Below, piece by piece: positions 1 through 64,000 of a stretch of 64,000 nucleotides of DNA. The translations under genes were made by a program, and so were the position numbers. The notes below the pieces were generated by a model. That model saw only the letters and a list, made by a program, of their open reading frames with translations. It ran no database searches and was not told the origin of the DNA. Position 1 is the stretch's first letter; the number at the start of each line of letters is the position of its first letter. Origin of the DNA: Hypericibacter terrae (GTDB lineage: Bacteria; Pseudomonadota; Alphaproteobacteria; Dongiales; Dongiaceae); contig NZ_CP042906.1 in NCBI RefSeq assembly GCF_008728855.1, forward strand, positions 2,108,001 to 2,172,000, in the 5' to 3' direction.

Positions 1-606
1 GATCCCGACGACAAGCAATGGCGGGGCATCGGACCCGACCGCGTGCTGGGCTGCGTGGTCTACCCGGCGTCCGAGGTGGTCGAGCCTGGCGTGATCCGGC
101 ACCAGTCGGGCGACCGGTTCAGCCTGGGCGAGCCCGACGGCAGCAGGTCGGAGCGGGTGCAGGCGCTGAGCCGCGCCATGATCGCGGCCGGGCTGAAGGC
201 GCCGGTCAAACCCGACATCCGCACCGAGATCTGGGTCAAGCTCTGGGGCAACGTCGCCTTCAATCCGATCAGCGCGCTGACCGGCGCGACCCTGAAGCGG
301 ATCTGCGACGAGCCCTCGACGCGCTCGTTGGCGCGCTCGGTCATGAACGAGGCGGAAGCCGTGGCCAACAAGCTCGGCGTCAAAATGCCGATCGATGTGG
401 AGCGCCGCATCGACGGTGCCGCCGGCGTGGGCGAGCACAAAACGTCGATGCTGCAGGACCTCGAGCGCGGCCGGCCGACCGAGATCGATGCGATCGTCGG
501 CGCCGTGGCCGAGCTGGGCGACGTGGTGGGCGTGGACACGCCCTATATCGATGCGATCTACGCGCTGGTCCGTCAGAAGGCCGCGCTGCTGGGCCTCTAT
601 CCCTAA
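1..606 (+). CDS. 2-dehydropantoate 2-reductase-like protein, C-terminal part (5' end outside window)
   Basis: The reading frame is open from base 1, so the N-terminal Rossmann domain lies upstream of the window. The visible ~201 residues match the helical C-terminal domain of ketopantoate reductase (ApbA/PanE family). The signature is IWVKLWGNVAFNPISAL; its lysine (codon at 238-240) sits where the family's catalytic Lys is found, followed by the usual N-P-x-S/T-A-L. In pantothenate synthesis this family reduces ketopantoate to pantoate with NADPH in the cytoplasm. Alphaproteobacterial genomes carry several paralogues with other 2-keto-acid substrates, and this one lies beside GGT-family genes rather than panB/panC, so the exact substrate is unproven. 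The stop is TAA at 604-606, and the next gene starts 45 nt later on the same strand. Confidence 0.85.
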   Translation, partial: DPDDKQWRGIGPDRVLGCVVYPASEVVEPGVIRHQSGDRFSLGEPDGSRSERVQALSRAMIAAGLKAPVKPDIRTEIWVKLWGNVAFNPISALTGATLKRICDEPSTRSLARSVMNEAEAVANKLGVKMPIDVERRIDGAAGVGEHKTSMLQDLERGRPTEIDAIVGAVAELGDVVGVDTPYIDAIYALVRQKAALLGLYP

Positions 607-651
607 GCCGTGCCGCACTCTCAACCCTTGATGCAGGACTGACCGATCACC

Positions 652-2238
652 ATGCGCGATTTCCAGCTTCCCGGCCGTTCTCCCATCCGCGTCACAGAAG
701 CGGCCGCGGCGACCTCCCATCCCCTGGCGACCCTGACCGCGATCGAGGTCTTGCGCGGCGGCGGCAATGCGGTCGATGCCGCGGTGGCGGCGGGTGCCGT
801 GCTGGCCGTGGTCGAGCCGCAATCGACCGGGATCGGCGGCGACGGCTTCATGCTCTATGCGCCCAAGGGCAGCGGCAAGATCATCGCCTTCAACGGCTCG
901 GGCCGCAGCCCGGCCGCCGCGACGCGCGACTGGTATGAGCGCGAGGGCTTCGAGAGCATCCCCGTCTTCGGGCCTCATGCCGTAACCGTGCCGGGCCTCA
1001 TCGATCTCTGGGCGCGCGCTGTGGCGGATCATGGCAGCAAGGAGCTGGGCGCGCTGCTGCAGCCGGCCATACGCTATGCCGAGGAGGGCTATGTCATCCA
1101 TGACCGGGTGGCGTTCGATTGGAGTTATTGCGCAGAGCTGCTGGCGCAGGATCCGGCTGCGGCGCGGATCCTGTTGCCGAACGGCCGCGCGCCCAGGGCC
1201 GGCGAGCGCCATCGCCAGCCCGAGCTGGGCCAGACCCTGCGGCGCATCGCCGAGAAGGGTCGCGACGGCTTCTATAAGGGGGCCGTCGCCGAGGACATGG
1301 TCAACCATCTTCGTTCGCTGGGCGGCCTCCACACGATGGAGGATTTCGCCGCGGTCAAAGGCGATTATGTCGAGCCGGTCCAGACCAACTATCGCGGCAT
1401 CGGCCTGTTCCAGCTGCCGCCCAACAATCAGGGCCTGACGGCGCTCCTGATGCTGAATCTCCTCTCCGGCTTCGATCTCGGATCGCTCGATCCGGTCGGC
1501 GCCGAGCGGCTCCATCTCGAGCTCGAGGCCGGGCGTCTGGCCTATCGCGATCGCGACGCCCTGATCGCCGACCCCGCGAAGGCGCCGGTGCCGGTCAAGG
1601 AGCTGCTGTCGAAGGACTATGCCGACCGGCTGCGCCGCCATATCGATCCCGCCCGCGCGGCGACCGAGCTGCCGCCGCCGCTCCTGGGCAAGTCGGACAC
1701 GATCTATCTGAGCGTGGTCGACCGCGACCGCAATGCCGTGAGCTTCATCAACTCGATCTATTATTCCTTCGGCAGCGGCCTGATGGCGCCCAAGAGCGGC
1801 GTGGTGCTGCAGAACCGCGGCGCCAGCTTCCGCATGGATCCAGCCCATCCCAACGTCATCGCGCCCAGCAAGCGGCCGATGCACACCATCATGCCCGGCA
1901 TGGCGGTCAAGGACGGGCGGGCAATGATGCCTTACGGCGTCATGGGCGGCGATTATCAGCCCATGGGCCATGTCCATTATCTCACCAACCTGATCGATTT
2001 CGGGATGGACCCGCAGGCGGCCCTCGATGCGCCCCGTGTCTTCTTCAGCGGTCCGCTGGCCGAGATCGAGCGCGGCGTGCGTCCGGACGTGATTGCGGCC
2101 CTGCAGCAGAAAGGCCATCGCACGCTGATCGCGGAAGATCCGCTGGGCGGCGGGCAGGGGATCCTGATCGACTGGCAGGGCGGCACGCTGACGGCGGGCT
2201 CGGATCCGCGCAAGGACGGTTGCGCGCTGGGCTATTAG
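652..2238 (+). CDS. gamma-glutamyltransferase family protein (YwrD-like, 528 aa)
   Basis: This Ntn-hydrolase family normally transfers or hydrolyses gamma-glutamyl groups. Family marks include EVLRGGGNAVDAAVA near residues 25-45, TGIGGDGF near residues 60-70, and the autoprocessing and nucleophile site SDTIYLSVVD with Thr350 as the predicted first residue of the small subunit. Near the C-terminus there is an MxxYGVMGGDYQP motif in place of the canonical FGTPGG. The length fits the shorter YwrD-type branch. No Sec signal peptide is obvious, unlike classical periplasmic Ggt, so a cytoplasmic location is inferred. It is the first of three family members within 6 kb. The ATG at 652 has only a weak upstream Shine-Dalgarno. 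The substrate (glutathione, gamma-glutamyl amines or an antibiotic-type amide) cannot be told from sequence. Confidence 0.88.
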   Translation: MRDFQLPGRSPIRVTEAAAATSHPLATLTAIEVLRGGGNAVDAAVAAGAVLAVVEPQSTGIGGDGFMLYAPKGSGKIIAFNGSGRSPAAATRDWYEREGFESIPVFGPHAVTVPGLIDLWARAVADHGSKELGALLQPAIRYAEEGYVIHDRVAFDWSYCAELLAQDPAAARILLPNGRAPRAGERHRQPELGQTLRRIAEKGRDGFYKGAVAEDMVNHLRSLGGLHTMEDFAAVKGDYVEPVQTNYRGIGLFQLPPNNQGLTALLMLNLLSGFDLGSLDPVGAERLHLELEAGRLAYRDRDALIADPAKAPVPVKELLSKDYADRLRRHIDPARAATELPPPLLGKSDTIYLSVVDRDRNAVSFINSIYYSFGSGLMAPKSGVVLQNRGASFRMDPAHPNVIAPSKRPMHTIMPGMAVKDGRAMMPYGVMGGDYQPMGHVHYLTNLIDFGMDPQAALDAPRVFFSGPLAEIERGVRPDVIAALQQKGHRTLIAEDPLGGGQGILIDWQGGTLTAGSDPRKDGCALGY

Positions 2239-2257
2239 GTCGCTCTTTTCCCGGGAA

Positions 2258-2620
2258 CTAAACCGGGGATTGCAAAGGCCGGGCGAAACTGAGCTCGTGG
2301 CCGTCGGGGTCAGCCAGGTGAAAGAAGCGCTCGCCCCATTCGGCGTCGCGGGGCGCCGTTGCCGGCCGGCACCCCGCGGCGAGCGCACGGTCGTAGAGTT
2401 CATCGACATCGGCAACGTAGAAGATGACGCGCCCCCACCAGGACCAGCGCCGCGTGGCGGGCTGGGCGATGAGATTGAGATAGCTCGCCCCGGCTCTAAA
2501 GCTGGTGAATGACGATTCTTCGCCGCCATGCAGGACCGCAAATCCGAGCGCGCGATAGAATCGGACAGCGCGTGGCATGTCGTGGGTGCCCAGTGTGACC
2601 GCGCTGATCCCCTCGATCAT
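2258..2620 (-). CDS. VOC (glyoxalase/bleomycin-resistance) superfamily protein
   Basis: A 120-residue single VOC module: beta-alpha-beta-beta-beta unit beginning IEGISAVTLGTHDMPRAVRFYR, with a second half holding VIFYVADVDELYDRAL and ending FFHLADPDGHELSFA. The terminal DPDGHELSFA is the classic last strand carrying a metal-binding Glu. VOC proteins are dimeric metal enzymes or drug-binding proteins; no substrate can be assigned. The frame is open upstream to 2743, but the ATG at 2620 has a GGGAGAG Shine-Dalgarno 8 nt upstream and is where homology begins, so I chose it. The gene runs opposite to the two flanking GGT-family genes. Confidence 0.82.
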   Translation of the reverse strand: MIEGISAVTLGTHDMPRAVRFYRALGFAVLHGGEESSFTSFRAGASYLNLIAQPATRRWSWWGRVIFYVADVDELYDRALAAGCRPATAPRDAEWGERFFHLADPDGHELSFARPLQSPV

Positions 2621-2904
2621 GGCGAGCTCTCCCGTTTCATGTGCCAGGGCCGTCCGCGTCGCGACTCTAACAGAAAGCCTGCGCATTCGTCTCGTTTCGG
2701 GCAAAGCAATCCCGTTGCCAGAACGCGCCTGGAGGGTTCGCATGGGCGTCGCGTAAAATGACGGCGAACGCGACTCTATCTCTTGCGTGCCGAGACTCCT
2801 CTGCGTCAGTCTCCTCCGGTTCGCGGTCGAGAGTTGTGTTGTGCCGGCGCCGCCGGGACGACATGGCCCAAGTCGGCACGCTGTCTTTCATCGAGGAGAA
2901 TGAA

Positions 2905-4710
2905 GTGATCACCTCGCGCCCCGAGATCGTCGGCACCTTCGGCGTCGTCGCGACCACCCACTGGCTCGCCACGACCGCGGCTATGACCATTCTCGAAAAG
3001 GGCGGCAACGCTTTCGATGCCGCGGCCGCGGCGGGCTTCGTGCATCACATCGTCGAGCCCGACCAGAACGGGCCCGGCGGCGATGTGCCGATCATTCTCT
3101 GGAGTGCCGCGCGCAAGAAAGTCGAGGTGATCTGCGGCCAGGGCGTGGCGCCGGCGACCGCGACCGTCGCCCGCATGAAAGCCCTCGGCCTCGATATCCT
3201 GCCCGGCACCGGGCATCTGCCCGCGGTGGTACCCGGCTCTTTCGGGGCCTGGATGCTGCTGCTGCGCGACCATGGCTCGCTGACGCTGCGCGAGGTGATG
3301 ACGCCCGCCATCACCGCCGCCCGCGACGGCTTCCTCGTGAAGCGCGAGGTCGCGAGCCTGCTTCATCACACGGGCGGCTTCATGAAAACGCATTGGCCGA
3401 CCTCGGCCGCGGTCTTCCTGCCGGGCGGTCAGGCACCGGTGGCGGGATCGCTGCTGCGCGTGCCGGCCCAGGCCGACAGCTATGAAAGGATCCTTCGCGA
3501 GGCCGAGGCCGCGGGCGGCGATCGCCTGCGCCAGATCGAGGCGGCGCGCCAGGCCTGGTATCAGGGCTTCGTCGCCGAGGCGATCGACCGCTTCTTCCGC
3601 CAGCCGGTCATGGACACGACCGGCGAGGCCCATGCGGGCTTTCTCACCGGCCAGGACATGGCGCAATGGTCGGCCACGGTCGAGGCGCCCGTGACCCTGG
3701 ACTATGCGGGCTACACCGTCTGCAAGCCCGGCCCCTGGGCGCAGAGCCCGGTGCTGCTGCAGCAGCTGGCGCTGCTCAAGGGCTTCGATATCGCCAAGAT
3801 GGATCATTGCGGACCCGACTTCGTCCATCTGGTCCAGGAATGCACCAAGCTCGCCTTGTCGGATCGCGAAGCCTTCTATGGCGATCCGAAGTTCGCCGAC
3901 GTGCCGCTCGATCGGCTCCTCTCGGAAGAATACAACGCCGGGCGCCGCAAGCTGATCGGGGCGGAAGCCTCGCTCGAGATGCGGCCCGGTTCTATCGAGG
4001 GCAAAGGCGGCCGGATCCCGTTGCGCGCCCGTGGCTCGACCCGCATGGCGCATTCGGAGACGACGGTCGCCGCCGAGGACGATACCAGCGGCATTCTGAG
4101 CTGGCCGCAGTTCCTGGCGAAGACGCGCGGCGACACCTGCCATCTCGATATCATCGATCGCTGGGGCAACATGATCTCGGCCACGCCCAGCGGCGGCTGG
4201 ATGACGGGATCGCCGGTCGTGCCGGGCCTGGGCTTCTGCGTCTCGGCGCGCGGCCAGATGTTCTGGCTCGACGAGGATCATCCCAACGGCCTGACCCCCG
4301 GCAAGCGGCCGCGCACGACCTTGACGCCGGGCCTCGCCTTGCGCGAGGGCGAGCCCTACATGGCCTTCGGCACGCCCGGCGGCGACCAGCAGGACCAATG
4401 GTCGCTTCATGCCTTCCTGCGCCATGTCCATCACGGGCTCAATCTGCAGGAGGCGATCGATGCGCCGGGCTTCTATACCGATCATATGCCGAGCTCGTTC
4501 TATCCGCGCGAGTGGTACCCAGGCCATCTGGCGGTCGAGGCCGATTTCCCGAAAGCCACGCTGGCCGAGCTGCATCGGCGCGGACACAAGCTCGAGATCC
4601 ATCCGCGCTGGGGCCACTACAACTCGATGACCATGGCCACGCGCGAGAACGGCGTGCTGCGCGCCGCGGCCAGCCCGCGGCGCATGCAGTGCTACGCGAT
4701 CGGCCGCTGA
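2905..4710 (+). CDS. gamma-glutamyltransferase family protein (large form, ~601 aa)
   Basis: This GGT-type Ntn-hydrolase is close in sequence to the convergent gene at 4733-6526. Both begin xxRPEIxGTFGVV and share HWLAT, ILEKGGNAFDAA, EPxQNGPGG and the C-terminal AFGTPGGD. Thr411, in GDTCHLDIID, is the predicted nucleophile created by self-cleavage. The frame extends upstream to 2758 with in-frame ATGs there and at 2863. I prefer the GTG at 2905: it follows GAGGAG with a 6-nt spacer and aligns with the start of the paralogue. The added upstream residues are Arg/Ser-rich and look untranslated. No signal peptide is seen. The function is likely hydrolysis or transfer of a gamma-glutamyl amide; the substrate is unknown. 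Confidence 0.86.
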   Translation: MITSRPEIVGTFGVVATTHWLATTAAMTILEKGGNAFDAAAAAGFVHHIVEPDQNGPGGDVPIILWSAARKKVEVICGQGVAPATATVARMKALGLDILPGTGHLPAVVPGSFGAWMLLLRDHGSLTLREVMTPAITAARDGFLVKREVASLLHHTGGFMKTHWPTSAAVFLPGGQAPVAGSLLRVPAQADSYERILREAEAAGGDRLRQIEAARQAWYQGFVAEAIDRFFRQPVMDTTGEAHAGFLTGQDMAQWSATVEAPVTLDYAGYTVCKPGPWAQSPVLLQQLALLKGFDIAKMDHCGPDFVHLVQECTKLALSDREAFYGDPKFADVPLDRLLSEEYNAGRRKLIGAEASLEMRPGSIEGKGGRIPLRARGSTRMAHSETTVAAEDDTSGILSWPQFLAKTRGDTCHLDIIDRWGNMISATPSGGWMTGSPVVPGLGFCVSARGQMFWLDEDHPNGLTPGKRPRTTLTPGLALREGEPYMAFGTPGGDQQDQWSLHAFLRHVHHGLNLQEAIDAPGFYTDHMPSSFYPREWYPGHLAVEADFPKATLAELHRRGHKLEIHPRWGHYNSMTMATRENGVLRAAASPRRMQCYAIGR

Positions 4711-4732
4711 CGCACGTCGCCAAGGCGCGGCC

Positions 4733-6526
4733 TCAGCGCCCTGCCGCATAGCATTGCGCCTCGCGCGGGCTGGCCGCCGCCTTGAGCAGCCCGTCGCGGG
4801 TGGCCGCCGCCGTCACATAGCCCAGCTGATAGGGATCGTAGATCTCGAGCCGGTGGCCCCGACGCTTGAGCTCGCGCAATGCGTCCGGACCGATGCTGTC
4901 CTCGATCGCCAGATGCCCGGCGTCGTACTCCCGGGGGAAGAATGAGTCGACCAGGTGATAGGTGTGGAAGGCCGGCGCATCGATCGACGCCTGCAGATCC
5001 ATGTCGAAATGGACATGGCGCAGGAAGACCTGGAGCGCCCACTGGTCCTGGCAATCGCCGCCCGGCGTGCCGAAGGCCATATAGGGCTTGCCGTCGCGCA
5101 AGGCGAGGGTGGGGGTGAGGGTCGTGCGCGGCCGCTTGCCGGGCATGATCGTTCCCGGCAGATCAGGCTCCAGCCAGAACATCTGCGCGCGCGCCGGCAT
5201 GCCGAAGCCCAGCCCCGCCACCACCGGCGCCATATGCAGCGACGATCCGCTGGGCGTGCCTGAGATCATGTTGCCGTGGCGGTCGATGATGTCGAAATGC
5301 GTGGTGTCGCCCGTTGCGATCGGCTCGGGCTCGAGTTCCTTGGGCTTGGGATAATTGAAGTCGAGCGATTCCGGCGTTGCGATCGCAGTCGAGCCCTTGG
5401 ACCTGATGATGAGATGAGGCTCGACGCCGGGCACCTGGCCCGGACGCAGCTCCATCGAGGCTGTAGGGCCGATCAGGCGGCTGCGTTCGCGGTTGTAGCT
5501 GTCGCTCAGCAGGATCTCGAGTGGCACGGAGGTGAAGTTCGGGTCGCCGTAATAGGCGTCGCGGTCGGCGAAGGCGAGCTTGGCGCATTCGGTGACGACA
5601 TGGACGAATTCGGCACTGTTCGGCCCCATGCTCTCGAGGTCGAAACCCTTGAGCAGTGCCAGCTGCTGCAGGAAGGCGGGCCCCTGCGTCCAGGGGCCCG
5701 CCTTGCAGACCGTATAGGTCTCGTAGTCGTAAGTGACGGGGTCCTCGATCGTCGCGCGCCAGCCCGCGAGATCGTCGCCCGTCATCAGGCCGCGATGGCG
5801 CTCGCCCGTGGTGTCGAGCAGCTCGGTGCTGCGGAAGAAGCGATCGACCGTCTCGGCGACGAAACCCTCATAGAAGGCCTTCCGGGCCGCCTCGATCTGT
5901 CCCTGGCGGCTGCCGCTGGCGCCCTCGGCCTCGCGCAGGATGCGCTCGAAGGTGGCGGCGAGATGCGGACGGCGAAAGCGGCTCCTGGCCTTCGGCACCT
6001 GGCCGCCCGGCAGCCAGACCTCGGCCGAGGCGACCCAGTCGGTGCGGAACAGCGTCTCCACATTGCCGATGATCGCCGCGGTGTTGGGCAGGAGATAGAA
6101 ACCGTCGCGGGCATAGGCGATGGCGGGCGTCAGCACCTCGCGCAGGCTGAGGCTGCCATATTCCGCCAGCAGCAGCATCCAGGCGCCGAAGGAGCCGGGC
6201 ACGACCGCGGGCAACAGGCCGTTGCCGGGAATGACGTCGATGCCGAGGCGCCTGAAGGCGTCGCTGGTGGCGGCCTTGGGCGCGGTGCCCTGGCCGCAGA
6301 TCACCTTCAGATGCGCGCGGTCGGCACTGTAGAGGATGAGCGGCATCTCGCCGCCGGGCCCGTTCTGATGCGGCTCCACCACATGGAGCGAGGTTCCCGT
6401 CGCGACCGCCGCGTCGAAGGCGTTGCCGCCTTTCTCGAGGATCGACATGCCGGCCGCCGTCGCCAGCCAATGGGTGGAGGTGACGACACCGAAGGTGCCG
6501 TTGATTTCCGGCCGCGTCTTGAACAT
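4733..6526 (-). CDS. gamma-glutamyltransferase family protein (large form, 597 aa)
   Basis: Paralogue of the gene at 2905-4710, facing it tail-to-tail with only 22 nt between the stops. It starts MFKTRPEINGTFGVV, and the conserved blocks are MSILEKGGNAFDAAVA, EPHQNGPGGEMP and GKRPRTTLTPTLALRDG. The processing site is GDTTHFDIID, with Thr408 as predicted nucleophile, followed by FGTPGGDCQDQW. It lies 49 nt downstream of the tetR-type gene at 6576-7268 on the same strand, so the two may be co-transcribed and the regulator may control this enzyme. No secretion signal is seen, so cytoplasmic action is inferred. A gamma-glutamyl amine role fits the PotD-type binding protein encoded divergently at 7396, but this is context only. 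Confidence 0.88.
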   Translation of the reverse strand: MFKTRPEINGTFGVVTSTHWLATAAGMSILEKGGNAFDAAVATGTSLHVVEPHQNGPGGEMPLILYSADRAHLKVICGQGTAPKAATSDAFRRLGIDVIPGNGLLPAVVPGSFGAWMLLLAEYGSLSLREVLTPAIAYARDGFYLLPNTAAIIGNVETLFRTDWVASAEVWLPGGQVPKARSRFRRPHLAATFERILREAEGASGSRQGQIEAARKAFYEGFVAETVDRFFRSTELLDTTGERHRGLMTGDDLAGWRATIEDPVTYDYETYTVCKAGPWTQGPAFLQQLALLKGFDLESMGPNSAEFVHVVTECAKLAFADRDAYYGDPNFTSVPLEILLSDSYNRERSRLIGPTASMELRPGQVPGVEPHLIIRSKGSTAIATPESLDFNYPKPKELEPEPIATGDTTHFDIIDRHGNMISGTPSGSSLHMAPVVAGLGFGMPARAQMFWLEPDLPGTIMPGKRPRTTLTPTLALRDGKPYMAFGTPGGDCQDQWALQVFLRHVHFDMDLQASIDAPAFHTYHLVDSFFPREYDAGHLAIEDSIGPDALRELKRRGHRLEIYDPYQLGYVTAAATRDGLLKAAASPREAQCYAAGR

Positions 6527-6575
6527 GGGATGGCTTTCTGAGGCGGCCGGATGTCCGTGGGGTCGGGAGGCCGTC

Positions 6576-7268
6576 TCAACGGTGGGTTTTGCGTTTCCTG
6601 GCGGTGGGAGCGGAGGAGGGACTCTTGGCAGGCGTGGCGGTTTCCCAGCCGGCCAGAAGGAGCGCCATTTGCCGGCGCGCCATATCGCGGATCATTTCCG
6701 GCGTATGGCTCTCGGCCGCCAGCAGATAGCGCAGGTCATAGGCGTTGATCGCGTAGATCAGCTCGGCCGCTTGCGCCAGCGGGATCGAGGGCGAGATCCG
6801 GCCGGCCTTCACGAAATGCTCGAGCAGCCGCTGGATATGCCGCTTGAAGACGGCGCGGTTGCTGTCGAACTCGTCCTGCTCGTGATCGTGGGCGCGGACG
6901 ATGGCCGCCAGCATCTCGCGCCAGAGCAGCTTGTCCTCGGTGCGGCGCAGCGGCGCCATATTGGTGTGGATGAGCTGGGCCAGCGCCTCGGCCGGATCCT
7001 CCGGTGGATGGCGCAGCAGCGCCTCGACCGGTTTCAACTGGTCGAGGCGGTCCTGCTTCAGCAGCTCCGTCAGCACGCCCTGCTTGGTGGCGAAGTAGTT
7101 ATAGACGGTCGGCGTCGAGACGTCGGCCAGGGTGGCGATGTCCTCCATCCGCGTCCGGTCGTAGCCCCGCTCCCGGAACAGCTCGGCCGCCGCCTGCAGC
7201 AGGGCGGCGCGTTGCCGGGCCTTTTTGCGGTCCCGCAGCGCGGTGACTTCCTTCACGTCGTCTGGCAT
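6576..7268 (-). CDS. TetR/AcrR family transcriptional regulator
   Basis: 230 residues. The N-terminal helix-turn-helix spans about residues 18-65: an AALLQAAAELFRERGYDRTRMEDIA block, written here as its key residues, followed by VSTPTVYNYFATKQGVL, the usual TetR recognition helix region. The C-terminal half is a helical ligand-binding domain with no recognisable subclass, and the last ~20 residues are Lys/Arg/Ser/Pro-rich. It is divergent from the binding-protein gene at 7396 (128 nt apart) and upstream of the GGT-family gene at 4733. The AT-rich divergent region holds a good -35 element and is the natural place for its operator. Ligand unknown; an amine or gamma-glutamyl compound is a guess from the neighbours. 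Confidence 0.9.
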   Translation of the reverse strand: MPDDVKEVTALRDRKKARQRAALLQAAAELFRERGYDRTRMEDIATLADVSTPTVYNYFATKQGVLTELLKQDRLDQLKPVEALLRHPPEDPAEALAQLIHTNMAPLRRTEDKLLWREMLAAIVRAHDHEQDEFDSNRAVFKRHIQRLLEHFVKAGRISPSIPLAQAAELIYAINAYDLRYLLAAESHTPEMIRDMARRQMALLLAGWETATPAKSPSSAPTARKRKTHR

Positions 7269-7316
7269 CGCCTGTCCTCTGCTTTGATGCCGGCACCGAT
7301 CCCAGCCTGGCGACTA

Positions 7317-7345
7317 TTGACAGAAAAGATAGATCGGCCATAAAA
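7317..7345 (+). promoter_or_regulatory. Predicted sigma-70-type promoter for the binding-protein gene
   Basis: A perfect TTGACA lies at 7317-7322, followed by a 17-nt spacer and ATAAAA at 7340-7345. The whole stretch 7315-7383 is strikingly AT-rich for this genome. It contains imperfect dyads such as TATTGAC at 7315-7321 against GTCAAATA at 7351-7358, which could be the site of the divergently encoded TetR protein. Seen by eye only. Confidence 0.55.
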
Positions 7346-7395
7346 ATATAGTCAAATAAGAAGTTTTATCAAACTAAACAAATGGGAGGAGTACC

Positions 7396-8514
7396 TTGCG
7401 AAAGAATCTCTTCGGCGATGTCCTGAAGGGCTCGCACATGAACCGGCGCGCGGCCTTGCGCGCGCTGGCCTCGGTGGGAATCGGCGTGGCGACGATCCCG
7501 CTCTTGCCGCGGCTGGGTGCGGCTGCAGACCCGGTATCGGTCTATACTTGGTCGGGCTATGACGATCCGCGGCTCTGCGCCGACTATGTGAAGAAGCATG
7601 GCGGGCCCCCGAACTTCAGCTTCTTCGGCGACACTTCCGAAGCGCTCAACAAGCTCCAGGCCGGCTACAAGGTCGATGTCGCGCATCCTTGCGCCGACGA
7701 CATGACCCGCTGGGTCGGCACCGGGGCGGTCAGGCCGATCGACGAATCCCGCCTTGAGCATTTCGGCGAGTTCTGGCCCGAGCTCAAGAATTTGCCCGGC
7801 ACCGTGAGCGAAGACGGCAAGCAGCGCTTCTTCGTGCCGTTCGACTGGGGCAATTCCTCGATCGTCTATCGCACCGACAAGGTCGAGGTGAAGGAGCCGT
7901 CCTGGCGCATCCTCTATGACGACGACCGGTATAAGGGCCAGGTGGCGATGTATGATTCCGGCCCGCCGGCCGTGGAGATTGCCGGCGCCATTCTCGGCGC
8001 CAAGGACATCTTCAACATGACCGATGCCGAGATCGCCGATGCGACCAAGCTGCTGCGCCGCCAGCGCGAACAGGTGAAGTTCTATTGGTCGGACAATTCG
8101 ACGATCGAGCAGGGGCTGTCGTCGGGCGAGCTGGTGGCCGCCTACGCTTGGAACGATTCCGTGCGTCGTCTTACCAAGCAGGGGGTGCCGGTCGCCTATA
8201 TGGATCCGAAAGAGGGCATGCGGACCTGGGTCTGCGGGCTGGTGTTACCGAAGAATGGCGGCAACGAAGATCTGGCCTATGATTTCATCAACGCCTTTAC
8301 CTCGGCGGAAACCGGAGCCGTCATGCTCGACGAGTTCGGTACCGGTCATGTGAACCAGAAATCCTTCGGCATGGTCAGCAAGGAGACGCTGGATTCGCTG
8401 GGCCTCGACGATCCGACCGCGATGATGAAGCGCACGGTTTTCCTGCGCGCGGTCAATATCGATCGCGAGCAGAAATACAACGAGGTCTTCAACACCGTGA
8501 AGGCCGGCGGCTGA
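7396..8514 (+). CDS. PotD-type ABC transporter substrate-binding protein (orphan)
   Basis: Periplasmic binding protein of the spermidine/putrescine-type (COG0687) family. The mature part starts at about DPVSVYTWSGYDDP; later blocks include FFGDTSEALNKLQAG, FVPFDWGNSSIVYRTDKV and AYAWNDSVRRL. The N-terminus has a twin-Arg plus hydrophobic stretch (NRRAALRALASVGIGVATIP then LGAAA), suggesting Tat or Sec export. Two starts are possible: TTG at 7396, 5 nt after GGGAGGA, or ATG at 7438 after GAAGGG. I give the longer form because of its stronger Shine-Dalgarno, but the shorter one makes a more normal signal peptide. No ATPase or permease gene follows, so it must use a transporter encoded elsewhere, possibly one of the two complete systems downstream. 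Ligand unknown. Confidence 0.85.
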   Translation: MRKNLFGDVLKGSHMNRRAALRALASVGIGVATIPLLPRLGAAADPVSVYTWSGYDDPRLCADYVKKHGGPPNFSFFGDTSEALNKLQAGYKVDVAHPCADDMTRWVGTGAVRPIDESRLEHFGEFWPELKNLPGTVSEDGKQRFFVPFDWGNSSIVYRTDKVEVKEPSWRILYDDDRYKGQVAMYDSGPPAVEIAGAILGAKDIFNMTDAEIADATKLLRRQREQVKFYWSDNSTIEQGLSSGELVAAYAWNDSVRRLTKQGVPVAYMDPKEGMRTWVCGLVLPKNGGNEDLAYDFINAFTSAETGAVMLDEFGTGHVNQKSFGMVSKETLDSLGLDDPTAMMKRTVFLRAVNIDREQKYNEVFNTVKAGG

Positions 8515-8522
8515 GACGCAGC

Positions 8523-8547
8523 CCGGCCGCTCCGCCCGAGCGGCCGG
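8523..8547 (+). terminator. GC-rich hairpin after the binding-protein gene (weak terminator candidate)
   Basis: A 9-bp perfect stem, CCGGCCGCT (8523-8531) with AGCGGCCGG (8539-8547) and a 7-nt loop, starts 8 nt after the stop codon at 8514. There is no U-run after it, so intrinsic termination is doubtful. It could instead stabilise the 3' end. Confidence 0.4.
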
Positions 8548-8653
8548 CTCCGCCGCGGTGGGCGCCGTCGGCGAATCCTCGATCCTGGCCGGCAGCATGG
8601 CAAGCACGGCCGCCGAATAGAGCCCTTGGCCGATCACAAACTTGTAACTGCGG

Positions 8654-8679
8654 CGCCCGTCATATCTGGTTGACGGGCG
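8654..8679. promoter_or_regulatory. 9-bp perfect inverted repeat upstream of the dienelactone hydrolase gene
   Basis: CGCCCGTCA at 8654-8662 is repeated as its exact reverse complement TGACGGGCG at 8671-8679 with an 8-nt spacer, about 50 nt before the ATG at 8731. The right arm overlaps a TTGACG that could be a -35 hexamer, which would make this an operator position. No regulator can be named. Confidence 0.4.
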
Positions 8680-8730
8680 GCCGGCGACCTATGTGATCCT
8701 CTGCGACAGAGAATATCGGCGGAGGATTCA

Positions 8731-9582
8731 ATGCGTCAGGACATCATCGATCTCTACGACGCCTTCACCCACGGCAATATGGGCCGGCGGGCTTTCATGG
8801 AACGCCTGACGAAGCTGACCGGCAGCGCCGCCGCGGCCCTGGCCGCGGTAAAGCTGCTGCAGCCCGATTCCGCCGCGGCCGCCATGATCGCGGAGAACGA
8901 TCCTCGTCTCGTCATCGATACCGTGACCATCGATGGCGGTCCCAAAGCCTATTGGGCCAAGCCCGCGGGCGGCGGCGATTCGTTGCCGGGCGTGGTCGTG
9001 ATCCATGAGAACCGGGGCCTCACGCCCTATATCCAGGACGTCGCCCGTCGCGCGGCGGTCGAGGGCTTCTCGGCCCTGGCGCCGGATCTTCTGAGTGCGT
9101 CGGGCGGTACGCCGTCCGATCCCGACCAGGCGCGCGACATGATCGGTACGCTGGCGCCGGCGCAAACGGTCGAGGACATCCGCACCACCATCAACTGGCT
9201 GCGCTCGCGGCCCGACAGCAATGGCAAAGTGGGGCTCGTCGGCTTCTGCTGGGGCGGCGGCATGGTCAATCTCGTGGCGGAGGCCGAGCCGACGCTGGAC
9301 GCGGCCGTGGCCTTTTACGGGCCAATCCCGCCGCTGGATCAGGTGGCGAATATCCGCGCGCCCCTGCTGCTGCATTATGCCGGTCTCGATGAACGCATCG
9401 ATGCCGGCGTGCCGGGCTATCGCAAGGCGCTGGACGATGCGGGTGTGAAATACGAGATCTACATGTATGACGGCGTCAATCACGCCTTCCACAACGACAC
9501 CTCGGCCGAGCGTTACGCGCCCGACGCCGCCAAGCTGGCCTGGCAGCGCACCATAGATTTCTTCAAGAGCCACCTGATTTGA
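8731..9582 (+). CDS. Dienelactone hydrolase family protein with exported-type N-terminus
   Basis: Alpha/beta hydrolase of the dienelactone hydrolase (carboxymethylenebutenolidase) family, 283 residues. The nucleophile elbow GFCWGG gives Cys173; the acid is Asp220 (in HYAGLDERID) and the base His251 (in GVNHAFHN), completing a Cys-Asp-His triad. The N-terminal ~50 residues precede the domain and contain GRRAFMERLTKL followed by an Ala-rich hydrophobic run, similar to twin-arginine leaders seen in exported members. Family members hydrolyse dienelactones or other small esters and lactones. The gene stands alone. GGAGGATTC upstream of the ATG is a good ribosome-binding site. Confidence 0.88.
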   Translation: MRQDIIDLYDAFTHGNMGRRAFMERLTKLTGSAAAALAAVKLLQPDSAAAAMIAENDPRLVIDTVTIDGGPKAYWAKPAGGGDSLPGVVVIHENRGLTPYIQDVARRAAVEGFSALAPDLLSASGGTPSDPDQARDMIGTLAPAQTVEDIRTTINWLRSRPDSNGKVGLVGFCWGGGMVNLVAEAEPTLDAAVAFYGPIPPLDQVANIRAPLLLHYAGLDERIDAGVPGYRKALDDAGVKYEIYMYDGVNHAFHNDTSAERYAPDAAKLAWQRTIDFFKSHLI

Positions 9583-9917
9583 TGTTCGGGCGCGAGATGC
9601 TGCGATGCCGCGCGACTTGAACCGGAGCGACGAACCTCATATATGAGGTTCCATGCTCGAACGGATCAACAGATCGTCGGTCTTCAAGATCGCAACATAT
9701 TGCCGGCGCCTTGGGCGCAACGGTGGCGTCCGCGCAGATGATTCCGCCCCTGCCCGGGGTCGGGCGATCGGTTAGATCCCCGCGCCCGGCCACCAACCGG
9801 CAGGGGCGTCCTCCTCTCGATAGCAGATATCGATTTCCGCGCAAGCGGCAAGCTCGGCTGCGCGACCTGGCGGTAATGCCGGTCGCGCCGCTGCAATTTC
9901 ATTTTTAGGAGGTCAAG
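9583..9917. other. Intergenic stretch of 335 nt with one long palindrome
   Basis: I find no convincing gene here. It holds the 20-nt palindrome listed separately. It ends with a strong Shine-Dalgarno, AGGAGGT at 9907-9913, four nt before the ATG of the Rnk-like gene. A C-rich segment around 9745-9800 has several short GC dyads but no U-run terminator. Confidence 0.5.
9632..9651. promoter_or_regulatory. 20-nt perfect palindrome (operator or hairpin candidate)
   Basis: GAACCTCATA followed immediately by its exact reverse complement TATGAGGTTC, with no spacer. Such an AT-cored perfect dyad is unusual in this GC-rich context. It lies 50 nt after the dienelactone hydrolase stop and 267 nt before the Rnk-like gene. 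With no loop and no U-run it suits a dimeric DNA-binding protein better than a terminator. The cognate protein is unknown. Confidence 0.5.
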
Positions 9918-10340
9918 ATGGGCCAGATGGATTCTTCCGCGCTGTTGCCGTGGATCAGGATCGAGAAGCGGGATTACGAGCAGCTGGATGTCCTGGTTGG
10001 CTCGACAGCCAAGCATCGGAATGGCGAGGTCGTGGACTACCTCGTGGGCGAGCTGGTTCGCGCCGAGATTGTCGAAGATGGGGGCTTGCCGGGTTCCGTC
10101 GTCGGTATGGGCTCGCGCGTCACGTTCCGCGATGAAGGAACGGGCGTGAAGCGGACCGTCACGCTGGTCTTCCCGTCGGAGAAAGCCCGTCATGCGGACG
10201 GCGTTTCCGTTCTGACGCCGGTGGGCGCGGCGCTGATCGGTCTTTCCGAATCCCAGTCGATCGCCTATCGGGGCGCGGATGGACGGACGCGCATCATCAC
10301 CGTGATGGAGGTATGGCCGGTGGGCGCCCGTACGGAGTGA
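9918..10340 (+). CDS. Rnk/GreA-C domain protein (nucleoside diphosphate kinase regulator-like)
   Basis: 140 residues with a short helical N-terminus (IRIEKRDYEQLDVLV), then a GreA/GreB C-terminal FKBP-like fold: MGSRVTFRDEGTGVKRTVTLVFPSEK, shown by the G-S-x-V-x-F and V-T-L-V-x-P-x-E-A pattern, then VSVLTPVGAALIGLSESQSI. This matches Rnk, a protein that binds RNA polymerase near the secondary channel in the manner of Gre factors but lacks their long acidic coiled coil. The role is likely transcription modulation. The start is fixed by AGGAGGT four nt upstream. It stands alone between two intergenic regions. Confidence 0.85.
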   Translation: MGQMDSSALLPWIRIEKRDYEQLDVLVGSTAKHRNGEVVDYLVGELVRAEIVEDGGLPGSVVGMGSRVTFRDEGTGVKRTVTLVFPSEKARHADGVSVLTPVGAALIGLSESQSIAYRGADGRTRIITVMEVWPVGARTE

Positions 10341-10418
10341 CGGCAGGGCGCGATCGAGAGACGGCGAGTTGGATGGGTTTACGGCGGCCGGCTAAATCGC
10401 GTCGGCTGCCGGACCTGT

Positions 10419-11222
10419 CTAACCGGCAACTCGCAGCGCGCGATTGGGAGCGCCGCCCAGCGACGCGGACAGCTTGTCGGCATGCCGCCGGACGATCTGG
10501 CCCAGCTCCTCGATCCGGCTGCTTTCCTGTCGGGTCTTGAGGCCCGTGACGCTGATGGCGCCGGTGGCGACGTCGGTGCGGTCATAGACGCAGGCGCCGA
10601 CGCAGATCACACCCTCCACGTCTTCCTCGTCGTCGACGGCATAACCGCGCTCATTGACGGTCGTAAGTTCCCGCAGCATGGCGGCCAGGGTGGTGATGGT
10701 GTGAGGCGTGCGCCGCGGCAGGCCGGTCTGGCGCAGGATGCCCTCGGCGTCGCGCCGCGCCATCGCGGCCAGCATGGCCTTGCCGACGGCGGAGCAATGC
10801 GGCGATTCACGCCGGCCCAGCGCGTCGCCGAAGCGAACGGTTCCCGGGCCGTCGACGCGCCCGACCACGACCGCATAGGCGCCGTCGAGAACGGCGACGC
10901 GCGAGGTCATCCCGGTCTCTTCCGTCATCTCGCGCAGGATCGGCAGCGCCAGGTCGGAAAGCGAAAGGTTCGCCACGGCGAGCTCGCCCAGCCGCGCCAG
11001 GGTCAATCCCAGGCGGTAGCGCCGGCTCTGGCCTTCGCCGACATCGGCGATGACGCCATGCGCCAGGAGCGTCTGCAGGATGGCGTAGGTGGCCGCCTTC
11101 GACAGCGTCAGGTCGCGGGCGAGATCGCTCAGCCGCGCGCCGTCGCGGCCCTGGCGTGCGATCAGCTCCAGGAGATCCAAGGCTCGGCCTAGGCTTTGCA
11201 CCCGGTAACGTTCGTCGGTCAT
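10419..11222 (-). CDS. IclR family transcriptional regulator
   Basis: 267 residues. The N-terminal winged helix-turn-helix (residues ~8-70) contains LGRALDLLELIA, LSDLARDLTLSKAATYAILQTL and a YRLGL wing. The C-terminal IclR effector domain (~85-255) contains CSAVGKAMLAAM, an LPRRTPHTITTL block, ERGYAVDDEEDVEGVICVGA and AISVTGL, all standard positions. It is divergent from the dehydratase gene at 11412. The intergenic region carries a promoter and a GTTCGG/CCGAAC dyad, so it most likely controls the sugar-acid operon and is released or activated by a pathway intermediate. That effector role is inferred from organisation. Confidence 0.92.
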   Translation of the reverse strand: MTDERYRVQSLGRALDLLELIARQGRDGARLSDLARDLTLSKAATYAILQTLLAHGVIADVGEGQSRRYRLGLTLARLGELAVANLSLSDLALPILREMTEETGMTSRVAVLDGAYAVVVGRVDGPGTVRFGDALGRRESPHCSAVGKAMLAAMARRDAEGILRQTGLPRRTPHTITTLAAMLRELTTVNERGYAVDDEEDVEGVICVGACVYDRTDVATGAISVTGLKTRQESSRIEELGQIVRRHADKLSASLGGAPNRALRVAG

Positions 11223-11295
11223 GACACCCGCTTGTCAGATTTCCGGCCACCCGGCCCGTGCTAGGCTGGCCCGCTCGCGTTTTCGACCGGGTCTG

Positions 11296-11361
11296 TTGAC
11301 TTCGCTCGGACCGGCCACTTACTCTATTAGCAATACAAAACCACGTTCGGCAATACCGAAC
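11296..11361 (+). promoter_or_regulatory. Promoter and IclR-type operator candidate of the sugar-acid operon
   Basis: TTGACT at 11296-11301 and TACTCT at 11320-11325, 18 nt apart, form a plausible sigma-70 promoter. Just downstream, GTTCGG at 11345-11350 and CCGAAC at 11356-11361 form a perfect dyad with a 5-nt spacer, placed to block transcription at or after the start. CAATAC occurs three times (11331, 11351, 11362), one copy overlapping the dyad spacer. Confidence 0.55.
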
Positions 11362-11411
11362 CAATACGAAGCTCCTTCGCCATCAAGGGGCGGGCAGGAG
11401 GCAAGGCGCAC

Positions 11412-13142
11412 ATGGCGGACAAGCCGAAGAAACTGCGATCCACCGACTGGTTCGGCGGCGAAGGCAAGAACGCCTTCATGCACCGCAGCTGGATGAAGAA
11501 TCAGGGCCTGCCGGCCGACCAGTTCGACGGCCGTCCCGTGATCGGCATCTGCAACACCTGGTCCGAGCTCACCCCCTGCAACGCGCATCTGCGCGACATC
11601 GCCGAGCGCGTGAAGCGCGGCGTCTATGAGGCCGGCGGCTTTCCGCTCGAGTTTCCCGTCATGTCGCTGGGCGAATCCAATCTGCGCCCGACCGCGATGC
11701 TGTTCCGCAACCTCGCCAGCATGGACGTCGAGGAATCGATCCGGGCCAATCCGATCGACGGCGTGGTGCTGCTGGTCGGTTGCGACAAGACCACGCCGGC
11801 GCTGCTGATGGGCGCGGCGAGCTGCGACATCCCGGCGATCACCGTCTCGGGCGGTCCGATGCTCAACGGCGACTATCGCGGGCAGAAGATCGGCTCCGGC
11901 ACCCATGTCTGGCGCGTCTTCGAGGATGTAAAGGCGGGCAAGATCTCGACCGCCGACGCGCTCGCGGCCGAGCAGGGGCAGAGCCGCTCGCCCGGCCATT
12001 GCATGACCATGGGCACGGCCTCGACCATGGCCAGCATGGTGGAAGCGCTCGGCATCGGCATGACCGACAACGCCGCTTTGCCGGCAGTCGATGCGCGCCG
12101 CCGCGTGCTGGCGCAGATGGCGGGCCGGCGCATCGTCGACATGGTCCGCCAGGACGTGAAGATGTCGAAAATCCTGACGCGCGACGCGTTCGAGAACGCC
12201 ATCCGCGTCAATGGCGCCATCGGGGGCTCGACCAACGCCGTCATCCATCTGATCGCGATCGCGGGGCGGCTGGGCGTCGAGCTTTCGCTGGACGATTGGG
12301 ATCGCCTGGGGCGGGACGTTCCCACCATCGTCGATCTGATGCCCTCGGGCCGCTTCCTGATGGAGGATTTCTGCTATGCGGGCGGCCTCAAGGTCGTCAT
12401 GCGGGCGCTCGCCGAGAAGGGGCTGCTGCATCTCGACGCCATGACCGTGACCGGCGAGACCGTGGGCCAGATCGTGCGCGACGTGCCGAACTACAATCCC
12501 GAAGTAATTCGCGGCTTCGACAATCCGCTGACGGAGCATGGCGGCATTGCCGTGCTGCGCGGCAATCTCTGCCCGCAGGGCGCCGTCCTGAAGCCTTCGG
12601 CCGCCAGCGAGCATCTGATGCGTCATCGCGGCCGCGCGGTCGTGTTCGAGAACATCGAGCATTACCACGCGCGCGTCGACGACCCGGCGCTCGATATCGA
12701 CGAGAACTGCGTGATGGTGCTGAAGAATTGCGGGCCCAAGGGTTATCCCGGCATGGCCGAGGTCGGCAATATGGGGCTGCCGACCAAGGTGCTGAAGAAG
12801 GGCATCACCGATATGGTGCGCATCTCGGACGCGCGCATGAGCGGGACCGCCTATGGCACGGTGGTGCTGCATACCGCACCGGAGGCCGCGATGGGCGGAC
12901 CGCTGGCGCTGGTGCGCGACGGCGACATGATCGAACTCGACGTCCCGGCCCGCCGCCTGCATCTCGAGGTCTCCGATGCCGAGTTGGCCGAACGGCGCAA
13001 GAGCTGGGTCCCGCCCCAGCCGCCGCAGGGGGGCGGCTATCAGCGGCTCTATGTCGACCATGTGCTGCAGGCCGACCGCGGCTGCGATCTCGATTTCCTG
13101 GTCGGCAAGCGCGGCGCCGACGTTCCCCGCCATTCGCACTGA
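11412..13142 (+). CDS. IlvD/Edd family dehydratase, L-arabinonate/pentonate dehydratase type
   Basis: 576 residues of the dihydroxy-acid/6-phosphogluconate dehydratase family. The start RSTDWFGGEGKN is typical of the sugar-acid branch (L-arabinonate, D-xylonate and related dehydratases) rather than of IlvD. [2Fe-2S] ligand cysteines are visible at Cys56 (TPCN), Cys124 (VGCDKTTP) and Cys197 (GHCMTMG), with the expected spacing. The C-terminal GCDLDFL tail also fits that branch. These enzymes remove water from an aldonic acid to give a 2-keto-3-deoxy acid. It is the first gene of an operon with an SDR and a GguC/AraD1-type protein, divergent from iclR. The exact sugar acid is not decided by sequence. 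Confidence 0.88.
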   Translation: MADKPKKLRSTDWFGGEGKNAFMHRSWMKNQGLPADQFDGRPVIGICNTWSELTPCNAHLRDIAERVKRGVYEAGGFPLEFPVMSLGESNLRPTAMLFRNLASMDVEESIRANPIDGVVLLVGCDKTTPALLMGAASCDIPAITVSGGPMLNGDYRGQKIGSGTHVWRVFEDVKAGKISTADALAAEQGQSRSPGHCMTMGTASTMASMVEALGIGMTDNAALPAVDARRRVLAQMAGRRIVDMVRQDVKMSKILTRDAFENAIRVNGAIGGSTNAVIHLIAIAGRLGVELSLDDWDRLGRDVPTIVDLMPSGRFLMEDFCYAGGLKVVMRALAEKGLLHLDAMTVTGETVGQIVRDVPNYNPEVIRGFDNPLTEHGGIAVLRGNLCPQGAVLKPSAASEHLMRHRGRAVVFENIEHYHARVDDPALDIDENCVMVLKNCGPKGYPGMAEVGNMGLPTKVLKKGITDMVRISDARMSGTAYGTVVLHTAPEAAMGGPLALVRDGDMIELDVPARRLHLEVSDAELAERRKSWVPPQPPQGGGYQRLYVDHVLQADRGCDLDFLVGKRGADVPRHSH

Positions 13143-13153
13143 GGCACGAGACC

Positions 13154-13933
13154 ATGAAAGGCGACATCGAGAATGGCGCCGTCTATGCCAGCCTCAAGGG
13201 CCGGGTGACCTTCATCACCGGCGGCGCCAGCGGGATCGGCGAGGGGCTGGTCGAGCATTTCTGCGCGCAAGGTGCCCGGGTCACCTTCGTCGATATCGCG
13301 GCCGATGCGGGCCAGGCGCTGGTCGAACGGATCAAGGCCAAGGGGCACGCCGCCCCGCGATTCATCCGTTGCGACCTCAAGCAGATCGAGCAGCTGCGCG
13401 GCGCGATCGAGGAGACCGTCAAGCGCGACGGACCGATCCGCGCGCTGCTGAGCAATGCCGGCAATGACGACCGGCATCGCAGCGAGGACGTGACGGTCGA
13501 GTATTGGGACGACCGGATGGCGGTCAATCTGCGCCACCAGTTCTTCGCCGCCCAGGCGGTGCGTCCGCATATGCGCGATGCGGGCGGCGGCTCGATCGTG
13601 AATTTCGGCTCGATCACCTGGCTGGTCGGCGACGGCGACTGCCCGGCCTATGTGACCGCGAAGGCCTCGATCACGGGGTTGACGCGGGCGCTCGCGCGCG
13701 AGTTCGGCCCGGAACGGATCCGGGTCAACTGCATGATGCCCGGTTGGATCATGACCGAGCGCCAGGTCAAGCTGTGGCTGACGCCCGAGGGCGAGAAGCA
13801 GATCGCCGACCGGCAATGCCTGCCGGACCGGCTCTATCCGGCTGACATCGCGCGCATGGCGCTGTTCCTCGCCGCCGACGACAGCCGCATGTGCAGTTCG
13901 CAGAATTTCATCGTGGATGGCGGATGGGTGTGA
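13154..13933 (+). CDS. SDR family oxidoreductase (sugar dehydrogenase candidate)
   Basis: 259 residues. Rossmann motif TGGASGIGEG near residues 23-32, NAG motif SNAGNDD around residue 105, catalytic Ser in FGSITW, Tyr-x-x-x-Lys in AYVTAK, and C-terminal NFIVDGGWV. A classical NAD(P)-dependent short-chain dehydrogenase. Lying between the dehydratase (11-nt gap) and the GguC/AraD1-type gene (42-nt gap), it probably oxidises the free sugar at C1 to the lactone or acid, or a later hydroxyl intermediate. The ATG at 13154 was chosen because homology begins there; the same frame is open far upstream only as a shadow of the dehydratase gene. Confidence 0.87.
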   Translation: MKGDIENGAVYASLKGRVTFITGGASGIGEGLVEHFCAQGARVTFVDIAADAGQALVERIKAKGHAAPRFIRCDLKQIEQLRGAIEETVKRDGPIRALLSNAGNDDRHRSEDVTVEYWDDRMAVNLRHQFFAAQAVRPHMRDAGGGSIVNFGSITWLVGDGDCPAYVTAKASITGLTRALAREFGPERIRVNCMMPGWIMTERQVKLWLTPEGEKQIADRQCLPDRLYPADIARMALFLAADDSRMCSSQNFIVDGGWV

Positions 13934-13975
13934 GCGCGCCCAAGCGCCGCCTTGAATCCGTCGGAAGAGGCAAAG

Positions 13976-14974
13976 ATGCGTTTGATTCAATATCGCGAGA
14001 AGGACGGGCAGCGCCGGGTCGGCTGGATCACGGCCGACGGCAATGGGGCGCATCCCTTGTCGGGCGTGACGACCGTCTATGAGCTGGCGCAGCGCGCGAT
14101 CGCGGCGGGCGGCAAGCTGGTGGACCAGGTCAAGAGCCTGGCCGAGGAGTCCTCGGTCGATTATGCGCAGCTGCTGGCCGAAGGCCGGGTGCTGGCGCCG
14201 CTCGATCATCCCGAGCCGGCGCGGTTCCTGATCACCGGCACCGGGCTGACCCATATCGGCAGCGCCGATGCGCGCAACAAGATGCACACCGCGACCCACG
14301 GCAATAACGCGCCGGAGTCGGATTCGATGAAGATCTTCCAGATGGGACTGGAGGGCGGCAAGCCGGGGCCGGGCAAGATCGGTGCGCAGCCGGAATGGTT
14401 CTTCAAGGGCGTGGGGAGCTGCGTGCTGGGGCCGGGCGAGCCCTTGCCCTTGCCGGGCTATGCCCTGGCCGGCGCCGAGGAACCCGAGATCGTCGGCCTC
14501 TACATCCTCGACCCGCAGGGCCATCCCTGGCGCATCGGCTATACGCTCGGCAACGAGTTCTCCGACCATGTGACCGAGGCGAAGAACTATCTCTACACCC
14601 AGCATTCCAAGCTGCGGGCCTGCTCGCTGGGGCCGGAGCTCCTGGTCGGCGAGTTGCCGCAGGATGTGCGCGGCAAGACCCGGATCTGGCGCAACGGCAA
14701 GGTCGTCTGGCAGGAGGATTTCCTCTCCGGCGAGGCTAACATGTCGCATTCGATCGCCAATCTCGAGCATTTCCACTTCCGCTATTCGATGTTCCGGCGT
14801 CCCGGCGACCTGCATGCCTATTTCTTCGGGGCCGCCGTGATGAGCTACTCTGCGGGCTTCAAGACCAAGCCCGGCGACGAATTCGAGATCGAGGCGCCGG
14901 TTTTCGGCAAGGCGCTGAGGAACAAGATGGAACTGGTGCCCGACGAAGGGCTGGTGAGCGTCGCGGCACTCTGA
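13976..14974 (+). CDS. GguC/AraD1 family protein (fumarylacetoacetate-hydrolase fold)
   Basis: 332 residues starting MRLIQYREKDGQRRVGWI, typical of the GguC/AraD1 group within the FAH superfamily. The central block FLITGTGLTHIGSADARNKM and a later YTLGNEFSDHVTEAKNYLYT hold the acidic metal-binding region of the FAH fold. Family members sit beside sugar-acid dehydratases and have been proposed to act on 2-keto-3-deoxy-pentonates, so dehydration or cleavage of the dehydratase product is the likely role. The ATG at 13976 follows GAAGAGG; a TTG at 13952 in the same frame is less likely. A PotD-type binding protein gene follows after 43 nt on the same strand. Confidence 0.8.
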   Translation: MRLIQYREKDGQRRVGWITADGNGAHPLSGVTTVYELAQRAIAAGGKLVDQVKSLAEESSVDYAQLLAEGRVLAPLDHPEPARFLITGTGLTHIGSADARNKMHTATHGNNAPESDSMKIFQMGLEGGKPGPGKIGAQPEWFFKGVGSCVLGPGEPLPLPGYALAGAEEPEIVGLYILDPQGHPWRIGYTLGNEFSDHVTEAKNYLYTQHSKLRACSLGPELLVGELPQDVRGKTRIWRNGKVVWQEDFLSGEANMSHSIANLEHFHFRYSMFRRPGDLHAYFFGAAVMSYSAGFKTKPGDEFEIEAPVFGKALRNKMELVPDEGLVSVAAL

Positions 14975-15017
14975 CGGCAAAGAACAATCAATCACCGCCT
15001 CTAGGGAGGAACGACCA

Positions 15018-16046
15018 ATGTTGAACAAGTGGCTGAAGCGGATCGGGCTCGTCATGCTCGTCGCCGCGACGGCAATGATGGCGCAGGCGGCCCACGCGAA
15101 GGAGCTTCGCATCCTCGCCTGGCAGGGATATGCCGACGACGACTGGGTCAAGGAATTCGAGAAGCAGACGGGCGCCGACGTCAGCGTCGTGTTCATCGGC
15201 ACCGACGACGAGATCTGGGCCAAGATCAAGGGCAGCGAGGGCAAGGACTTCGACCTGTTCGCGGTCAACACCGCCCAGCTGCAGCGCTATATCGATGCAG
15301 GTCTCACCACCCCCTACGATCTCAGCAAGATTCCGAACCTGAAGGAGGCCCTGCCGCGCTTCCGCGACCTGACGCAGGTCAATGGCGTGATGCGCGACGG
15401 CAAGGTCTATGCGATTCCGCTCTGCTTCGATTCGATCGGCCTGATCTACGACACCGACAAGGTCAAGCCGGCCCCGACCTCGATGGAGGTGCTGTGGGAT
15501 CCGAAATACAAGGGCAAGGTGCTCGCCTATGACAATGGCGAGCACAACTTCTCCTTCACGGCGCTCACCCTCGGCATCCAGGATCCGTTCCATCTGACGC
15601 CCGAGCAGATGGAGCAGGTGAAGGCGAAGCTGATCGAGCTCAAGAAGAACGTGCTCAGCTTCTACACCACCGCCGACGAGGCGCTGCAGATCTACCAGAA
15701 CAACGACGTGGCGCTGATCTGGGCCAATTACGGGCAGCAGCAGGTCAAGGCGATGACGGACGCAGGCGCCCATGTCGCCTATGTCAACGCCTCGGAGGGC
15801 GCGCTTGCCTGGCTCGACACCTGGGCCATGACCAGCGGCGTCCAGGACAAGGATCTGGCCGAGCAGTGGGTCAATTTCGTGCTGCAGAAGAAGATCGGCC
15901 AGCAGCTTTCCGAGCGTACCGGTTTCGGCAACACGGTCGTGCCGGCGCCGAGCGCGGGCGAGAAGGACAAGCTGGTCTGGTTGCAGCTGGTCGAGGATCC
16001 GCTGAAGCGTTCCGATATGTGGAACGAGATCAAAGCGGCTCCGTGA
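15018..16046 (+). CDS. PotD-type ABC transporter substrate-binding protein (system 1)
   Basis: 342 residues with a clear Sec signal peptide (Lys-rich start, hydrophobic core GLVMLVAATAMMA, cleavage after AHA at about residue 27). The mature protein begins KELRILAWQGYADDDWVKEF, typical of COG0687. Further blocks: VFIGTDDEIWAKIK, FDSIGLIYDTDKVKPAPTS and YKGKVLAYDNGEHN. GGGAGGA lies 7 nt before the ATG. It is the first gene of a complete transporter (ATPase 16107, permeases 17204 and 18082) and directly follows the sugar-acid enzymes. The ligand may therefore be a sugar acid or related carboxylate rather than a polyamine; this is inference. Confidence 0.87.
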   Translation: MLNKWLKRIGLVMLVAATAMMAQAAHAKELRILAWQGYADDDWVKEFEKQTGADVSVVFIGTDDEIWAKIKGSEGKDFDLFAVNTAQLQRYIDAGLTTPYDLSKIPNLKEALPRFRDLTQVNGVMRDGKVYAIPLCFDSIGLIYDTDKVKPAPTSMEVLWDPKYKGKVLAYDNGEHNFSFTALTLGIQDPFHLTPEQMEQVKAKLIELKKNVLSFYTTADEALQIYQNNDVALIWANYGQQQVKAMTDAGAHVAYVNASEGALAWLDTWAMTSGVQDKDLAEQWVNFVLQKKIGQQLSERTGFGNTVVPAPSAGEKDKLVWLQLVEDPLKRSDMWNEIKAAP

Positions 16047-16106
16047 CGTCGGGACGCGCGCGCCTCGCCGGCATCGGGGCGCGCGCGTGACCATCATCGG
16101 CCCAAT

Positions 16107-17207
16107 ATGAAAAGTTCCGGGATCCTCCTCGAGCTCCAGGGTGTGTCGAAATCCTACGGGGCCGTGAAGGTCCTGGAGGCGGTGGACCTCGCCGTGCGCG
16201 ACGGCGAGTTCATCACGATCCTCGGCCCCTCTGGCTCGGGCAAGACGACCATCCTGCGCATGATCGGCGGCTTCACCCAACCGTCCGGCGGCCAGATCCT
16301 GCTGGACGGGAAGGATATCGTCGCGCAGCCCATCAATCGGCGGCCATTCAATACGGTGTTCCAGGATTACGCGCTGTTTCCCCATATGACCGTGGCCGCC
16401 AATGTCGGCTATGGCCTGCGCGTGCGTGGCGAGGCGCGCGACGAGATCGCGCGGCGGGTCAAGGAAGCGCTCGCCCTGGTTCAGCTTGGCGATCTGGCGG
16501 AGCGCTATCCGTCCCAGATATCGGGCGGGCAGCGGCAGCGCGTGGCGCTCGCCCGCGCCATCATCTGCCAGCCGCGCCTGATCCTGCTGGATGAACCGCT
16601 GGCGGCGCTCGATCTGGCCTTGCGGCGGCAGATGCAGGAGTTCCTGAAAGAGATCCAGCGTCAGATCCGCACCACCTTTCTATTCGTCACGCACGATCAG
16701 GAGGAGGCCATCGCCATGGCCGACCGGATCTGCGTGATGAACGAGGGGCGGATTCTGCAGCTCGGAAGCGCGCATGATGTGTATTACCGCCCGACTTCCG
16801 AATTCGTTGCCCGCTTTTTCGGCGAGAACAACCTCATCGAAGGCCGCCTTGAAGAGAGTCAAGGCGAGTGGCGCTGGATCGCCACGCCGATCGGAAGGCT
16901 GCGCTGTGCCGTCGATGGCCAGCCGGAGCTTGCGACGGCAACCCGGGGACGGCGCGCCTTCGCAGTGTTCCGGCCGGAGTCGGTGGCGGCGGGCGCGCCG
17001 GCGGGGGGTGACAACCATGTCGAAGGCACGGTTACCCATGTGTCCTTCGGGGGAGCCAGCACCTCGATCAGCCTGTCTGTCGGCGAGGGCGGTCGTACCA
17101 AGTTTCTGCTCCGCTGGCCGAGCCGCGCGGAAGGAGTCTCGATCTCGCCGGGTCAGCGCATGGCCGCCCATTGGCGTCCGACCGATTGCCGCCTGGTGCT
17201 GGCATGA
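16107..17207 (+). CDS. ABC transporter ATP-binding protein, PotA-like (system 1)
   Basis: 366 residues. Walker A GPSGSGKTT (about residues 37-45), Q-loop in FQDYALFPHM, signature ISGGQRQRVALARA, Walker B LILLDEPLAALD, and H-loop FVTHDQEEA. A C-terminal TOBE_2-type domain follows from about residue 275, as in PotA and other members of the CUT1/spermidine ATPase family. Cytoplasmic energiser of the importer. It overlaps the next permease gene by the 4-nt ATGA at 17204-17207, so translation is coupled. No good Shine-Dalgarno is seen at the ATG. Confidence 0.93.
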   Translation: MKSSGILLELQGVSKSYGAVKVLEAVDLAVRDGEFITILGPSGSGKTTILRMIGGFTQPSGGQILLDGKDIVAQPINRRPFNTVFQDYALFPHMTVAANVGYGLRVRGEARDEIARRVKEALALVQLGDLAERYPSQISGGQRQRVALARAIICQPRLILLDEPLAALDLALRRQMQEFLKEIQRQIRTTFLFVTHDQEEAIAMADRICVMNEGRILQLGSAHDVYYRPTSEFVARFFGENNLIEGRLEESQGEWRWIATPIGRLRCAVDGQPELATATRGRRAFAVFRPESVAAGAPAGGDNHVEGTVTHVSFGGASTSISLSVGEGGRTKFLLRWPSRAEGVSISPGQRMAAHWRPTDCRLVLA

Positions 17208-18085
17208 AGTCCGCGGCCCCGATCCTCACGCCGAGCCGTCTGCGCGATCTGACGATGGCGACGGCGGCCTACATCCTGCCCGTAGTCTTCGTGTTGCTGC
17301 CCCTGGCTACGTTCTTCGTCTACAGCTTCTTCAGCGTCCAGGGCGTCCAGTTGGTGCGGGATCCGACGCTGCTCAATTACCGCCGTTTCTTCGCCGACGA
17401 GATCTATCTGCCGGTCTTCCTCAAGACTTGCCGGCTTTGCCTGGAGGTGGCGGGTCTGACGATTCTTTTCGGCTATCCGGTTGCCTATCTGCTGGCAGTG
17501 CTCCGGGGCCGCAAGAAATACGTGCTGCTGCTGTTGCTGCTCGTTCCCTTGTTGATGAGCTACATCATCAAGATCTATGCGATCCGCAGCATCCTCGGCG
17601 GTACCGGGTTCCTCAACCGATTCCTGTTATGGACCGGCGTCATCGACGAACCCTCGATGCTGTTCGTGTATAATCTCAACGCCGTGCTGCTCACGCTGAG
17701 CGTGCTGCTCCTGCCGTTCGCCATCCTGCCGATATTCCTGTCGCTCGAGCGTATACCGCGCCGGCTGCTCGAAGCCTCCTCGGATCTCGGCGGCAGCGGC
17801 TGGCAGACCTTCAGGATGGTGACCCTGCCCTTGAGTCTGCCGGGTGTGATCGCCGCCGCTTCCTTTGTGTTCGTGCTGGCTCTGGGCGATTTCCTGACGC
17901 CTCAGATGGTGGGCGGGCAAAGCGGCTTCACTTTCGGCCGGATCATCTACAGCCAGTTCGGCGCGGCCTTTAACTGGCCGTTCGGTGCCGCGCTCTCCGC
18001 CATTCTTGCGGTCGTGGTGATGCTGGCGATCGTGATCGGCGCACGGTTCGGCAACCGTGCCGCCGCGCGAGGCAGCTCGCTGTGA
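17204..18085 (+). CDS. ABC transporter permease, PotB-like (system 1)
   Basis: 293 residues with about six membrane segments; the first is TAAYILPVVFVLLPLATFFVY in abbreviated form. The EAA-type cytoplasmic loop that docks the ATPase is LLEASSDLGGSGWQTFRMVTLP. It starts at the ATG of the ATGA overlap with the ATPase gene, and itself ends in a GTGA overlap with the next permease. An in-frame GTG upstream lies inside the ATPase gene and is not needed. It forms the inner-membrane channel with the product of the gene at 18082. Confidence 0.9.
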   Translation: MKSAAPILTPSRLRDLTMATAAYILPVVFVLLPLATFFVYSFFSVQGVQLVRDPTLLNYRRFFADEIYLPVFLKTCRLCLEVAGLTILFGYPVAYLLAVLRGRKKYVLLLLLLVPLLMSYIIKIYAIRSILGGTGFLNRFLLWTGVIDEPSMLFVYNLNAVLLTLSVLLLPFAILPIFLSLERIPRRLLEASSDLGGSGWQTFRMVTLPLSLPGVIAAASFVFVLALGDFLTPQMVGGQSGFTFGRIIYSQFGAAFNWPFGAALSAILAVVVMLAIVIGARFGNRAAARGSSL

Positions 18086-18882
18086 TCGCCTCGCGCGGCG
18101 CCATGGTTCTGCTGGCCTGTCTGACAGGCTTCGTCTTTCTGCTGCTCTATGGGCCGCTGCTGCTGCCGATCGTGTCTTCGCTCTTCACGGTGAAGCAGGG
18201 GCTGGTCCAATGGGATCAGCCGACATTGCAGGCCTATGGCACCCTGGCGGCGAACGAGGGCATCCTCGAGGCCCTGCGGAATACCTTCATGGTCGGCATC
18301 TCCGCGGTGATCCTGTCCCTCGTCCTCGGCACGGCTCTGGCATTCTATGTGAATAGCGGCGAATCGCCCGGGCGGCAGTTCTTGCAGTTCCTTATCTTCC
18401 TGCCGTTCCTGTTGCCGCCGATCATCATCGGGCTGTCGCTGCTGATCTTCTTTCGCGAGATCGCCTTTCCTCGATCGCTGGTCACGATCATCATTGGGCA
18501 CACGGTGTTCGTGCTGGCGCTGGTCTATCGCATCGTCCTGGTGCGCCTTCAGGCCTTGAGCCGGAGCCTGGTCGAGGCGTCCTTCGATCTGGGCGCCAGC
18601 GGTTGGCAGACCTTTCGCCTGGTGCTGCTGCCCAATCTCACCGGCGCCCTGGCGGGGGCGGCGGTCCTTGCTTTCGCGCTCTCCTTCGACGAGACCTTGA
18701 TCACCATCCTCGTCACCGGCACGCAGAACACCCTGCCGATCCGGCTCTGGGCGATGATGCGGCTGGGCTTCACCCCGGACATCAATGCCCTCGTCACCCT
18801 GATCCTGGCCTTCACCACCGCCCTTTGCCTGCTGGCGGCCCGCTATCTGACCCCGCGCGAGCTCCTGGCGGAGGAGTCGTAG
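18082..18882 (+). CDS. ABC transporter permease, PotC-like (system 1)
   Basis: 266 residues, six predicted membrane segments, EAA loop LVEASFDLGASGWQTFRLVLLP. It begins with GTG at 18082, overlapping the upstream stop by 4 nt. Last gene of the likely transcript that starts at 11412. It ends 30 nt before the convergent dapF gene. Confidence 0.9.
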   Translation: MIASRGAMVLLACLTGFVFLLLYGPLLLPIVSSLFTVKQGLVQWDQPTLQAYGTLAANEGILEALRNTFMVGISAVILSLVLGTALAFYVNSGESPGRQFLQFLIFLPFLLPPIIIGLSLLIFFREIAFPRSLVTIIIGHTVFVLALVYRIVLVRLQALSRSLVEASFDLGASGWQTFRLVLLPNLTGALAGAAVLAFALSFDETLITILVTGTQNTLPIRLWAMMRLGFTPDINALVTLILAFTTALCLLAARYLTPRELLAEES

Positions 18883-18911
18883 CACTGCGGCCAAGTTTCA
18901 TCCGGCGGCTT

Positions 18912-19829
18912 TCAGGCCGGCGCGGTAAGGCCCCGTGCGGCCAGCCAATCGGCGGGGATTTCCCCCTCGGCGATGGTCTCGGTCGGTCCCTTTAGCGTCA
19001 CCTCTCGAAAACCGCCATCGCTCGCCTGAAAACCGATGGTGAGAAGGCCGCCGCCCGTCGGCAGGATCGACACCGGTGCCGCCGCACCGAACCGCCGATG
19101 CGCAGCCAGGGCAACGGCGGCGGAGCCCGTGCCGCAGGCGAGGGTTTCCAACTCCACCCCACGCTCGTAAGTGCGCATGCGATAGCTGCCGTCGGGTCGC
19201 CGCGCCGCGAAATTGGCGTTCACGCCTTTGGGCGCGAAGGCCTCATGATGGCGGATTGCACGGCCGACCCCCTCGACATCCAGCCTTTCCAGAGCCTCCG
19301 GGGATTCTAGGAACGCGACCACGTGCGGCACGCCTGTATCGATCGCGAACAGGTCGAGTTTCCGTCCCGCGATCGTCAGAGGCACGGAGCTCCGTTCGTC
19401 GCTCGGGATGGTCATCGCCAGCGTGACCTCGGAATCGTCGACTATCGCCCGCACCAAGCCGGCGAGCGTGGCCATGCACAGTTCCGTGCCGTGTCCCCGG
19501 CCGGGAGCGAGGCCCAGATCCACCGCCCGCCTTGCGGCGCAGCGAGCCCCGTTGCCGCACATCTCGCCGTCGGCCCCCGTTCGATTCACGTAGGTCATGC
19601 GGAAATCGGCGGCGGGACCGCCCTGACTCTCATCGGGCTGAATCAGAATCAGCCCGTCGCCGCCCAATCCTTTGTGCCGATCGCAAAGAGCCAGCGCCAG
19701 GTCACCGCGATGGGTGTGCAATCGTCCGTCCCTGTCGTCGACGACCACGAAGTCGTTGCCGCAACCGTGCATGCGGGCGAACCGCAGCGGGCGCAAATGG
19801 GGGATGGTTGCTGAAGATGTTGATGCCAT
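18912..19829 (-). CDS. dapF: Diaminopimelate epimerase
   Basis: 305 residues. Both active-site cysteines are present: Cys91 in GEMCGNGARC and Cys232 in ETLACGTGSAAV. The N-terminal block RFARMHGCGNDFVVVDD is diagnostic. The cytoplasmic enzyme converts LL- to meso-diaminopimelate for lysine and peptidoglycan synthesis without cofactor. Length is slightly above the usual ~275-290 residues because of a short N-terminal extension before LRPLRFARM. It lies alone on the minus strand between two ABC operons, so no lysine-pathway gene is adjacent. A paralogue with a related role (for example another amino-acid racemase) cannot be excluded, but the motifs favour DapF. Confidence 0.9.
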   Translation of the reverse strand: MASTSSATIPHLRPLRFARMHGCGNDFVVVDDRDGRLHTHRGDLALALCDRHKGLGGDGLILIQPDESQGGPAADFRMTYVNRTGADGEMCGNGARCAARRAVDLGLAPGRGHGTELCMATLAGLVRAIVDDSEVTLAMTIPSDERSSVPLTIAGRKLDLFAIDTGVPHVVAFLESPEALERLDVEGVGRAIRHHEAFAPKGVNANFAARRPDGSYRMRTYERGVELETLACGTGSAAVALAAHRRFGAAAPVSILPTGGGLLTIGFQASDGGFREVTLKGPTETIAEGEIPADWLAARGLTAPA

Positions 19830-19851
19830 GTTGGATATCGGAGCAGGTCAA

Positions 19852-19909
19852 TGTAATGTTACAGCAACGTCGGGCGTTGCCCGCAAGAAAATGAGCCGCT
19901 CAAGCGGCT
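19852..19909. promoter_or_regulatory. Three consecutive dyads between dapF and ABC system 2
   Basis: Within 58 nt of the divergent gap: TGTAA/TTACA with a 2-nt centre (19852-19863), GCAACG/CGTTGC with a 5-nt centre (19864-19880), and AGCCGCT/AGCGGCT with a 2-nt centre (19894-19909). All arms are perfect. The first resembles a small operator; the other two would form hairpins in the leader of the gene at 19945. No regulator is encoded nearby. Confidence 0.45.
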
Positions 19910-19944
19910 TCGAATTGGGTAGGGATTTCAGAGGATAGGCGCGT

Positions 19945-20826
19945 ATGGCCGTATCCGTGCTTACTGCGGGGGAACGCAGGCGGCCATGGTATCTGCTTGC
20001 CCCGACTCTGCTCGCGCTGATTTTCCTGCTGCTGGTGCCGATCGGCATCATGCTCGTCTACACGTTCTACACGTTCAAGACCGCCGGGGTCGAAACGGCC
20101 GATTTCAATCCCGGCAACTGGCACGAGTTCTTCACCGATCCCTATTATCGCGGATTCTTGTGGAAGACCGCGCGGGTCGCGGCCATCACCGCATTGCTCT
20201 GCGCGCTCATGGGCTATCCCGCCGCCTACTGCATCGCCATGACGCGCTTCCGGCACAAATGGCTGCTGCTGCTCCTGCTGATCGTGCCGTTCTGGATCAG
20301 CTTCACCATCAGGACCTTCTCCTGGATTCATATCCTGGGCGAGCAGGGCGTCATCAACGTCACGCTGAAGTCGCTGGGCCTGATCTCCGAGCCGCTGCAG
20401 ATGCTCTATACCGAGGGCGCGGTGATCATGGGCATGATCCATTTCCTGCTGCCCTACATGATCCTCAACGTCTATGTCAGCCTCGACGGGATCGACCGGA
20501 ACCTCGTCTCGGCCGCTCGCTCGCTGGGCTGCACCAACTGGCAGGCGTTCCGCGAGGTGACCCTGCCCCTGTCGCTGCCGGGCCTGGGTGCCGGCCTGCT
20601 CCTCAGCTTCGTTCTGGCGGCCGGCAGCTATGTGACGCCGCAGATCCTGGGCGGCCGGTCGGATTCGCTGTTCGGCAATCTGATCTTCGACACCATCATG
20701 CGCGAGCTGAACTGGCCGATGGGCACCACGCTTTCGGTCGTCCTGCTGGCGCTTCTCGGCGTGGTCTCGGTGATCTACAGCCGCTATATGGGCCTCTCGA
20801 CGATCTTCAAGGGGCTGTCGCGATGA
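19945..20826 (+). CDS. ABC transporter permease, PotB-like (system 2)
   Basis: 293 residues, six membrane segments, the first at about residues 15-38 (YLLAPTLLALIFLLLVPIGI). EAA loop region: NLVSAARSLGCTNWQAFREV followed by TLPLSLPGLG. AGAGGA lies ~10 nt before the ATG. It ends in an ATGA overlap with the next permease. First gene of the second complete polyamine-type importer. It is divergent from dapF, with three dyads in between. Confidence 0.9.
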   Translation: MAVSVLTAGERRRPWYLLAPTLLALIFLLLVPIGIMLVYTFYTFKTAGVETADFNPGNWHEFFTDPYYRGFLWKTARVAAITALLCALMGYPAAYCIAMTRFRHKWLLLLLLIVPFWISFTIRTFSWIHILGEQGVINVTLKSLGLISEPLQMLYTEGAVIMGMIHFLLPYMILNVYVSLDGIDRNLVSAARSLGCTNWQAFREVTLPLSLPGLGAGLLLSFVLAAGSYVTPQILGGRSDSLFGNLIFDTIMRELNWPMGTTLSVVLLALLGVVSVIYSRYMGLSTIFKGLSR

Positions 20827-21635
20827 CCGGCGAAGGGCGCGGCGGCTGGATCCTGATCAAGACGCTGACCGTGCTGGTCTACATCTTCATGTTCGCGCCG
20901 ATCGCCGTGGTACTGATCCTCTCCGTCAATTCGTCGCGTTTCGGCGGCTTTCCGATGGCCGGCTTCTCGCTGCAGTGGTACGCAAAGCTGTTCGAGAACG
21001 AGGCCGTGGTCCGCGCCTTCCATACGTCGCTCTGGATCGGCGTGCTGACGGCCGTCGTGTGCACCGTGCTCGGCACGATGGCGGCGCTGGCGCTGGTCCG
21101 CTACGAGTTTCCCGGTAAACAGTGGGTCAACGCGCTCATCGTCGGCCCGATCCTGGTGCCGGAAACGGTTCTGGGCGTCGGCCTGCTGCTGGCCAATCGC
21201 TGGGTCGGGCTGAAGCCGAACTATGGTCTTCTCCTGGCCGGCCACATTCTCCTGTCGCTGCCTTATGTCGTGCTGATCGTTCAGGCGAGGCTCATCGGCG
21301 TGAAGCGGGTCTTCGAGGAGGCCGCCTGGTCGCTGGGCGCCAACCGCTGGCAGACCTTCAAGGAGATCACCATGCCCTTGATCATGCCCGCGATGCTGGC
21401 GGGTCTTCTGCTGGCATTCACGATCTCGTTCGACAACGTATCGGCCAGCGTCTTCTGGCGCCCGCCGGGCGTCGAGACCATGCCGACGGAGATTCTGGGC
21501 ATGCTGAAAGTGTCGATCAGCCCCGAGATCAATGCGCTGGGTGCGCTCATGATCCTGATCACCGTCGGATTGCCGCTCTTGGGAGGCGCGGTTGCGCGCC
21601 TCCTGATCCGTCGCCAAACCGCAACCAACACGTAA
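20823..21635 (+). CDS. ABC transporter permease, PotC-like (system 2)
   Basis: 270 residues with six predicted membrane segments, beginning LTVLVYIFMFAPIAVVLILS. EAA loop: VFEEAAWSLGANRWQTFKEI then TMPLIMPA. The start ATG at 20823 overlaps the previous stop (ATGA), which fixes the start. It pairs with the permease at 19945 in the inner membrane. Confidence 0.9.
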   Translation: MTGEGRGGWILIKTLTVLVYIFMFAPIAVVLILSVNSSRFGGFPMAGFSLQWYAKLFENEAVVRAFHTSLWIGVLTAVVCTVLGTMAALALVRYEFPGKQWVNALIVGPILVPETVLGVGLLLANRWVGLKPNYGLLLAGHILLSLPYVVLIVQARLIGVKRVFEEAAWSLGANRWQTFKEITMPLIMPAMLAGLLLAFTISFDNVSASVFWRPPGVETMPTEILGMLKVSISPEINALGALMILITVGLPLLGGAVARLLIRRQTATNT

Positions 21636-21654
21636 TGCTAGGGAGGAACGAGAC

Positions 21655-22797
21655 ATGAAGATCAGTTCGACCCGCCGCCTGGAAAGGCTGCAGGACCGCT
21701 ATGCCAATGGCGGAATGGACCGCCGGACGTTTCTGGGTTTGACGGCGGCCGCAGCCGCCTCGATGGGCGTGATGACCAGCTGGGGCCGGAAGGCCCTGGG
21801 CGCCGCCACGGAAGTCCGCTTCGACGGCTGGGGCGGCGTGGTGCAGGAGGCGATCGACAAATACGCCTTTCAGCCCTACACCGCCAAGACGGGTATCAAG
21901 GTGGTTCAGGGCACGTTCGACGACGAGAATGTGGTCATCACCAAGATCAAGAGCGCCAGCCCCGGCGATTTCCAGATCATCCATTCCTCGGGCGTCGAGT
22001 ATTACAAGAAGTACATCGACAATGGTTGGACCTCGGAAATCAACGAGGCGAACATCCCGAACCTCGCCAACGTCATGACGGCGATGATCGAGCCGTTCCG
22101 CAAGATGACGCCGAAGCTCTCCTGCGCCCCTTACGACTACGGCACCACCGGCATCGCCTATAACACCAAATACATCTCCGAAGCGGAAGCCAAGGAGAAG
22201 GGCGCCAATTTGCTGGTCGACCCGAAATACAAGGGCAAGATCGGCGCCTATGGCGACATGGTCACCCGCGTCTGGTACGCCTCGCTGCAGACCGGCCAGG
22301 ATCCGAACGACGCCAAAGACATGGATGCGGTGTGGGCGAAGGCGCGCGAGGCCCGCGACCTCACCAAGAAATACTGGGGTTCGGGCGCCGAGCTCATGGA
22401 CCTGCTGGCGAAGGAGGAGATCATCGTCACCGATGCCTGGTCGGGACGCATCGCGGCGTTGCAGCAGCAGGGCTCGCCGATCGGCTATCACGATCCGGCC
22501 GGCAGCTATGCCTGGATGGAGGACATGCTGATCCTCAAGGGCTCGCCGATGGCGGAGTGCGAGGAACTGGTGAACTTCATGCTCGACACGGCGACCGCGA
22601 TCGCGGTTGCCGAAGGGCAGAACTATCCGCCGTCGCTGGATCCGAAGAAGGTGCAGTTGACCGACAAGATCGCCAAGCTGCCGGCCTTCGATCCGACCGG
22701 CGAGATGAAGGCGCTGACCTTCGCCAACCCCGACTATTGGGCAGCGCATTCGGACGACTGGACCAAGCAGTGGGACCGCATCTCCAAGGGCGCGTGA
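21655..22797 (+). CDS. PotD-type ABC transporter substrate-binding protein (system 2)
   Basis: 380 residues. The N-terminus has a twin-arginine signal: MDRRTFLGLTAAAAASMGVM at about residues 20-40, so Tat export is likely. The mature protein shows VRFDGWGGVVQEAID, YDYGTTGIAYNTKYI, NLLVDPKYKGKIGAYGDM and IVTDAWSGRIAAL, all COG0687-like. GGGAGGA is 8 nt before the ATG. It belongs with permeases 19945/20823 and the ATPase at 22919. It differs strongly from the binding proteins at 7396 and 15018, so the ligands are probably different; a polyamine, an amine or an opine-like compound are possibilities. Confidence 0.88.
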   Translation: MKISSTRRLERLQDRYANGGMDRRTFLGLTAAAAASMGVMTSWGRKALGAATEVRFDGWGGVVQEAIDKYAFQPYTAKTGIKVVQGTFDDENVVITKIKSASPGDFQIIHSSGVEYYKKYIDNGWTSEINEANIPNLANVMTAMIEPFRKMTPKLSCAPYDYGTTGIAYNTKYISEAEAKEKGANLLVDPKYKGKIGAYGDMVTRVWYASLQTGQDPNDAKDMDAVWAKAREARDLTKKYWGSGAELMDLLAKEEIIVTDAWSGRIAALQQQGSPIGYHDPAGSYAWMEDMLILKGSPMAECEELVNFMLDTATAIAVAEGQNYPPSLDPKKVQLTDKIAKLPAFDPTGEMKALTFANPDYWAAHSDDWTKQWDRISKGA

Positions 22798-22918
22798 TCT
22801 TCTGCGCCCGGTGGCGGATGCCGCTGGGCTCGAGCGAATGGAACGGGGGATACCGGGAGCCGGCATCGGCTCCCGGACCCTTCTCCGGATTGTCACGCCT
22901 CCCGCTTCGGAAACCGTC

Positions 22919-24004
22919 ATGCAGACGAGCCCAACTGCCGTCGACCTGAAAAATGTGACGCTGGCTTACGGCCCGTTCGTTGCGGTCAAGGATGTGACCC
23001 TCGCCATCGAGAAGGGCTCCTTCGTGACCCTGCTGGGGCCGTCGGGCTGCGGCAAGACGACGATCCTGCGCTCGATCGCGGGGTTGGTGAATCCGACGGC
23101 CGGCGACATCACCATCGCCGGCCGCAGGGTCAACGACGTGCCGATTCACCGGCGCAATATCGGCCTGGTGTTTCAGAACTATGCCTTGTTTCCCCACAAG
23201 ACGGTGTTCGACAACATCGCCTTCGGTCTCAAATACCGCGGCGTGGCGAAGTCCCTGATCGCAGAGAAGGTCGCGCGGGCGCTGGAGATGGTGCGGCTGC
23301 CCGGTGTGGCGAAGAAGCTGCCGTCGGAGCTCTCCGGCGGCCAGCAACAGCGGATCGCGCTCGCCCGCGCCATCGTCATCGAGCCGGACGTTCTGCTGCT
23401 CGACGAGCCCTTGTCCGCCCTCGACGCCAATCTGCGCGAGGAGATGCGGACCGAATTGAAGTTGATCCAGCGCCAGATCGGCATCACGACGATCTTCGTC
23501 ACCCATGACCAGGGCGAGGCGCTGGCGATGTCCGATCTGGTGGTCGTCATGAATGCCGGCCACATCGAGCAGCGCGGCGCGCCCTCGGATGTCTATGAGC
23601 ATCCGGCCAGCGAGTTCGTCGCCAATTTCCTGGGCAACGCGAACTTCCTCGACGGCCAGGTGGTGAGCGCCACGGCAGGCGAGATCCTCCTCCAACTCGC
23701 TGGCGGCGCCAGATTGACCGTCGGGGGCGGGACGGTGCATCCCGTGAAGCCCGGCGACAAGGTGCGTGCGGTGGTTCGTGCCGAGAAGATCGCGCTCACT
23801 CAAGCCCACGGCTCGTCCGAGGACCGCTCCGCCCTGGCGGGCCGGATCGTCGATGTGGACTATCTCGGCGCGCTGGCTCGTTATGACATCGAACTCGCGG
23901 ACGGACAGCGCCTCCGGGCCCTGTCCTCCCTACGGGAGCGAGCTCATGCCGCCGGCGAAGCGGTCCGGATTTCGATGGCGCCGGAGCATTGCCGCATTCT
24001 GTAA
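22919..24004 (+). CDS. ABC transporter ATP-binding protein, PotA-like (system 2)
   Basis: 361 residues. Walker A GPSGCGKTT, Q-loop FQNYALFPHK, signature LSGGQQQRIALARA, Walker B VLLLDEPLSALD, H-loop VTHDQGEAL, then a TOBE_2-like C-terminus (from ~residue 275). The frame is open from 22811, but that part is Gly/Arg-rich and lacks homology, so I start at the ATG at 22919 (MQTSPTAVDLKNVTLAYG). Position in the operon is last, after the binding protein (121-nt gap), the reverse of system 1. Confidence 0.92.
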   Translation: MQTSPTAVDLKNVTLAYGPFVAVKDVTLAIEKGSFVTLLGPSGCGKTTILRSIAGLVNPTAGDITIAGRRVNDVPIHRRNIGLVFQNYALFPHKTVFDNIAFGLKYRGVAKSLIAEKVARALEMVRLPGVAKKLPSELSGGQQQRIALARAIVIEPDVLLLDEPLSALDANLREEMRTELKLIQRQIGITTIFVTHDQGEALAMSDLVVVMNAGHIEQRGAPSDVYEHPASEFVANFLGNANFLDGQVVSATAGEILLQLAGGARLTVGGGTVHPVKPGDKVRAVVRAEKIALTQAHGSSEDRSALAGRIVDVDYLGALARYDIELADGQRLRALSSLRERAHAAGEAVRISMAPEHCRIL

Positions 24005-24242
24005 GCATGGGGTTGGGCCCCCTGGCTTGGGAAGCAATCCGAAGGCCCCGGCCCCCGGGAACCGAACACATGCAGAGGGCGCGGGGGCTCCATGCCGGGG
24101 CGGCGTGACAAATAAATCGGCGATCGCGTAAGCTGTCTTAACGGTCAGATCACCTTCATCGGCGATCTTCCTCGCTCGTTCCCGGTCCATCGCCGCTCCA
24201 GCCCCCGACGGCTCGACAATTCGCGTGAAGGTGTTTCCCCGC
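24005..24242. other. Intergenic stretch (238 nt) between ABC system 2 and the DMT permease gene
   Basis: No gene can be supported. The motif ATCGGCGATC occurs twice (about 24117-24126 and 24158-24167). GC-rich complementary runs (GGGCCCCC around 24015 and GGCCCCGG around 24045) could fold but are not followed by a U-run. Short reading frames here lack a ribosome-binding site. Confidence 0.35.
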
Positions 24243-25160
24243 ATGGCCGCTCCATCGTCTCCCGGCGAGAGCGGCAGCGTGCTGTCGGGCATCGGCCTGG
24301 CCCTGTCCGCCTATCTGCTCTTCTCGCTTCAGGATGCCAGCGTGAAATGGCTCGTGGTGGCTTACGCCACGGTGCAGCTCATGTTCATGCGCAGCAGCGT
24401 GATCCTGGTCATCTGCTTCATTTCCGGGGGCCCTCGCCTCGTGTTGGAGGCCTTGGCGTCGCCGCATCTGAAGACCCTGGCCCTGCGCGCGCTGGTCCTG
24501 CTCTCGGCCTGGTTCTGTTATTACACCGCCGCCCGCCATCTCCAATTGGCCGAGATGAGCACGATCTATTTCTCCTCGCCGCTGATCGTGGCGGCCCTGG
24601 CCGTTCCCATCCTGCATGAGCGCGTGTCTCCCTTCCGTTGGTGCGCCATCGCGATCGGTTTCGTCGGCGTGCTGATCGCCTGCCGTCCCACTCATTTGCA
24701 TGAGCCTTTGGCGATCGGTATGGCGCTGACGGCGGCGCTGCTCTGGGCCTATGCCATGATCCTGTTCCGCCAGGTGGCGCCGCAGATCCGAACCCTGGTG
24801 CAAATGGTCATCTCGAACGGCGCCTTCGTGATCGTGTGCGGCCTGGCCTTGCCCTGGGTCTGGAAGACGCCCTCTCTCCGCGAATTCCTGCTGATGGTGC
24901 TGATCGGCGTCATGGGTGGGGCGGGCCAGTTCCTGGTGACCGAGGGCATCAAGCGCACGCCCGCCTCCGTCATCGCGCCGCTCGAATTCTCGGGGCTGCT
25001 CTGGGCCTTCGCGCTGGGCTATCTCATCTGGGGCGATCTCTCCGACGTCGCGGTCTTCGTCGGCGCCGCGCTGATCCTGATCGGCGGGATGATGATCATC
25101 GGCGCGGAATGGCGGGCGAGCCGGCGCCGCGCGATGGAGCGCCGCGCGGCCCTGACCTGA
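24243..25160 (+). CDS. DMT superfamily (EamA) permease
   Basis: 305 residues with ten predicted membrane segments forming two EamA repeats (about residues 10-140 and 150-290). Typical features: an early LFSLQDASVKWLV block, ARHLQLAEMSTIYFSSPLIV near the end of repeat one, and ITEG-like VTEGIKRTPASVIAPLEF in repeat two. Inner-membrane exporter of small metabolites such as amino acids or nucleosides; the substrate is not predictable. ATG at 24243 was chosen over the GTG at 24225 because GAAGGTG lies at a useful distance before it. It is convergent with crcB (29-nt gap). Confidence 0.85.
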   Translation: MAAPSSPGESGSVLSGIGLALSAYLLFSLQDASVKWLVVAYATVQLMFMRSSVILVICFISGGPRLVLEALASPHLKTLALRALVLLSAWFCYYTAARHLQLAEMSTIYFSSPLIVAALAVPILHERVSPFRWCAIAIGFVGVLIACRPTHLHEPLAIGMALTAALLWAYAMILFRQVAPQIRTLVQMVISNGAFVIVCGLALPWVWKTPSLREFLLMVLIGVMGGAGQFLVTEGIKRTPASVIAPLEFSGLLWAFALGYLIWGDLSDVAVFVGAALILIGGMMIIGAEWRASRRRAMERRAALT

Positions 25161-25189
25161 ATCGCGAACGCGCTGGGCGGCGAGGGCGT

Positions 25190-25573
25190 TCAGCCGAGAA
25201 CGCTGCGCGCCAGCCACATCGCCAGGAACAGCGCCAGGAGCGACAGGATCACCGAGCCCAGTACGTAGAGCAGGGCGCCGACCATGTCGCCGCGTTCCCA
25301 CAGGACCGCGACATCGAGCGAGAAGGCGGAGAAGGTCGTGAAGCCGCCGAGAATCCCGGTCGTGAGGAACAACCGCCAGGGCTGCGAGGCGTCGGCGCCT
25401 CTGAAGGCGAAATAGGCGGCGCAGAGGCCCATCGCCATCGATCCGACGATGTTGATCGAGAGTGTGCCGTAGGGAAACGACATGCCGACGAGCCGGGCCG
25501 CGAGCAGATTGACGCCGTGCCGAATTGAGCCGCCGATCCCGGCGCCGACGAAGACGATCAGAACATTCATCAT
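25190..25573 (-). CDS. crcB: Fluoride exporter/channel CrcB (Fluc)
   Basis: 127 residues with four membrane segments. Signatures: VGAGIGGSIRHGVN at the N-terminus, YGTLSINIVGS (the conserved Asn), and TTGILGGFTTFSAFSLD, the Fluc T/F-rich segment that lines the fluoride path. Dual-topology dimers in the inner membrane let F- leave the cell. The start overlaps the stop of the upstream MFS gene (ATGATGA context; ATG at 25573 or 25570), so the two are translationally coupled. A fluoride riboswitch precedes the MFS gene, so both genes should respond to fluoride. Confidence 0.95.
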   Translation of the reverse strand: MMNVLIVFVGAGIGGSIRHGVNLLAARLVGMSFPYGTLSINIVGSMAMGLCAAYFAFRGADASQPWRLFLTTGILGGFTTFSAFSLDVAVLWERGDMVGALLYVLGSVILSLLALFLAMWLARSVLG

Positions 25574-26802
25574 CGGGAGTTTCCCCTTGGAAAATGCTTT
25601 CGAACCGGCCATAGCCCGATCAAGGCCAGCAGCGTGAAGGCGGCCCCGGCGAGAAAAGTGGCCTGGGGACCAAACCGGTCCCACAGCACGCCGGCAACAA
25701 TGCTGGCGGCAAGCAGGACCAGCCCGGTCGTCAGGTTGAACATGCCGAAGGCCGTCCCGCGCAGGTTGGCCGGCGCGGTGTCGGCCACCAAGGCGGCCAG
25801 GAGCCCCTGAGTCAGGCCCATATGAAGGCCCCACAATGCCACGCCGACCGCCACGGCCGGAATGCCGGATGCGAATCCCAGAAACAGATCCGCGGCGACC
25901 AGCGTCAGGAACCCGATCGCCAGCAGCCAGACACGGCCGATACGATCCGAGAGCAGGCCGATCGGGGCGGCGACCGCGGCATACACCAGGTTCATCACGA
26001 CGAGCACGCCCGGCACGAGCGCGAGCGCAAGCCCGACCGACTGCGCGCGAAGGATCAGGAAGGCCTCGCTGAATCGCGCGAGGGTGAAGAGGCAGGCGAC
26101 GAGCACGACAAGCCAATAGTCGCGCCCCAGATTGGCGAGTTCGGTGCGGCTGAGAGGCGACCGGAGAGGTTTGCTTCTTATCGTGCCGTGCGGTTCCCGA
26201 ACGCCGACCAGAATCAGGCCCGTGGCCAGGAAGGCCGGCAGGACAGCAACCCAGAAGACCGCCTTGAAGTCGTCGGCGGTGGCCCACATCAGCAAAATCG
26301 CCAGCAGCGGGCCGAGGAAGGCGCCGATGGTATCGAGCGACTGGCGCAGGCCGAAACTGGCGCCCCGCAGCGCGGGCGGAGACAGGTCCGCGACCAGGGC
26401 ATCGCGCGGCGCTCCGCGAATGCCCTTGCCGACGCGGTCGACGAAACGGGCGGCGACCAGCCAGCCCACCGATGTGGCGAGCGGAAAGACCGGCTTGGTG
26501 ACGGCGGCCAGGCCATATCCGATCGCGGCGAGCATTTTCCGCCGGCCCAGATAGTCGCTGAGTGCGCCTGAGAATATCTTCGTGATGGATGCGGTCGCCT
26601 CGGCGATGCCCTCGATGATTCCCACGACAAGCGTCGACGTGCCGAGAACGCCGACCAGATAGACGGGGAGGAGGGCATGGATCATCTCCGAGGAGATGTC
26701 CATGAACATGCTGACGAAACCCAGCACCCAGATGCCGGCAGGCAGGGCGCGGAAGCGATGGCGCTCCCGGTGCGGAGGCGGCTGATCGGCCACTCTGTGC
26801 AT
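25570..26802 (-). CDS. MFS transporter co-transcribed with crcB under a fluoride riboswitch
   Basis: About 410 residues with 12 predicted membrane segments. The conserved MFS loop between segments 2 and 3 is DYLGRRKMLAAIGY, with ARFVDRVGKGIRGAPRDAL in the segment 4-5 region. The early block MDISSEMIHALLPVYLVGVL is typical of a common bacterial MFS subgroup without assigned substrate. The frame is open to an ATG at 26853, but that codon lies in the loop of the riboswitch terminator hairpin, so it cannot be the normal start. I use the ATG at 26802, preceded by AGGA. Its stop overlaps crcB. A role in relieving fluoride-associated stress is inferred only from the shared leader. Confidence 0.85.
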   Translation of the reverse strand: MHRVADQPPPHRERHRFRALPAGIWVLGFVSMFMDISSEMIHALLPVYLVGVLGTSTLVVGIIEGIAEATASITKIFSGALSDYLGRRKMLAAIGYGLAAVTKPVFPLATSVGWLVAARFVDRVGKGIRGAPRDALVADLSPPALRGASFGLRQSLDTIGAFLGPLLAILLMWATADDFKAVFWVAVLPAFLATGLILVGVREPHGTIRSKPLRSPLSRTELANLGRDYWLVVLVACLFTLARFSEAFLILRAQSVGLALALVPGVLVVMNLVYAAVAAPIGLLSDRIGRVWLLAIGFLTLVAADLFLGFASGIPAVAVGVALWGLHMGLTQGLLAALVADTAPANLRGTAFGMFNLTTGLVLLAASIVAGVLWDRFGPQATFLAGAAFTLLALIGLWPVRKHFPRGNSR

Positions 26803-26838
26803 CCCATCCTGGCGCCCGCGTCTGCGTGGCGACCCTAT

Positions 26839-26862
26839 AAAAAAACCCGCCATCGGCGGGTT
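26839..26862 (-). terminator. Intrinsic terminator of the fluoride riboswitch expression platform
   Basis: On the minus strand AACCCGCC (26862-26855), a 3-nt loop, GGCGGGTT (26851-26844), then an uninterrupted U-run encoded by the A's at 26839-26845. A textbook rho-independent terminator between aptamer and coding region. It should form without fluoride and be avoided when the aptamer is occupied. Confidence 0.9.
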
Positions 26863-26899
26863 CTCGAGATGCCCCGCCGCCGACCCGAAAGGGTCGATC

Positions 26900-26951
26900 G
26901 ACAGGAGCCATCAGCCTTCTGACAAGGCGGTTATCGGGGGACTCCATCCCC
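26900..26951 (-). promoter_or_regulatory. Fluoride riboswitch (crcB motif) aptamer
   Basis: Read on the minus strand from 26951: GGGGATGGAGTCCCCC, then GATAACCGCC, a short variable hairpin loop, and GGCTGATGGCTCCTGTC ending at 26900. This reproduces the conserved parts of the crcB RNA motif: the GATGG element, the ATAACCGCC segment, GGCTGATG, and CTCCT, which can form the pseudoknot with GGAGT of the first loop. A small extra hairpin (26881-26896, CGACCC/GGGTCG) and then the terminator follow. Downstream genes are MFS and crcB, the expected target. Confidence 0.94.
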
Positions 26952-26966
26952 ATCGCACCGGGACAA

Positions 26967-26995
26967 ATCTTAGCCTCAGGGACCGGCCGCGTCAA
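26967..26995 (-). promoter_or_regulatory. Predicted sigma-70 promoter of the fluoride-riboswitch operon
   Basis: On the minus strand TTGACG (26995-26990), a 17-nt spacer, and TAAGAT (26972-26967). Transcription would start near 26960, about 9 nt before the aptamer, an ideal arrangement. Confidence 0.7.
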
Positions 26996-27055
26996 AACCG
27001 CAGCGGGAGGGCTCATCCGGCGCGGCTGTCTCCTGTCGGACGCCGCGCAACCTGC

Positions 27056-27799
27056 CTAGGACGGCCGGCTGGTCCTCAGGAAGGCCTCGGGCAGGAAATG
27101 ATCCTGGCAGTCGCAAGCGGGCGGGCAGGGCGTCTTCTCGACGCAATGCGGCGCGGGCTCGTCCTCGATCGGAAGAAACCGCCCGCTGCGCCGGTCATGC
27201 GCCAGCAGCCGGCCGCTGACGAGATCGAAATACCAGCCATGAAGCAGGATCTGGCGCTGGCGCACGCGTTCCATGATCCAGGGAAATCCCATCAGATTGC
27301 GCAGCGACACCATCACGGTCGCTTCCTCGAGCAGGCGCCTGCGTTCGGCCGGCGGCAGATCGGGGCAGATTTTGTTGAGCGCCGTAAGGGCCGGGTTCGC
27401 GACGCGCACCCAGTCGGACAGGAACTCGTAGCCGGCATCCGGCTGGCCGGCATTCTCCAGGGCCCTGACGCCGCCGCACTGGGCGTGGCCCATCACGATC
27501 ACATGTTGGACCTTCAAGGCCCGGACGGCGAACTCTATCGCCGAGCTGGTCCCTTTGATCCGTCCGTCGACTTCGTAAGGAGGAACCAGCGCCGCGACAT
27601 TGCGCACGATGAAGAGGTCGCCAGGATCGGCCTGGGTGACGATGGCGGGATCGACGCGCGAATCCGAGCAGCCGACGATCAGAACCTTCGGCGCCTGGCC
27701 TTCCTCGGCCAGACGGCGATAGAGGTCAGAGTCACCCTCGAAATGGGCGGCGCGGAAACTCTCGAAGCCGCGAATCAGTCGTTGAAGGGGATTGGACAT
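27056..27799 (-). CDS. Beta-class carbonic anhydrase
   Basis: 247 residues. Zinc ligands are visible as Cys44 in GCSDSRVDP, His105 and Cys108 in MGHAQCGG, with the Asp46-Arg48 dyad of the beta class. Other blocks: GDLFIVRNVAALVPPYE and GTSSAIEFAVRAL. It interconverts CO2 and bicarbonate in the cytoplasm. The C-terminus carries a Cys-rich tail (CVEKTPCPPACDC) not usual for the family, which might bind metal or be disordered. The gene lies 79 nt downstream of the sulfatase gene on the same strand; co-transcription is possible but not obvious. Confidence 0.95.
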   Translation of the reverse strand: MSNPLQRLIRGFESFRAAHFEGDSDLYRRLAEEGQAPKVLIVGCSDSRVDPAIVTQADPGDLFIVRNVAALVPPYEVDGRIKGTSSAIEFAVRALKVQHVIVMGHAQCGGVRALENAGQPDAGYEFLSDWVRVANPALTALNKICPDLPPAERRRLLEEATVMVSLRNLMGFPWIMERVRQRQILLHGWYFDLVSGRLLAHDRRSGRFLPIEDEPAPHCVEKTPCPPACDCQDHFLPEAFLRTSRPS

Positions 27800-27878
27800 C
27801 GGCGATTACCTGGCGGCTTCATAGCAATGGCCGTCATGCCAGGCAATCAACTTCGATCTACGCAGAGGCTGCTGTAAA

Positions 27879-29426
27879 TCACGGGGCGGGCGGAAGCCGC
27901 AGGCTGCGGTCGGGATCGGGCTGATCGCGGCCATAATTGCGGTAATACTCGTTCGACACATCGGCCCGCGGCTCATAGTCCCAGGGCGAGATCCGTCCAG
28001 CGGTCAAGGCCTGGTGGATGAGGCGGCGCCGGCGCTGGCTCTCGATCACGTCCTTGCGCAAGCCTTCGAGGTCCCACCGCCGCTCGGCCTCGTCGGTCAG
28101 GTTGCGGACCGCGTCTTTATGAGCGGGATTGAGCGCCAGATTGCGCTCCTCGCGCGGATCGGCGGCGAGGTCGTAGAGCTGGGTCGGCTCGCCGCGCGAA
28201 TAGACGAACTTCCGCGTGCCGCGCCGGATCATCACGATCGGATGATCGTAACCCTCGGCCATATACTCGCCCAGAACATCGCCCTGCGGGCGCGCGCCGC
28301 TCGCGACGCTCTCCGAGAGATCGCGGCCATCGAGCGCCATCGCCGCCAACGCGGCATCCGAACCGCCGAGGGCGAGCAGAGTCGGCAGCAGATCGAGATG
28401 CGATACCGGCTCGGCGATGCGCTGTCCGGTGCCCACCCCGGGGCCCTGCAGGATCAGTGGCACGCGAACGGCGCCGTCGAAGAAATTCATTTTGTACCAG
28501 AGGCCGCGCTCGCCCAGCATGTCGCCATGGTCCGAGGTCACCACCAGGATCGTGTTGCGGTCGAGCCCAAGCGCCGCCAACGCCGCGAGGAGGCGGCCGA
28601 GCAGCTCGTCGCAATAGCTCACCATGGCATAGTAGGCGCGCCGCGCCCGGCGGATCTCGGCCTCGCCGATCGGAATCTCGCCGCGGTCGTAGAGCGCATA
28701 CATGCGCCGGCCGACCGGATCGCGCATCGCGGCCTGCAGGGCGGGCAGGATCGGCATGTCGATGCTGTCGTCGTCGTAGAGATTCCAGAACCGACGCAGA
28801 CCCTGATAGGGATCGTGCGGCTGCATCACCGAGAGCGTCAGCATGAAGGGTCGCGGGTCCGCCGAGGCCTTGGCCTTGTGCAGCCACTGAATCGCCTTGA
28901 AGGTCGCTTCCTCGTCATACTGCAGCGAGAGCGAGTAGTCGCAGGGACCGGCCTCGGCCACGCTCTGTAGCGTGTGATACCAGGGCTGGATCTCGTCCGG
29001 ATGATCCCAGTCGGGAACCCAGCCGAAGTCCGAGGGCGAAAGATCGGTGGTGAGCCGCTCCTCATAGCCATGGAGCTGGTCGGCGCCGGTGAAGTCCATC
29101 TTGCCCGAGAGGCAGGTGCGATAGCCGGCGGCCCGCAGGTGATGCATCAGCGTCGGAATCCCGGACGGCAGTTCCGAAGCATTGTCGTAGGCACCCACAC
29201 GCGACGGCAGCAGACCCGTGAGCATGGCGAAGCGGGAGGGCGAGCAGAGCGGCGACGCGCAGTAGGCCCGCTCGAACAGGGTCCCGCGCGCCGCCAGTCG
29301 CGACAAATGGGGCGTGCGGACCAGGGGATGGCCATAGTCGGGCAGGGCCAGTGCCGCCATCTGGTCGAACATGACCAGGAGGATGTTGGGACGCTGGCGG
29401 TCCTGTGAGCCCGGCGGGGACGGCAT
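27879..29426 (-). CDS. betC: Choline-sulfatase (BetC-like sulfatase)
   Basis: 515 residues from the ATG at 29426, which is preceded by GGAG; an upstream in-frame start at 29489 lacks one. The formylglycine site is CSPSR in ASPLCSPSRFAMLTGLLPSR (Cys-x-Pro-x-Arg). Other family marks: PNILLVMFDQMAALALPDYG, YRTCLSGKMDFTGADQLHGY, ERLTTDLSPSDFGW and VTSDHGDMLGERG. The GYRTCLSGKM-F-G-DQLHG-EERLTTD pattern is specific to choline-sulfatases. The enzyme would release choline and sulfate from choline-O-sulfate for osmoprotection or as a carbon and sulfur source. It needs Cys-to-formylglycine maturation. The usual betI/betA/betB partners are not in this window. Confidence 0.9.
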   Translation of the reverse strand: MPSPPGSQDRQRPNILLVMFDQMAALALPDYGHPLVRTPHLSRLAARGTLFERAYCASPLCSPSRFAMLTGLLPSRVGAYDNASELPSGIPTLMHHLRAAGYRTCLSGKMDFTGADQLHGYEERLTTDLSPSDFGWVPDWDHPDEIQPWYHTLQSVAEAGPCDYSLSLQYDEEATFKAIQWLHKAKASADPRPFMLTLSVMQPHDPYQGLRRFWNLYDDDSIDMPILPALQAAMRDPVGRRMYALYDRGEIPIGEAEIRRARRAYYAMVSYCDELLGRLLAALAALGLDRNTILVVTSDHGDMLGERGLWYKMNFFDGAVRVPLILQGPGVGTGQRIAEPVSHLDLLPTLLALGGSDAALAAMALDGRDLSESVASGARPQGDVLGEYMAEGYDHPIVMIRRGTRKFVYSRGEPTQLYDLAADPREERNLALNPAHKDAVRNLTDEAERRWDLEGLRKDVIESQRRRRLIHQALTAGRISPWDYEPRADVSNEYYRNYGRDQPDPDRSLRLPPAP

Positions 29427-29690
29427 AGGCGACTCCGGCAGATCAATTATGGCGCTGTCGATCTGAGGCCAGGAGCGGGCCCGCCGCAAGCGAGGGCGGA
29501 AAAATTGTAACGATTTCAGCGCAGGATTTGGCCCGCCCGCCCGTGGAGGGGCCGTGAATTCGCCTTAATCCGACCTTAGAATTAATGGGCAAGTCTTTGT
29601 CGGACCGGCATTTTCGGGAACTTCTATCCTCCGCGGGGACCCTCCTGTGATAGAGTCGATGCATTGACCCCGTCTCGTCCAAAGTCGCGC

Positions 29691-30863
29691 ATGGGCCCGA
29701 TGAGCCGTCGCCTTGCCCTTCTGATTTTGATTGGTGCCGTCGTGGTCGCCGGTGGCGGCTACTGGTTGCTGAAGAGCCGCGCGGCGTCGCTGGGACCGGA
29801 TACGGCCGCGAGCACATCCGCGAGCAAACCTGCTGCGACGACGGCCGCGCCGCAGGCCGTGCCGGTGGTGCTAGGAATGGCCGAAACCCGCTCCCTGCCG
29901 GTGCGCGTCGACACCATCGGGCGCGTCGATCCCTTCGCCACGGTGGCCATCAAATCCCAGGTCGACGGTCCCTTGCTCGCGATTCATTTCCGCGAGGGGC
30001 AGCCGGTCGCCAAGGGCGATCTTCTCTTCACCATCGATCCCGCGCCCTTCCTGGCCGAGCTTCACGCCGCCCAGGCCAATCTCGCCCGGGATCAGGCAGG
30101 CCTCGTGAGCGCCCAGGCCGACATGACGCGCTACAAGGCGCTCGCCGGGTCCGGCTACGCCTCGCAGCAGAAGGACGAGCAGGCGCGGGCCACGGTCGAT
30201 ACGCTCGCGGCCTCGATCAAGGCCGACGAAGCGGCGGTGGAATCGGCGCAGCTCAAGCTCGGCTATGCCGAGATCCGCTCGCCGATCGACGGCCGCACCG
30301 GCAGCTATCAGGTCGATGCCGGGAACCTCGTGAAAGCCAACGACACGACGCCCTTGGTGGTGATCAACCAGACCAAGCCGGTCTATGTCGTCTGCTCGAT
30401 CCCCGAACGCTATCTGGCGGAGATCCAGGACCGGATGGCCTCGGGCGGCTTGACCGTCGAATCCAATGTTCCCGACACGGAACTGCCGCCTGTCACGGGG
30501 AAGGTCGTGTTCGTCGACAACCAGGTCGACATGGCCACCGGCACGATCCGGCTCAAGGCCGAGATCACGAATGAGAACGAGCGGCTTCTGCCGGGCCAGT
30601 TCCTGCGCGTGACCCTGGCACTGCGCGAGCTGGACAATGTCGTGGCGGTGCCGGACGCGGCAGTCCAGATCGGTCAGCAGGGCACTTACGTTTATGTGAT
30701 CGGCCCCGACAACAAGGCCGAGCTGCGCACCATTCGTCGCGGTCCCAGTTTCGACGGCTATACGGCGGTCGGCGAGGGGGTCTCTGCCGGCGAGCGCGTG
30801 GTGGTCGATGGCCACATGAATCTCTATCCGGGCGCGCTGGTCGTGCCCAAGCCGGCCTCCTAG
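29691..30863 (+). CDS. RND efflux pump periplasmic adaptor (membrane fusion protein)
   Basis: About 390 residues. An N-terminal membrane anchor or signal (LALLILIGAVVVAGGGYWLL) is followed by the adaptor core: lipoyl-like half TVAIKSQVDGPLLAIHFREG, a coiled-coil hairpin of Ala/Gln/Asp-rich helices (about residues 125-190), second lipoyl half LGYAEIRSPIDGRTGSYQVD, and beta-barrel region VDMATGTIRLKAEI. It bridges the inner-membrane pump at 30961 to an outer-membrane channel not encoded here. The start is uncertain: ATG at 29691 or 29700, both with weak Shine-Dalgarno. An upstream TTG is less likely. Confidence 0.9.
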   Translation: MGPMSRRLALLILIGAVVVAGGGYWLLKSRAASLGPDTAASTSASKPAATTAAPQAVPVVLGMAETRSLPVRVDTIGRVDPFATVAIKSQVDGPLLAIHFREGQPVAKGDLLFTIDPAPFLAELHAAQANLARDQAGLVSAQADMTRYKALAGSGYASQQKDEQARATVDTLAASIKADEAAVESAQLKLGYAEIRSPIDGRTGSYQVDAGNLVKANDTTPLVVINQTKPVYVVCSIPERYLAEIQDRMASGGLTVESNVPDTELPPVTGKVVFVDNQVDMATGTIRLKAEITNENERLLPGQFLRVTLALRELDNVVAVPDAAVQIGQQGTYVYVIGPDNKAELRTIRRGPSFDGYTAVGEGVSAGERVVVDGHMNLYPGALVVPKPAS

Positions 30864-30960
30864 GGGTGAGGGGCCCGAGCGCCGGTTCGCGCCTGCGGCC
30901 GACCGGCAGCCCGCGGCTGGTCGGTGCGGTGAATCGAAACGACATTCCGGGGAAGCGAGC

Positions 30961-33900
30961 ATGAACGTACCGCAGCTATGCATCGAGCGGCCGGTCATGA
31001 CGACGCTGCTGATGGCGTCGTTCGTCATCTTCGGGTTGGTTGCCTATCGCGGTCTGCCGGTCGCCGAACTGCCCGCCGTCGACTATCCGACGATCTCGGT
31101 CAGCGCGTCGCTGCCCGGGGCCAATCCGGAAACCATGGCGTCCTCGGTCGCGACCCCGCTCGAGCGGCAATTCACCACCATTGCCGGTCTCGACAACATG
31201 ACCTCGACCAGCTCGCAGGGGCAGACCAGCATCACGCTTCAATTCTCGCTGGATCGCGATATCGATGCTGCGGCCCAGGATGTGCAATCGGCCCTCGCGG
31301 TGGCACAGCATCGTCTGCCCTCCGAGATGCCCAACCCTCCATCCTATCGCAAAGTGAATCCCGCCGATTTTGCGATTTTCTACTTGTCCTTGAGCTCGCC
31401 AACGCAGCCGCTCTATGTGGTCGACGAATATGCCGAGACATCGATTGCCCAGCGCATCTCGACATTGCCGGGCGTGGCGCAGGTGCTGGTTTTCGGGGCC
31501 CAGAAGTTCGCGGTCAGGATTCAGATCGACCCCGATCAGCTCGCGGCCCGCGGTGTGGGCGTGGACGATCTTTCCGCTGCAATCGACAGTGCCAATGTTC
31601 AGCTGCCCGTTGGCACGCTCGATGGCCCGCGCCAATCGCTGACGCTCGAAGCCAGCGGCCAGCTGCAGGAGGCGTCCGAATATCGGCGCCAGATCGTCGC
31701 CTACCGCAACGGCGCCCCGATCAGGCTCGATCAACTTGCCAACGTGATCGACAGTGTCGAAAACAACAAGGTCGCGAGCTGGTTCAACGGCAACCGCGCG
31801 GTGGTCTTGGGCGTGCAACGCCAGCCGGGCACCAACACGATCGAGGTGGTTGACGCCATCAAGAAACTCCTGCCCACGTTCGAGGCCCAGCTTCCGGGCT
31901 CGGTCAAGCTCGATGTGCTCTATGACCGTTCGGTCTCGATCCGCGGTTCCATCGCCGAAGTGCAGTTCAGCCTGATCATGGCGGCCGCGCTGGTTGTTCT
32001 GGTGATTTTCCTCTTCGTCGGCAGCGGCTCGGCGACGATCGTTCCCAGTCTGGCGTTGCCGATCTCCGTCATCGGCACCTTTGCCGCCATGTCCGTGCTG
32101 GGATATAGCCTCAATAACCTCACTCTGATGGCGTTGACGCTATCGGTGGGGTTCGTGGTCGACGACGCGATCGTCGTGCTCGAGAACATCCTGCGCCATA
32201 TCGAGAAGGGCGAGCGACCACGCGACGCCGCTTTGCGCGGTGCCGGCGAGATCGCCTTCACCGTGTTCTCGATGACCCTGTCGCTGGCGGCGGTCTTCAT
32301 CCCGGTGATGTTCATGGGCGGGATCGTCGGGCGGTTGTTGCATGAATTCGCCGTCACGATCGTGGCCTCGATCCTGGTCTCGGGCGTCGTCTCCCTGACC
32401 CTGACGCCGATGCTGGCGAGCCGGTTCGTGCGGCCGCACCGCGTCCACAAGGACGGAGAAATCAAAGAGAGCCTGATGGTCCGGTTCTCGAACTTCTGGT
32501 TCAATCCCCTGCGCGCTGCTTACGGCGCGACCCTGAACCTGGCGCTGAATCATCGCTTCGTCGTCCTGATGATCTTCTTCGGCACGTTGGGCGCGACCGT
32601 CTGGCTGTTCCAGATCGCACCGAAGGACTTCCTGCCGAGCGAGGATACGGGGCAGATATCCGTGTCGACCGAAGGCCCGATCGACAGTTCCTTTGCTGCG
32701 ATGGTGGAGCGTCAACGGAGTCTCGCCGAGATTGCCATGGCCGATCCGAACGTCGCGCGAGTCATGTCGAGCGTGGGCAGCGGCGGCGGCCGCTCCACGC
32801 CCAACACGGGCAACATCTTTCTGACCCTGAAGCCGCGTAGCGAACGCGCGCTCAGCGCCGATGAGGTCGTCCGCGAGTTGCGGACCAAGATGGCGGCCGT
32901 GCCCGGCATCAAGGCCTATCCGCAGAATCCTCCGGCGTTGCGGATCGGCGGCCGCAGCTCGAAGGCGCCGTATCAATACACGTTGCAGGCCCAGGATCTG
33001 AACACGCTCCATGCCGGCGCGAAGGACATGCTGGATCGGATTGCGAAAATTCCCGGCATCGTCGATGCAACCAGCGACATGGACCTGAACGGTCCGCGCC
33101 TGTTCGTCGATATCGACCGCGAGAAGGCGGCGGCCCTGGGCATCACCGCCCAACAGGTGGAAGAAGCGCTCTGGACCGCCTTCGGTCAGCGCCAGGTGTC
33201 CACGATCTACACCTCGACCAACCAGTATGAGGTCCTGCTCGAGGTGGCGCCGGAGTATCAGGGCGACCCGGCCGCCCTGTCGCGGCTCTATCTCAGCTCC
33301 GAGAGCGGCGGCCTGGTTCCCTTGACCGCGCTCGCCACGGCCAAGCGCGGCGTGGGAGCGTTGACGGTCAACCATCAGGGTCAGATTCCGTCGGTGACGA
33401 TCTCCTTCGGGCTTCAGCCGGGCCTGTCGCTCGGCACGGCGATCGATCGAATCCATGTCGCCGAACGCGAGGCTTCGCTGTCGGCGGCGATCACCACCAG
33501 TTTCCAGGGAACCGCACAGGCGTTCCAGGACTCGCTGCATGGGCTGGGTCTCCTGCTCGCGATGGCGGTGCTGGTGGTCTATATCGTGCTCGGCATCCTC
33601 TATGAGAGCTTCATCCATCCGCTGACGATCCTGTCGGGACTTCCGGCCGCGGCCGTCGGCGCCGTGCTCACCTTGCTCTTCTTCGATCTCTCCCTCAGCC
33701 TCTATGCCTTCGTCGGCATCGTCATGCTGGTCGGTATCGTCAAGAAGAACGCGATCATGATGATCGACGTGGCGGTGGTGCAGCAGCGCGAGTTCGGCAA
33801 GACCGCCCGCGACGCGATCTACGAGGCCTGCTTCGTCCGCTTCCGTCCGATCATGATGACGACGGCCGCGGCCCTCGCGGGTGCCCTCCCGATCGCCGTA

Positions 33901-34077
33901 GGCTTCGGCCAGGGCCACGAATCGCGCCAGCCCCTGGGCCTGGCCGTGGTGGGCGGGCTCCTGCTGTCGCAGCTGCTGACGCTCTATATCACGCCGGTCA
34001 TTTACACCTACATGGACGGGCTCCATAGCCTTCGCCGCCGCCGTCCGGCGGCCGCGGTGCGGGCGGGCGCGGAATAG
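30961..34077 (+). CDS. RND family multidrug efflux pump, inner-membrane subunit (MdtB/MdtC/AcrB-like)
   Basis: 1038 residues, the full HAE1 length. Twelve membrane segments: one near residues 12-30, a cluster at ~335-540, one at ~545, and a cluster at ~865-1025. Key motifs: N-terminal ERPVMTTLLMASFVIFGLVAY, the proton-relay segment VGFVVDDAIVVLENI with its Asp-Asp pair in TM4, GIVKKNAIMMIDVA in TM10, and LRPIMMTTAAALAGALP-like RFRPIMMTTAAALAGALP. Periplasmic porter loops lie at ~35-330 and ~565-860. It exports drugs or lipophilic compounds using the proton gradient together with the adaptor 97 nt upstream. No regulator or outer-membrane factor is adjacent. Confidence 0.95.
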   Translation: MNVPQLCIERPVMTTLLMASFVIFGLVAYRGLPVAELPAVDYPTISVSASLPGANPETMASSVATPLERQFTTIAGLDNMTSTSSQGQTSITLQFSLDRDIDAAAQDVQSALAVAQHRLPSEMPNPPSYRKVNPADFAIFYLSLSSPTQPLYVVDEYAETSIAQRISTLPGVAQVLVFGAQKFAVRIQIDPDQLAARGVGVDDLSAAIDSANVQLPVGTLDGPRQSLTLEASGQLQEASEYRRQIVAYRNGAPIRLDQLANVIDSVENNKVASWFNGNRAVVLGVQRQPGTNTIEVVDAIKKLLPTFEAQLPGSVKLDVLYDRSVSIRGSIAEVQFSLIMAAALVVLVIFLFVGSGSATIVPSLALPISVIGTFAAMSVLGYSLNNLTLMALTLSVGFVVDDAIVVLENILRHIEKGERPRDAALRGAGEIAFTVFSMTLSLAAVFIPVMFMGGIVGRLLHEFAVTIVASILVSGVVSLTLTPMLASRFVRPHRVHKDGEIKESLMVRFSNFWFNPLRAAYGATLNLALNHRFVVLMIFFGTLGATVWLFQIAPKDFLPSEDTGQISVSTEGPIDSSFAAMVERQRSLAEIAMADPNVARVMSSVGSGGGRSTPNTGNIFLTLKPRSERALSADEVVRELRTKMAAVPGIKAYPQNPPALRIGGRSSKAPYQYTLQAQDLNTLHAGAKDMLDRIAKIPGIVDATSDMDLNGPRLFVDIDREKAAALGITAQQVEEALWTAFGQRQVSTIYTSTNQYEVLLEVAPEYQGDPAALSRLYLSSESGGLVPLTALATAKRGVGALTVNHQGQIPSVTISFGLQPGLSLGTAIDRIHVAEREASLSAAITTSFQGTAQAFQDSLHGLGLLLAMAVLVVYIVLGILYESFIHPLTILSGLPAAAVGAVLTLLFFDLSLSLYAFVGIVMLVGIVKKNAIMMIDVAVVQQREFGKTARDAIYEACFVRFRPIMMTTAAALAGALPIAVGFGQGHESRQPLGLAVVGGLLLSQLLTLYITPVIYTYMDGLHSLRRRRPAAAVRAGAE

Positions 34078-34171
34078 GCCAGGAGCGCAGAGCCGCCTCG
34101 GGGGTTTCGCCGCCCCCGGCGCGGTGTCATTATGCGGGTCCCCTCCAACTCCAGACCGAAGATTCCACCGC

Positions 34172-34585
34172 ATGCCGTCGCTTTACGTGGCCCAGAGCAA
34201 GGCCCTGAACGAATGGGGCTCCGATGTCGGGCTCAGCAAGAACCTGTACAAGGTCGGCGTCACCGACCTGCCGCCCAAGGATGCCGTCGCCGTGCTCAAT
34301 GCCGAGAAATTCGCGGCCCAGACCGACTGGGCTCTGATCAAGGCCGAGCCGGTCGAAGGCGTCGACGAGACGGTGCTGCTGGAGCGGCTGGCGCTGAAGG
34401 AGAAGGCGGTCGATCCGAAATATTACCCGCGGATCCGGGGTGCCACCGGCATCTTCCGCGTGAAGCTCGAGAACGCCGAGAACCACATCATCATCAAGGC
34501 GTCGCTCGAAGGCGAGATGCCGAAGCTCGCCAAACTCAAGCCCGCCGAGGTCGCGGGCTATCTCATCCAGAACGCGCTGGGCTAG
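34172..34585 (+). CDS. Conserved protein of unknown function (137 aa)
   Basis: Not firmly recognised. The protein is soluble, with no membrane segment or signal. It begins MPSLYVAQSKALNEWGSDVG and continues SKNLYKVGVTDLPPKDAV. The LYVAQS...LYKVGVTD...LNAEKFAAQTDW arrangement weakly resembles the start of T5orf172/MUG113-type GIY-YIG-like proteins (strand, K-x-G-x-T, strand), but no catalytic residue set is clear. The middle is Lys/Glu-rich, and the end (EMPKLAKLKPAEVAGYLI) looks helical. Codon use matches its neighbours, supporting a real gene. Its stop overlaps the stop of the convergent pseudouridine synthase gene by 3 nt. Confidence 0.75.
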   Translation: MPSLYVAQSKALNEWGSDVGLSKNLYKVGVTDLPPKDAVAVLNAEKFAAQTDWALIKAEPVEGVDETVLLERLALKEKAVDPKYYPRIRGATGIFRVKLENAENHIIIKASLEGEMPKLAKLKPAEVAGYLIQNALG

Positions 34586-35412
34586 GACCTGCCGCCCTCG
34601 TCGCGCCAGCCGCAGGCGACGAGGGCCGCGCGCATATGCGCCGGCACCGGTGCCGCGGCGGTGACTGGCGGCGCGCGTTCGACATAGGGAATTGAAACAG
34701 CACGGGCATGCAGATGGAGCGGCCTGTCGCTGCGGTGCGGCTCTTTTCCCGGCGCGCCATAGACCGGGTCGCCCAGGATGGGACAGCCCAGGGCCGCGCA
34801 ATGCACGCGCACCTGATGGGTCCGTCCGGTCTGCGGCTTGCATTCGAGCCAGCTCATGCCGTCGCCCTGCCCGAGCAGGCGCCAGCGCGTGACAGCGCTC
34901 TGTCCCGACGGGTCGGCGACCATCTTCCAGCCATCCTTCCGATTGAGCTTTCGCAAGGCCAGCTCGACGACACCGGACGCCGCCTTGGGCGATCCGACCA
35001 CCACCGCCCAATAGGTCTTCTCGATCTCACCCGCGGCAAACAGCGCGTTGAGCCGGCGCAGCGCGCTGCGCCGGCGCGCCAGTACCAGGCAGCCGCTGGT
35101 ATCGCGGTCGAGACGGTGGGCGAGGGAAGGGGCCGTCCGCATCTCGAAGCGCAAGGCGTCGAGCGCGGCCTCGAGCGAAAGACCGCCCGAGGGCCCGGGA
35201 TGAACCGCGAGGCCCGCCGGCTTGTCCAGGATGATGAGCTCGCGGTCGCGATGGAGCACGCGCGCGGGCAATTCCTGCATCAGCGCGTTCACCGCCGAGG
35301 CAGCGGGCGCCGGCGGCATCGAGGGAGGTGGCATCGCGCGCACTGCATTGCCAGGCGGGCGCGTCTTGCGCCTGGATCCGGTCCGTCTCGATGAAGCACT
35401 TGGCCGTTTCAT
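34582..35412 (-). CDS. RluA family pseudouridine synthase
   Basis: 276 residues from the ATG at 35412. Core motifs: VLHRDRELIILDKPAGLAVH, catalytic LAHRLDRDTSGCLVLAR (Asp of HRLDRDTSG), IEKTYWAVVVG, and the ECKPQTGRTHQVRVH/ALGCPILGDPVYG block. No S4 domain is visible at the N-terminus, which is instead a basic, Pro-rich tail of ~45 residues. The enzyme isomerises uridine in rRNA or tRNA. The start is uncertain because none of the ATGs at 35412, 35334 or 35319 has a good Shine-Dalgarno. The gene converges on the unknown gene at 34172. Confidence 0.88.
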   Translation of the reverse strand: MKRPSASSRRTGSRRKTRPPGNAVRAMPPPSMPPAPAASAVNALMQELPARVLHRDRELIILDKPAGLAVHPGPSGGLSLEAALDALRFEMRTAPSLAHRLDRDTSGCLVLARRRSALRRLNALFAAGEIEKTYWAVVVGSPKAASGVVELALRKLNRKDGWKMVADPSGQSAVTRWRLLGQGDGMSWLECKPQTGRTHQVRVHCAALGCPILGDPVYGAPGKEPHRSDRPLHLHARAVSIPYVERAPPVTAAAPVPAHMRAALVACGWRDEGGRS

Positions 35413-35516
35413 GGGACAGCGATCATAGCGGCAAGCGCGGGCTGCGGGGTGGTGTCGGGCCAGCCATGCCGGGGTCGCGTTTGACGGACCCGAGTCCCGC
35501 CGCCAGGATGCCAACC

Positions 35517-35945
35517 ATGACGGACAAAGCTGCGGCTCCCTTCGCCTTGCAGGGGCTCGACCATGTCGTGATCCGGGCGCGCGATCCGGCCCGGCTCGAG
35601 CGCTTCTATTGCGAGGTGCTGGGTTGTGCCCTGGAGCGGTGTCAGGAAAAGATCGGCCTGACCCAGTTGCGCGCAGGGCGTTCCCTGATCGACCTGGTCG
35701 ATATCGCCGGGCCCCTGGGCGGACCCGGCGGCAGGGCGCCCGTGATCGAGACGCGCAACATGGATCATTTCTGCCTGCGCATCGAACCCTTCGCGCCGGC
35801 GGCGATCAGGGATCATCTGGCGCGCCATGGGATCGAAGCCGGAGCGGTGGAAAGCCGTTACGGCGCGGAAGGCGAAGGCCCTTCGCTCTATCTGCAAGAT
35901 CCCGAGGGCAACGAGGTCGAACTCAAGGGCCCGCCGCCGCGCTGA
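35517..35945 (+). CDS. VOC superfamily protein (glyoxalase-like)
   Basis: 142 residues. One VOC module: ALQGLDHVVIRARDPARLER at the start with a metal-type His in LDHVVI, second half MDHFCLRIEPF, end SLYLQDPEGNEVELKGP with the usual terminal Glu. The likely metal ligands (His, His, Glu) fit type I glyoxalase or extradiol-like folds, but no substrate can be assigned. AGGA precedes the ATG at 35517 by 8 nt; an ATG at 35508 lacks one. It is divergent from the pseudouridine synthase gene and convergent with cspA. Confidence 0.85.
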   Translation: MTDKAAAPFALQGLDHVVIRARDPARLERFYCEVLGCALERCQEKIGLTQLRAGRSLIDLVDIAGPLGGPGGRAPVIETRNMDHFCLRIEPFAPAAIRDHLARHGIEAGAVESRYGAEGEGPSLYLQDPEGNEVELKGPPPR

Positions 35946-35984
35946 GGCAGCGCCGGCGTCATTCCGATCCGCCAAAGCCGACAC

Positions 35985-36018
35985 AAAAAGAAAGCGGCGA
36001 CCCGTTGCGGGTCGCCGC
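35985..36018 (-). terminator. Intrinsic terminator of the cold-shock gene
   Basis: On the minus strand GCGGCGACCC (36018-36009), a 5-nt loop and GGGTCGCCGC (36003-35994) form a perfect 10-bp stem. It is followed by TTTCTTTTT encoded at 35993-35985. It lies 50 nt after the cspA-type stop. Confidence 0.9.
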
Positions 36019-36068
36019 CGTCATCTCGTGTCTAGTGGAGGCCCCCCAAAGAAACCCCCGGCAGGCGA

Positions 36069-36272
36069 TCAGCCGACCTTCAGGTTCGCCGCCGCAGCCT
36101 TGCCGCGTTCGGAGACGAGGTCGTAGGAAACCTTCTGCCCCTCAGCCAGCCCATCCAGGCCGGCGCGCTGCACGGCCGTGATGTGCACGAACACATCCTT
36201 CGAGCCGTCGCTCGGGCAAATGAAGCCGTAACCCTTCGTCGCGTTGAACCACTTCACGGTACCGCTAGCCAT
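36069..36272 (-). CDS. Cold-shock domain protein (CspA family)
   Basis: 67 residues, the full single cold-shock domain. RNP1-type motif KGYGFICP and RNP2-type motif DVFVHITAV are present, with N-terminal GTVKWFN. It binds single-stranded RNA/DNA and acts as an RNA chaperone. The long, GC-structured upstream region and the strong terminator downstream are typical of independently regulated csp genes. The window cannot show whether it is cold-induced or constitutive. Confidence 0.96.
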   Translation of the reverse strand: MASGTVKWFNATKGYGFICPSDGSKDVFVHITAVQRAGLDGLAEGQKVSYDLVSERGKAAAANLKVG

Positions 36273-36584
36273 AGTCTTTCAGACTCCTCTAGAGCGTCTA
36301 TGCGCATCGCCATATGCCACGCGACGACCGCGTGACCTTTGGCATTCACAACCTGTCTAGGAGTTGACTTGAATGCGCACCCCCTCGGGGGGTGGACCCA
36401 AAACGGCTTTAGTCCGTCACAGGCCTTGGGCAGCAAGACACGCCAGAACTCGATTGCGGCGGGAAGATATGGCCGTAAGGGGACGATAAGTCAACGAAAT
36501 TCCTGAATTGCCCATGTTTCCATGGGATTCTGGCCCTTGGTTGAACGTCAAACCAGGGGGGCAACCAGCCAGGGAAATTCGGCA
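36273..36584 (-). promoter_or_regulatory. Structured leader of the cold-shock gene and 3' region of the PAS kinase gene (312 nt)
   Basis: No gene can be supported here. On the minus strand the part near cspA forms a nested hairpin at 36314-36345 (outer ATGCC/GGCAT, inner CACGCG/CGCGTG). A second perfect stem, CACCCCC/GGGGGTG, lies at 36378-36394. AGAGGAG lies 11 nt before the ATG. A CCCATG/CATGGG stem at 36511-36526 may mark the end of the kinase transcript, though no U-run follows. A long folded 5' leader is usual for csp mRNAs; function here is inferred. Confidence 0.45.
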
Positions 36585-39500
36585 TCAGGGGTTGCCGCGT
36601 CCCAATAACGTGGCAAGACGACGCCCCAACTCGCTGGGACGAAACGGCTTGTCCAGCATGGCCTCGGCCTCGTCGCCCCGGCTTCCCGCGGCCCGCTCGC
36701 TGAAGCCCGAGGTCAGCAGCACCAGGATGCCGGGCCGGCGTTCGCGCGCGATGCGTGCCAGCTCGAAGCCGCTGATGCCCCCCGGCAGCACGACGTCGCT
36801 GAACAGCACCGCGATGTCGGGCCGCTGCTCGAGCAACGCCAGGGCCGTGGGGCCGTCGGCTGCCTCCAGGGGCTCGTAATTGAGGGCGCGGAGCGCCTCG
36901 GCGGAATAGGCCCGCATGTCGGGGCGATCCTCGACGACCAGCACCGTCTCGCTTTCGCCCCGCAGGCTGCGATGCGAGGAGGCGGGAGCGTCGGCCGCCG
37001 TCAGAGAGACCGGCGCGCGCGGCAGGTAGAGGCTGATGACGGTGCCCTCGCCGACGCGGCTGTCGAGCTGCAGGAAGCCGCCCGACTGCTTGACGAAACC
37101 ATAGACCATGCTCAGGCCCAGACCGGTTCCCTTGCCGACTTCCTTGGTCGTGAAGAAGGGCTCCAGCACGCGGGGGAGGACTTCCGGGGGGATGCCGGTG
37201 CCGGTGTCGCGCACGGATATTCGCACATAGTCGCCGGGCAGCGCCTCGCTGTCCGCTGCCACCGCATCTTCCTCGATGGTCGCGTTGTTGAGCTCGATCG
37301 CCAGTTCGCCGCCCATCGGCATGGCGTCGCGGGCATTGATGGCGAGATTGAGGATCGCGGCCTCGAGCTGGCCGCCGTCGATCTGCGCTGGCCAGAGGCC
37401 CGGCTGTATCCGGGTCTCGATCGAGATCGATTCGCCCAGCGATCGCTGCATGAGGACCATCATGCCGCCCACCAGTTCCGAAAGATTGGTGGCCTTGGGC
37501 AGGAGCATCTGGCGGCGCGAGAAGGCGAGCAGCCGGCGGATCAGCGCAGCCCCGCTTTCGGCCGCGTCGAGGGCCGTTGACAGCAGCGACTGGGCCTTGG
37601 TGCCGCCCGGCATCTGCGCGGCCAGCAGATCGAGGTTGCCGACGATGACGCCCAGCAGATTGTTGAAGTCGTGCGCGACGCCTCCGGTGAGCTGGCCGAC
37701 CGCCTCCATCTTCTGGGCCTGGCGCAGCTGGGCTTCCATGGTCAGGCGCTCGGTCATGTCGAAGGCCATGCCGAAGAAGCCGGCAACCTTGCCGTTGGCG
37801 TCCACATGCGGGACATAGAGCATCTCGATGTCGCGCGGGGGGCCGGCGGGATACTGCCGGTGCAGCTGCACCTTCACCGCCTTGCCGGCCTTCGCCTCGC
37901 GGACATAGGGCCGCATGAAGCGATAGGTTTCGGCATCCATGAATTCCTGCATGGTCTGCCCGACCAGTTCCTCGGCCGGCTTGCCGTACCAGCGCTCGGC
38001 GGTCGCATTCACGAACTGGAGCCGCTCGTCCATGTCCATATAGCCGATCGAGATCGGCAGATGGTCGGTCATGAGCTTGAGGCGGGCGGCCCCCTCCTTG
38101 AGGGCGCGCTCCGCTTCGCGCAGCTCGGTGATGTCCTGGATCGTGCCGGTGGCGCCGGCGATCTTGCCGTCCGGCGTCCGGTCCCACTCGCCGCGCTCGC
38201 TGATGGTGCGCCAGTCGCCGCCGGCATGCTGGATGCGATACTCGATCGAGTAGGTGAGGATGCGCATGGCGACGAAATCGTCGAACACCAGCTTGAGGGC
38301 GGCCCCGTCGTCCGGATGCACGAAATGCTCGAGATATTCGAGGTTGCTCATCCGTGCCAGACGCTCGACCGGAACGCCGAAGATGGCGGCGGCTTCCGGG
38401 GAGTAATGCGAGGTTGCGGCCTGCCAGCTATCGGGCCACGCGTCCATGTTCCAATGCCAATAGGCCAGCTTGGCGATCTGCTGGGCGCGCTTCAATTGCG
38501 CCTCGCTGCGCCGCAAGGCGGCCTGGGCCGCGACCCGTTCGGTGACGTCCTGCAGCACGCCGGTTGCGCCGGCGACATTGCCGGCGGCATCGTAGTCGAA
38601 CTGCGCGATCTCGTGGATCCAGCGCCAGGTGCCGTCGCTGTTGCGCCCGCGATAATCGATCTCGTAACGGGTCAGCTCGCCGGTCAGCGAACGTTTGAGG
38701 ATGTTGAGAACCCGCGCGGCATCCTCCGGATGCACGAAACGGCGGACCCATTCCTCGGTCGGGACCCGCAGCTCCTCCGGATCGACGCCGAAGATTTCCG
38801 CCGCCACGGCCGAAAAGTGGGCCGCGCCCTGGCCGACGGGCCGATCGGTGGCGCCGGCGCGCCAGACCCAATGACCGACGCGGGCCGTCCGTTGGGCACG
38901 GACCAGCAGTGCCTCGCTGTGGCGCAGGGCCTGGTCGGATTCGACGCGCGCGGTGATGTCGAGGATCACGCCGGTCGCGCCCAGACGATGATCGTCGTCC
39001 GTGTCCCATTCGGCGATCTCGTGGATCCACTTCCACTGGGTCTCGCCATGGCGGATCCGGTATTCGGCCTCGTAGCGCCGTTCGCCCTCGAGGAAGAAGC
39101 GGTCATAGATGTCCTGGATCCGAGCCCGGTCGTCGGGATGGACGAAACGCACCACGAACTGGCGGTCGGGCACGATCAGGTCGCTGGGCTGCACGCCATA
39201 AATCCGGGCTGCGGTGTCCGAGTAGTAGATCGCGCCCTCATGCCATTCATTGCTGTCCGGGCTGGGGCGCCAGCGCCAATAGCCGAGTTTGGCGACCTCC
39301 TGCGCGCGCGTGAGCAGCCTCTCGCTCTCACGCAATGCCGTTTCGACATTGCTGCGGTCGGTGACGTCCTGGAGCGCGCCCGACGCGCCCGTGACGCATC
39401 CGTCCGGTCCGTAGTCCCATTCGCCGGTATCGAATACCATCCTCCAATCGCCCGTCACGCCATGACGAACCCGGTATTCGACGGCATAGGTTCGCGTCTT

Positions 39501-41882
39501 CTCGGTGTTGAATGCGTCGAACACCTTCCGCACGCGCTCGCGGTCGGCGGGATGTAGGAAGCGATCGATCAATTCCTCATCGGTGCCGCGCAAATCTTCC
39601 GGCGGGATCCCGAAGATCTTCGCGATCGACGGAGAATAGACATAGGGGGCGTTGCGCGGATCGGGCAAGGTGGGATCGAAGGCCCAGTGCCAATAACCGA
39701 GCTTGGATATCTCCTGGGCGCGAGTCAGCATCTCCTGGCTGCGCCGCAGGGCACGGTTGGTCTCGACGCGCTCGGTGATGTCCTGGATGGCGCCGGATGC
39801 GCCTGTCGCGCGGCCATCGGGGCCATATTCCCACTCGCCGCTGTCGCACACGGTCCGCCATTCGCCATTGGCGTGGCGGATGCGGTACTCGGCCGAATAG
39901 GAACGCAGCTTGCAGGCGCAGAAGTCGGCGAGTATCTGGCCAAACCGCGAACGATCGTCGGGATGGAGGAACCGCTCCACGAACTCCGCGTCGGTCAATT
40001 CGAGCTCGGTAAGCCCGACCCCGAAGATCTCGCTGATGGAATCGGAGTAGATGTGGGGCGCCTGGCTGGGATCTTCCACGGTCGGATCGCCATGCCAATG
40101 CCAATAGGCGAGCTTGGCGATGCGCTGGGCGCGCAGAAGCATCTCCTCGCTGCGGCTGAGCGCCCGCTTGCTGTCGACCTGCTCGGTGATGTCCTGGAAG
40201 GCCCCCGTGGCCGATACGGACCGGCCGGATTCGTCATAGTCCCAGGCCGTGATCTCGCGGAGATGACGCCATCCGCCCTTGCCGTCGGTGACGCGGAACT
40301 CGATGGCATAGCGCTCGATCTCATGGAGGCTGAACCGGCGAAAGGCATCCGCGACCTTGGCCCGATCGGCGGGGTGAACGAAGCGCTTGAGATATTCGCG
40401 CGAGGTGATCTGAAGCTGCGACTTGTCGACGCCGTGGATTTCCGCCGCGGTATCGGACCACTCCATGATCGGCGACGGGGTGCCGTCCCAGCTGCCCTCG
40501 GTCCACTGCCAATGGCCGATGCGCGCGAGCTGTTGGGCGCGATGGACCTGGGCCGTGTGCCGGCGCATCGACTCTTCGACCGCCAGGCGCTCGGTGATGT
40601 CCTGCAGGACTCCGGTCGTGCCGAGCGGAAGCCCGTCCGGAGTGAAATCCCACTCCGCGACATCGTGGATGGTCCGCCATTCGCCGGAAGAATGCCGAAT
40701 GCGATAGCGCAGCGAATAGCTGGCAATGTCGCGTTTCAGGAAGCGCGCGAGCGTCGCGATGAAACCGGCCCGGTCGTCGGGATGGACGAACCGGGCGGCA
40801 TATTCCTTCCCGGCGAGCGCCAGTTCGGCGGCCGGAACGCCGTGGATTTCCGCCGCTTCCGGCGAAAACTCGATCGCTTCGGGAAGGCCGTTCCCATCCG
40901 GCCCGCAACGCCAGGTCCAGGTGCCGAGCTTGGCCATTTTCTGGGCGCGCGCCATCATGGCGGAGCGCCGCCATTCGGTCATCTGGGCATCGAGCCGCTC
41001 GGTGATGTCCTCGACGATGCCGGCAACGCCCGTCAGCTCACCCTCGGGCCCATGATCCCAGGTGGCGAACTCGCGCAGGGTGCGCCATTCGCCGTCGGCG
41101 CGCCGGGCCCGGTAGGTAATCTCGAGCGAGGGATGGCCGGGACTGCGGAACACGGTCCAGACATCCATGACGCGCTGGCGATCCTCGGGATGGACGAAGC
41201 GCTCGAGGAACCGTTCCGGCGGGATGTCGAGCTCGGCGATCGAGACTCCGAAGATATCGGCCACCTCCTGGGAATGATGGTACTCGCCGTGAAAGGCGAA
41301 GGGATCCTCGCCGATGGCGGTCCACCGCCAGGAGCCGACCCGCGCGATGCGCTGCGCGGAAGCCAACAGGGTTTCGCTCTGGCGCAGGCGCGCCTCGAGC
41401 TGGTTGCGGTCCGTGATGTCCTGGACGACGCCCGCGGCGGCGACGGGCGATCCTTCCGGCGAGAGATCCCATTCGCCGGCCTCGTGCACCGTCCGCCAGT
41501 CTCCGGTGGCATGGCGGATACGGAATTCGATCGAATATTGCAGCAGCTGGCGGCGCCGGAAGCGCATGAAGATGGAACGCGCACGATCCCGGTCGTCGGG
41601 ATGCACGAACCGCTCCACGAAATCGAGCGTGTCGTAGCCCGGCTCGTTGAGATTCACGCCGAAGATCTGCTCGATGCCGTCCGAGTAGGTGCAGGCCATG
41701 CGCAGGCCGTTGTCGGCGACCGGACCCGACAGATGCCAGAAGGCGAGGCGGCCGATGCGCTGCGCGCGCCGCAGCATGATCTCCGCCGCCGTCTCGCTCG
41801 GCATAGCCGTCGACGCTGGCGCGGCTTCCAGCGCGCGCAACTTGACGGAAATCGGATTCGGCAGCTTCGGCAGTGGCATCAT
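36585..41882 (-). CDS. Giant hybrid sensor histidine kinase with a nine-fold PAS array
   Basis: 1765 residues, no membrane segment seen, so cytosolic sensing is likely. Nine PAS_3-like modules run from about residue 35 to 1251. Each follows one plan: AQxIAxLGxWxW start, IFGV, FVHPDDR, YRIRHxxGEWRT, and QDITER end. A tenth, PAS_4-like module (~1265-1381) follows, with FVNATAERWYGKPAEELVG. Then a kinase core: His1404 in GGVAHDFNNLLGV, HATPase motifs NARDAMP, DTGTGIPPEVLPRV and GKGTGLGLSMVYGF, and a receiver domain (~1640-1760) with phospho-acceptor Asp1696 in FSDVVLP. No response regulator gene is adjacent, so output presumably goes to a distant phosphotransfer protein. The start is ATGATG at 41882/41879. 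Confidence 0.95.
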   Translation of the reverse strand: MMPLPKLPNPISVKLRALEAAPASTAMPSETAAEIMLRRAQRIGRLAFWHLSGPVADNGLRMACTYSDGIEQIFGVNLNEPGYDTLDFVERFVHPDDRDRARSIFMRFRRRQLLQYSIEFRIRHATGDWRTVHEAGEWDLSPEGSPVAAAGVVQDITDRNQLEARLRQSETLLASAQRIARVGSWRWTAIGEDPFAFHGEYHHSQEVADIFGVSIAELDIPPERFLERFVHPEDRQRVMDVWTVFRSPGHPSLEITYRARRADGEWRTLREFATWDHGPEGELTGVAGIVEDITERLDAQMTEWRRSAMMARAQKMAKLGTWTWRCGPDGNGLPEAIEFSPEAAEIHGVPAAELALAGKEYAARFVHPDDRAGFIATLARFLKRDIASYSLRYRIRHSSGEWRTIHDVAEWDFTPDGLPLGTTGVLQDITERLAVEESMRRHTAQVHRAQQLARIGHWQWTEGSWDGTPSPIMEWSDTAAEIHGVDKSQLQITSREYLKRFVHPADRAKVADAFRRFSLHEIERYAIEFRVTDGKGGWRHLREITAWDYDESGRSVSATGAFQDITEQVDSKRALSRSEEMLLRAQRIAKLAYWHWHGDPTVEDPSQAPHIYSDSISEIFGVGLTELELTDAEFVERFLHPDDRSRFGQILADFCACKLRSYSAEYRIRHANGEWRTVCDSGEWEYGPDGRATGASGAIQDITERVETNRALRRSQEMLTRAQEISKLGYWHWAFDPTLPDPRNAPYVYSPSIAKIFGIPPEDLRGTDEELIDRFLHPADRERVRKVFDAFNTEKTRTYAVEYRVRHGVTGDWRMVFDTGEWDYGPDGCVTGASGALQDVTDRSNVETALRESERLLTRAQEVAKLGYWRWRPSPDSNEWHEGAIYYSDTAARIYGVQPSDLIVPDRQFVVRFVHPDDRARIQDIYDRFFLEGERRYEAEYRIRHGETQWKWIHEIAEWDTDDDHRLGATGVILDITARVESDQALRHSEALLVRAQRTARVGHWVWRAGATDRPVGQGAAHFSAVAAEIFGVDPEELRVPTEEWVRRFVHPEDAARVLNILKRSLTGELTRYEIDYRGRNSDGTWRWIHEIAQFDYDAAGNVAGATGVLQDVTERVAAQAALRRSEAQLKRAQQIAKLAYWHWNMDAWPDSWQAATSHYSPEAAAIFGVPVERLARMSNLEYLEHFVHPDDGAALKLVFDDFVAMRILTYSIEYRIQHAGGDWRTISERGEWDRTPDGKIAGATGTIQDITELREAERALKEGAARLKLMTDHLPISIGYMDMDERLQFVNATAERWYGKPAEELVGQTMQEFMDAETYRFMRPYVREAKAGKAVKVQLHRQYPAGPPRDIEMLYVPHVDANGKVAGFFGMAFDMTERLTMEAQLRQAQKMEAVGQLTGGVAHDFNNLLGVIVGNLDLLAAQMPGGTKAQSLLSTALDAAESGAALIRRLLAFSRRQMLLPKATNLSELVGGMMVLMQRSLGESISIETRIQPGLWPAQIDGGQLEAAILNLAINARDAMPMGGELAIELNNATIEEDAVAADSEALPGDYVRISVRDTGTGIPPEVLPRVLEPFFTTKEVGKGTGLGLSMVYGFVKQSGGFLQLDSRVGEGTVISLYLPRAPVSLTAADAPASSHRSLRGESETVLVVEDRPDMRAYSAEALRALNYEPLEAADGPTALALLEQRPDIAVLFSDVVLPGGISGFELARIARERRPGILVLLTSGFSERAAGSRGDEAEAMLDKPFRPSELGRRLATLLGRGNP
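38116..41850 (-). repeat. Nine tandem ~410-bp coding modules (PAS array)
   Basis: The segment encoding the module end (QDITER or variant) recurs at about 41410, 41002, 40592, 40182, 39772, 39357, 38951, 38541 and 38130. Spacing is 406-415 bp, or 135-138 codons. The units are diverged at the base level but keep one sequence plan, so they arose by in-frame duplication of a single PAS unit. Confidence 0.9.
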
Positions 41883-42135
41883 CGACCTGAAAACTTATCC
41901 GTCAGTGGCGGCGCGGAGACCGCGGCCGCGTCATCGCAATGCCGGCTGGCACGCGACGGCCGGTTTCTTCCCGATCCGATCGCGGCGCTCTCCCGCCGCG
42001 TGGCCGGGCAATCCGCGGTGGTCTTGCGGACCCCTGGACCGGCCAGTGTCGCAAGATTTCGTAAAGATCAATTAATCGACGGCAAGTTATTGATAATGGG
42101 TCGATTTTACCGGCACCCCGACCCCGGCCGGGCCG
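41883..42135. other. Intergenic stretch (253 nt) upstream of the PAS kinase
   Basis: No gene is supported. An AT-rich core at about 42050-42112 (CAATTAAT, TTGATAAT) contrasts with the flanks and probably holds the kinase promoter on the minus strand, but no clear -35/-10 pair could be fixed by eye. Confidence 0.35.
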
Positions 42136-42996
42136 CTACAGCCGATTCAGCGGCATCCGCAGGTAGACGGTGCCGTTGCTGTCGGGCGGCGGCATCTGCC
42201 CCGCCCGCATATTGACCTGGATCGAGGGAATGATCAGGGCCGGCATGTCGAGCGTCTTGTCGCGGCCTTCGCGCATGGCGACGAAGGCGGCCTCGTCGAT
42301 CCCGTCATGGATATGGATGTTCCGGGCGCGCTGCTCGGCCACGGTCGTCTCCCAGACGAAATGATCGCGGCCGGGGGCCTTGTAATCGTGACAGAGGAAG
42401 ATGCGCGTCGCCGGCGGCAGCGCCAACAGGCGCCGGATCGAACGATAGAGCTGGCGGGCGTTGCCGCCGGGGAAATCGCAGCGCGCCGTTCCGTAGTCGG
42501 GCATGAAGAGCGTGTCGCCGACGATGACTGCATCGCCGGCGAGATAACTGATGCAGGCCGGCGTGTGGCCGGGCGTGTGCATCACCTGCAGCTCGAGCGA
42601 TCCGATGAGCAGGCGATCGCCGTCGGCGAAGAGCCGATCGAACTGCCGCCCGTCGGGCTCGAGATCGGTCGCGTTGAAGACCGGCTTGAAATAGCGCTGG
42701 ACCTCGCTGACGGCGCGGCCGATGCCGGTTCGGGCGCCGGTCTTTTCCTTGAGATAGGCGGCGGCGCTCAGATGGTCGGCATGGACATGGGTCTCGAGGA
42801 TCCACGCAATCTCCATGCCGCCGGCGGCCGCCGCGGCCAGGATCCCGTCGGCCGATTTATGGCCGGTGCGTCCCGACTTGGGATCGAAATCCAGCACCGG
42901 ATCGACGATGGCCGCTTTGCGGCTGTCGGGGTCCGAGACGAGATAGGAGACGGTGAAGGTGGGTTCATGAAAGAAGGACTGGATGGTCGGATTCAT
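42136..42996 (-). CDS. MBL-fold metallo-hydrolase, persulfide dioxygenase/Blh-like
   Basis: 286 residues. Metal motif THVHADH (about residues 69-75), then HTPGHTPACISYL, GDTLFMPDYGTARCDFPGG and LFLCHDY-type IFLCHDYKAPG. The DxGTARCDFPGG segment and overall length match the ETHE1/Blh group of iron-dependent persulfide dioxygenases, which differs from glyoxalase II in having a single-iron site. The likely role is oxidation of glutathione persulfide in sulfide detoxification. No rhodanese or SqrR/BigR-type repressor is adjacent, so this stays an inference from motifs. It stands before, and may be read through from, a small gap to the next genes on the same strand. Confidence 0.85.
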   Translation of the reverse strand: MNPTIQSFFHEPTFTVSYLVSDPDSRKAAIVDPVLDFDPKSGRTGHKSADGILAAAAAGGMEIAWILETHVHADHLSAAAYLKEKTGARTGIGRAVSEVQRYFKPVFNATDLEPDGRQFDRLFADGDRLLIGSLELQVMHTPGHTPACISYLAGDAVIVGDTLFMPDYGTARCDFPGGNARQLYRSIRRLLALPPATRIFLCHDYKAPGRDHFVWETTVAEQRARNIHIHDGIDEAAFVAMREGRDKTLDMPALIIPSIQVNMRAGQMPPPDSNGTVYLRMPLNRL

Positions 42997-43061
42997 GAAT
43001 CACCTGTCGCGCGGCGGGGCCACCTCTATCTCATTTCCCGGCGAAAAGTTCCATCGAAAGG

Positions 43062-43913
43062 CTAGGGGTTGATCGCGGTCACGATCCAGAGCGCAGCGGG
43101 GAGCGGCACCGACGGGCCGCGCTGATAGGGCGCGAGGACCTTGCGCACCGAGGCCGCCACGGCGTCGCGGACAGCGGGCGGCTGGCCGTCGACGGCGCGG
43201 CTGGTGGCCCCGATCTCCAGGGTCGCGGCGACCGCGGCGTCGAGGCCGCGGCCGGCGGCGAGGTCGAAGGCGAGATCGACCGGCTCCATCCGGATGGCGC
43301 CGAAGCCCGCATCGCCCAGGATGCGGCGCACCCGTTCCTCGCTGGCGAAGGCGAAGGGACCGGGATCCTCGGGTCCCAGCTTGGGCAACGGCGGCACATG
43401 CTCATAGGCGGCCTTGAGCGGCACCAGCATCCACGGATTGTCCTTGGAATCTCGGAAACAGGAGAAGGCGAGGCGGCCCTTCGGTCTCAAACCGCGGCGC
43501 AGGTTCGCGAAAGCGCGGGCGGGTTCGGCGAAGAACATCACGCCGAAGCGCGAGAACAGCAGATCGAAATGACCGGGGGACAGGGGATGGGTGGTCGCAT
43601 CCGCCTGCAGGAACTGGATCGGCATGCCTTTTGGCCGCCGTTCCTCGGCCCGCGCCAGCATCGGTGCGGAGATGTCGAGGCCCAGCACCTCCCCGGTGCG
43701 GCCGACCGACTGGCCGAGCTCAATCGTGGTGCCGCCGCAGCCGCAGCCGATATCGATCACCCGCTCGCCCGGCCGCACGGCGGCGCGCTCGAAGATCGCC
43801 ATGCCGACGGGCCCGAGCACGATATCCCACATCTCCTGCAGCTTGATCCAATGGCGGCCGCCCGGTCCGTTCCAGAACTCGACCTGCTCGGCGTTGCGCG
43901 CGTCGGCTTCCAT
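43062..43913 (-). CDS. Class I SAM-dependent methyltransferase
   Basis: 283 residues from the ATG at 43913, which follows AGGGAGA; an in-frame start at 43958 is less likely. SAM motif I is VIDIGCGCGGTTIELGQ, motif II region VLGLDISAPMLARAEER, and motif III-like FDLLFSRFGVMFFAEPARAF. This is a UbiE/Methyltransf_11/25-type enzyme acting on a small molecule. The acceptor is unknown. It is downstream of a GST gene on the same strand (47-nt gap) and may belong to one transcript with the SDR and GST genes. Confidence 0.88.
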   Translation of the reverse strand: MEADARNAEQVEFWNGPGGRHWIKLQEMWDIVLGPVGMAIFERAAVRPGERVIDIGCGCGGTTIELGQSVGRTGEVLGLDISAPMLARAEERRPKGMPIQFLQADATTHPLSPGHFDLLFSRFGVMFFAEPARAFANLRRGLRPKGRLAFSCFRDSKDNPWMLVPLKAAYEHVPPLPKLGPEDPGPFAFASEERVRRILGDAGFGAIRMEPVDLAFDLAAGRGLDAAVAATLEIGATSRAVDGQPPAVRDAVAASVRKVLAPYQRGPSVPLPAALWIVTAINP

Positions 43914-43960
43914 GGCCGTCTCCCTGTCGCTCGCCGTCCGATAGGACGGCGGGTTCATGC

Positions 43961-44686
43961 TCAGACGTCGAGTTCCTTATAGTGCCGGAAAATGCCTTCC
44001 TCGTTGAAGGGCGGCCGCCGGTTCGAGGCGAGGTAGGCCGCGATCCGGGGACGCGCGGCGATCCGGTCATGGAGCTCGACCACGCGGCTGCATTTGCGCT
44101 CGATCCGCGTCATGGCGCGCGGGAAAGCGTAGCGCAGCCCCTCGATCATCTGGAATAGCGACAGATCGGCGTAGGTCAGTTGCGGGCCTGCGATGTAGCT
44201 CGCCCCCTTCTTGCCGCGGGCCAGCATCTTGTCGAAATAGCCGAGATATTTGGGCGCGCGGGTCCGGACGAAATCATGGGCGCGCCGCCGCGCCTCCAGG
44301 CGCTGGTCCTCGTAATAGAGATTGGTGGAGATCGGATGATGCGTGTCGTGAACTTCCTGCACGAGATCGGCGATGGTGAGCTGCAGCTGATGGGTCCAGA
44401 GCCGGCCGGTTTCCGTTTCCGGCGCCAGCCCGTGCCGCCCGCCCAGATAGAAAAGGATGTTCGCCGTCTGGCCGATCACCAGCCGGCCAGCCTTCAGGAA
44501 GGGCGGCGCGAAGGGCTGATGCTCGATGGCGCGGCCTTCGAGGAATCGCAGCAGGGCCGGCACGCCGCCGCGGGCACCCGACTGGCTGACGACATCGACA
44601 TAATCGGCGGCTGCTTCCTCGAGAGCGAGCCGGACGAACTCGCCGCGGCCCTGGATCGACGGCCAGTAATAGAGCTCGTAACGCAT
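43961..44686 (-). CDS. Glutathione S-transferase family protein
   Basis: 241 residues from the ATG at 44686 (GGAG 9 nt upstream). N-terminal thioredoxin-like domain: MRYELYYWPSIQGRGEFVRL with the Tyr/Ser-type active-site region, and GQTANILFYLG holding the glutathione cis-Pro/Ser area (less canonical than usual). The C-terminal helical domain (~90-230) has YIAGPQLTYADLSLFQMIEG, the conserved N-capping Asp of GST helix 6. It conjugates or reduces substrates with glutathione in the cytoplasm. The start lies 1 nt after the SDR stop, so co-translation is likely. Confidence 0.88.
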   Translation of the reverse strand: MRYELYYWPSIQGRGEFVRLALEEAAADYVDVVSQSGARGGVPALLRFLEGRAIEHQPFAPPFLKAGRLVIGQTANILFYLGGRHGLAPETETGRLWTHQLQLTIADLVQEVHDTHHPISTNLYYEDQRLEARRRAHDFVRTRAPKYLGYFDKMLARGKKGASYIAGPQLTYADLSLFQMIEGLRYAFPRAMTRIERKCSRVVELHDRIAARPRIAAYLASNRRPPFNEEGIFRHYKELDV

Positions 44687-44687
44687 C

Positions 44688-45542
44688 TCATTTGTCTCCG
44701 CCTTGCATGAACGCGGCGAAGGCGTCCTTGTAGTCGGCATGCCAGCGCGACAGGGCCGGGCGGTTCTTGATGATGTCTTCGGCCGCCCATTGGATGCGCT
44801 TGTTGTCGGTGGCGCGGCTGACATCGTTGTCGGGGCAGAGGATGTAGAAATCGCCCCTCGCCAGGCCCTGCAACAGAAAGTCGACCACCTGGCCGGCGGT
44901 CCAGGCGGCGGGCGGCTTCTCGGCGGCGCCCGTCATGCCGGTGAAGGTGAAGCCGGGGATCAGCAGATGCGCGGTGACCTGACAGCCTTCGGTGTTGCGG
45001 AGTTCATGCGCAAGGCCCTCGGTCAGCACCTTGATGCCGGCCTTGGACACGTTATAGGCGGTGTCGCCGGGCGGCGTGGTGATGCCTTGCTTGGAACCGG
45101 TATTGACGATGGCGGCCGGCTTGCCTTGCGCGATCATGGCGGGCGCGAAGGTCTGGACGCCGTTGATGACACCCCAGAGATTGACGTCGAGCACCCGGCG
45201 CCACCGGTCGTAATTCTTCCAAGGGCCGCCACCGTTGCCGATGCCGGCATTGTTCATCAGGACCGCCACCCCGCCAAATTCGCGGAAAGCCGTGTCCTTC
45301 AGGCGCTGCACCTCCTCGAGCTTGCTGACATCGGTCGGGATCGCGCGCAGATCCGCCTTGCCGCCGGGGGCGAGCGCCGCGACCTCGGCCGCCGCCCGGT
45401 CGAGGCGCTCGCCACCGAGATCGGCGAGACAGACCTTCATGCCGAGCGAGGCGAAGCGCTTGGCCGCCGCCAGCCCGATGCCGCTGGCGGCCCCCGTGAT
45501 GACGGCGGTGGCGCCAGGACGAAGCGCGGGATGATCTTGCAT
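44688..45542 (-). CDS. SDR family NAD(P)-dependent oxidoreductase
   Basis: 284 residues. Cofactor motif TGAASGIGLAAA, NNAG in MNNAGIGNGG, catalytic Ser in NTGSKQG and Tyr-x-x-x-Lys as YNVSK. The C-terminal part is longer than in minimal SDRs. GAGG 8 nt upstream supports the ATG at 45542; the frame continues upstream to 45647 without a ribosome-binding site. First gene of a probable SDR-GST-methyltransferase operon. Substrate unknown. Confidence 0.88.
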   Translation of the reverse strand: MQDHPALRPGATAVITGAASGIGLAAAKRFASLGMKVCLADLGGERLDRAAAEVAALAPGGKADLRAIPTDVSKLEEVQRLKDTAFREFGGVAVLMNNAGIGNGGGPWKNYDRWRRVLDVNLWGVINGVQTFAPAMIAQGKPAAIVNTGSKQGITTPPGDTAYNVSKAGIKVLTEGLAHELRNTEGCQVTAHLLIPGFTFTGMTGAAEKPPAAWTAGQVVDFLLQGLARGDFYILCPDNDVSRATDNKRIQWAAEDIIKNRPALSRWHADYKDAFAAFMQGGDK

Positions 45543-45697
45543 GACGATTTCCTCTTCGAGACCGAACTCAGGGGAACATTCGCGCCCTATCTGGGATTGG
45601 GCGGTGCATCTTCGGCCGGCCTGTGCGACGGACACTCGCTCTGGCAAGCTCTCAATGGCGATGGCTTTGCCGAGCCGACGAAACTCAGGTCATGTTG

Positions 45698-46051
45698 CTA
45701 GAAACTGATCACACGCGTGTCGGACTGCTTGGCTGCAGCATGAAATTCGTTCATGCCGCCGAGTTTGACCCGTTTATCGAGAGAAGCCCCGGGCAGACCA
45801 CGGGCTTCGACACAGGGGCGGCAGGCCCATAAGGTGACCTTCGGGTTTGCCGCTACCTCTTCGTAGCGGTTTGGCGGACCGACCGGTATCAGCTTGGCGC
45901 CAGCGCCTTCGACGGCCATGAAAACGGAATCGTGAAACAACATCAGGGTGACGCTGTCGCCAGCTTGGATGGCCGAGGCAGCGAACAGAAAGGGCAGCAT
46001 CGCACGGGTGGGGTCCGTCGGCCCCCAAGTTCCGGAAAGGACAAAGTGCAT
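45698..46051 (-). CDS. DsrE-like family protein
   Basis: 117 residues. Pattern: strand MHFVLSGTWGPTDPTRAMLP, then AIQAGDSVTLMLFHDSVFMA, a VTLWACRPCVEARGL segment with two cysteines, and VKLGGMNEFHAAAK near the end. This matches the DsrE/DsrF/YchN fold; the Cys-x-x-Cys-like pair (CRPC) is where sulfur-relay members carry their active Cys. A role in sulfur transfer is possible but not shown. GAGG lies before the ATG. It is downstream of the glutamine-synthetase-like gene by 108 nt on the same strand. Confidence 0.75.
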   Translation of the reverse strand: MHFVLSGTWGPTDPTRAMLPFLFAASAIQAGDSVTLMLFHDSVFMAVEGAGAKLIPVGPPNRYEEVAANPKVTLWACRPCVEARGLPGASLDKRVKLGGMNEFHAAAKQSDTRVISF

Positions 46052-46159
46052 GACATACCTCGCACATTAATCGGATGGGGAATGGGCGAAGAAAGTTTGC
46101 CACAACCGACCCGCATGCAGCGTCAGATTCTCCGGCAGCTCCTTACTTTGGGCGGCGCC

Positions 46160-47560
46160 TTACGTCGTGCGCAGATACCACTGGTAATCGAGCTCGGTCA
46201 CCTCGGCCATGAAGCGGTCGAGCTCGGCCTTCTTGATGGCGAGGAACACGTCGAAGAAACCCTTGCCGAGATATTCCTTCAGGAACTCGGAGTTTTCGGC
46301 GGCCTCGATCGCTTCCGACCAATGCTGCGGCAGGGCGCCGAGCTTGGCCTGCTCGTAGCCGTTGCCGGTGATGGGCGGACCCGGATCGATCTTGCGCTCG
46401 ATGCCGTAATGGGCGCCGGCGAGCGCCATCGCCACCGCGAGATAAGGATTGGCGTCGGCGCCCGAGGGGCGATGCTCGATATGGCGCGACGAGGGCGGGC
46501 CCGCAGGGATCCGCAAACCCACCGACCGGTTGTTGATGCCCCAGGTCGGCGCCACCGGCGCGTAGGAGGTACGCCGGAAGCGGCGATAGCTGTTGGCGTT
46601 GGGCGCATAGATCAGCATCGATTCGGCCATGGTCGCGGCCATGCCACCGATGGTATGGCGCAGCATCAGGCTGCCTTCCGGCTTGTCGCCGTCGGCGAAG
46701 AGATTGTTGCCGTCCTTGTCGGCGATGCTGAGATGGATATGCATGCCCGAGCCGGCGCGGCCCGCGAAGGGCTTCGCCATGAAGCAGGCCTGCATGCCGT
46801 GCTTGGCGGCGACGCCGCGGATGAGCCGCTTGAACATCAGCCCCTCGTCGACCGCCCGCATGGCGTCGGCGCGGTGGAGCAGGGTGATCTCCCACTGGCC
46901 CGGCGAATATTCATGGATCACCGTCTGGGCCGGGAGGCCTTGTGCCTTGGCGCAAGAGTGAATCTCGGCGAAGACGGGCCACATCTCGCCCAGGAGATTG
47001 ACGTCATAGACTTCGATATGGCGCGCGCGATGACCGCCCGGCGTGGGGGCGGGCCGCGGTTTGCCGTCGGGGCCGGGCTTGGTGTCGAGCAGGTAGAATT
47101 CGAGCTCGACCGCCATGACGGGCGTCAGACCCTGGTCGGTGAAGCGCTTGACCACGCGCGCCAGCGCGTGGCGCGGATCGGCGTGATAGGGCCGCCCATC
47201 CAGCTCATGCATGGCGAGCAGCACCTGGGCCGTCGGTTCCTCGCGCCAGAGGGCAGGCGCCAGCGTTCCGGCCACCGGATGGCAGAGCCGGTCGGCATCG
47301 CCATCGGCCCAGACCAGGTTGGTCTCTTCGACATCTTCGCCCGTGATGTCGAGGCTGAGGATCGAGCCCGGCATGTAGCGGCCATGGCGATAGATCGCCA
47401 TCAGCTCCTCGCGGCGGATGTTCTTGCCGCGCATGACTCCGCCCGGATCGGTCAGGATCAGGTCGACGCCGGCGATTTCGGGATGCGCCGCCAGGAAACG
47501 TTCGGCTTCCTCGGGCGAGGCGCCGATATTGGAATGGGGGGCAAGGCCCTTGGGGTTCAT
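46160..47560 (-). CDS. Glutamine synthetase family protein, PuuA-like (gamma-glutamylamine synthetase type)
   Basis: 466 residues. Catalytic-domain marks: MAVELEFYLLD (metal-binding Glu pair region), GQWEITLLH, GSGMHIHLSI, and NSYRRFRRTSYAPVAPTWGINNRSVGLRIP, the N-S-Y-K/R-R and Arg-rich phosphate-binding blocks, given here by key residues. The C-terminus HIEHRPSGADANPYLAVA follows. The N-terminal domain lacks the adenylylation-site pattern of GlnA. Such proteins often attach glutamate to a polyamine or amine (PuuA, GlnA3-type) rather than ammonia. It lies 7 nt after a class III aminotransferase gene, and three GGT-family enzymes and PotD-type importers occur elsewhere in the window, which fits a gamma-glutamyl amine pathway. 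Confidence 0.87.
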   Translation of the reverse strand: MNPKGLAPHSNIGASPEEAERFLAAHPEIAGVDLILTDPGGVMRGKNIRREELMAIYRHGRYMPGSILSLDITGEDVEETNLVWADGDADRLCHPVAGTLAPALWREEPTAQVLLAMHELDGRPYHADPRHALARVVKRFTDQGLTPVMAVELEFYLLDTKPGPDGKPRPAPTPGGHRARHIEVYDVNLLGEMWPVFAEIHSCAKAQGLPAQTVIHEYSPGQWEITLLHRADAMRAVDEGLMFKRLIRGVAAKHGMQACFMAKPFAGRAGSGMHIHLSIADKDGNNLFADGDKPEGSLMLRHTIGGMAATMAESMLIYAPNANSYRRFRRTSYAPVAPTWGINNRSVGLRIPAGPPSSRHIEHRPSGADANPYLAVAMALAGAHYGIERKIDPGPPITGNGYEQAKLGALPQHWSEAIEAAENSEFLKEYLGKGFFDVFLAIKKAELDRFMAEVTELDYQWYLRTT

Positions 47561-47567
47561 GGCGGGC

Positions 47568-48935
47568 TCAATTCTTCTTCAGTTCGTCGACGCAGCTGCC
47601 GAGTGCCGTGACCAGCTTCTCGACGTCGGCCTTGGTGGTCGCCGGGCAGCAGAGCGTCATGTTGTGGAAGGGCGCGATCATCACGCCGCGATTGAGGAGA
47701 TAGAGATGGACAGCCTTCTCGAGCGGCTCGATCAGCGCCGCGGCGGCTTCGGTGCCGTTCTTCGGCGGCTTGGCCGCGAACACGATCTCGGCGCGCGCGC
47801 CGACCCGTGCCACATGCCAGGGCAGCGCACGCGACTTGATGATCTTCTCGACGCCATCGGCCAGCGACTTCGACATCGCTTCCATGAGGCTGTAGTTATG
47901 CGGCGTCATGACATGCTCGAGCACGACCCGCATCAGTCGCAGCGAGAGAGCATTGGCCGAGAGCGTGGTGCCGATGCCGCTATGCCCGTGCGGCGCGGCA
48001 TGCTGGGCCTTGCGGATGCGATGAGCGACGTCCGCGGTGTAGCCGTAGACCGCGCTGGGAATGCCGCCCGAGATCGGCTTGCCGAGCGTCAGGAAATCCG
48101 GATCGAGCCCATAGGCGCGGGTATAGCCGCCGGGGCCGGTCGAGATGCAATGGGTCTCGTCGATCACCAGGAGCGTGCCGTGGCGGCGCGTCAGCTCGCG
48201 CAGCTGCTCGTGGAAGCCCGGATCCGGCAGCACCATGCCGATATTGGTCATGGCCGGCTCGCAGATCACGGCCGCGATATCGCCTTCCATCAATTTCGAT
48301 TCGAGCGCCGCGATGTCGTTGAACTCGACCACGGTCGCGACCGCGGTCAGATCCTGAACCTGGCCGATCAGGCCGGGGCGCGGCACCTCGTGATTGCCCT
48401 TGAGGCGCAGAAAGGTGTCGTCGACGGTGCCGTGATAGCACCCGTTGAAGACCAGGATCTTGGGCCGGCCGGTGATGCCGCGCGCGAGACGCAGCACGAA
48501 GCGGTTGGCGTCGGTCGCCGTGGTCGCCATCTGCCAGTAGGGCAGGCCGAAGCGATGCGACAACAGCTCGCCCACGGCGATCGCATCCTCCGTCGGCAGC
48601 ATGTAGGTCAGGCCTTTGTCGGCATGCTCGCGCAAGGCCTCGACCACGGGGGCCGGCGAATGGCCGAACATGGAGCCCGTGTCACCCAGGCAGAAATCCG
48701 AATAGGCGTTGCCATCGACATCCCAGATCTGCGCGCCCGAGGCGCGCTTGGCGAAGATCGGGTAGGGCGTCGACCAGTCGGTCATCCAGCTCATCGGCAC
48801 GCCGCCCGGAAAATGCGCATGCGCTTCCTGGGCGAGCTTGTGCGACTTCGGATGGCTCTGGGCGAAATGGGCCCGCTCGCGCTCCGTCATCGTGCTGACG
48901 GCCAAAGCGGCGATACCGGCCATGCGGTCGGTCAT
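47568..48935 (-). CDS. Class III pyridoxal-phosphate aminotransferase
   Basis: 455 residues. PLP-binding lysine is Lys286 in LTLGKPISGGIPSAVYG. Other marks: GDTGSMFGHSPAPVVEAL, FNGCYHGTVDD, ICEPAMTNIG and LLVIDETHCISTGPGG. The pattern resembles glutamate-1-semialdehyde aminomutase/omega-aminotransferases more than ornithine or acetylornithine enzymes. It probably transfers an amino group from an amine, beta-alanine or GABA-like substrate. It is immediately upstream of, and probably co-transcribed with, the PuuA-like gene. The start at 48935 is the first ATG of the conserved region, with GGAG-type sequence upstream. Confidence 0.88.
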   Translation of the reverse strand: MTDRMAGIAALAVSTMTERERAHFAQSHPKSHKLAQEAHAHFPGGVPMSWMTDWSTPYPIFAKRASGAQIWDVDGNAYSDFCLGDTGSMFGHSPAPVVEALREHADKGLTYMLPTEDAIAVGELLSHRFGLPYWQMATTATDANRFVLRLARGITGRPKILVFNGCYHGTVDDTFLRLKGNHEVPRPGLIGQVQDLTAVATVVEFNDIAALESKLMEGDIAAVICEPAMTNIGMVLPDPGFHEQLRELTRRHGTLLVIDETHCISTGPGGYTRAYGLDPDFLTLGKPISGGIPSAVYGYTADVAHRIRKAQHAAPHGHSGIGTTLSANALSLRLMRVVLEHVMTPHNYSLMEAMSKSLADGVEKIIKSRALPWHVARVGARAEIVFAAKPPKNGTEAAAALIEPLEKAVHLYLLNRGVMIAPFHNMTLCCPATTKADVEKLVTALGSCVDELKKN

Positions 48936-49060
48936 GACGACAGGCTCCTTGGGCTGGCAAGACCGGGGCGGGACGGAAGGACGTGCCCCAGGCGCTGAAG
49001 AGCCATAAGCGAGGCTTGCGCCGCCTTCAACCCCCCGTCCGGGTGGGGCGCCGGCCCCGA

Positions 49061-49864
49061 TCAGGCCGGCCGCGGATAAAGCACTGGAAATTCAGGACCC
49101 TGCAGGGCTTCGCCGGCGCCGAGCGTCACGCCGGCGAAAGGCGGCGAGGTCTTGCCCTTGCGCACGGCCCAGCGCGCATCGTCGCCGACGACGCGGGCCG
49201 AGAAGGCGCGCCGGCGCCGGCCCGCCGCGCGGTTGCCGGGTGCGCTGTGGAGCGTCAGGAAGTGGAAGGCGACCGCATCGCCGGGCTCCAGCGCCCAGCT
49301 CAGAATCCGATGGCGGCCGCGCTCGGCATCGATATCCGGCACCGGCTCCAGCCCGTCATCCTGATTGAGGGCGGTGCGGTCGAATTTCTCCGGACGGAAC
49401 CAGCGCCCCCAGCGATGCGAGCCGGCGACGAATTGGACGGTGGTATCGAGCGGCACCGTATCCAGCGCCACCCAGACGCTGCAGTTCTGCCGACCGTCCA
49501 CGCTGTAGTAGGGCTGGTCGTGATGCCAGGGCGTGGGCATGTCCGTGCCCGGTTCCTTCACCAGCACATGCTCGTGGAACAATCGCACGGTGCTGGCGCC
49601 CATCAGCTGTGCGGCGGTCTCGGCCAGGGCCGAGTGACGCAGGAAATCGGCATACTCGGCAAAACGGCTCCAGTTGCAGTAGTCCCCGAAGAACAGCCCC
49701 GAGCCGTTGGCGGCGGGATAGATGCGCGCGATGGCACTGGGCTCGGCGATATTGCGCTCGATGCCCGCGCGCAAGGGCTCGACCCATTCGCGGAACAGGC
49801 CGCGCAGGGCGACGGCGCCCTCCTCTTGGAAGTCCCGGATCTGGGCCGCATCCACCCGGTTCAT
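49061..49864 (-). CDS. Phytanoyl-CoA dioxygenase (PhyH) family protein
   Basis: 267 residues from the ATG at 49864, preceded by GAGGTGA. Fe(II)/2-oxoglutarate dioxygenase: the first part of the metal triad is His-x-Asp in TPWHHDQPYYSVDG, and the distal His is in FHFLTLHSAPGNRAAGRRRR with a following Arg for 2-oxoglutarate. The N-terminal EEGAVALRGLFREWVEPLRAG is the typical PhyH opening. The family hydroxylates diverse small molecules (for example ectoine, halogenation substrates, lipid acyl chains); the substrate is not predictable. It stands apart from its neighbours by more than 100 nt on each side. Confidence 0.87.
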   Translation of the reverse strand: MNRVDAAQIRDFQEEGAVALRGLFREWVEPLRAGIERNIAEPSAIARIYPAANGSGLFFGDYCNWSRFAEYADFLRHSALAETAAQLMGASTVRLFHEHVLVKEPGTDMPTPWHHDQPYYSVDGRQNCSVWVALDTVPLDTTVQFVAGSHRWGRWFRPEKFDRTALNQDDGLEPVPDIDAERGRHRILSWALEPGDAVAFHFLTLHSAPGNRAAGRRRRAFSARVVGDDARWAVRKGKTSPPFAGVTLGAGEALQGPEFPVLYPRPA

Positions 49865-50122
49865 GGCAGTCACCTCGGGAAAAGCAGGACGGCCGATCGA
49901 TTTCAGGATCGGCGCTCCCGCCAAGTTTAACGAATTTCGCTCGCGAAGCCAGTTGCCGAAACCCCACCGGGGCTGGCATAGGAGGCCCGCAACCGGTATC
50001 AAGACTCCGGCGCCGGAGCGACGGACGCGCTCCCCGCCGGGTCGGCGACAGCCCGCCGGCCGATAAGATGGCGCGCTGCTCCCTTGGCGCCGGCTCCCTA
50101 TCCTCTAGAGAACCCTGGTTTC

Positions 50123-52699
50123 ATGCTCGAGCGCGTTGTTGCTGCCCTGGTCGATTGGAGCGCCCGCCGCGCCCTGCTCGTGGTGCCGCTGCTGGCCCTC
50201 CTGACCCTATGGGCCGGGGTCCATGTCGTTCATACGCTCAAGATGAACAGCGACACCTCGGCGATGATCTCGAGCAAGCTGCCCTGGCGCCAGCAATCTG
50301 CGGCGCTCGACAAACTCTTCCCGCAGGACAGCGGCCAGCTCGTCATCGTGGTCGACGGCAGCACCCCGGACCAGGCCGAGGATGCGACCCAGGCGCTCTA
50401 TGAGAAACTGGCGGCGGCCCCGGACCATTTCATCAGCGTCCGGCGCCCCGACGGCGGGCCCTTCTTCCAGCGCTATGGCCTGCTGTTCCTGCCGCTGGAT
50501 ACCCTGCAGAAGATGTCGGATTCGATCGCGACGGCGCAGCCCTTCATCGGCAGCCTGCGCGCGGATCCCAGCCTGCGTGGCCTGTTCGATATGCTGGCGC
50601 TGGCGGCCGACGGCATTGCCAGCCAGTCGGCGGGCCTCGCCATGATTCAGCGCCCGCTCGACGCGATCGAGGCCTCGCTGACCAGCACGCTCGACGGCAA
50701 GCCCAAGCCGGTCTCCTGGCAGACGCTGCTGATGGACCGCCCGGTCGAGCCGCGCGATTTGCGACATCTCATCTTGACGCAGCCGGTGCGGGATTTCAGC
50801 GCGCTCTCGACGGCGGCGGCGGCCTCCAAATTCATCCGCGATGAGGCCCGAGCCCTGGGACTGACGCCGGACAAGGGCGTCACCGTCCGGCTGACGGGTT
50901 CCGTCGCGCTGCAGGACGAAGAGCTGCAGACGGCCACACAGGGGCTGGGAACCGCGCTCACGATCTCGATCACGCTGGTCCTCCTGCTGCTGCTGGTGGC
51001 GCTGCGCTCCGCCAAGCTGATCGTGGCGAGCTTCATCACGTTGCTGGTCGGGCTGGTGCTGACCTTTGCCTTCGCGTCCTTCACGGTCAATCCGCTCAAT
51101 CCCATCTCGGTCGCCTTCGCCGTCATGTTCATCGGGCTGTCGATCGATTTCGGCATCCAGTTCGGCGTTCGTTTCGGGCAGGAACGATTTCTCGACGCCG
51201 ACCCGTCGACGGTGCTGCGGCGCACCGGTTATGCCATGGCGCGACCCCTGACCCTGGCCGCCGTGGCGATCGCGGTCGGCTTCGCCTCCTTCCTCCCGAC
51301 CGACTATCGTGGCGTCTCGGAGCTGGGCCTGATCGCGACGGCCGGCATGATCATCACCCTCATCCTCAATCTGACGCTGCTGCCGGCCCTGCTGGCTCTG
51401 CTCAAGCCCAGCGGCGCGCCGCGCGAGATGGGATATCGCTGGGCTTCCTCGATCGACGACTTCCTGCTGAAGCAACGCCGCTGGATCCTCGCCGCCTTCG
51501 GCCTCGTGACCGTGCTGGGGCTCGTGGCCGCCTTCTGGCTGCAGTTCGATTACAACCCGCTGCATCTGCGGGATCGCAAGGTCGAATCGATGGCGACCAT
51601 CCTCGATCTGATGCGCGATCCGCTCTATTCGCCATTCTCGGTCCAGGTGCTGGCACCCAACATCGACGCGGCCCAGGACATCGCCAAGAAGCTCTCGGCT
51701 CTGCCCGAGGTTTCGGCGGTGCTGACCGCCGAGAGCTTCATTCCGCAAGACCAGGACGCCAAGCTCGCCGTCATCGGCGACCTGCAGTTCCTGATCGGCC
51801 CGACCCTGGACACGACCGAGACCAAACCGCCGCCGACCGACGACGAAATCCGCGCCTCGATGAAGAACTGCGCCGAGAAACTGCGCCACGCTTTGCCGGA
51901 CCTGCCCGTGGCCCAGCGTCTGGCGGCCGCCCTCGATCGTGCCGCCACCGGAGATGCAAAGCTGTTTCCGCAACTGACCGAGGTGCTGGTCGCCGGCCTC
52001 GATGCACGTCTCAAGATGCTGGCGCTGGCCCTCACCGCCGAGCCGCTGGATCTGAGCAAGTTGCCCGAGGACCTTCGTCGCGAATGGATCGCGCCCGACG
52101 GAAGGGCGCGGGTCCAGGCCATGCCCTCGGGCGACAGCAACGACAACAACACCGTGACCGAGCTGGTGACGGCGGCGCGCACCGTCGCGCCGGACGCGAC
52201 CGGGACGGCGGTCGAGATCTACGAGGCGGGCCGCGCGGTCTCCAATGCCTTCCGCGTCGCCACCATCATCGCCCTGATCTCCATCACGCTGCTGCTGGGA
52301 CTGCTGTTGCGCCGGCTGCGCGATGTGCTGCTGGTGCTGGCGCCGATCCTTGTGGCCGGGTTCGCGACCATCCTGGTCTGCGTGGCGACAGGCCTCGAAT
52401 TCAACTTTGCCAATATCATCGCGTTGCCGCTGCTGCTCGGCATCGGCGTCGCCTTCACCATTTATTTCGTGGTCAACTGGCGCAAGGGCGTGACCCACCC
52501 GCTCACCTCGAGCACGGCCCGGGCCGTGCTCTTCAGCGCGCTCGCCACGGCCGCTTCCTTCGGCAGCCTCGCGCTTTCCACCCATCCCGGCACGGCCGGC
52601 ATGGGCCTGCTGCTGCTGGTGGCGCTCCTGATCATGCTCTCGACCATCTTCCTGTTCCTGCCGGCCCTGATGGGCCCGCCGCCGTCCCGCCCCGAATGA
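50123..52699 (+). CDS. hpnN: HpnN-like RND transporter (hopanoid/lipid MMPL family)
   Basis: 858 residues. Two repeats, each a membrane segment, a large periplasmic loop, and a five-segment sterol-sensing-like bundle: segment 1 at ~20-40, bundle ~290-430, then ~450-470 and bundle ~730-850. Motifs: [37 protein letters not shown] (Gly-x-x-x-Asp proton-relay segment), and [19 protein letters not shown] in the second half. This matches HpnN, which moves hopanoids to the outer membrane. No hpn biosynthesis genes are nearby, so the cargo is inferred. An in-frame TTG at 50084 exists; ATG at 50123 fits homology. Confidence 0.85.
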
Positions 52700-52724
52700 T
52701 CCGAACCAGAGGAGACCGCTTCCG

Positions 52725-53510
52725 ATGACCGTCACGAGCTATGCCGAAGGCGTGCGTACCGAGCGCCACGACCAGGTTATCGAGGTCACGCTGGACCGGC
52801 CGAAGGCGAATGCGATCGATCCGGGCCTGAGCCAGCGGCTGGGCGAGATCTTCTCGGAATATCGCGACGACCCGAGCTTGCGCGTCGCCATCGTGACCGC
52901 GGCCGGGCGTTTCTTCTCGGGCGGCTGGGATCTGAAGGCGGCGGCACCGGATCAGGATTTCGGCCGGGGCGGCTTCGCGGGGCTGACCGAGATGTTCAAT
53001 CTCCGCAAGCCGGTGATCGCGGCCGTCAACGGCATCGCCGCCGGCGGCGGCTTCGAGCTGGCGCTGGCCTGCGATCTGATCGTGGCGGCCGAGAGCGCCG
53101 AGTTCATGGTGCCCGAAATCAAGATCGGCCTGATCCCCGACGGCGGCGGCGTGCTGCGCCTGCCCAAGCGCCTGCCGCGGTCGCTCGCGAACGAGCTGAT
53201 CCTGACCGGGCGCAAGATGAGCGCCGCCGAGGCCGATCGCCATGGCCTGCTCAACCGGCTGGTGCCGCTCTCCGACCTGATGACTGCCGCGCGGGCGCTG
53301 GCCGCCGATCTGGTCAAATCCGCACCATTGGCCGTCATGGCGGCCAAGGCCGTCATGCAGGCGACCGAAGCGATGTCGGTCGAGGAGGGCTACAAGCTCC
53401 TCGCCAGCGGCACGGTCCCCGAATATCAGCGCATGCGCGATTCGGAGGACTACTGGGAAGGCCCGAAGGCGTTCCAGGAACGCCGCCCGCCGGTCTGGAA
53501 GGGACGCTGA
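52725..53510 (+). CDS. caiD: Enoyl-CoA hydratase family protein, CaiD-like (carnitinyl-CoA dehydratase)
   Basis: 261 residues. Crotonase oxyanion hole: [12 protein letters not shown] and [18 protein letters not shown]. Very strong similarity in pattern to Cai[54 protein letters not shown], and the end [13 protein letters not shown]. CaiD hydrates crotonobetainyl-CoA to carnitinyl-CoA. No caiA/B/C/T or fix genes are adjacent, so the real substrate may be another enoyl-CoA. AGGAGA lies just before the ATG, and the gene follows the HpnN-like gene by 25 nt, so the two may be co-transcribed. Confidence 0.83.
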
Positions 53511-53712
53511 GCGCCCTGCGGGCCGAGCCGTCGCAGCGTCGCCGCTCTGCCGCTAAGTCTCGGGCCGGCCCGGCTAAACATCGTGAAAATGCCGTAAATA
53601 CAGCAATTTTTCGCTGTCTTTAGCTTATAGAAACGATAGCCAAGCGATAGTTCTCACCGGCGGTCTCTCCGCGCCAGGATGCGTGCGGAAGACCGGCCCC
53701 GAGGAAACCATC
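53511..53712. other. Intergenic stretch with AT-rich promoter-like core (202 nt)
   Basis: 53580-53645 is AT-rich and contains a small stem ACAGC/GCTGT (53600-53604 with 53613-53617, A/T-rich loop) and CGATAG twice (53635-53640 and 53646-53651 region). It may hold the end of the caiD-type transcript and the promoter of the small membrane protein gene. Nothing else is seen. Confidence 0.35.
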
Positions 53713-53916
53713 ATGGCTACCGTTCGGATCTTCGGCCTGGAATCGACGGAGCTCAACCGCCGCGCGGAAGCGGCGCGCGGGTATGCCCCGGTGCGCGACC
53801 CGGTGAGCCCCGGCCAGAATCTTCGCCGCCTGCTGCTGATCTTCGTCACGACGACCGGCGTCTCGCTGCTGTCCTTGATCGGACTGCTGTTCTATGGCGC
53901 GGTCCTGGGCTTCTAG
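53713..53916 (+). CDS. Small single-span membrane protein of unknown function (67 aa)
   Basis: The start is set by GAGGAAA 8 nt before ATG 53713. The N-terminal ~38 residues are polar and charged (MATVRIFGLESTELNRRAEA, then a Pro/Arg-rich linker). One strong hydrophobic segment follows (LLLIFVTTTGVSLLSLIGLL, about residues 42-64), ending FYGAVLGF. Probably an inner-membrane protein with a cytoplasmic N-terminus. Not recognised. The last 4 nt overlap the convergent PAP2 gene. Confidence 0.65.
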   Translation: MATVRIFGLESTELNRRAEAARGYAPVRDPVSPGQNLRRLLLIFVTTTGVSLLSLIGLLFYGAVLGF

Positions 53917-54602
53917 CGATCGGCCTCAGCGGCGACGCGCCAGCCGAGGCGCTCGAAGAGAGATCCGAGGCAGACGACCGTCAGCAGCGCCACCACCATT
54001 CCGCCGACGATGTCGCTGAGAAAATGCGCGTTGACGATGACGCGCGTCGCCGCGATGACCATGGCGACGGCAAAGGCGGGAAACCGCCAGTGCGGCCGGA
54101 TCATCGTGAGCGCGAAGGCCAGGGCGAAGACCGTGGTCGCATGACCCGATGGGAATCCGCGCAGATCGGCGTCGAGATGCCAGGGGTGAAATCCATAGAT
54201 TCCCTCCTGGAGAAACGGGTTGGGCCGCGCACGCCCGATCAGAATCTTGATCAGGTTGGTCACGATTCCAGCCACCGCGACGGCTGCGAACAGGAAGGCC
54301 GCCGCGATCGCCCGTTTTCTCTCCCGTGACCAAAGCGGACCGTTGCGTTCGGCCCGGCCGGCGCGCCAGGCCCAGAAGAGCGCCATGGCCCCGCTCAGGA
54401 GCAGCCAACCAAGAGACTTTCCGAGCCAGGTGATATCGCCCGCCAGGTTTCTGAACCAGCCGGGCAGGGCCTCCATCGCCAGGGCTACGGGCCGGTCCAC
54501 AGACAGCATCAAGAGCGGGATCGACAATGTTGCCAGCAGGGCCGTCAGGACGACGGCCGCGCGCCGGCGTTTCGCGCTCGAGGAATCAGGGGCCTGGGGC
54601 AT
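53913..54602 (-). CDS. PAP2 family phosphatase (lipid phosphatase)
   Basis: 229 residues with about six membrane segments. All three phosphatase motifs are present: KILIGRARPNPF (K-x6-RP), FPSGHATTVFA (PSGH) and RVIVNAHFLSDIVGGM (SR-x5-H-x3-D variant). Such membrane enzymes remove phosphate from lipid A (LpxE-type), undecaprenyl pyrophosphate or phosphatidate. It is last in a four-gene minus-strand operon (GT2, LABN, ArnT-like, PAP2). It overlaps the ArnT-like gene by 17 nt, so a job in lipid A or polyprenyl-phosphate turnover is likely. Confidence 0.9.
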   Translation of the reverse strand: MPQAPDSSSAKRRRAAVVLTALLATLSIPLLMLSVDRPVALAMEALPGWFRNLAGDITWLGKSLGWLLLSGAMALFWAWRAGRAERNGPLWSRERKRAIAAAFLFAAVAVAGIVTNLIKILIGRARPNPFLQEGIYGFHPWHLDADLRGFPSGHATTVFALAFALTMIRPHWRFPAFAVAMVIAATRVIVNAHFLSDIVGGMVVALLTVVCLGSLFERLGWRVAAEADR

Positions 54603-56319
54603 AGAGGGTCAGGCGCTGCCAATCGCCCTTGCTGTAATTGAACGCGTCGAACTGGGCCAGGATTTCGGTCGAGACCGCAGCCTTCGCCGAGGCCGCATCG
54701 AAGGCGGCGCGGGCCTCCTCGGTGACCAGCGCAAAACGACAGCCGGCATGATCGGCCAGCGAGGCGGCGGCCTGGCCGGGGTCGGTCATCTGCGTCTCGG
54801 TGCCCAACATGAAGACGAGGCTGGGTTCATTGAACCCGGCGCTGGCAAGACGGGGCGCGGGGCAGGTGGCATAGGCTCGGATCGCCTCGGCCACGATACG
54901 GCTGGGCCAGAGCACATCGAGATTGGGCAGAAGCCGGCCATAGACCGAGAGGGTCGCGAGCTGGCTCGCCACCAGGAGACAGACCACACCCTGCAAAGCC
55001 CGTCCACGCGCCGTCATGAGGCTGCCGATCAGCATTGCGGCGGCAATGACGAAGGCATAGGGCCAAGCCAGCGGATCGATGGGTTGACCGAGAAACCGCG
55101 GCAGCCAGAGGCCGATGCCGGCGATGACGAGGCCGATGAAGATGGTCGCGCCGAGATTGAGATAGCCCAGCGACCGCTGCCAGATCGGCATGGAGGATGA
55201 GATCGACGACAGGTTCTGACTGATCGAGTAGGCGGTCAGCAGCGCCAGCCCCGAATAGAGCGGCAGCGCGTAATGCGGCAGCTTGGTCGGGATCATCTCC
55301 AGGATCAGCCAGGCCGGGATCAGCCAGGCGATGCAGAAGCGGATCTCGGGCTCGCCGCGCCGGCGCGCCAGGCGGAACATGGCCAATCCCACCGGCAGCG
55401 CGAACGGCCAGAGCCCGAGAAAGAGCGTGGCGGCATAGTAGCCCGGCAACCCCGCATGGCCCTCCTGCGCCCCGAGGATCTTGTCGAAGAAATCATGCTT
55501 GATGGATTGCTGGACGAAGGCCCCGCCGCTCTTGGCCATGATGGCGAAGAACCAGGGCGCCGCCAGCAGCGCCGCCAGGAGGGCGCCCGGCAGCGAATAG
55601 AGCCGCAACAGCCAGCGCCCGCGGTTCTCGAGCAGCGCCAGGGCCAGGGCCGTGAGGCCGACGAAGAACAGGATCATGGGGCCCTTGACCAGGATCCCCG
55701 CGCCGATGGCAATCCAGAACATCAAGGCATTGCCGAGGCCCGGGGGCGAAGAACCGGCAGGCCGCATCTCCGCGAGATAGACGCGCAGCAGCGCCACCAT
55801 GGCCGCGAGAACGAGCGCCAGCAGGACGGCGTCGGTCGTCGCCTGACGGATCTCGATTCCGAACAGCGGTGCGGCGGCGAGCACGAGCCCCGCCAGGAAT
55901 CCGACCGGGGGCGAGAACAGCAGGCGACCCATCCATGCGGTCAGCAATATGGCGGCGAGCGCCGCCGCGAGCGAAGGCAGGCGGAAACGCCAGATGCTCG
56001 GCTCATCGGATGAACCGCCGGTGACCCAGTTGGCCGCCGCCTGCAGCCAGTAGATCCCGACCGGCTTCTTGTAGCGCGGCACATCCTGAAAGTGGATATC
56101 GATCAGGTCGCCGCTCTGCATCATCTGGCGCGTGGATTGCGCGAAGCGGGACTCGTCGCGATCGATCGGCGGCAGGCTGAAGAAGCCGGGCAGCAGCCAC
56201 AGAAGCGCCACGACCGCGAGCAGCAACGAGCCCTTCCGCGGATGGTCCAGGATCGCGCTCGGCGATGCCATCGCGGCCGGCCGGACGTCCGATCGGGGAG
56301 AGTCAGGGGCGGGCGGCAT
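54586..56319 (-). CDS. ArnT/GT-C (GT39/GT83-like) membrane glycosyltransferase
   Basis: 577 residues from the ATG at 56319; alternatives are 56445 and 56271, and none has a strong Shine-Dalgarno. About 12 membrane segments in the first 430 residues. Near the N-terminus: LPGFFSLPPIDRDESRFAQS with the Asp-Glu dyad of GT-C enzymes, followed by DIHFQDVPRYKKPVGIYWLQ, the ArnT first-loop signature. The C-terminal ~110 residues form a periplasmic domain. The enzyme would move a sugar from a polyprenyl phosphate to lipid A or another envelope acceptor. It overlaps the upstream LABN gene by 17 nt and the downstream PAP2 gene by 17 nt. Confidence 0.87.
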   Translation of the reverse strand: MPPAPDSPRSDVRPAAMASPSAILDHPRKGSLLLAVVALLWLLPGFFSLPPIDRDESRFAQSTRQMMQSGDLIDIHFQDVPRYKKPVGIYWLQAAANWVTGGSSDEPSIWRFRLPSLAAALAAILLTAWMGRLLFSPPVGFLAGLVLAAAPLFGIEIRQATTDAVLLALVLAAMVALLRVYLAEMRPAGSSPPGLGNALMFWIAIGAGILVKGPMILFFVGLTALALALLENRGRWLLRLYSLPGALLAALLAAPWFFAIMAKSGGAFVQQSIKHDFFDKILGAQEGHAGLPGYYAATLFLGLWPFALPVGLAMFRLARRRGEPEIRFCIAWLIPAWLILEMIPTKLPHYALPLYSGLALLTAYSISQNLSSISSSMPIWQRSLGYLNLGATIFIGLVIAGIGLWLPRFLGQPIDPLAWPYAFVIAAAMLIGSLMTARGRALQGVVCLLVASQLATLSVYGRLLPNLDVLWPSRIVAEAIRAYATCPAPRLASAGFNEPSLVFMLGTETQMTDPGQAAASLADHAGCRFALVTEEARAAFDAASAKAAVSTEILAQFDAFNYSKGDWQRLTLYAPGP

Positions 56320-56581
56320 CGCGCCCGCACAGCTTGTCGCGCCAGATGAAGAAGAGATTGCGCGCATAGATCGCAAGGCCGGCGCCTTGGCCGACGATGA
56401 AGACGGGGTCCCGCCGCCAGATCGCGTAAGCGAGCAGGACGACACCGCCGGCGACGCTGAAATACCAGAAGATCTCCGGGACGATGCTGCGGCCCGCCCG
56501 CTCGCTCATGATCCATTGGAACACGAAGCGCAGCGAGAACATCGCCTGGCCGAGGAAGCCGATCACCAGCCAGCCGGTCAT
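56303..56581 (-). CDS. Lipid A biosynthesis N-terminal domain (LABN) membrane protein
   Basis: 92 residues with three membrane segments. MTGWLVIGFLGQAMFSLRFV, FQWIMSERAGRSIVPEIFWY and GGVVLLAYAIWRRDPVFIVG are the diagnostic LABN pattern, including Gln-Trp and the PxxFWYxS-like motif. Small LABN proteins accompany polyprenyl-phosphate glycosyltransferases; in Rhizobium one such protein (RgtF) works with RgtE. It lies 15 nt after the GT2 gene, so it is probably a partner that shapes or moves the lipid-linked sugar. Confidence 0.9.
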   Translation of the reverse strand: MTGWLVIGFLGQAMFSLRFVFQWIMSERAGRSIVPEIFWYFSVAGGVVLLAYAIWRRDPVFIVGQGAGLAIYARNLFFIWRDKLCGRDAARP

Positions 56582-56596
56582 GAGTTTCCGTCCATC

Positions 56597-57331
56597 TTAT
56601 GGCCCCTCCTTGGCCGCCCGAACCGCCTTCGCGAGGCTGCGCCGCTTGAGCCACAGGACGCCCCAGAGATCGACCAGCCCCTGCGCCGCACGGCCGAGAT
56701 TGCCATAATGGGAGCGGCCATGTCGCCGCGGCCGGTCGTTCACCGCGATGAAACGCGTTTGGCCGCCGGCGATCTGGACCAGGGCCGGCAGAAATCGATG
56801 CATGCCGTTGAAGGCCGGCAGTTGCAGCAGCATCGCTCTCCGGAACAGCTTGAGGCCGCAGGCGCTGTCGCTGCATTCGTCCTTCAGCACGTTTCGGCGA
56901 ACGTCGTTGGCGAGGCGCGAGGCCATTTGTTTCGACCAGGAGGATTTCCGGCCCTGCCGCAAGCCGCCGATCAGATCGGCACCGGAGGCGAGCGCCAGAT
57001 CGACCAGGCGCGGCAGATCGGCCGGATCGTTCTCGCCGTCGGCGTCGATGGTCGCCACCCAGTCCGCGCGCGCAGCCCGGACGCCGGCCAGCATGGCGGC
57101 GCTCTGACCCGAGCGCGCCGGCAACCGCACCAGGCGCAGCGTCGGGTCGGCGGCGATCATGTCGGCAACGAGCGGAGCGGTTCGATCGCGGCTCGCGTCA
57201 TCCACCAGAATGATCTCGATCGGCCGGTGCGATTCCGGCAAGTCACGAATCTCGCCCAGCAGGGGCGGCAGATTGTCGGCTTCGTCATGGGCGGGAATGA
57301 TGAGGCTGTATTGCATGCGGGGATCAGCCAT
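56597..57331 (-). CDS. Family 2 glycosyltransferase (polyprenyl-phosphate sugar synthase type)
   Basis: 244 residues. GT-A fold: YSLIIPAHDEADNLPPLLGE at the N-terminus, IEIILVDDASRD with the first Asp pair, IDADGENDPADLPRLV with the DxD-like metal site, and CGLKLFRRAML. No C-terminal membrane segments, so it is of the soluble DPM1-like type. It likely adds a sugar from UDP- or GDP-sugar to undecaprenyl or dodecaprenyl phosphate. First gene of the operon leading to the LABN, ArnT-like and PAP2 genes. Confidence 0.88.
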   Translation of the reverse strand: MADPRMQYSLIIPAHDEADNLPPLLGEIRDLPESHRPIEIILVDDASRDRTAPLVADMIAADPTLRLVRLPARSGQSAAMLAGVRAARADWVATIDADGENDPADLPRLVDLALASGADLIGGLRQGRKSSWSKQMASRLANDVRRNVLKDECSDSACGLKLFRRAMLLQLPAFNGMHRFLPALVQIAGGQTRFIAVNDRPRRHGRSHYGNLGRAAQGLVDLWGVLWLKRRSLAKAVRAAKEGP

Positions 57332-57372
57332 TCTCTCGTTGATCCCACTCTAGCCCGCGATCTCGCGCAGTG

Positions 57373-58161
57373 TCAGGTCTGCCGACCGGTCTCCGCTGGC
57401 GCCTGGATCAGGCAGCCTCGCGTCAAGGCGGCCGCCAAGGCTGCCGCGACATCGAAGTCAGGGTCGGCATCGAGAGCGTCGGTCACCGCCGCTTCGAGCG
57501 TGGCACCGTCGGCGAAGCGGGCGAGCATGACCAGCTCTGCGCGCGAGATCGCAGCCATCGCCACGTCGAAGGCCTGGCGATAGACCAGGAGGTAACAGCC
57601 GCCCGCGTCGAGATCGACTCTGACATCGGCGTCATCATGGGACTGATGCACACGCCAGATCGTCTCGATCGGCCAGGGCGACTCCAGCAAGCGGCAGGCG
57701 GGATGGAGTTGAAGCGCCGTCATGGCCTCGGCCGCCTGCGCCAGATCGGCCGGCGTCAGGGCCGATTCATCGGGCGCATGCCAAGCCAGATTGAGTGCCC
57801 ATTCCAACCGGGCCAGATCGGGGAGATAGGCCAGGCCCGCGGCCGGCGCATAATGCTGCAGAAAATCCGCGAAGCCCGCGCCATAGGCGGCGAGTCGGGG
57901 CTCCCGGGGCGGGTGGGCGCGAATGAAGGCCGCCCCGGCGGTGCGAAAGAAGCCGTCGCCAACCAGGCGATGCGCCACGGGGAAGGTGGCCTTCAGCGCC
58001 TCGGTCAGGCTGATCAGGCTGTTGTTGCGATAGATCTGGAGCCGTTGCGACGGCGTCAGGCCCAGCCCGTCGATATGGTCGAGCATTTCGCCATCCTGCC
58101 GACCGGGCGTACGGTCGAGCACGCGCTCGGCGATGGCGTGCTGAAGATCATGCAGCCGCAT
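57373..58161 (-). CDS. bufC: DUF2063 protein, BufC/HvfC-like partner of the DUF692 enzyme
   Basis: 262 residues. The N-terminal domain (residues 1-100) is the DUF2063 helical domain: LQHAIAERVLDRTPG, GLTPSQRLQIYRNNSLISLT, EALKATFPVAHRLVGDGFFR and a PPREPRLAAYGAGFADFL block. The C-terminal half is variable, rich in Leu/Ala/Glu. In multinuclear iron oxidase RiPP systems this protein recruits the precursor and partners with the DUF692 enzyme. It overlaps the DUF692 gene by 14 nt on the minus strand. The gene symbol follows bufferin nomenclature by analogy. Confidence 0.87.
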   Translation of the reverse strand: MRLHDLQHAIAERVLDRTPGRQDGEMLDHIDGLGLTPSQRLQIYRNNSLISLTEALKATFPVAHRLVGDGFFRTAGAAFIRAHPPREPRLAAYGAGFADFLQHYAPAAGLAYLPDLARLEWALNLAWHAPDESALTPADLAQAAEAMTALQLHPACRLLESPWPIETIWRVHQSHDDADVRVDLDAGGCYLLVYRQAFDVAMAAISRAELVMLARFADGATLEAAVTDALDADPDFDVAAALAAALTRGCLIQAPAETGRQT

Positions 58162-59068
58162 GAGGGGCCTCGTCCGGGACGCTGCCCGCCTGACGGCGCG
58201 CGATCAGAAGTCTGTCGGCCTTCGCCGATTCTTCGAGCAGCACATTCAGCGGCGGGATCTCTGAATCCCATTCGATCAGCGTCGGACGCGGTCCGATCCT
58301 GGCCAGGGTTGCGCGGTAGAGCGCCCAGACCTCGGATCCGACTGGCGATCCGTGATCGTCGATCCGCAGCTCGATCCCCTCAACCTCCTGCCGGCTGTGT
58401 CCGGCGAGATGGATCTCTCCCACCAGTTCGCCCGGGATCGCCTCGAGATAGGCGGCGGCGTCGAAACCCAGATTGCGCCCGCTCACATAGACATTGTTGA
58501 CGTCGAGCAAGAGCCGGCAGCCGGCGCGGCGGCAGGCTTCGACCAGGAACTCGGGCTCGCTCATCTCGGCATGGCGGAAGGCGAGATAGCTCGACGGATT
58601 CTCGATCAGGATGGAGCGGCCCAGGGCCGTCTGCGCCTGGTCGATATGGGCGACGAGGGTGGCGAGGGCTTCCTCGGTCCAGGGCAGCGGCAGCAGGTCA
58701 TTGAGGTAGAGACCGGCCTGGCCGGTCCAGGCGACATGTTCGGACACCAGCGCCGGCTCGGTCCGTTGCACCAGCTGCTTCAGGCGGTCGAGATGATCTT
58801 CGTCGAGACGGCCCGCCCCGCCGAGAGACAGGCCGACCCCGTGAAGGCTGATGGGGTAGGTTTGGCGAAGCCGGTCCAGGACATGGGCCGACCAGCTGCC
58901 CGACATGTAGTTCTCCGCGTGGGCTTCCAGCCATCCTGTGCATCGCCCGCCGTCGAGCAGCGCGCGATGATGTGGATGGCGCAGGCCGACCCCGGCCACG
59001 GCCGGCAGCGGGCCTGCGTTGCTTTCCGGGGGAGAAGGGGGCGCCGTCATGGGAGACGCGGGGTTCAA
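58148..59068 (-). CDS. bufB: DUF692 multinuclear non-heme iron enzyme, BufB/MbnB-like
   Basis: 306 residues with a TIM-barrel plan. Conserved blocks: GVGLRHPHHRALLDGG, LEAHAENYM, SLHGVGLSLGGAGRLD, VSEHVAWTG, ILIENPSSYLAF, LLLDVNNVYVSGRN, GEIHLAGHS, IDDHGSPV and IEWDSEIPPL. The His, Glu and Asp residues in these blocks are the iron ligands of the family. DUF692 enzymes oxidise Cys residues in ribosomally made peptides (oxazolone/thioamide in methanobactin, thiooxazole in bufferin). The neighbours, a DUF2282 precursor 14 nt upstream and DUF2063 downstream, point to bufferin-type maturation. Confidence 0.92.
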   Translation of the reverse strand: MNPASPMTAPPSPPESNAGPLPAVAGVGLRHPHHRALLDGGRCTGWLEAHAENYMSGSWSAHVLDRLRQTYPISLHGVGLSLGGAGRLDEDHLDRLKQLVQRTEPALVSEHVAWTGQAGLYLNDLLPLPWTEEALATLVAHIDQAQTALGRSILIENPSSYLAFRHAEMSEPEFLVEACRRAGCRLLLDVNNVYVSGRNLGFDAAAYLEAIPGELVGEIHLAGHSRQEVEGIELRIDDHGSPVGSEVWALYRATLARIGPRPTLIEWDSEIPPLNVLLEESAKADRLLIARRQAGSVPDEAPHAAA

Positions 59069-59082
59069 TCCGGGATCCTCGT

Positions 59083-59331
59083 TCAGGTCTTCGGTTCGAG
59101 GCTGGCGCCCGCGATCTTTTCGCAGGTGCCCTTCGGCACATAGATCCAGGCATCCGGCTGCCGGTCCTGGGTGGTGGTGCCGGCACAGGAATTGGATGCG
59201 GTCTGGCAGTCATTCTTGCCGGCGGCCGAGATTCCGAAGCACTTCTCGTTATCTGCGGCGGTCGCTGTCGTCGCCTGCGCCATCGAGATGGCGGCGGCGA
59301 TCGCCGAGGCAAGAAGCAGTGCGGTCTTCAT
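59083..59331 (-). CDS. bufA1: DUF2282 precursor peptide, bufferin (BufA1-like)
   Basis: 82 residues. Sec-type signal peptide of ~25 residues (LLLASAIAAAISMAQATTAT), then a short mature part ADNEKCFGISAAGKNDC continuing with SCAGTTTQDRQPDA and VPKGTCEKIAG. Four cysteines at 31, 42, 49 and 70 in the EKC-FGI, KNDC, SCAG and GTCEKI positions, exactly the DUF2282 pattern. In described bufferins the middle cysteines become thiooxazoles and the peptide binds copper in the periplasm; the same is inferred here. AGGAGA 8 nt before the ATG is a strong Shine-Dalgarno, fitting a highly expressed small peptide. First gene of the operon. Confidence 0.9.
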   Translation of the reverse strand: MKTALLLASAIAAAISMAQATTATAADNEKCFGISAAGKNDCQTASNSCAGTTTQDRQPDAWIYVPKGTCEKIAGASLEPKT

Positions 59332-59629
59332 AGGCGAGGTCTCCTGGGTTGGGGCTCGAGGCGATCCAGAGATAACATCGGACCGGGATGCATTTTAGGC
59401 ATGGAAACGAGCTTTCACGATGATTTTATGGCCACGTTATCAAGCCTTTGAGCCATCCCTTCCGCGCGACGGACAGCCCAGCGTGCCGGAGAACCCGTTC
59501 CAGGCGCGATCAAACGCCCGTGACGCCCGGCTTTGTGATCGGGCTTGTCTTGGAGAGAGGGGCGAGGTCACCATCCCGGCAGCCGGCCGGCGCGGATCGC
59601 GCAGGGCCGCAAGATCGGGAGAGCCATCG
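59332..59629. other. Divergent regulatory stretch between the bufferin operon and the cupin gene (298 nt)
   Basis: No gene can be supported. The minus strand holds the bufA1 Shine-Dalgarno and AT-richer stretches (about 59390-59450) including TTGATA at 59444-59439 and CATAAAAT near 59430, possible promoter parts without good spacing. No clear ECF-type (SigF-like) promoter was found. The plus strand has GGGAGAG for the cupin start at 59630. Confidence 0.35.
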
Positions 59630-60013
59630 ATGCCGGAGTCAGCCGCAGGCCGACGGGTGATCGCCACCCGTAGCGTTCCCTACCGCGAATACGACATGGA
59701 GGGGCCGCTGCAGCGCGACATCAGCTATCTGCCCCTGAGTTATCGGAACGAGACCAAGGAAGGCTGCTATCTGATGCGGATGGACCCGGGCGCGGTCACG
59801 ATCGCGCACGACCATCCGGGCTTCGAGGAATTCATGGTGCTCGAGGGCGAGTTGATCGACAGCGACGGACGGCGCCTGCGCGCCGGCGATTTCGTGAGCT
59901 ACGAGCCTGGAACCCATCATAATTCCTGGACCGAGAGCGGCTGTGTCATCATCGTCTTCGAATGGGGCGTGGAGCGGAGCAGGAGCGGTGGAAGGGCGAC
60001 TCAAACGTCTTAA
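59630..60013 (+). CDS. Cupin domain protein
   Basis: 127 residues from the ATG at 59630 after GGGAGAG; the frame is open further upstream but without homology or ribosome site. Cupin motif 1 is GAVTIAHDHPGFEEFMVLEG with His-x-His and Glu ligands, and motif 2 is GDFVSYEPGTHHNSWTESG with the second His pair. A ChrR-C/DUF-type small cupin, probably metal-binding. It is divergent from the bufferin operon, but a functional link is not shown. It is followed by a small terminator-like stem. Confidence 0.82.
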   Translation: MPESAAGRRVIATRSVPYREYDMEGPLQRDISYLPLSYRNETKEGCYLMRMDPGAVTIAHDHPGFEEFMVLEGELIDSDGRRLRAGDFVSYEPGTHHNSWTESGCVIIVFEWGVERSRSGGRATQTS

Positions 60014-60035
60014 ATCCCATGAACTTGTGGGTTTT
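60012..60035 (+). terminator. Terminator-like stem after the cupin gene
   Basis: AAA-T-CCCA (60012-60019) can pair with TGGG-T-TTT (60028-60035), one mismatch, 8-nt loop, ending in a short T-run and overlapping the stop codon. Symmetric enough to work weakly in either direction. Confidence 0.45.
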
Positions 60036-60105
60036 CCGTGGCCGCGACGGATAAGCCGTTGCTTTTCCTCCTTCGAGGGGCTAAATCGCCCGCACCCAGG
60101 TAGGG

Positions 60106-60208
60106 TATAGTTTTTCTGGGGTCGCCCCTGGTGGCCCCGGGCCCTTTACCCGGACGGCTCCTCGAGAGCCTCCGCACCGGACCTGTTCCCACCATCATCG
60201 GCTGGTCA
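60106..60208 (+). promoter_or_regulatory. -10-like element and structured leader before cysD
   Basis: TATAGT at 60106-60111 is a good -10 with no matching -35, as expected for an activator-dependent promoter (CysB/Cbl-type; inference). The ~95-nt leader downstream holds three stems: GGGG/CCCC with a TCG loop (60118-60128), CCGGG/CCCGG (60137-60153) and GGCTC/GAGCC (60156-60170). No SAM-type riboswitch core was recognised. Confidence 0.45.
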
Positions 60209-61003
60209 ATGGATTATCTCGATAAGCTCGAATCGCAGAGCGTTTATGTCCTGCGCGAAGCCTTCAACCGCATCGAGAAGCTCGCGATGCTGTGGTCGCT
60301 CGGCAAGGACAGCAACGTCATGATCTGGCTCGCGCGCAAGGCCTTCTTCGGCCATGTGCCGTTCCCGACCATGCATATCGATACCGGCAAGAAGTTTCCG
60401 GAGATGTACGCCTTTCGCGATCGCTATGCGAAGGAATGGAACCTGAATTTCATCCGCGAGGTCTGCCCGCCGATCGAGGAGACCGACCCGTCGCTGCCGC
60501 CGGCGGCCCGCTCCGCGGCGCGCAAGACGCTCGGCCTGCGCGCGGCCATCGCCAAGCATGGCTTCACCGGCATCATCGCCGGCATCCGGCGCGACGAAGA
60601 GGCGGTCCGCGCCAAGGAACGCTATTTCAGCCCGCGCGGCGATGCCGGCCAATGGGATTTCCGCGACCAGCCGCCGGAGTTCTGGGACCACTTCAACACC
60701 GATCTGCCGCCGGGCACGCACTTACGCGTGCATCCGCTGCTGCATTGGACCGAGGTCGATATCTGGCGCTATACCGAGCGCGAGAAGATTCCCTGCGTGC
60801 CGCTCTACTTCGCCAAGAACGGCAAGCGATACCGCTCGCTGGGCGACGCCGACATCACCTCTCCCTTCAACAGCACAGCCACCACCATCCCCGAGATCAT
60901 CGCCGAGCTGGAAGCGACCCGCACGCCCGAGCGTGCCGGCCGCGCCATGGACCGCGAGACCGAGGATGCGTTCGAGCGCCTGCGCGCCGACGGCTATATG
61001 TGA
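60209..61003 (+). CDS. cysD: Sulfate adenylyltransferase subunit 2
   Basis: 264 residues from the ATG at 60209 ([20 protein letters not shown]), where CysD proteins normally begin, although its Shine-Dalgarno is weak. PP-loop motif: [11 protein letters not shown] (SxGKDS), then [40 protein letters not shown] and [19 protein letters not shown]. With CysN it makes APS from sulfate and ATP, the first step of sulfate assimilation. It precedes the cysN-cysC fusion gene by 14 nt. Confidence 0.95.
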
Positions 61004-61017
61004 GCCTGGAAACCGGG

Positions 61018-62916
61018 ATGTCGAACAAAGCAAAATCGAGTGCGGCGCGCGAGCAGCTGCGCATTGTCATCGTCGGCCATGTCGATCACGGCAAGTCGAC
61101 CCTCGTCGGTCGCCTGTTCCACGACACGGGCTCGCTGCCCGAAGGCAAATTCGAAGCCATCAAGGCGATGTGCGAACGCCGCGGGATGCCCTTCGAATGG
61201 GCCTTCCTCATGGATTCGTTCCAGTCGGAGCGCGACCAGGGCATCACCATCGACACCTCGCAGATCTGGTTCAAGACCCAGAAGCGCGATTACGTCATCA
61301 TCGACGCGCCCGGCCATCGCGAGTTCATCAAGAACATGATCACCGGCGCCTCGAGCGCCGAGGCGGCGATGCTGCTGATCGATGCCGGCCACGGCATCCA
61401 GCAGCAGTCGCGCCTGCACGGGTTCCTCTTGAACCTGCTCGGCATCCGCCAGGTGGCGGTGGTCGTGAACAAGATGGACCTGGTGGATTATTCGGCCCAG
61501 CGCTTCGCCGAAATCCGCCAGCAATACACGCACTATCTGGGCGGTCTTGGCGTCACCCCCGACTATTTCATCCCGATCTCGGCGCGCGACGGCGACAACA
61601 TGGCCGAGCGCTCGGCGCGCATGAACTGGTATCAGGGACCGACCGTGGTGGAGGCGCTCGACAGCTTCCATCCGACCGCGCGCCCGACCGACCAGCCGCT
61701 GCGCCTGCCGATCCAGGACGTCTACAAGTTCGACGACCGGCGCATCATCGTCGGCCGGATCGAGAGCGGCGTGCTGTCGGTCGGCGACCGCCTGATGTTC
61801 TCGCCCTCCAACAAGACGGCCCGCATCTCCTCGATCGAGACCTGGAGCACGCCTTCGAAGCCGGTCGGGGCGCAGGCCGGCCAGTCGGTCGGCATCATGC
61901 TCGACGACCAGCTCTTCCTCGAGCGCGGCGAGCTGGCGAGCCACGAGGCCGACGCGCCGATCGAGACCAACGTCTTCCGCGGACGCCTGTTCTGGCTGGG
62001 CCATGAGCCGCTCAAGGTGGGCGATACCTACGAACTTAAGCTCATGACCCGCTCGACGCCGGTCACGGTGCAGAAGATCGAGCGGGTGTTCGACGCCGAG
62101 GATCTGACCGAAAAGGCCGCGATCGAGGTGCCGCGTCACGGCGTGGCCGACATCATCCTGCGCAGCCGCGGCCTGCTCGCGCTCGACGAGGGGCGGGACA
62201 TGGCGCGCTCCGGCCGTTTCGCGCTCAGCGACGGCCATAACATCGTCGCCGGCGGCGTCGTCAGCATGGAAGGCTACCCCGACCAGCGCGAGCTGGTGAC
62301 GACCAAGGGCCGCAACATCAAGCGCGTCGCCCACGGCGTCGCGGTCGATGCGCGCACCGCGCGCAACGGCCATATGGGCGGCGTGCTCTGGTTCACGGGT
62401 CTCTCGGGCGCCGGCAAATCCACGATCGCGATGGCGGTCGAGCAGGAATTGTTCGTGCGCGGCTATCAGGTCTATGTGCTCGACGGCGACAATGTGCGCC
62501 ACGGGCTGAATGCCAATCTCGGCTTCTCGCCCGACGATCGCGCCGAGAACATCCGTCGTATCGGTGAGGTGGCGTCGCTCTTTGCCGACGCCGGCATGAT
62601 CGCGATCACCGCTTTCATCTCGCCCTATCGTTCGGATCGCCAGCGGGCGCGCGAGGCGGCCAAGGGCGCCTTCCACGAGATCTATGTCGAGGCCGACGTC
62701 GCGACCTGCGAAAGCCGCGATCCGAAAGGCCTCTACAAGAAGGCGCGCTCCGGCGAGATCGCCGAGTTCACCGGCGTATCGGCGCCCTATGAGCCGCCGG
62801 AGGCCGCCGAGCTGGTGGTCGATACGAAAAAACTTTCGGTGGCCGACAGCGTGAGCAAGGTGCTCGCATACATCGAACGGCATATGGCACTGAAGGGCCC
62901 GGCAAAGACCCGCTGA
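61018..62916 (+). CDS. cysNC: Bifunctional sulfate adenylyltransferase subunit 1 / APS kinase (CysN-CysC fusion)
   Basis: 632 residues. CysN GTPase part (1-~430): G1 [10 protein letters not shown]2 region with [10 protein letters not shown]3 DAPGHREF, G4 NKMD, then EF-Tu-like beta domains. APS kinase part (~445-632): Walker [36 protein letters not shown] and the catalytic FISPYRSDR. The NodQ-like fusion is typical of alphaproteobacteria. The product activates sulfate to APS and then to PAPS. It starts 14 nt after cysD; no cysH or sulfotransferase gene is in the window. Confidence 0.95.
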
Positions 62917-63193
62917 TTCGCCCCAATTTCTCCACAGATTCGCGGGGGATTGGCGTGGGTTGGGGTGATTTCTGCTTGCACGCCTCGGACCCCCCGGTTA
63001 CGGTCCAGTCCATTAACGATCTGCCGCCCAACGCGGCACCGAATCACAGGCCCTTCATGGCTCCGGAGCAGGGACCGGGGCGATGGATTGATGCAGTTGT
63101 GCTAGGAACCAGGCCGACGCCATAGGTGTCGACCCCTTGGTCCTGTTTTCGGCGCGGTTCGCCGCGTCCCATTGATCGCTTGGGGGGACGGGG
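62917..63193. other. Intergenic stretch (277 nt) between cysNC and the coiled-coil membrane protein gene
   Basis: No gene can be supported; a minus-strand frame at 63055-63294 lacks homology and a ribosome site. A G-rich run (TTGGGGGGACGGGG) lies directly before the next start and includes its Shine-Dalgarno. No terminator with a U-run was seen. Confidence 0.35.
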
Positions 63194-64000
63194 ATGTCAG
63201 CTTGGCTGCAAGGAATCCGACAACGGACCGCGCGCTGGCAAGCGCGCGTGTTCATGACGCGCGAAGTCCTCATCCGAGCCGACGGCAAAGTCACTTACCT
63301 CACCATCTCACCGGGCCTGCAGAAGGCCGTCGCTCTGACGATTCTCGCCGGCATCGTGTGGACGACCTACAGCTCGGTCGGCATGGTGGTGAACGAGCGC
63401 GTCATCGAGCGGAAGAATAACGAAGTCGCCGCTGCCCGCGAGGCCTATGACAATTTGATGAATGGCGTGGGCAGCGCCTATGACGAGTTCGCAAAACTCG
63501 TCGGCAATCTCCAGAAGAGTCAGAATGAATTGCTGGGCCTCGCCGATTCCGAGCTGGGCGCATCGCGCGATCCGGCCCAGCTTGCGGAGATCACCCAACG
63601 CGCGGCGGCGGCCCGCCAGTCGCTCGGCGAGGCGGACGCCGCGATTCGCGCCAAGCTCGCGGTCTTCGAGGGCGATCTCTCCTCGATCGCGGCGCAGCAC
63701 CAGAAGCTCAACGACACGATCGCGCAACTCCAGGACGAGCTCCGCCTGGCCGATCGCGAGCGGAGCCAGCTGCAGGCCGCGAATGCGGCGCTGAGCGCGG
63801 CCCTGAACGACAGCGGCGAGCAGATCGCGTCGGTCACCACCGAGCAGGAGCGGCGCGAGGAGCGGGTCCGGTTGCTGCAGCAGGCGGTGGCGGCCCTGAC
63901 CCATGATCGCAATGCGCTGTCCGACCGGCGCACGCAGCTTTCCGACGAGATCAAGAAGCTGGAGCAGCGGCTGGTCGCCTATCAGACCTCGCAGCAATCG
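63194..64000 (+). CDS. Membrane-anchored coiled-coil protein, N-terminal part of a DUF5930/M23 peptidase-type protein (3' end outside window)
   Basis: The frame is open from ATG 63194 to the window edge, 269 codons, and must continue. N-terminal cytoplasmic part with VFMTREVLIRADGKVTYLTI, then one membrane segment (LQKAVALTILAGIVWTTYSS, about residues 48-68), then ~200 residues of continuous coiled coil: Ala/Arg/Glu/Gln-rich, with repeats such as RLADRERSQLQAANAALSAA. The (R)xxLIRADGKVxYLxISPxxQ start plus membrane segment and coil matches the DUF5930-type N-terminus of alphaproteobacterial M23 peptidoglycan endopeptidases. The catalytic domain would be beyond 64000, so the enzymatic call is inferred. 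Confidence 0.75.
   Translation, partial: MSAWLQGIRQRTARWQARVFMTREVLIRADGKVTYLTISPGLQKAVALTILAGIVWTTYSSVGMVVNERVIERKNNEVAAAREAYDNLMNGVGSAYDEFAKLVGNLQKSQNELLGLADSELGASRDPAQLAEITQRAAAARQSLGEADAAIRAKLAVFEGDLSSIAAQHQKLNDTIAQLQDELRLADRERSQLQAANAALSAALNDSGEQIASVTTEQERREERVRLLQQAVAALTHDRNALSDRRTQLSDEIKKLEQRLVAYQTSQQS

Follow-up and report, generated by a model that had tools for sequence, protein, structure and literature searches.

In the Buf1 type of bufferin, as PMC12452194 describes it, BufB and BufC turn the two central cysteines of the precursor into thiooxazoles, the outer two cysteines form a disulfide bond and the product is a copper-binding peptide; the leader for recognition is the signal peptide (PMC13419390). 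The Buf1 cluster of Caulobacter vibrioides, CC3254-3257, is controlled by SigF and NrsF and encodes a DUF2282 precursor, a DUF692 enzyme, a DUF2063 protein and a DoxX protein. By its description, the gigPABT operon of Cupriavidus metallidurans is of similar make: four-cysteine GigP, GigA, the DUF2063 protein GigB and the DoxX-like GigT, whose gene lies inside the operon, with a divergent ECF sigma/anti-sigma pair (PMC10304878). Genomes with several bufferin precursors per MNIO/partner pair have already been reported in PMC12452194, which names for them both maturation in trans and an unmodified precursor as options and calls for further studies; precursors located apart from MNIO genes are on record too.

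We analyzed a window of 64,000 nucleotides (positions 2108001-2172000) of the Hypericibacter terrae genome, which is one contig of 5,894,118 bases and 99.65% complete. Its bufferin operon has the same precursor/MNIO/DUF2063 order as CC3254-3257 and resembles gigPABT. Unlike CC3254-3257, it contains no doxX, the genome has no NrsF match and no SigF box was found in the 220 nt upstream; unlike in gigPABT, neither a DoxX-like gene nor an ECF sigma/anti-sigma pair was found beside it. Like the multi-precursor genomes of PMC12452194, the host has one BufBC for two precursors. Our explanation as a whole is a Buf1 operon, a system split between two loci, a shared BufBC and a DoxX protein acting on the exported peptides, and we consider it probable.

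Gene content, identity and regulation of the window operon

The operon and the gap that follows it are composed as follows:

59083..59331, minus strand: bufA, 82-residue Buf1 (DUF2282) precursor with four cysteines (open reading frame and Pfam DUF2282; signal-peptide-like N-terminus by eye)
58148..59068, minus strand: bufB, predicted MNIO (DUF692) maturase with a TTG start (PF05114, NF050167, iron ligands)
57373..58161, minus strand: bufC, DUF2063 partner with a predicted C-terminal RRE-type domain (PME-type 1) (PF09836, structure model)
57332..57372, minus strand: 41-nt gap between bufC and the glycosyltransferase gene, the site of doxX in the related genus G002 (window compared with locus L102; gene order of L102)

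The bufB gene starts 14 nt past the bufA stop, with GAGG 8 nt upstream of its TTG, and bufC overlaps bufB by 14 nt. Downstream of bufC on the same strand are genes for a glycosyltransferase, a LAB_N protein, a PMT-type protein and a PAP2 protein. In G001, the other genome of the genus, the gene order and the neighbors are kept; identity between the two genomes is 78% for BufA, 75% for BufB and 65% for BufC, and dN/dS is 0.15, 0.16 and 0.26, respectively. Since order, neighbors and low dN/dS are all kept in G001, the three genes are not together by chance. The original prediction of a four-cysteine DUF2282 precursor, a DUF692 enzyme and a DUF2063 partner was right in all three genes and exact in its coordinates.

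Divergent to bufA is a gene for a single-domain ChrR-type cupin (59630-60013, plus strand; Cupin_7, 57.2 bits), which scores 32.3 bits against the ChrR anti-sigma model, below the cut-off of 124.5. Relatives of this cupin are divergent to bufA also in G001 (L088) and G005 (L101), which makes 3 of the 82 stretches examined. Sulfate-activation genes follow at 60131-62916 (plus strand), a CysD-type protein with a PAPS-reductase domain and then a GTPase/APS-kinase fusion, and these too are kept in G001.

BufA matches Pfam DUF2282 with 86.6 bits (cut-off 22.4), and its cysteines at positions 31, 42, 49 and 70 are the four of Buf1, not the six of Buf2. By eye, an MK start, a hydrophobic stretch and an A-x-A site make up a candidate signal peptide. 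Its sole NCBIfam match is BufA2 (NF050166) at 31.9 bits, below the cut-off of 60; with this score and four cysteines, membership in Buf2 (6/12-Cys) was rejected. Sequence searches for similar solved structures gave no matches for BufA or for BufC. The segment QDRQPDAWIYVP (residues 55-66) had been thought possibly lineage-specific. We compared it with 71 four-cysteine precursors, those left of 94 profile matches after 23 were dropped (20 with six cysteines and 3 with five). Uncommon residues are only Q55 (7%), R57 (4%) and P59 (15%), and from D60 to C70 the window carries the most frequent residue throughout (W62 84%, V65 81%, P66 84% and G68 91%, and more weakly I63 36% and Y64 35%). The segment is thus mostly family consensus, and we reject the idea that it is lineage-specific as a whole.

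BufB matches PF05114 with 335.6 bits and passes the NCBIfam equivalog model MNIO_BufB (NF050167) with 369.7 bits (cut-off 310), and it stays below the NCBIfam cut-offs for HvfB, ApyH, MbnB and ChrH. An identity as the methanobactin enzyme MbnB was rejected (TIGR04159, 46.6 bits against a cut-off of 325). Replaced metal ligands had been named in advance as a sign against the assignment; all nine iron-ligand positions given for TglH in PMC10880893, mapped through a PDB alignment, are intact (H76, H111, E156, D189, N192, H220, D237, H239 and E266). In HvfB, replacement of N175, D242 or H244 abolishes activity (PMC13419390), and by order and type these residues appear to be matched by N192, D237 and H239 of BufB. 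BufC matches PF09836 with 81.8 bits (cut-off 27.2) and scores 64.2 against the NCBIfam model for HvfC, below its cut-off of 142. Its AlphaFold2 model (pLDDT 90.1, 18 sequences) has only three PDB matches at an E-value of 0.001 or better, namely TglI (8hci and 8hi7) and NGO1945 (3dee). The bufferin assignment is borne out by the equivalog match, the ligands and the structural likeness of BufC, and on these protein features we judge with high confidence that the window holds a Buf1-type bufferin operon, a kind that is already known.

Regulation was suggested to differ from that of the Caulobacter systems, and as far as tested this is what we find. Among the scanned neighbor genes between 53913 and 62916, there is no match to DoxX, NrsF or a sigma factor. 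NrsF (PF06532) has no match in the whole host genome; among 14 control genomes it was matched in Caulobacter only. The SigF box GTAACC-N16-CGAA, which was scanned for from -600 to +100 in PMC3511200, is absent from the 220 nt upstream of either host precursor (at most 2 mismatches, spacing 15-17). The scan is coarse, with 24 to 53 of 200 shuffled upstream regions matching, and given these shuffles the single real match, upstream of the G001 bufA', means little. We therefore reject SigF/NrsF control as far as tested: The absence of NrsF and of the box speaks against this regulator alone and does not indicate a replacement. In an alignment of the bufA upstream regions of the window and G001, the ribosome-binding region and some scattered positions match; upstream of bufA', the host and G001 have one 10-mer in common, GCGAACGTGA, which we leave without interpretation.

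Occurrence of doxX and a second precursor locus

doxX is the usual companion of a Buf1 cluster, not a defining member, and it is absent from the window operon. Across 116 genomes, the host included, DUF2282 was found in 51 and MNIO in 56. There are 74 places with DUF2282, 56 with an MNIO gene within 5 kb and 18 without. Near an MNIO gene, a same-strand doxX lies within 4 kb downstream in 50 of the 56 places; the six exceptions are the window, L088 of G001, L157, at a contig end, L159 and L132, where doxX is on the opposite strand, and L101, where the first of the three precursors has its doxX 4.5 kb away. Counted by stretches, 53 of the 82 examined have a Buf1-type precursor with an MNIO, the window included (51 with at most four cysteines in the matched part and 2 with five), and doxX is present in 50 of these, the exceptions being the window, L088 and one stretch cut by a contig end. 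It is present in none of the 15 MNIO stretches whose precursors are all of the six-cysteine kind. Among the orphan precursors, 12 of 18 are followed by a same-strand doxX at a distance of at most 1.6 kb (11 of 11 inside the window's family); the other six, one of them at a contig end, have none.

When 22 named loci were found from MNIO, doxX was there in 14 (L006-L009, L011-L018, L020 and L027) and absent in eight: four from Shewanella, L010 (contig end), L019, L023 and L025. The Caulobacter genes CC2907-2905 (DUF2282, DUF692, DUF2063) are presumably of the Buf2 type. They form an operon without DoxX in Table 1 of PMC3511200. Because of these eight loci and CC2907-2905, doxX-free operons are not unique to the window's genus; they are rare among the relatives surveyed.

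The prediction that the operon has no DoxX gene holds at the locus and is incomplete for the genome: About 0.68 Mb away, a related doxX adjoins another DUF2282 gene. This gene, bufA', lies at 1488306-1488455 and is followed on the same strand by doxX (67.4 bits, the top score among the genome's five DoxX matches). In total, the host genome has two DUF2282 genes, one MNIO gene and one DUF2063 gene. BufA' is 53-54% identical to BufA and keeps the four cysteines and the core motifs, including the stretch AGKNDCQTAxxSCAG. In the searched set the genus is represented by only one further genome, G001, which has the same bufA'-doxX pair in similar surroundings; the two BufA' proteins are 90% identical with all four cysteines kept, and their dN/dS of 0.11 is the lowest of the set (DoxX, 0.25). 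BufA' is under strong purifying selection and is without sign of decay. Near the distant pair (L004, 7783-8682 and 9765-10979) are a cytochrome c, a PNPOx-like protein and an HbpS-like heme-degrading protein.

The genome G005 has only one MNIO and a single cluster, bufA'-bufA-bufB-bufC-doxX, with a BufA'-like and a BufA precursor, which is the sum of the two loci of the host genome; a third precursor lies 2 kb upstream of it. In the sections of PMC12452194 and PMC13097082 consulted and in our literature searches we found no description of a two-locus split with a doxX placed at the second precursor, and a search for precursors modified in trans gave nothing further on point.

History of the split

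The closest comparison for the window operon is locus L102 of G002, bufA-bufB-bufC-doxX, which has the same genes and the same downstream neighbors (glycosyltransferase, LAB_N, PMT-type and PAP2). Unlike the window, it carries doxX between bufC and the glycosyltransferase gene, and one DUF2282 gene was found in this genome (160 contigs, 94% complete). In a quick tree, the BufB of G002 joins those of the window and G001 (SH-aLRT 99). Since this related genus has doxX at the same spot with the same downstream neighbors, the absence is most simply explained by a loss of doxX from there in the window's genus.

Where the distant doxX came from is less clear-cut. A first quick DoxX tree was poorly resolved: Forcing the distant DoxX to join that of G002 gave a score 25 log units better than the unconstrained tree (p-AU 0.889), which points to a poor quick search, and we therefore used a careful tree of a 31-row subset. 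In it, the distant DoxX groups with the DoxX of G005, G002 and G086 (94/95), the branch order inside this five-row clade is weakly supported (89/37), and constraining the distant DoxX to that of G002 or of G005 is rejected in neither case (p-AU 0.468 and 0.61). As the branching is equivocal, both a relocation from the window operon and a leftover of another operon remain as histories. According to the latter, the distant doxX would be what reciprocal loss left of a second complete bufABC-doxX operon. G001 does have a further complete bufA-B-C-doxX cluster (L089), and BufC-like open reading frames between bufA and doxX in genera g4 and g6 could be remnants of such operons. However, the DoxX and BufB of L089 fall in other clades, the DoxX linked to bufA' is nearest to the DoxX of the G005 and G002 clusters, and, outside its genus, the window's BufB has its closest relative in G002. 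We regard reciprocal loss as a doubtful but sizable alternative to relocation, and the two predict the same present-day split.

Some observations on relatives may be added. L089 is an extra cluster of G001 from another clade, and the host genome has no second MNIO match. The open reading frames between bufA and doxX (L090, 5955-6674; L095, 4051-4662; L113, 5924-6496; L119, 3766-4452; L091, 5264-5524) look like diverged BufC partners and may be remnants or a separate RRE-like protein. They were caught by an iterative BufC profile and left out of the DUF2063 count; none has a Pfam DUF2063 match, and their best match, DprA_N in L090, is below the cut-off. Module separations similar to that of the host recur in the family: In genus g4 (L092, L120, L121, L122; L090, L093, L094, L095), two four-cysteine precursors and doxX are at one locus, apart from the MNIO genes, and the Buf1-side BufBC is beside a six-cysteine bufferin cluster at another. 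In L105, L113 and L119, doxX and bufB are separated by a gene that by eye resembles a type II NADH dehydrogenase.

Proposed working of the two loci

Building on the observed genes, families, ligands, synteny, gene counts and selection, we propose a scheme for this system. BufB and BufC would bind the precursor in the cytoplasm through its signal peptide and oxidize the central Cys42 and Cys49 of BufA to 5-thiooxazoles. The Cys31-Cys70 disulfide bond would form after Sec export, and the mature peptide, now in the periplasm, would bind copper present in excess; the thiooxazole chemistry and the copper binding are carried over to the host by analogy with the described Buf1. In this genus the system would be split over two loci, bufABC, whose terminal doxX has been lost, and bufA'-doxX about 0.68 Mb away, with the same BufBC, the sole MNIO and partner found in the genome, maturing both precursors. 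DoxX would then serve the exported peptides rather than the maturation step.

Because the search of the genome turned up a single MNIO and a single partner, BufA' is either a substrate of this BufBC in trans or a peptide that stays unmodified. We lean toward maturation in trans by the window BufBC, because BufA' is under purifying selection and because BufA'-like and BufA precursors stand together in the one bufBC-doxX cluster of G005. If BufA' were instead no substrate, the window operon would work in the same way, and BufA' would be an unmodified four-cysteine periplasmic peptide whose partner is DoxX, with thiol or copper redox as one conceivable task. The absence of a linked MNIO fits this; PMC12452194 (Antoine et al. 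2025) leaves another purpose for unmodified precursors possible, and PMC10304878 speculates that GigP and the DoxX-like GigT act jointly on periplasmic Cu(I). Yet BufA' keeps all four cysteines and the AGKNDCQTAxxSCAG stretch of BufA, and in G005 a BufA'-like precursor is inside the operon of the bufBC pair, so that an unmodified BufA' seems unlikely to us. We think it improbable that copper is not the main target and that the operon acts instead on a different metal or against oxidative stress (gold, chromate or cadmium): The Caulobacter Buf genes are SigF-dependent under chromate and cadmium (PMC3511200) and the gig genes show a response to gold, not to copper alone (PMC10304878), but Buf1 of Caulobacter is a copper binder that helps growth when copper is in excess (PMC12452194).

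Returning to maturation in trans, we can picture two unlinked and mutually dependent modules, one being BufBC with one peptide and the other the better-conserved BufA' with its membrane partner DoxX, where BufA' would be matured in trans and DoxX would act on the exported peptide and not in its synthesis. This combined picture has, in our view, not quite an even chance of being right. Its DoxX element by itself, that DoxX acts with the exported peptides and not in maturation, we put forward only tentatively. The adjacency of bufA' and doxX is weak evidence for a joint function, because a deletion of bufBC from bufA-B-C-doxX would trivially leave bufA next to doxX.

The operon itself is ordinary. 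What makes the host genome interesting is the question, left open by PMC12452194, whether several related precursors are matured by one MNIO/partner complex: One MNIO, one partner and two unlinked precursors were found on its single contig, so that it offers a clean natural test. The pairing of a precursor with doxX where bufBC is absent also offers a handle on the role of DoxX in bufferin clusters.
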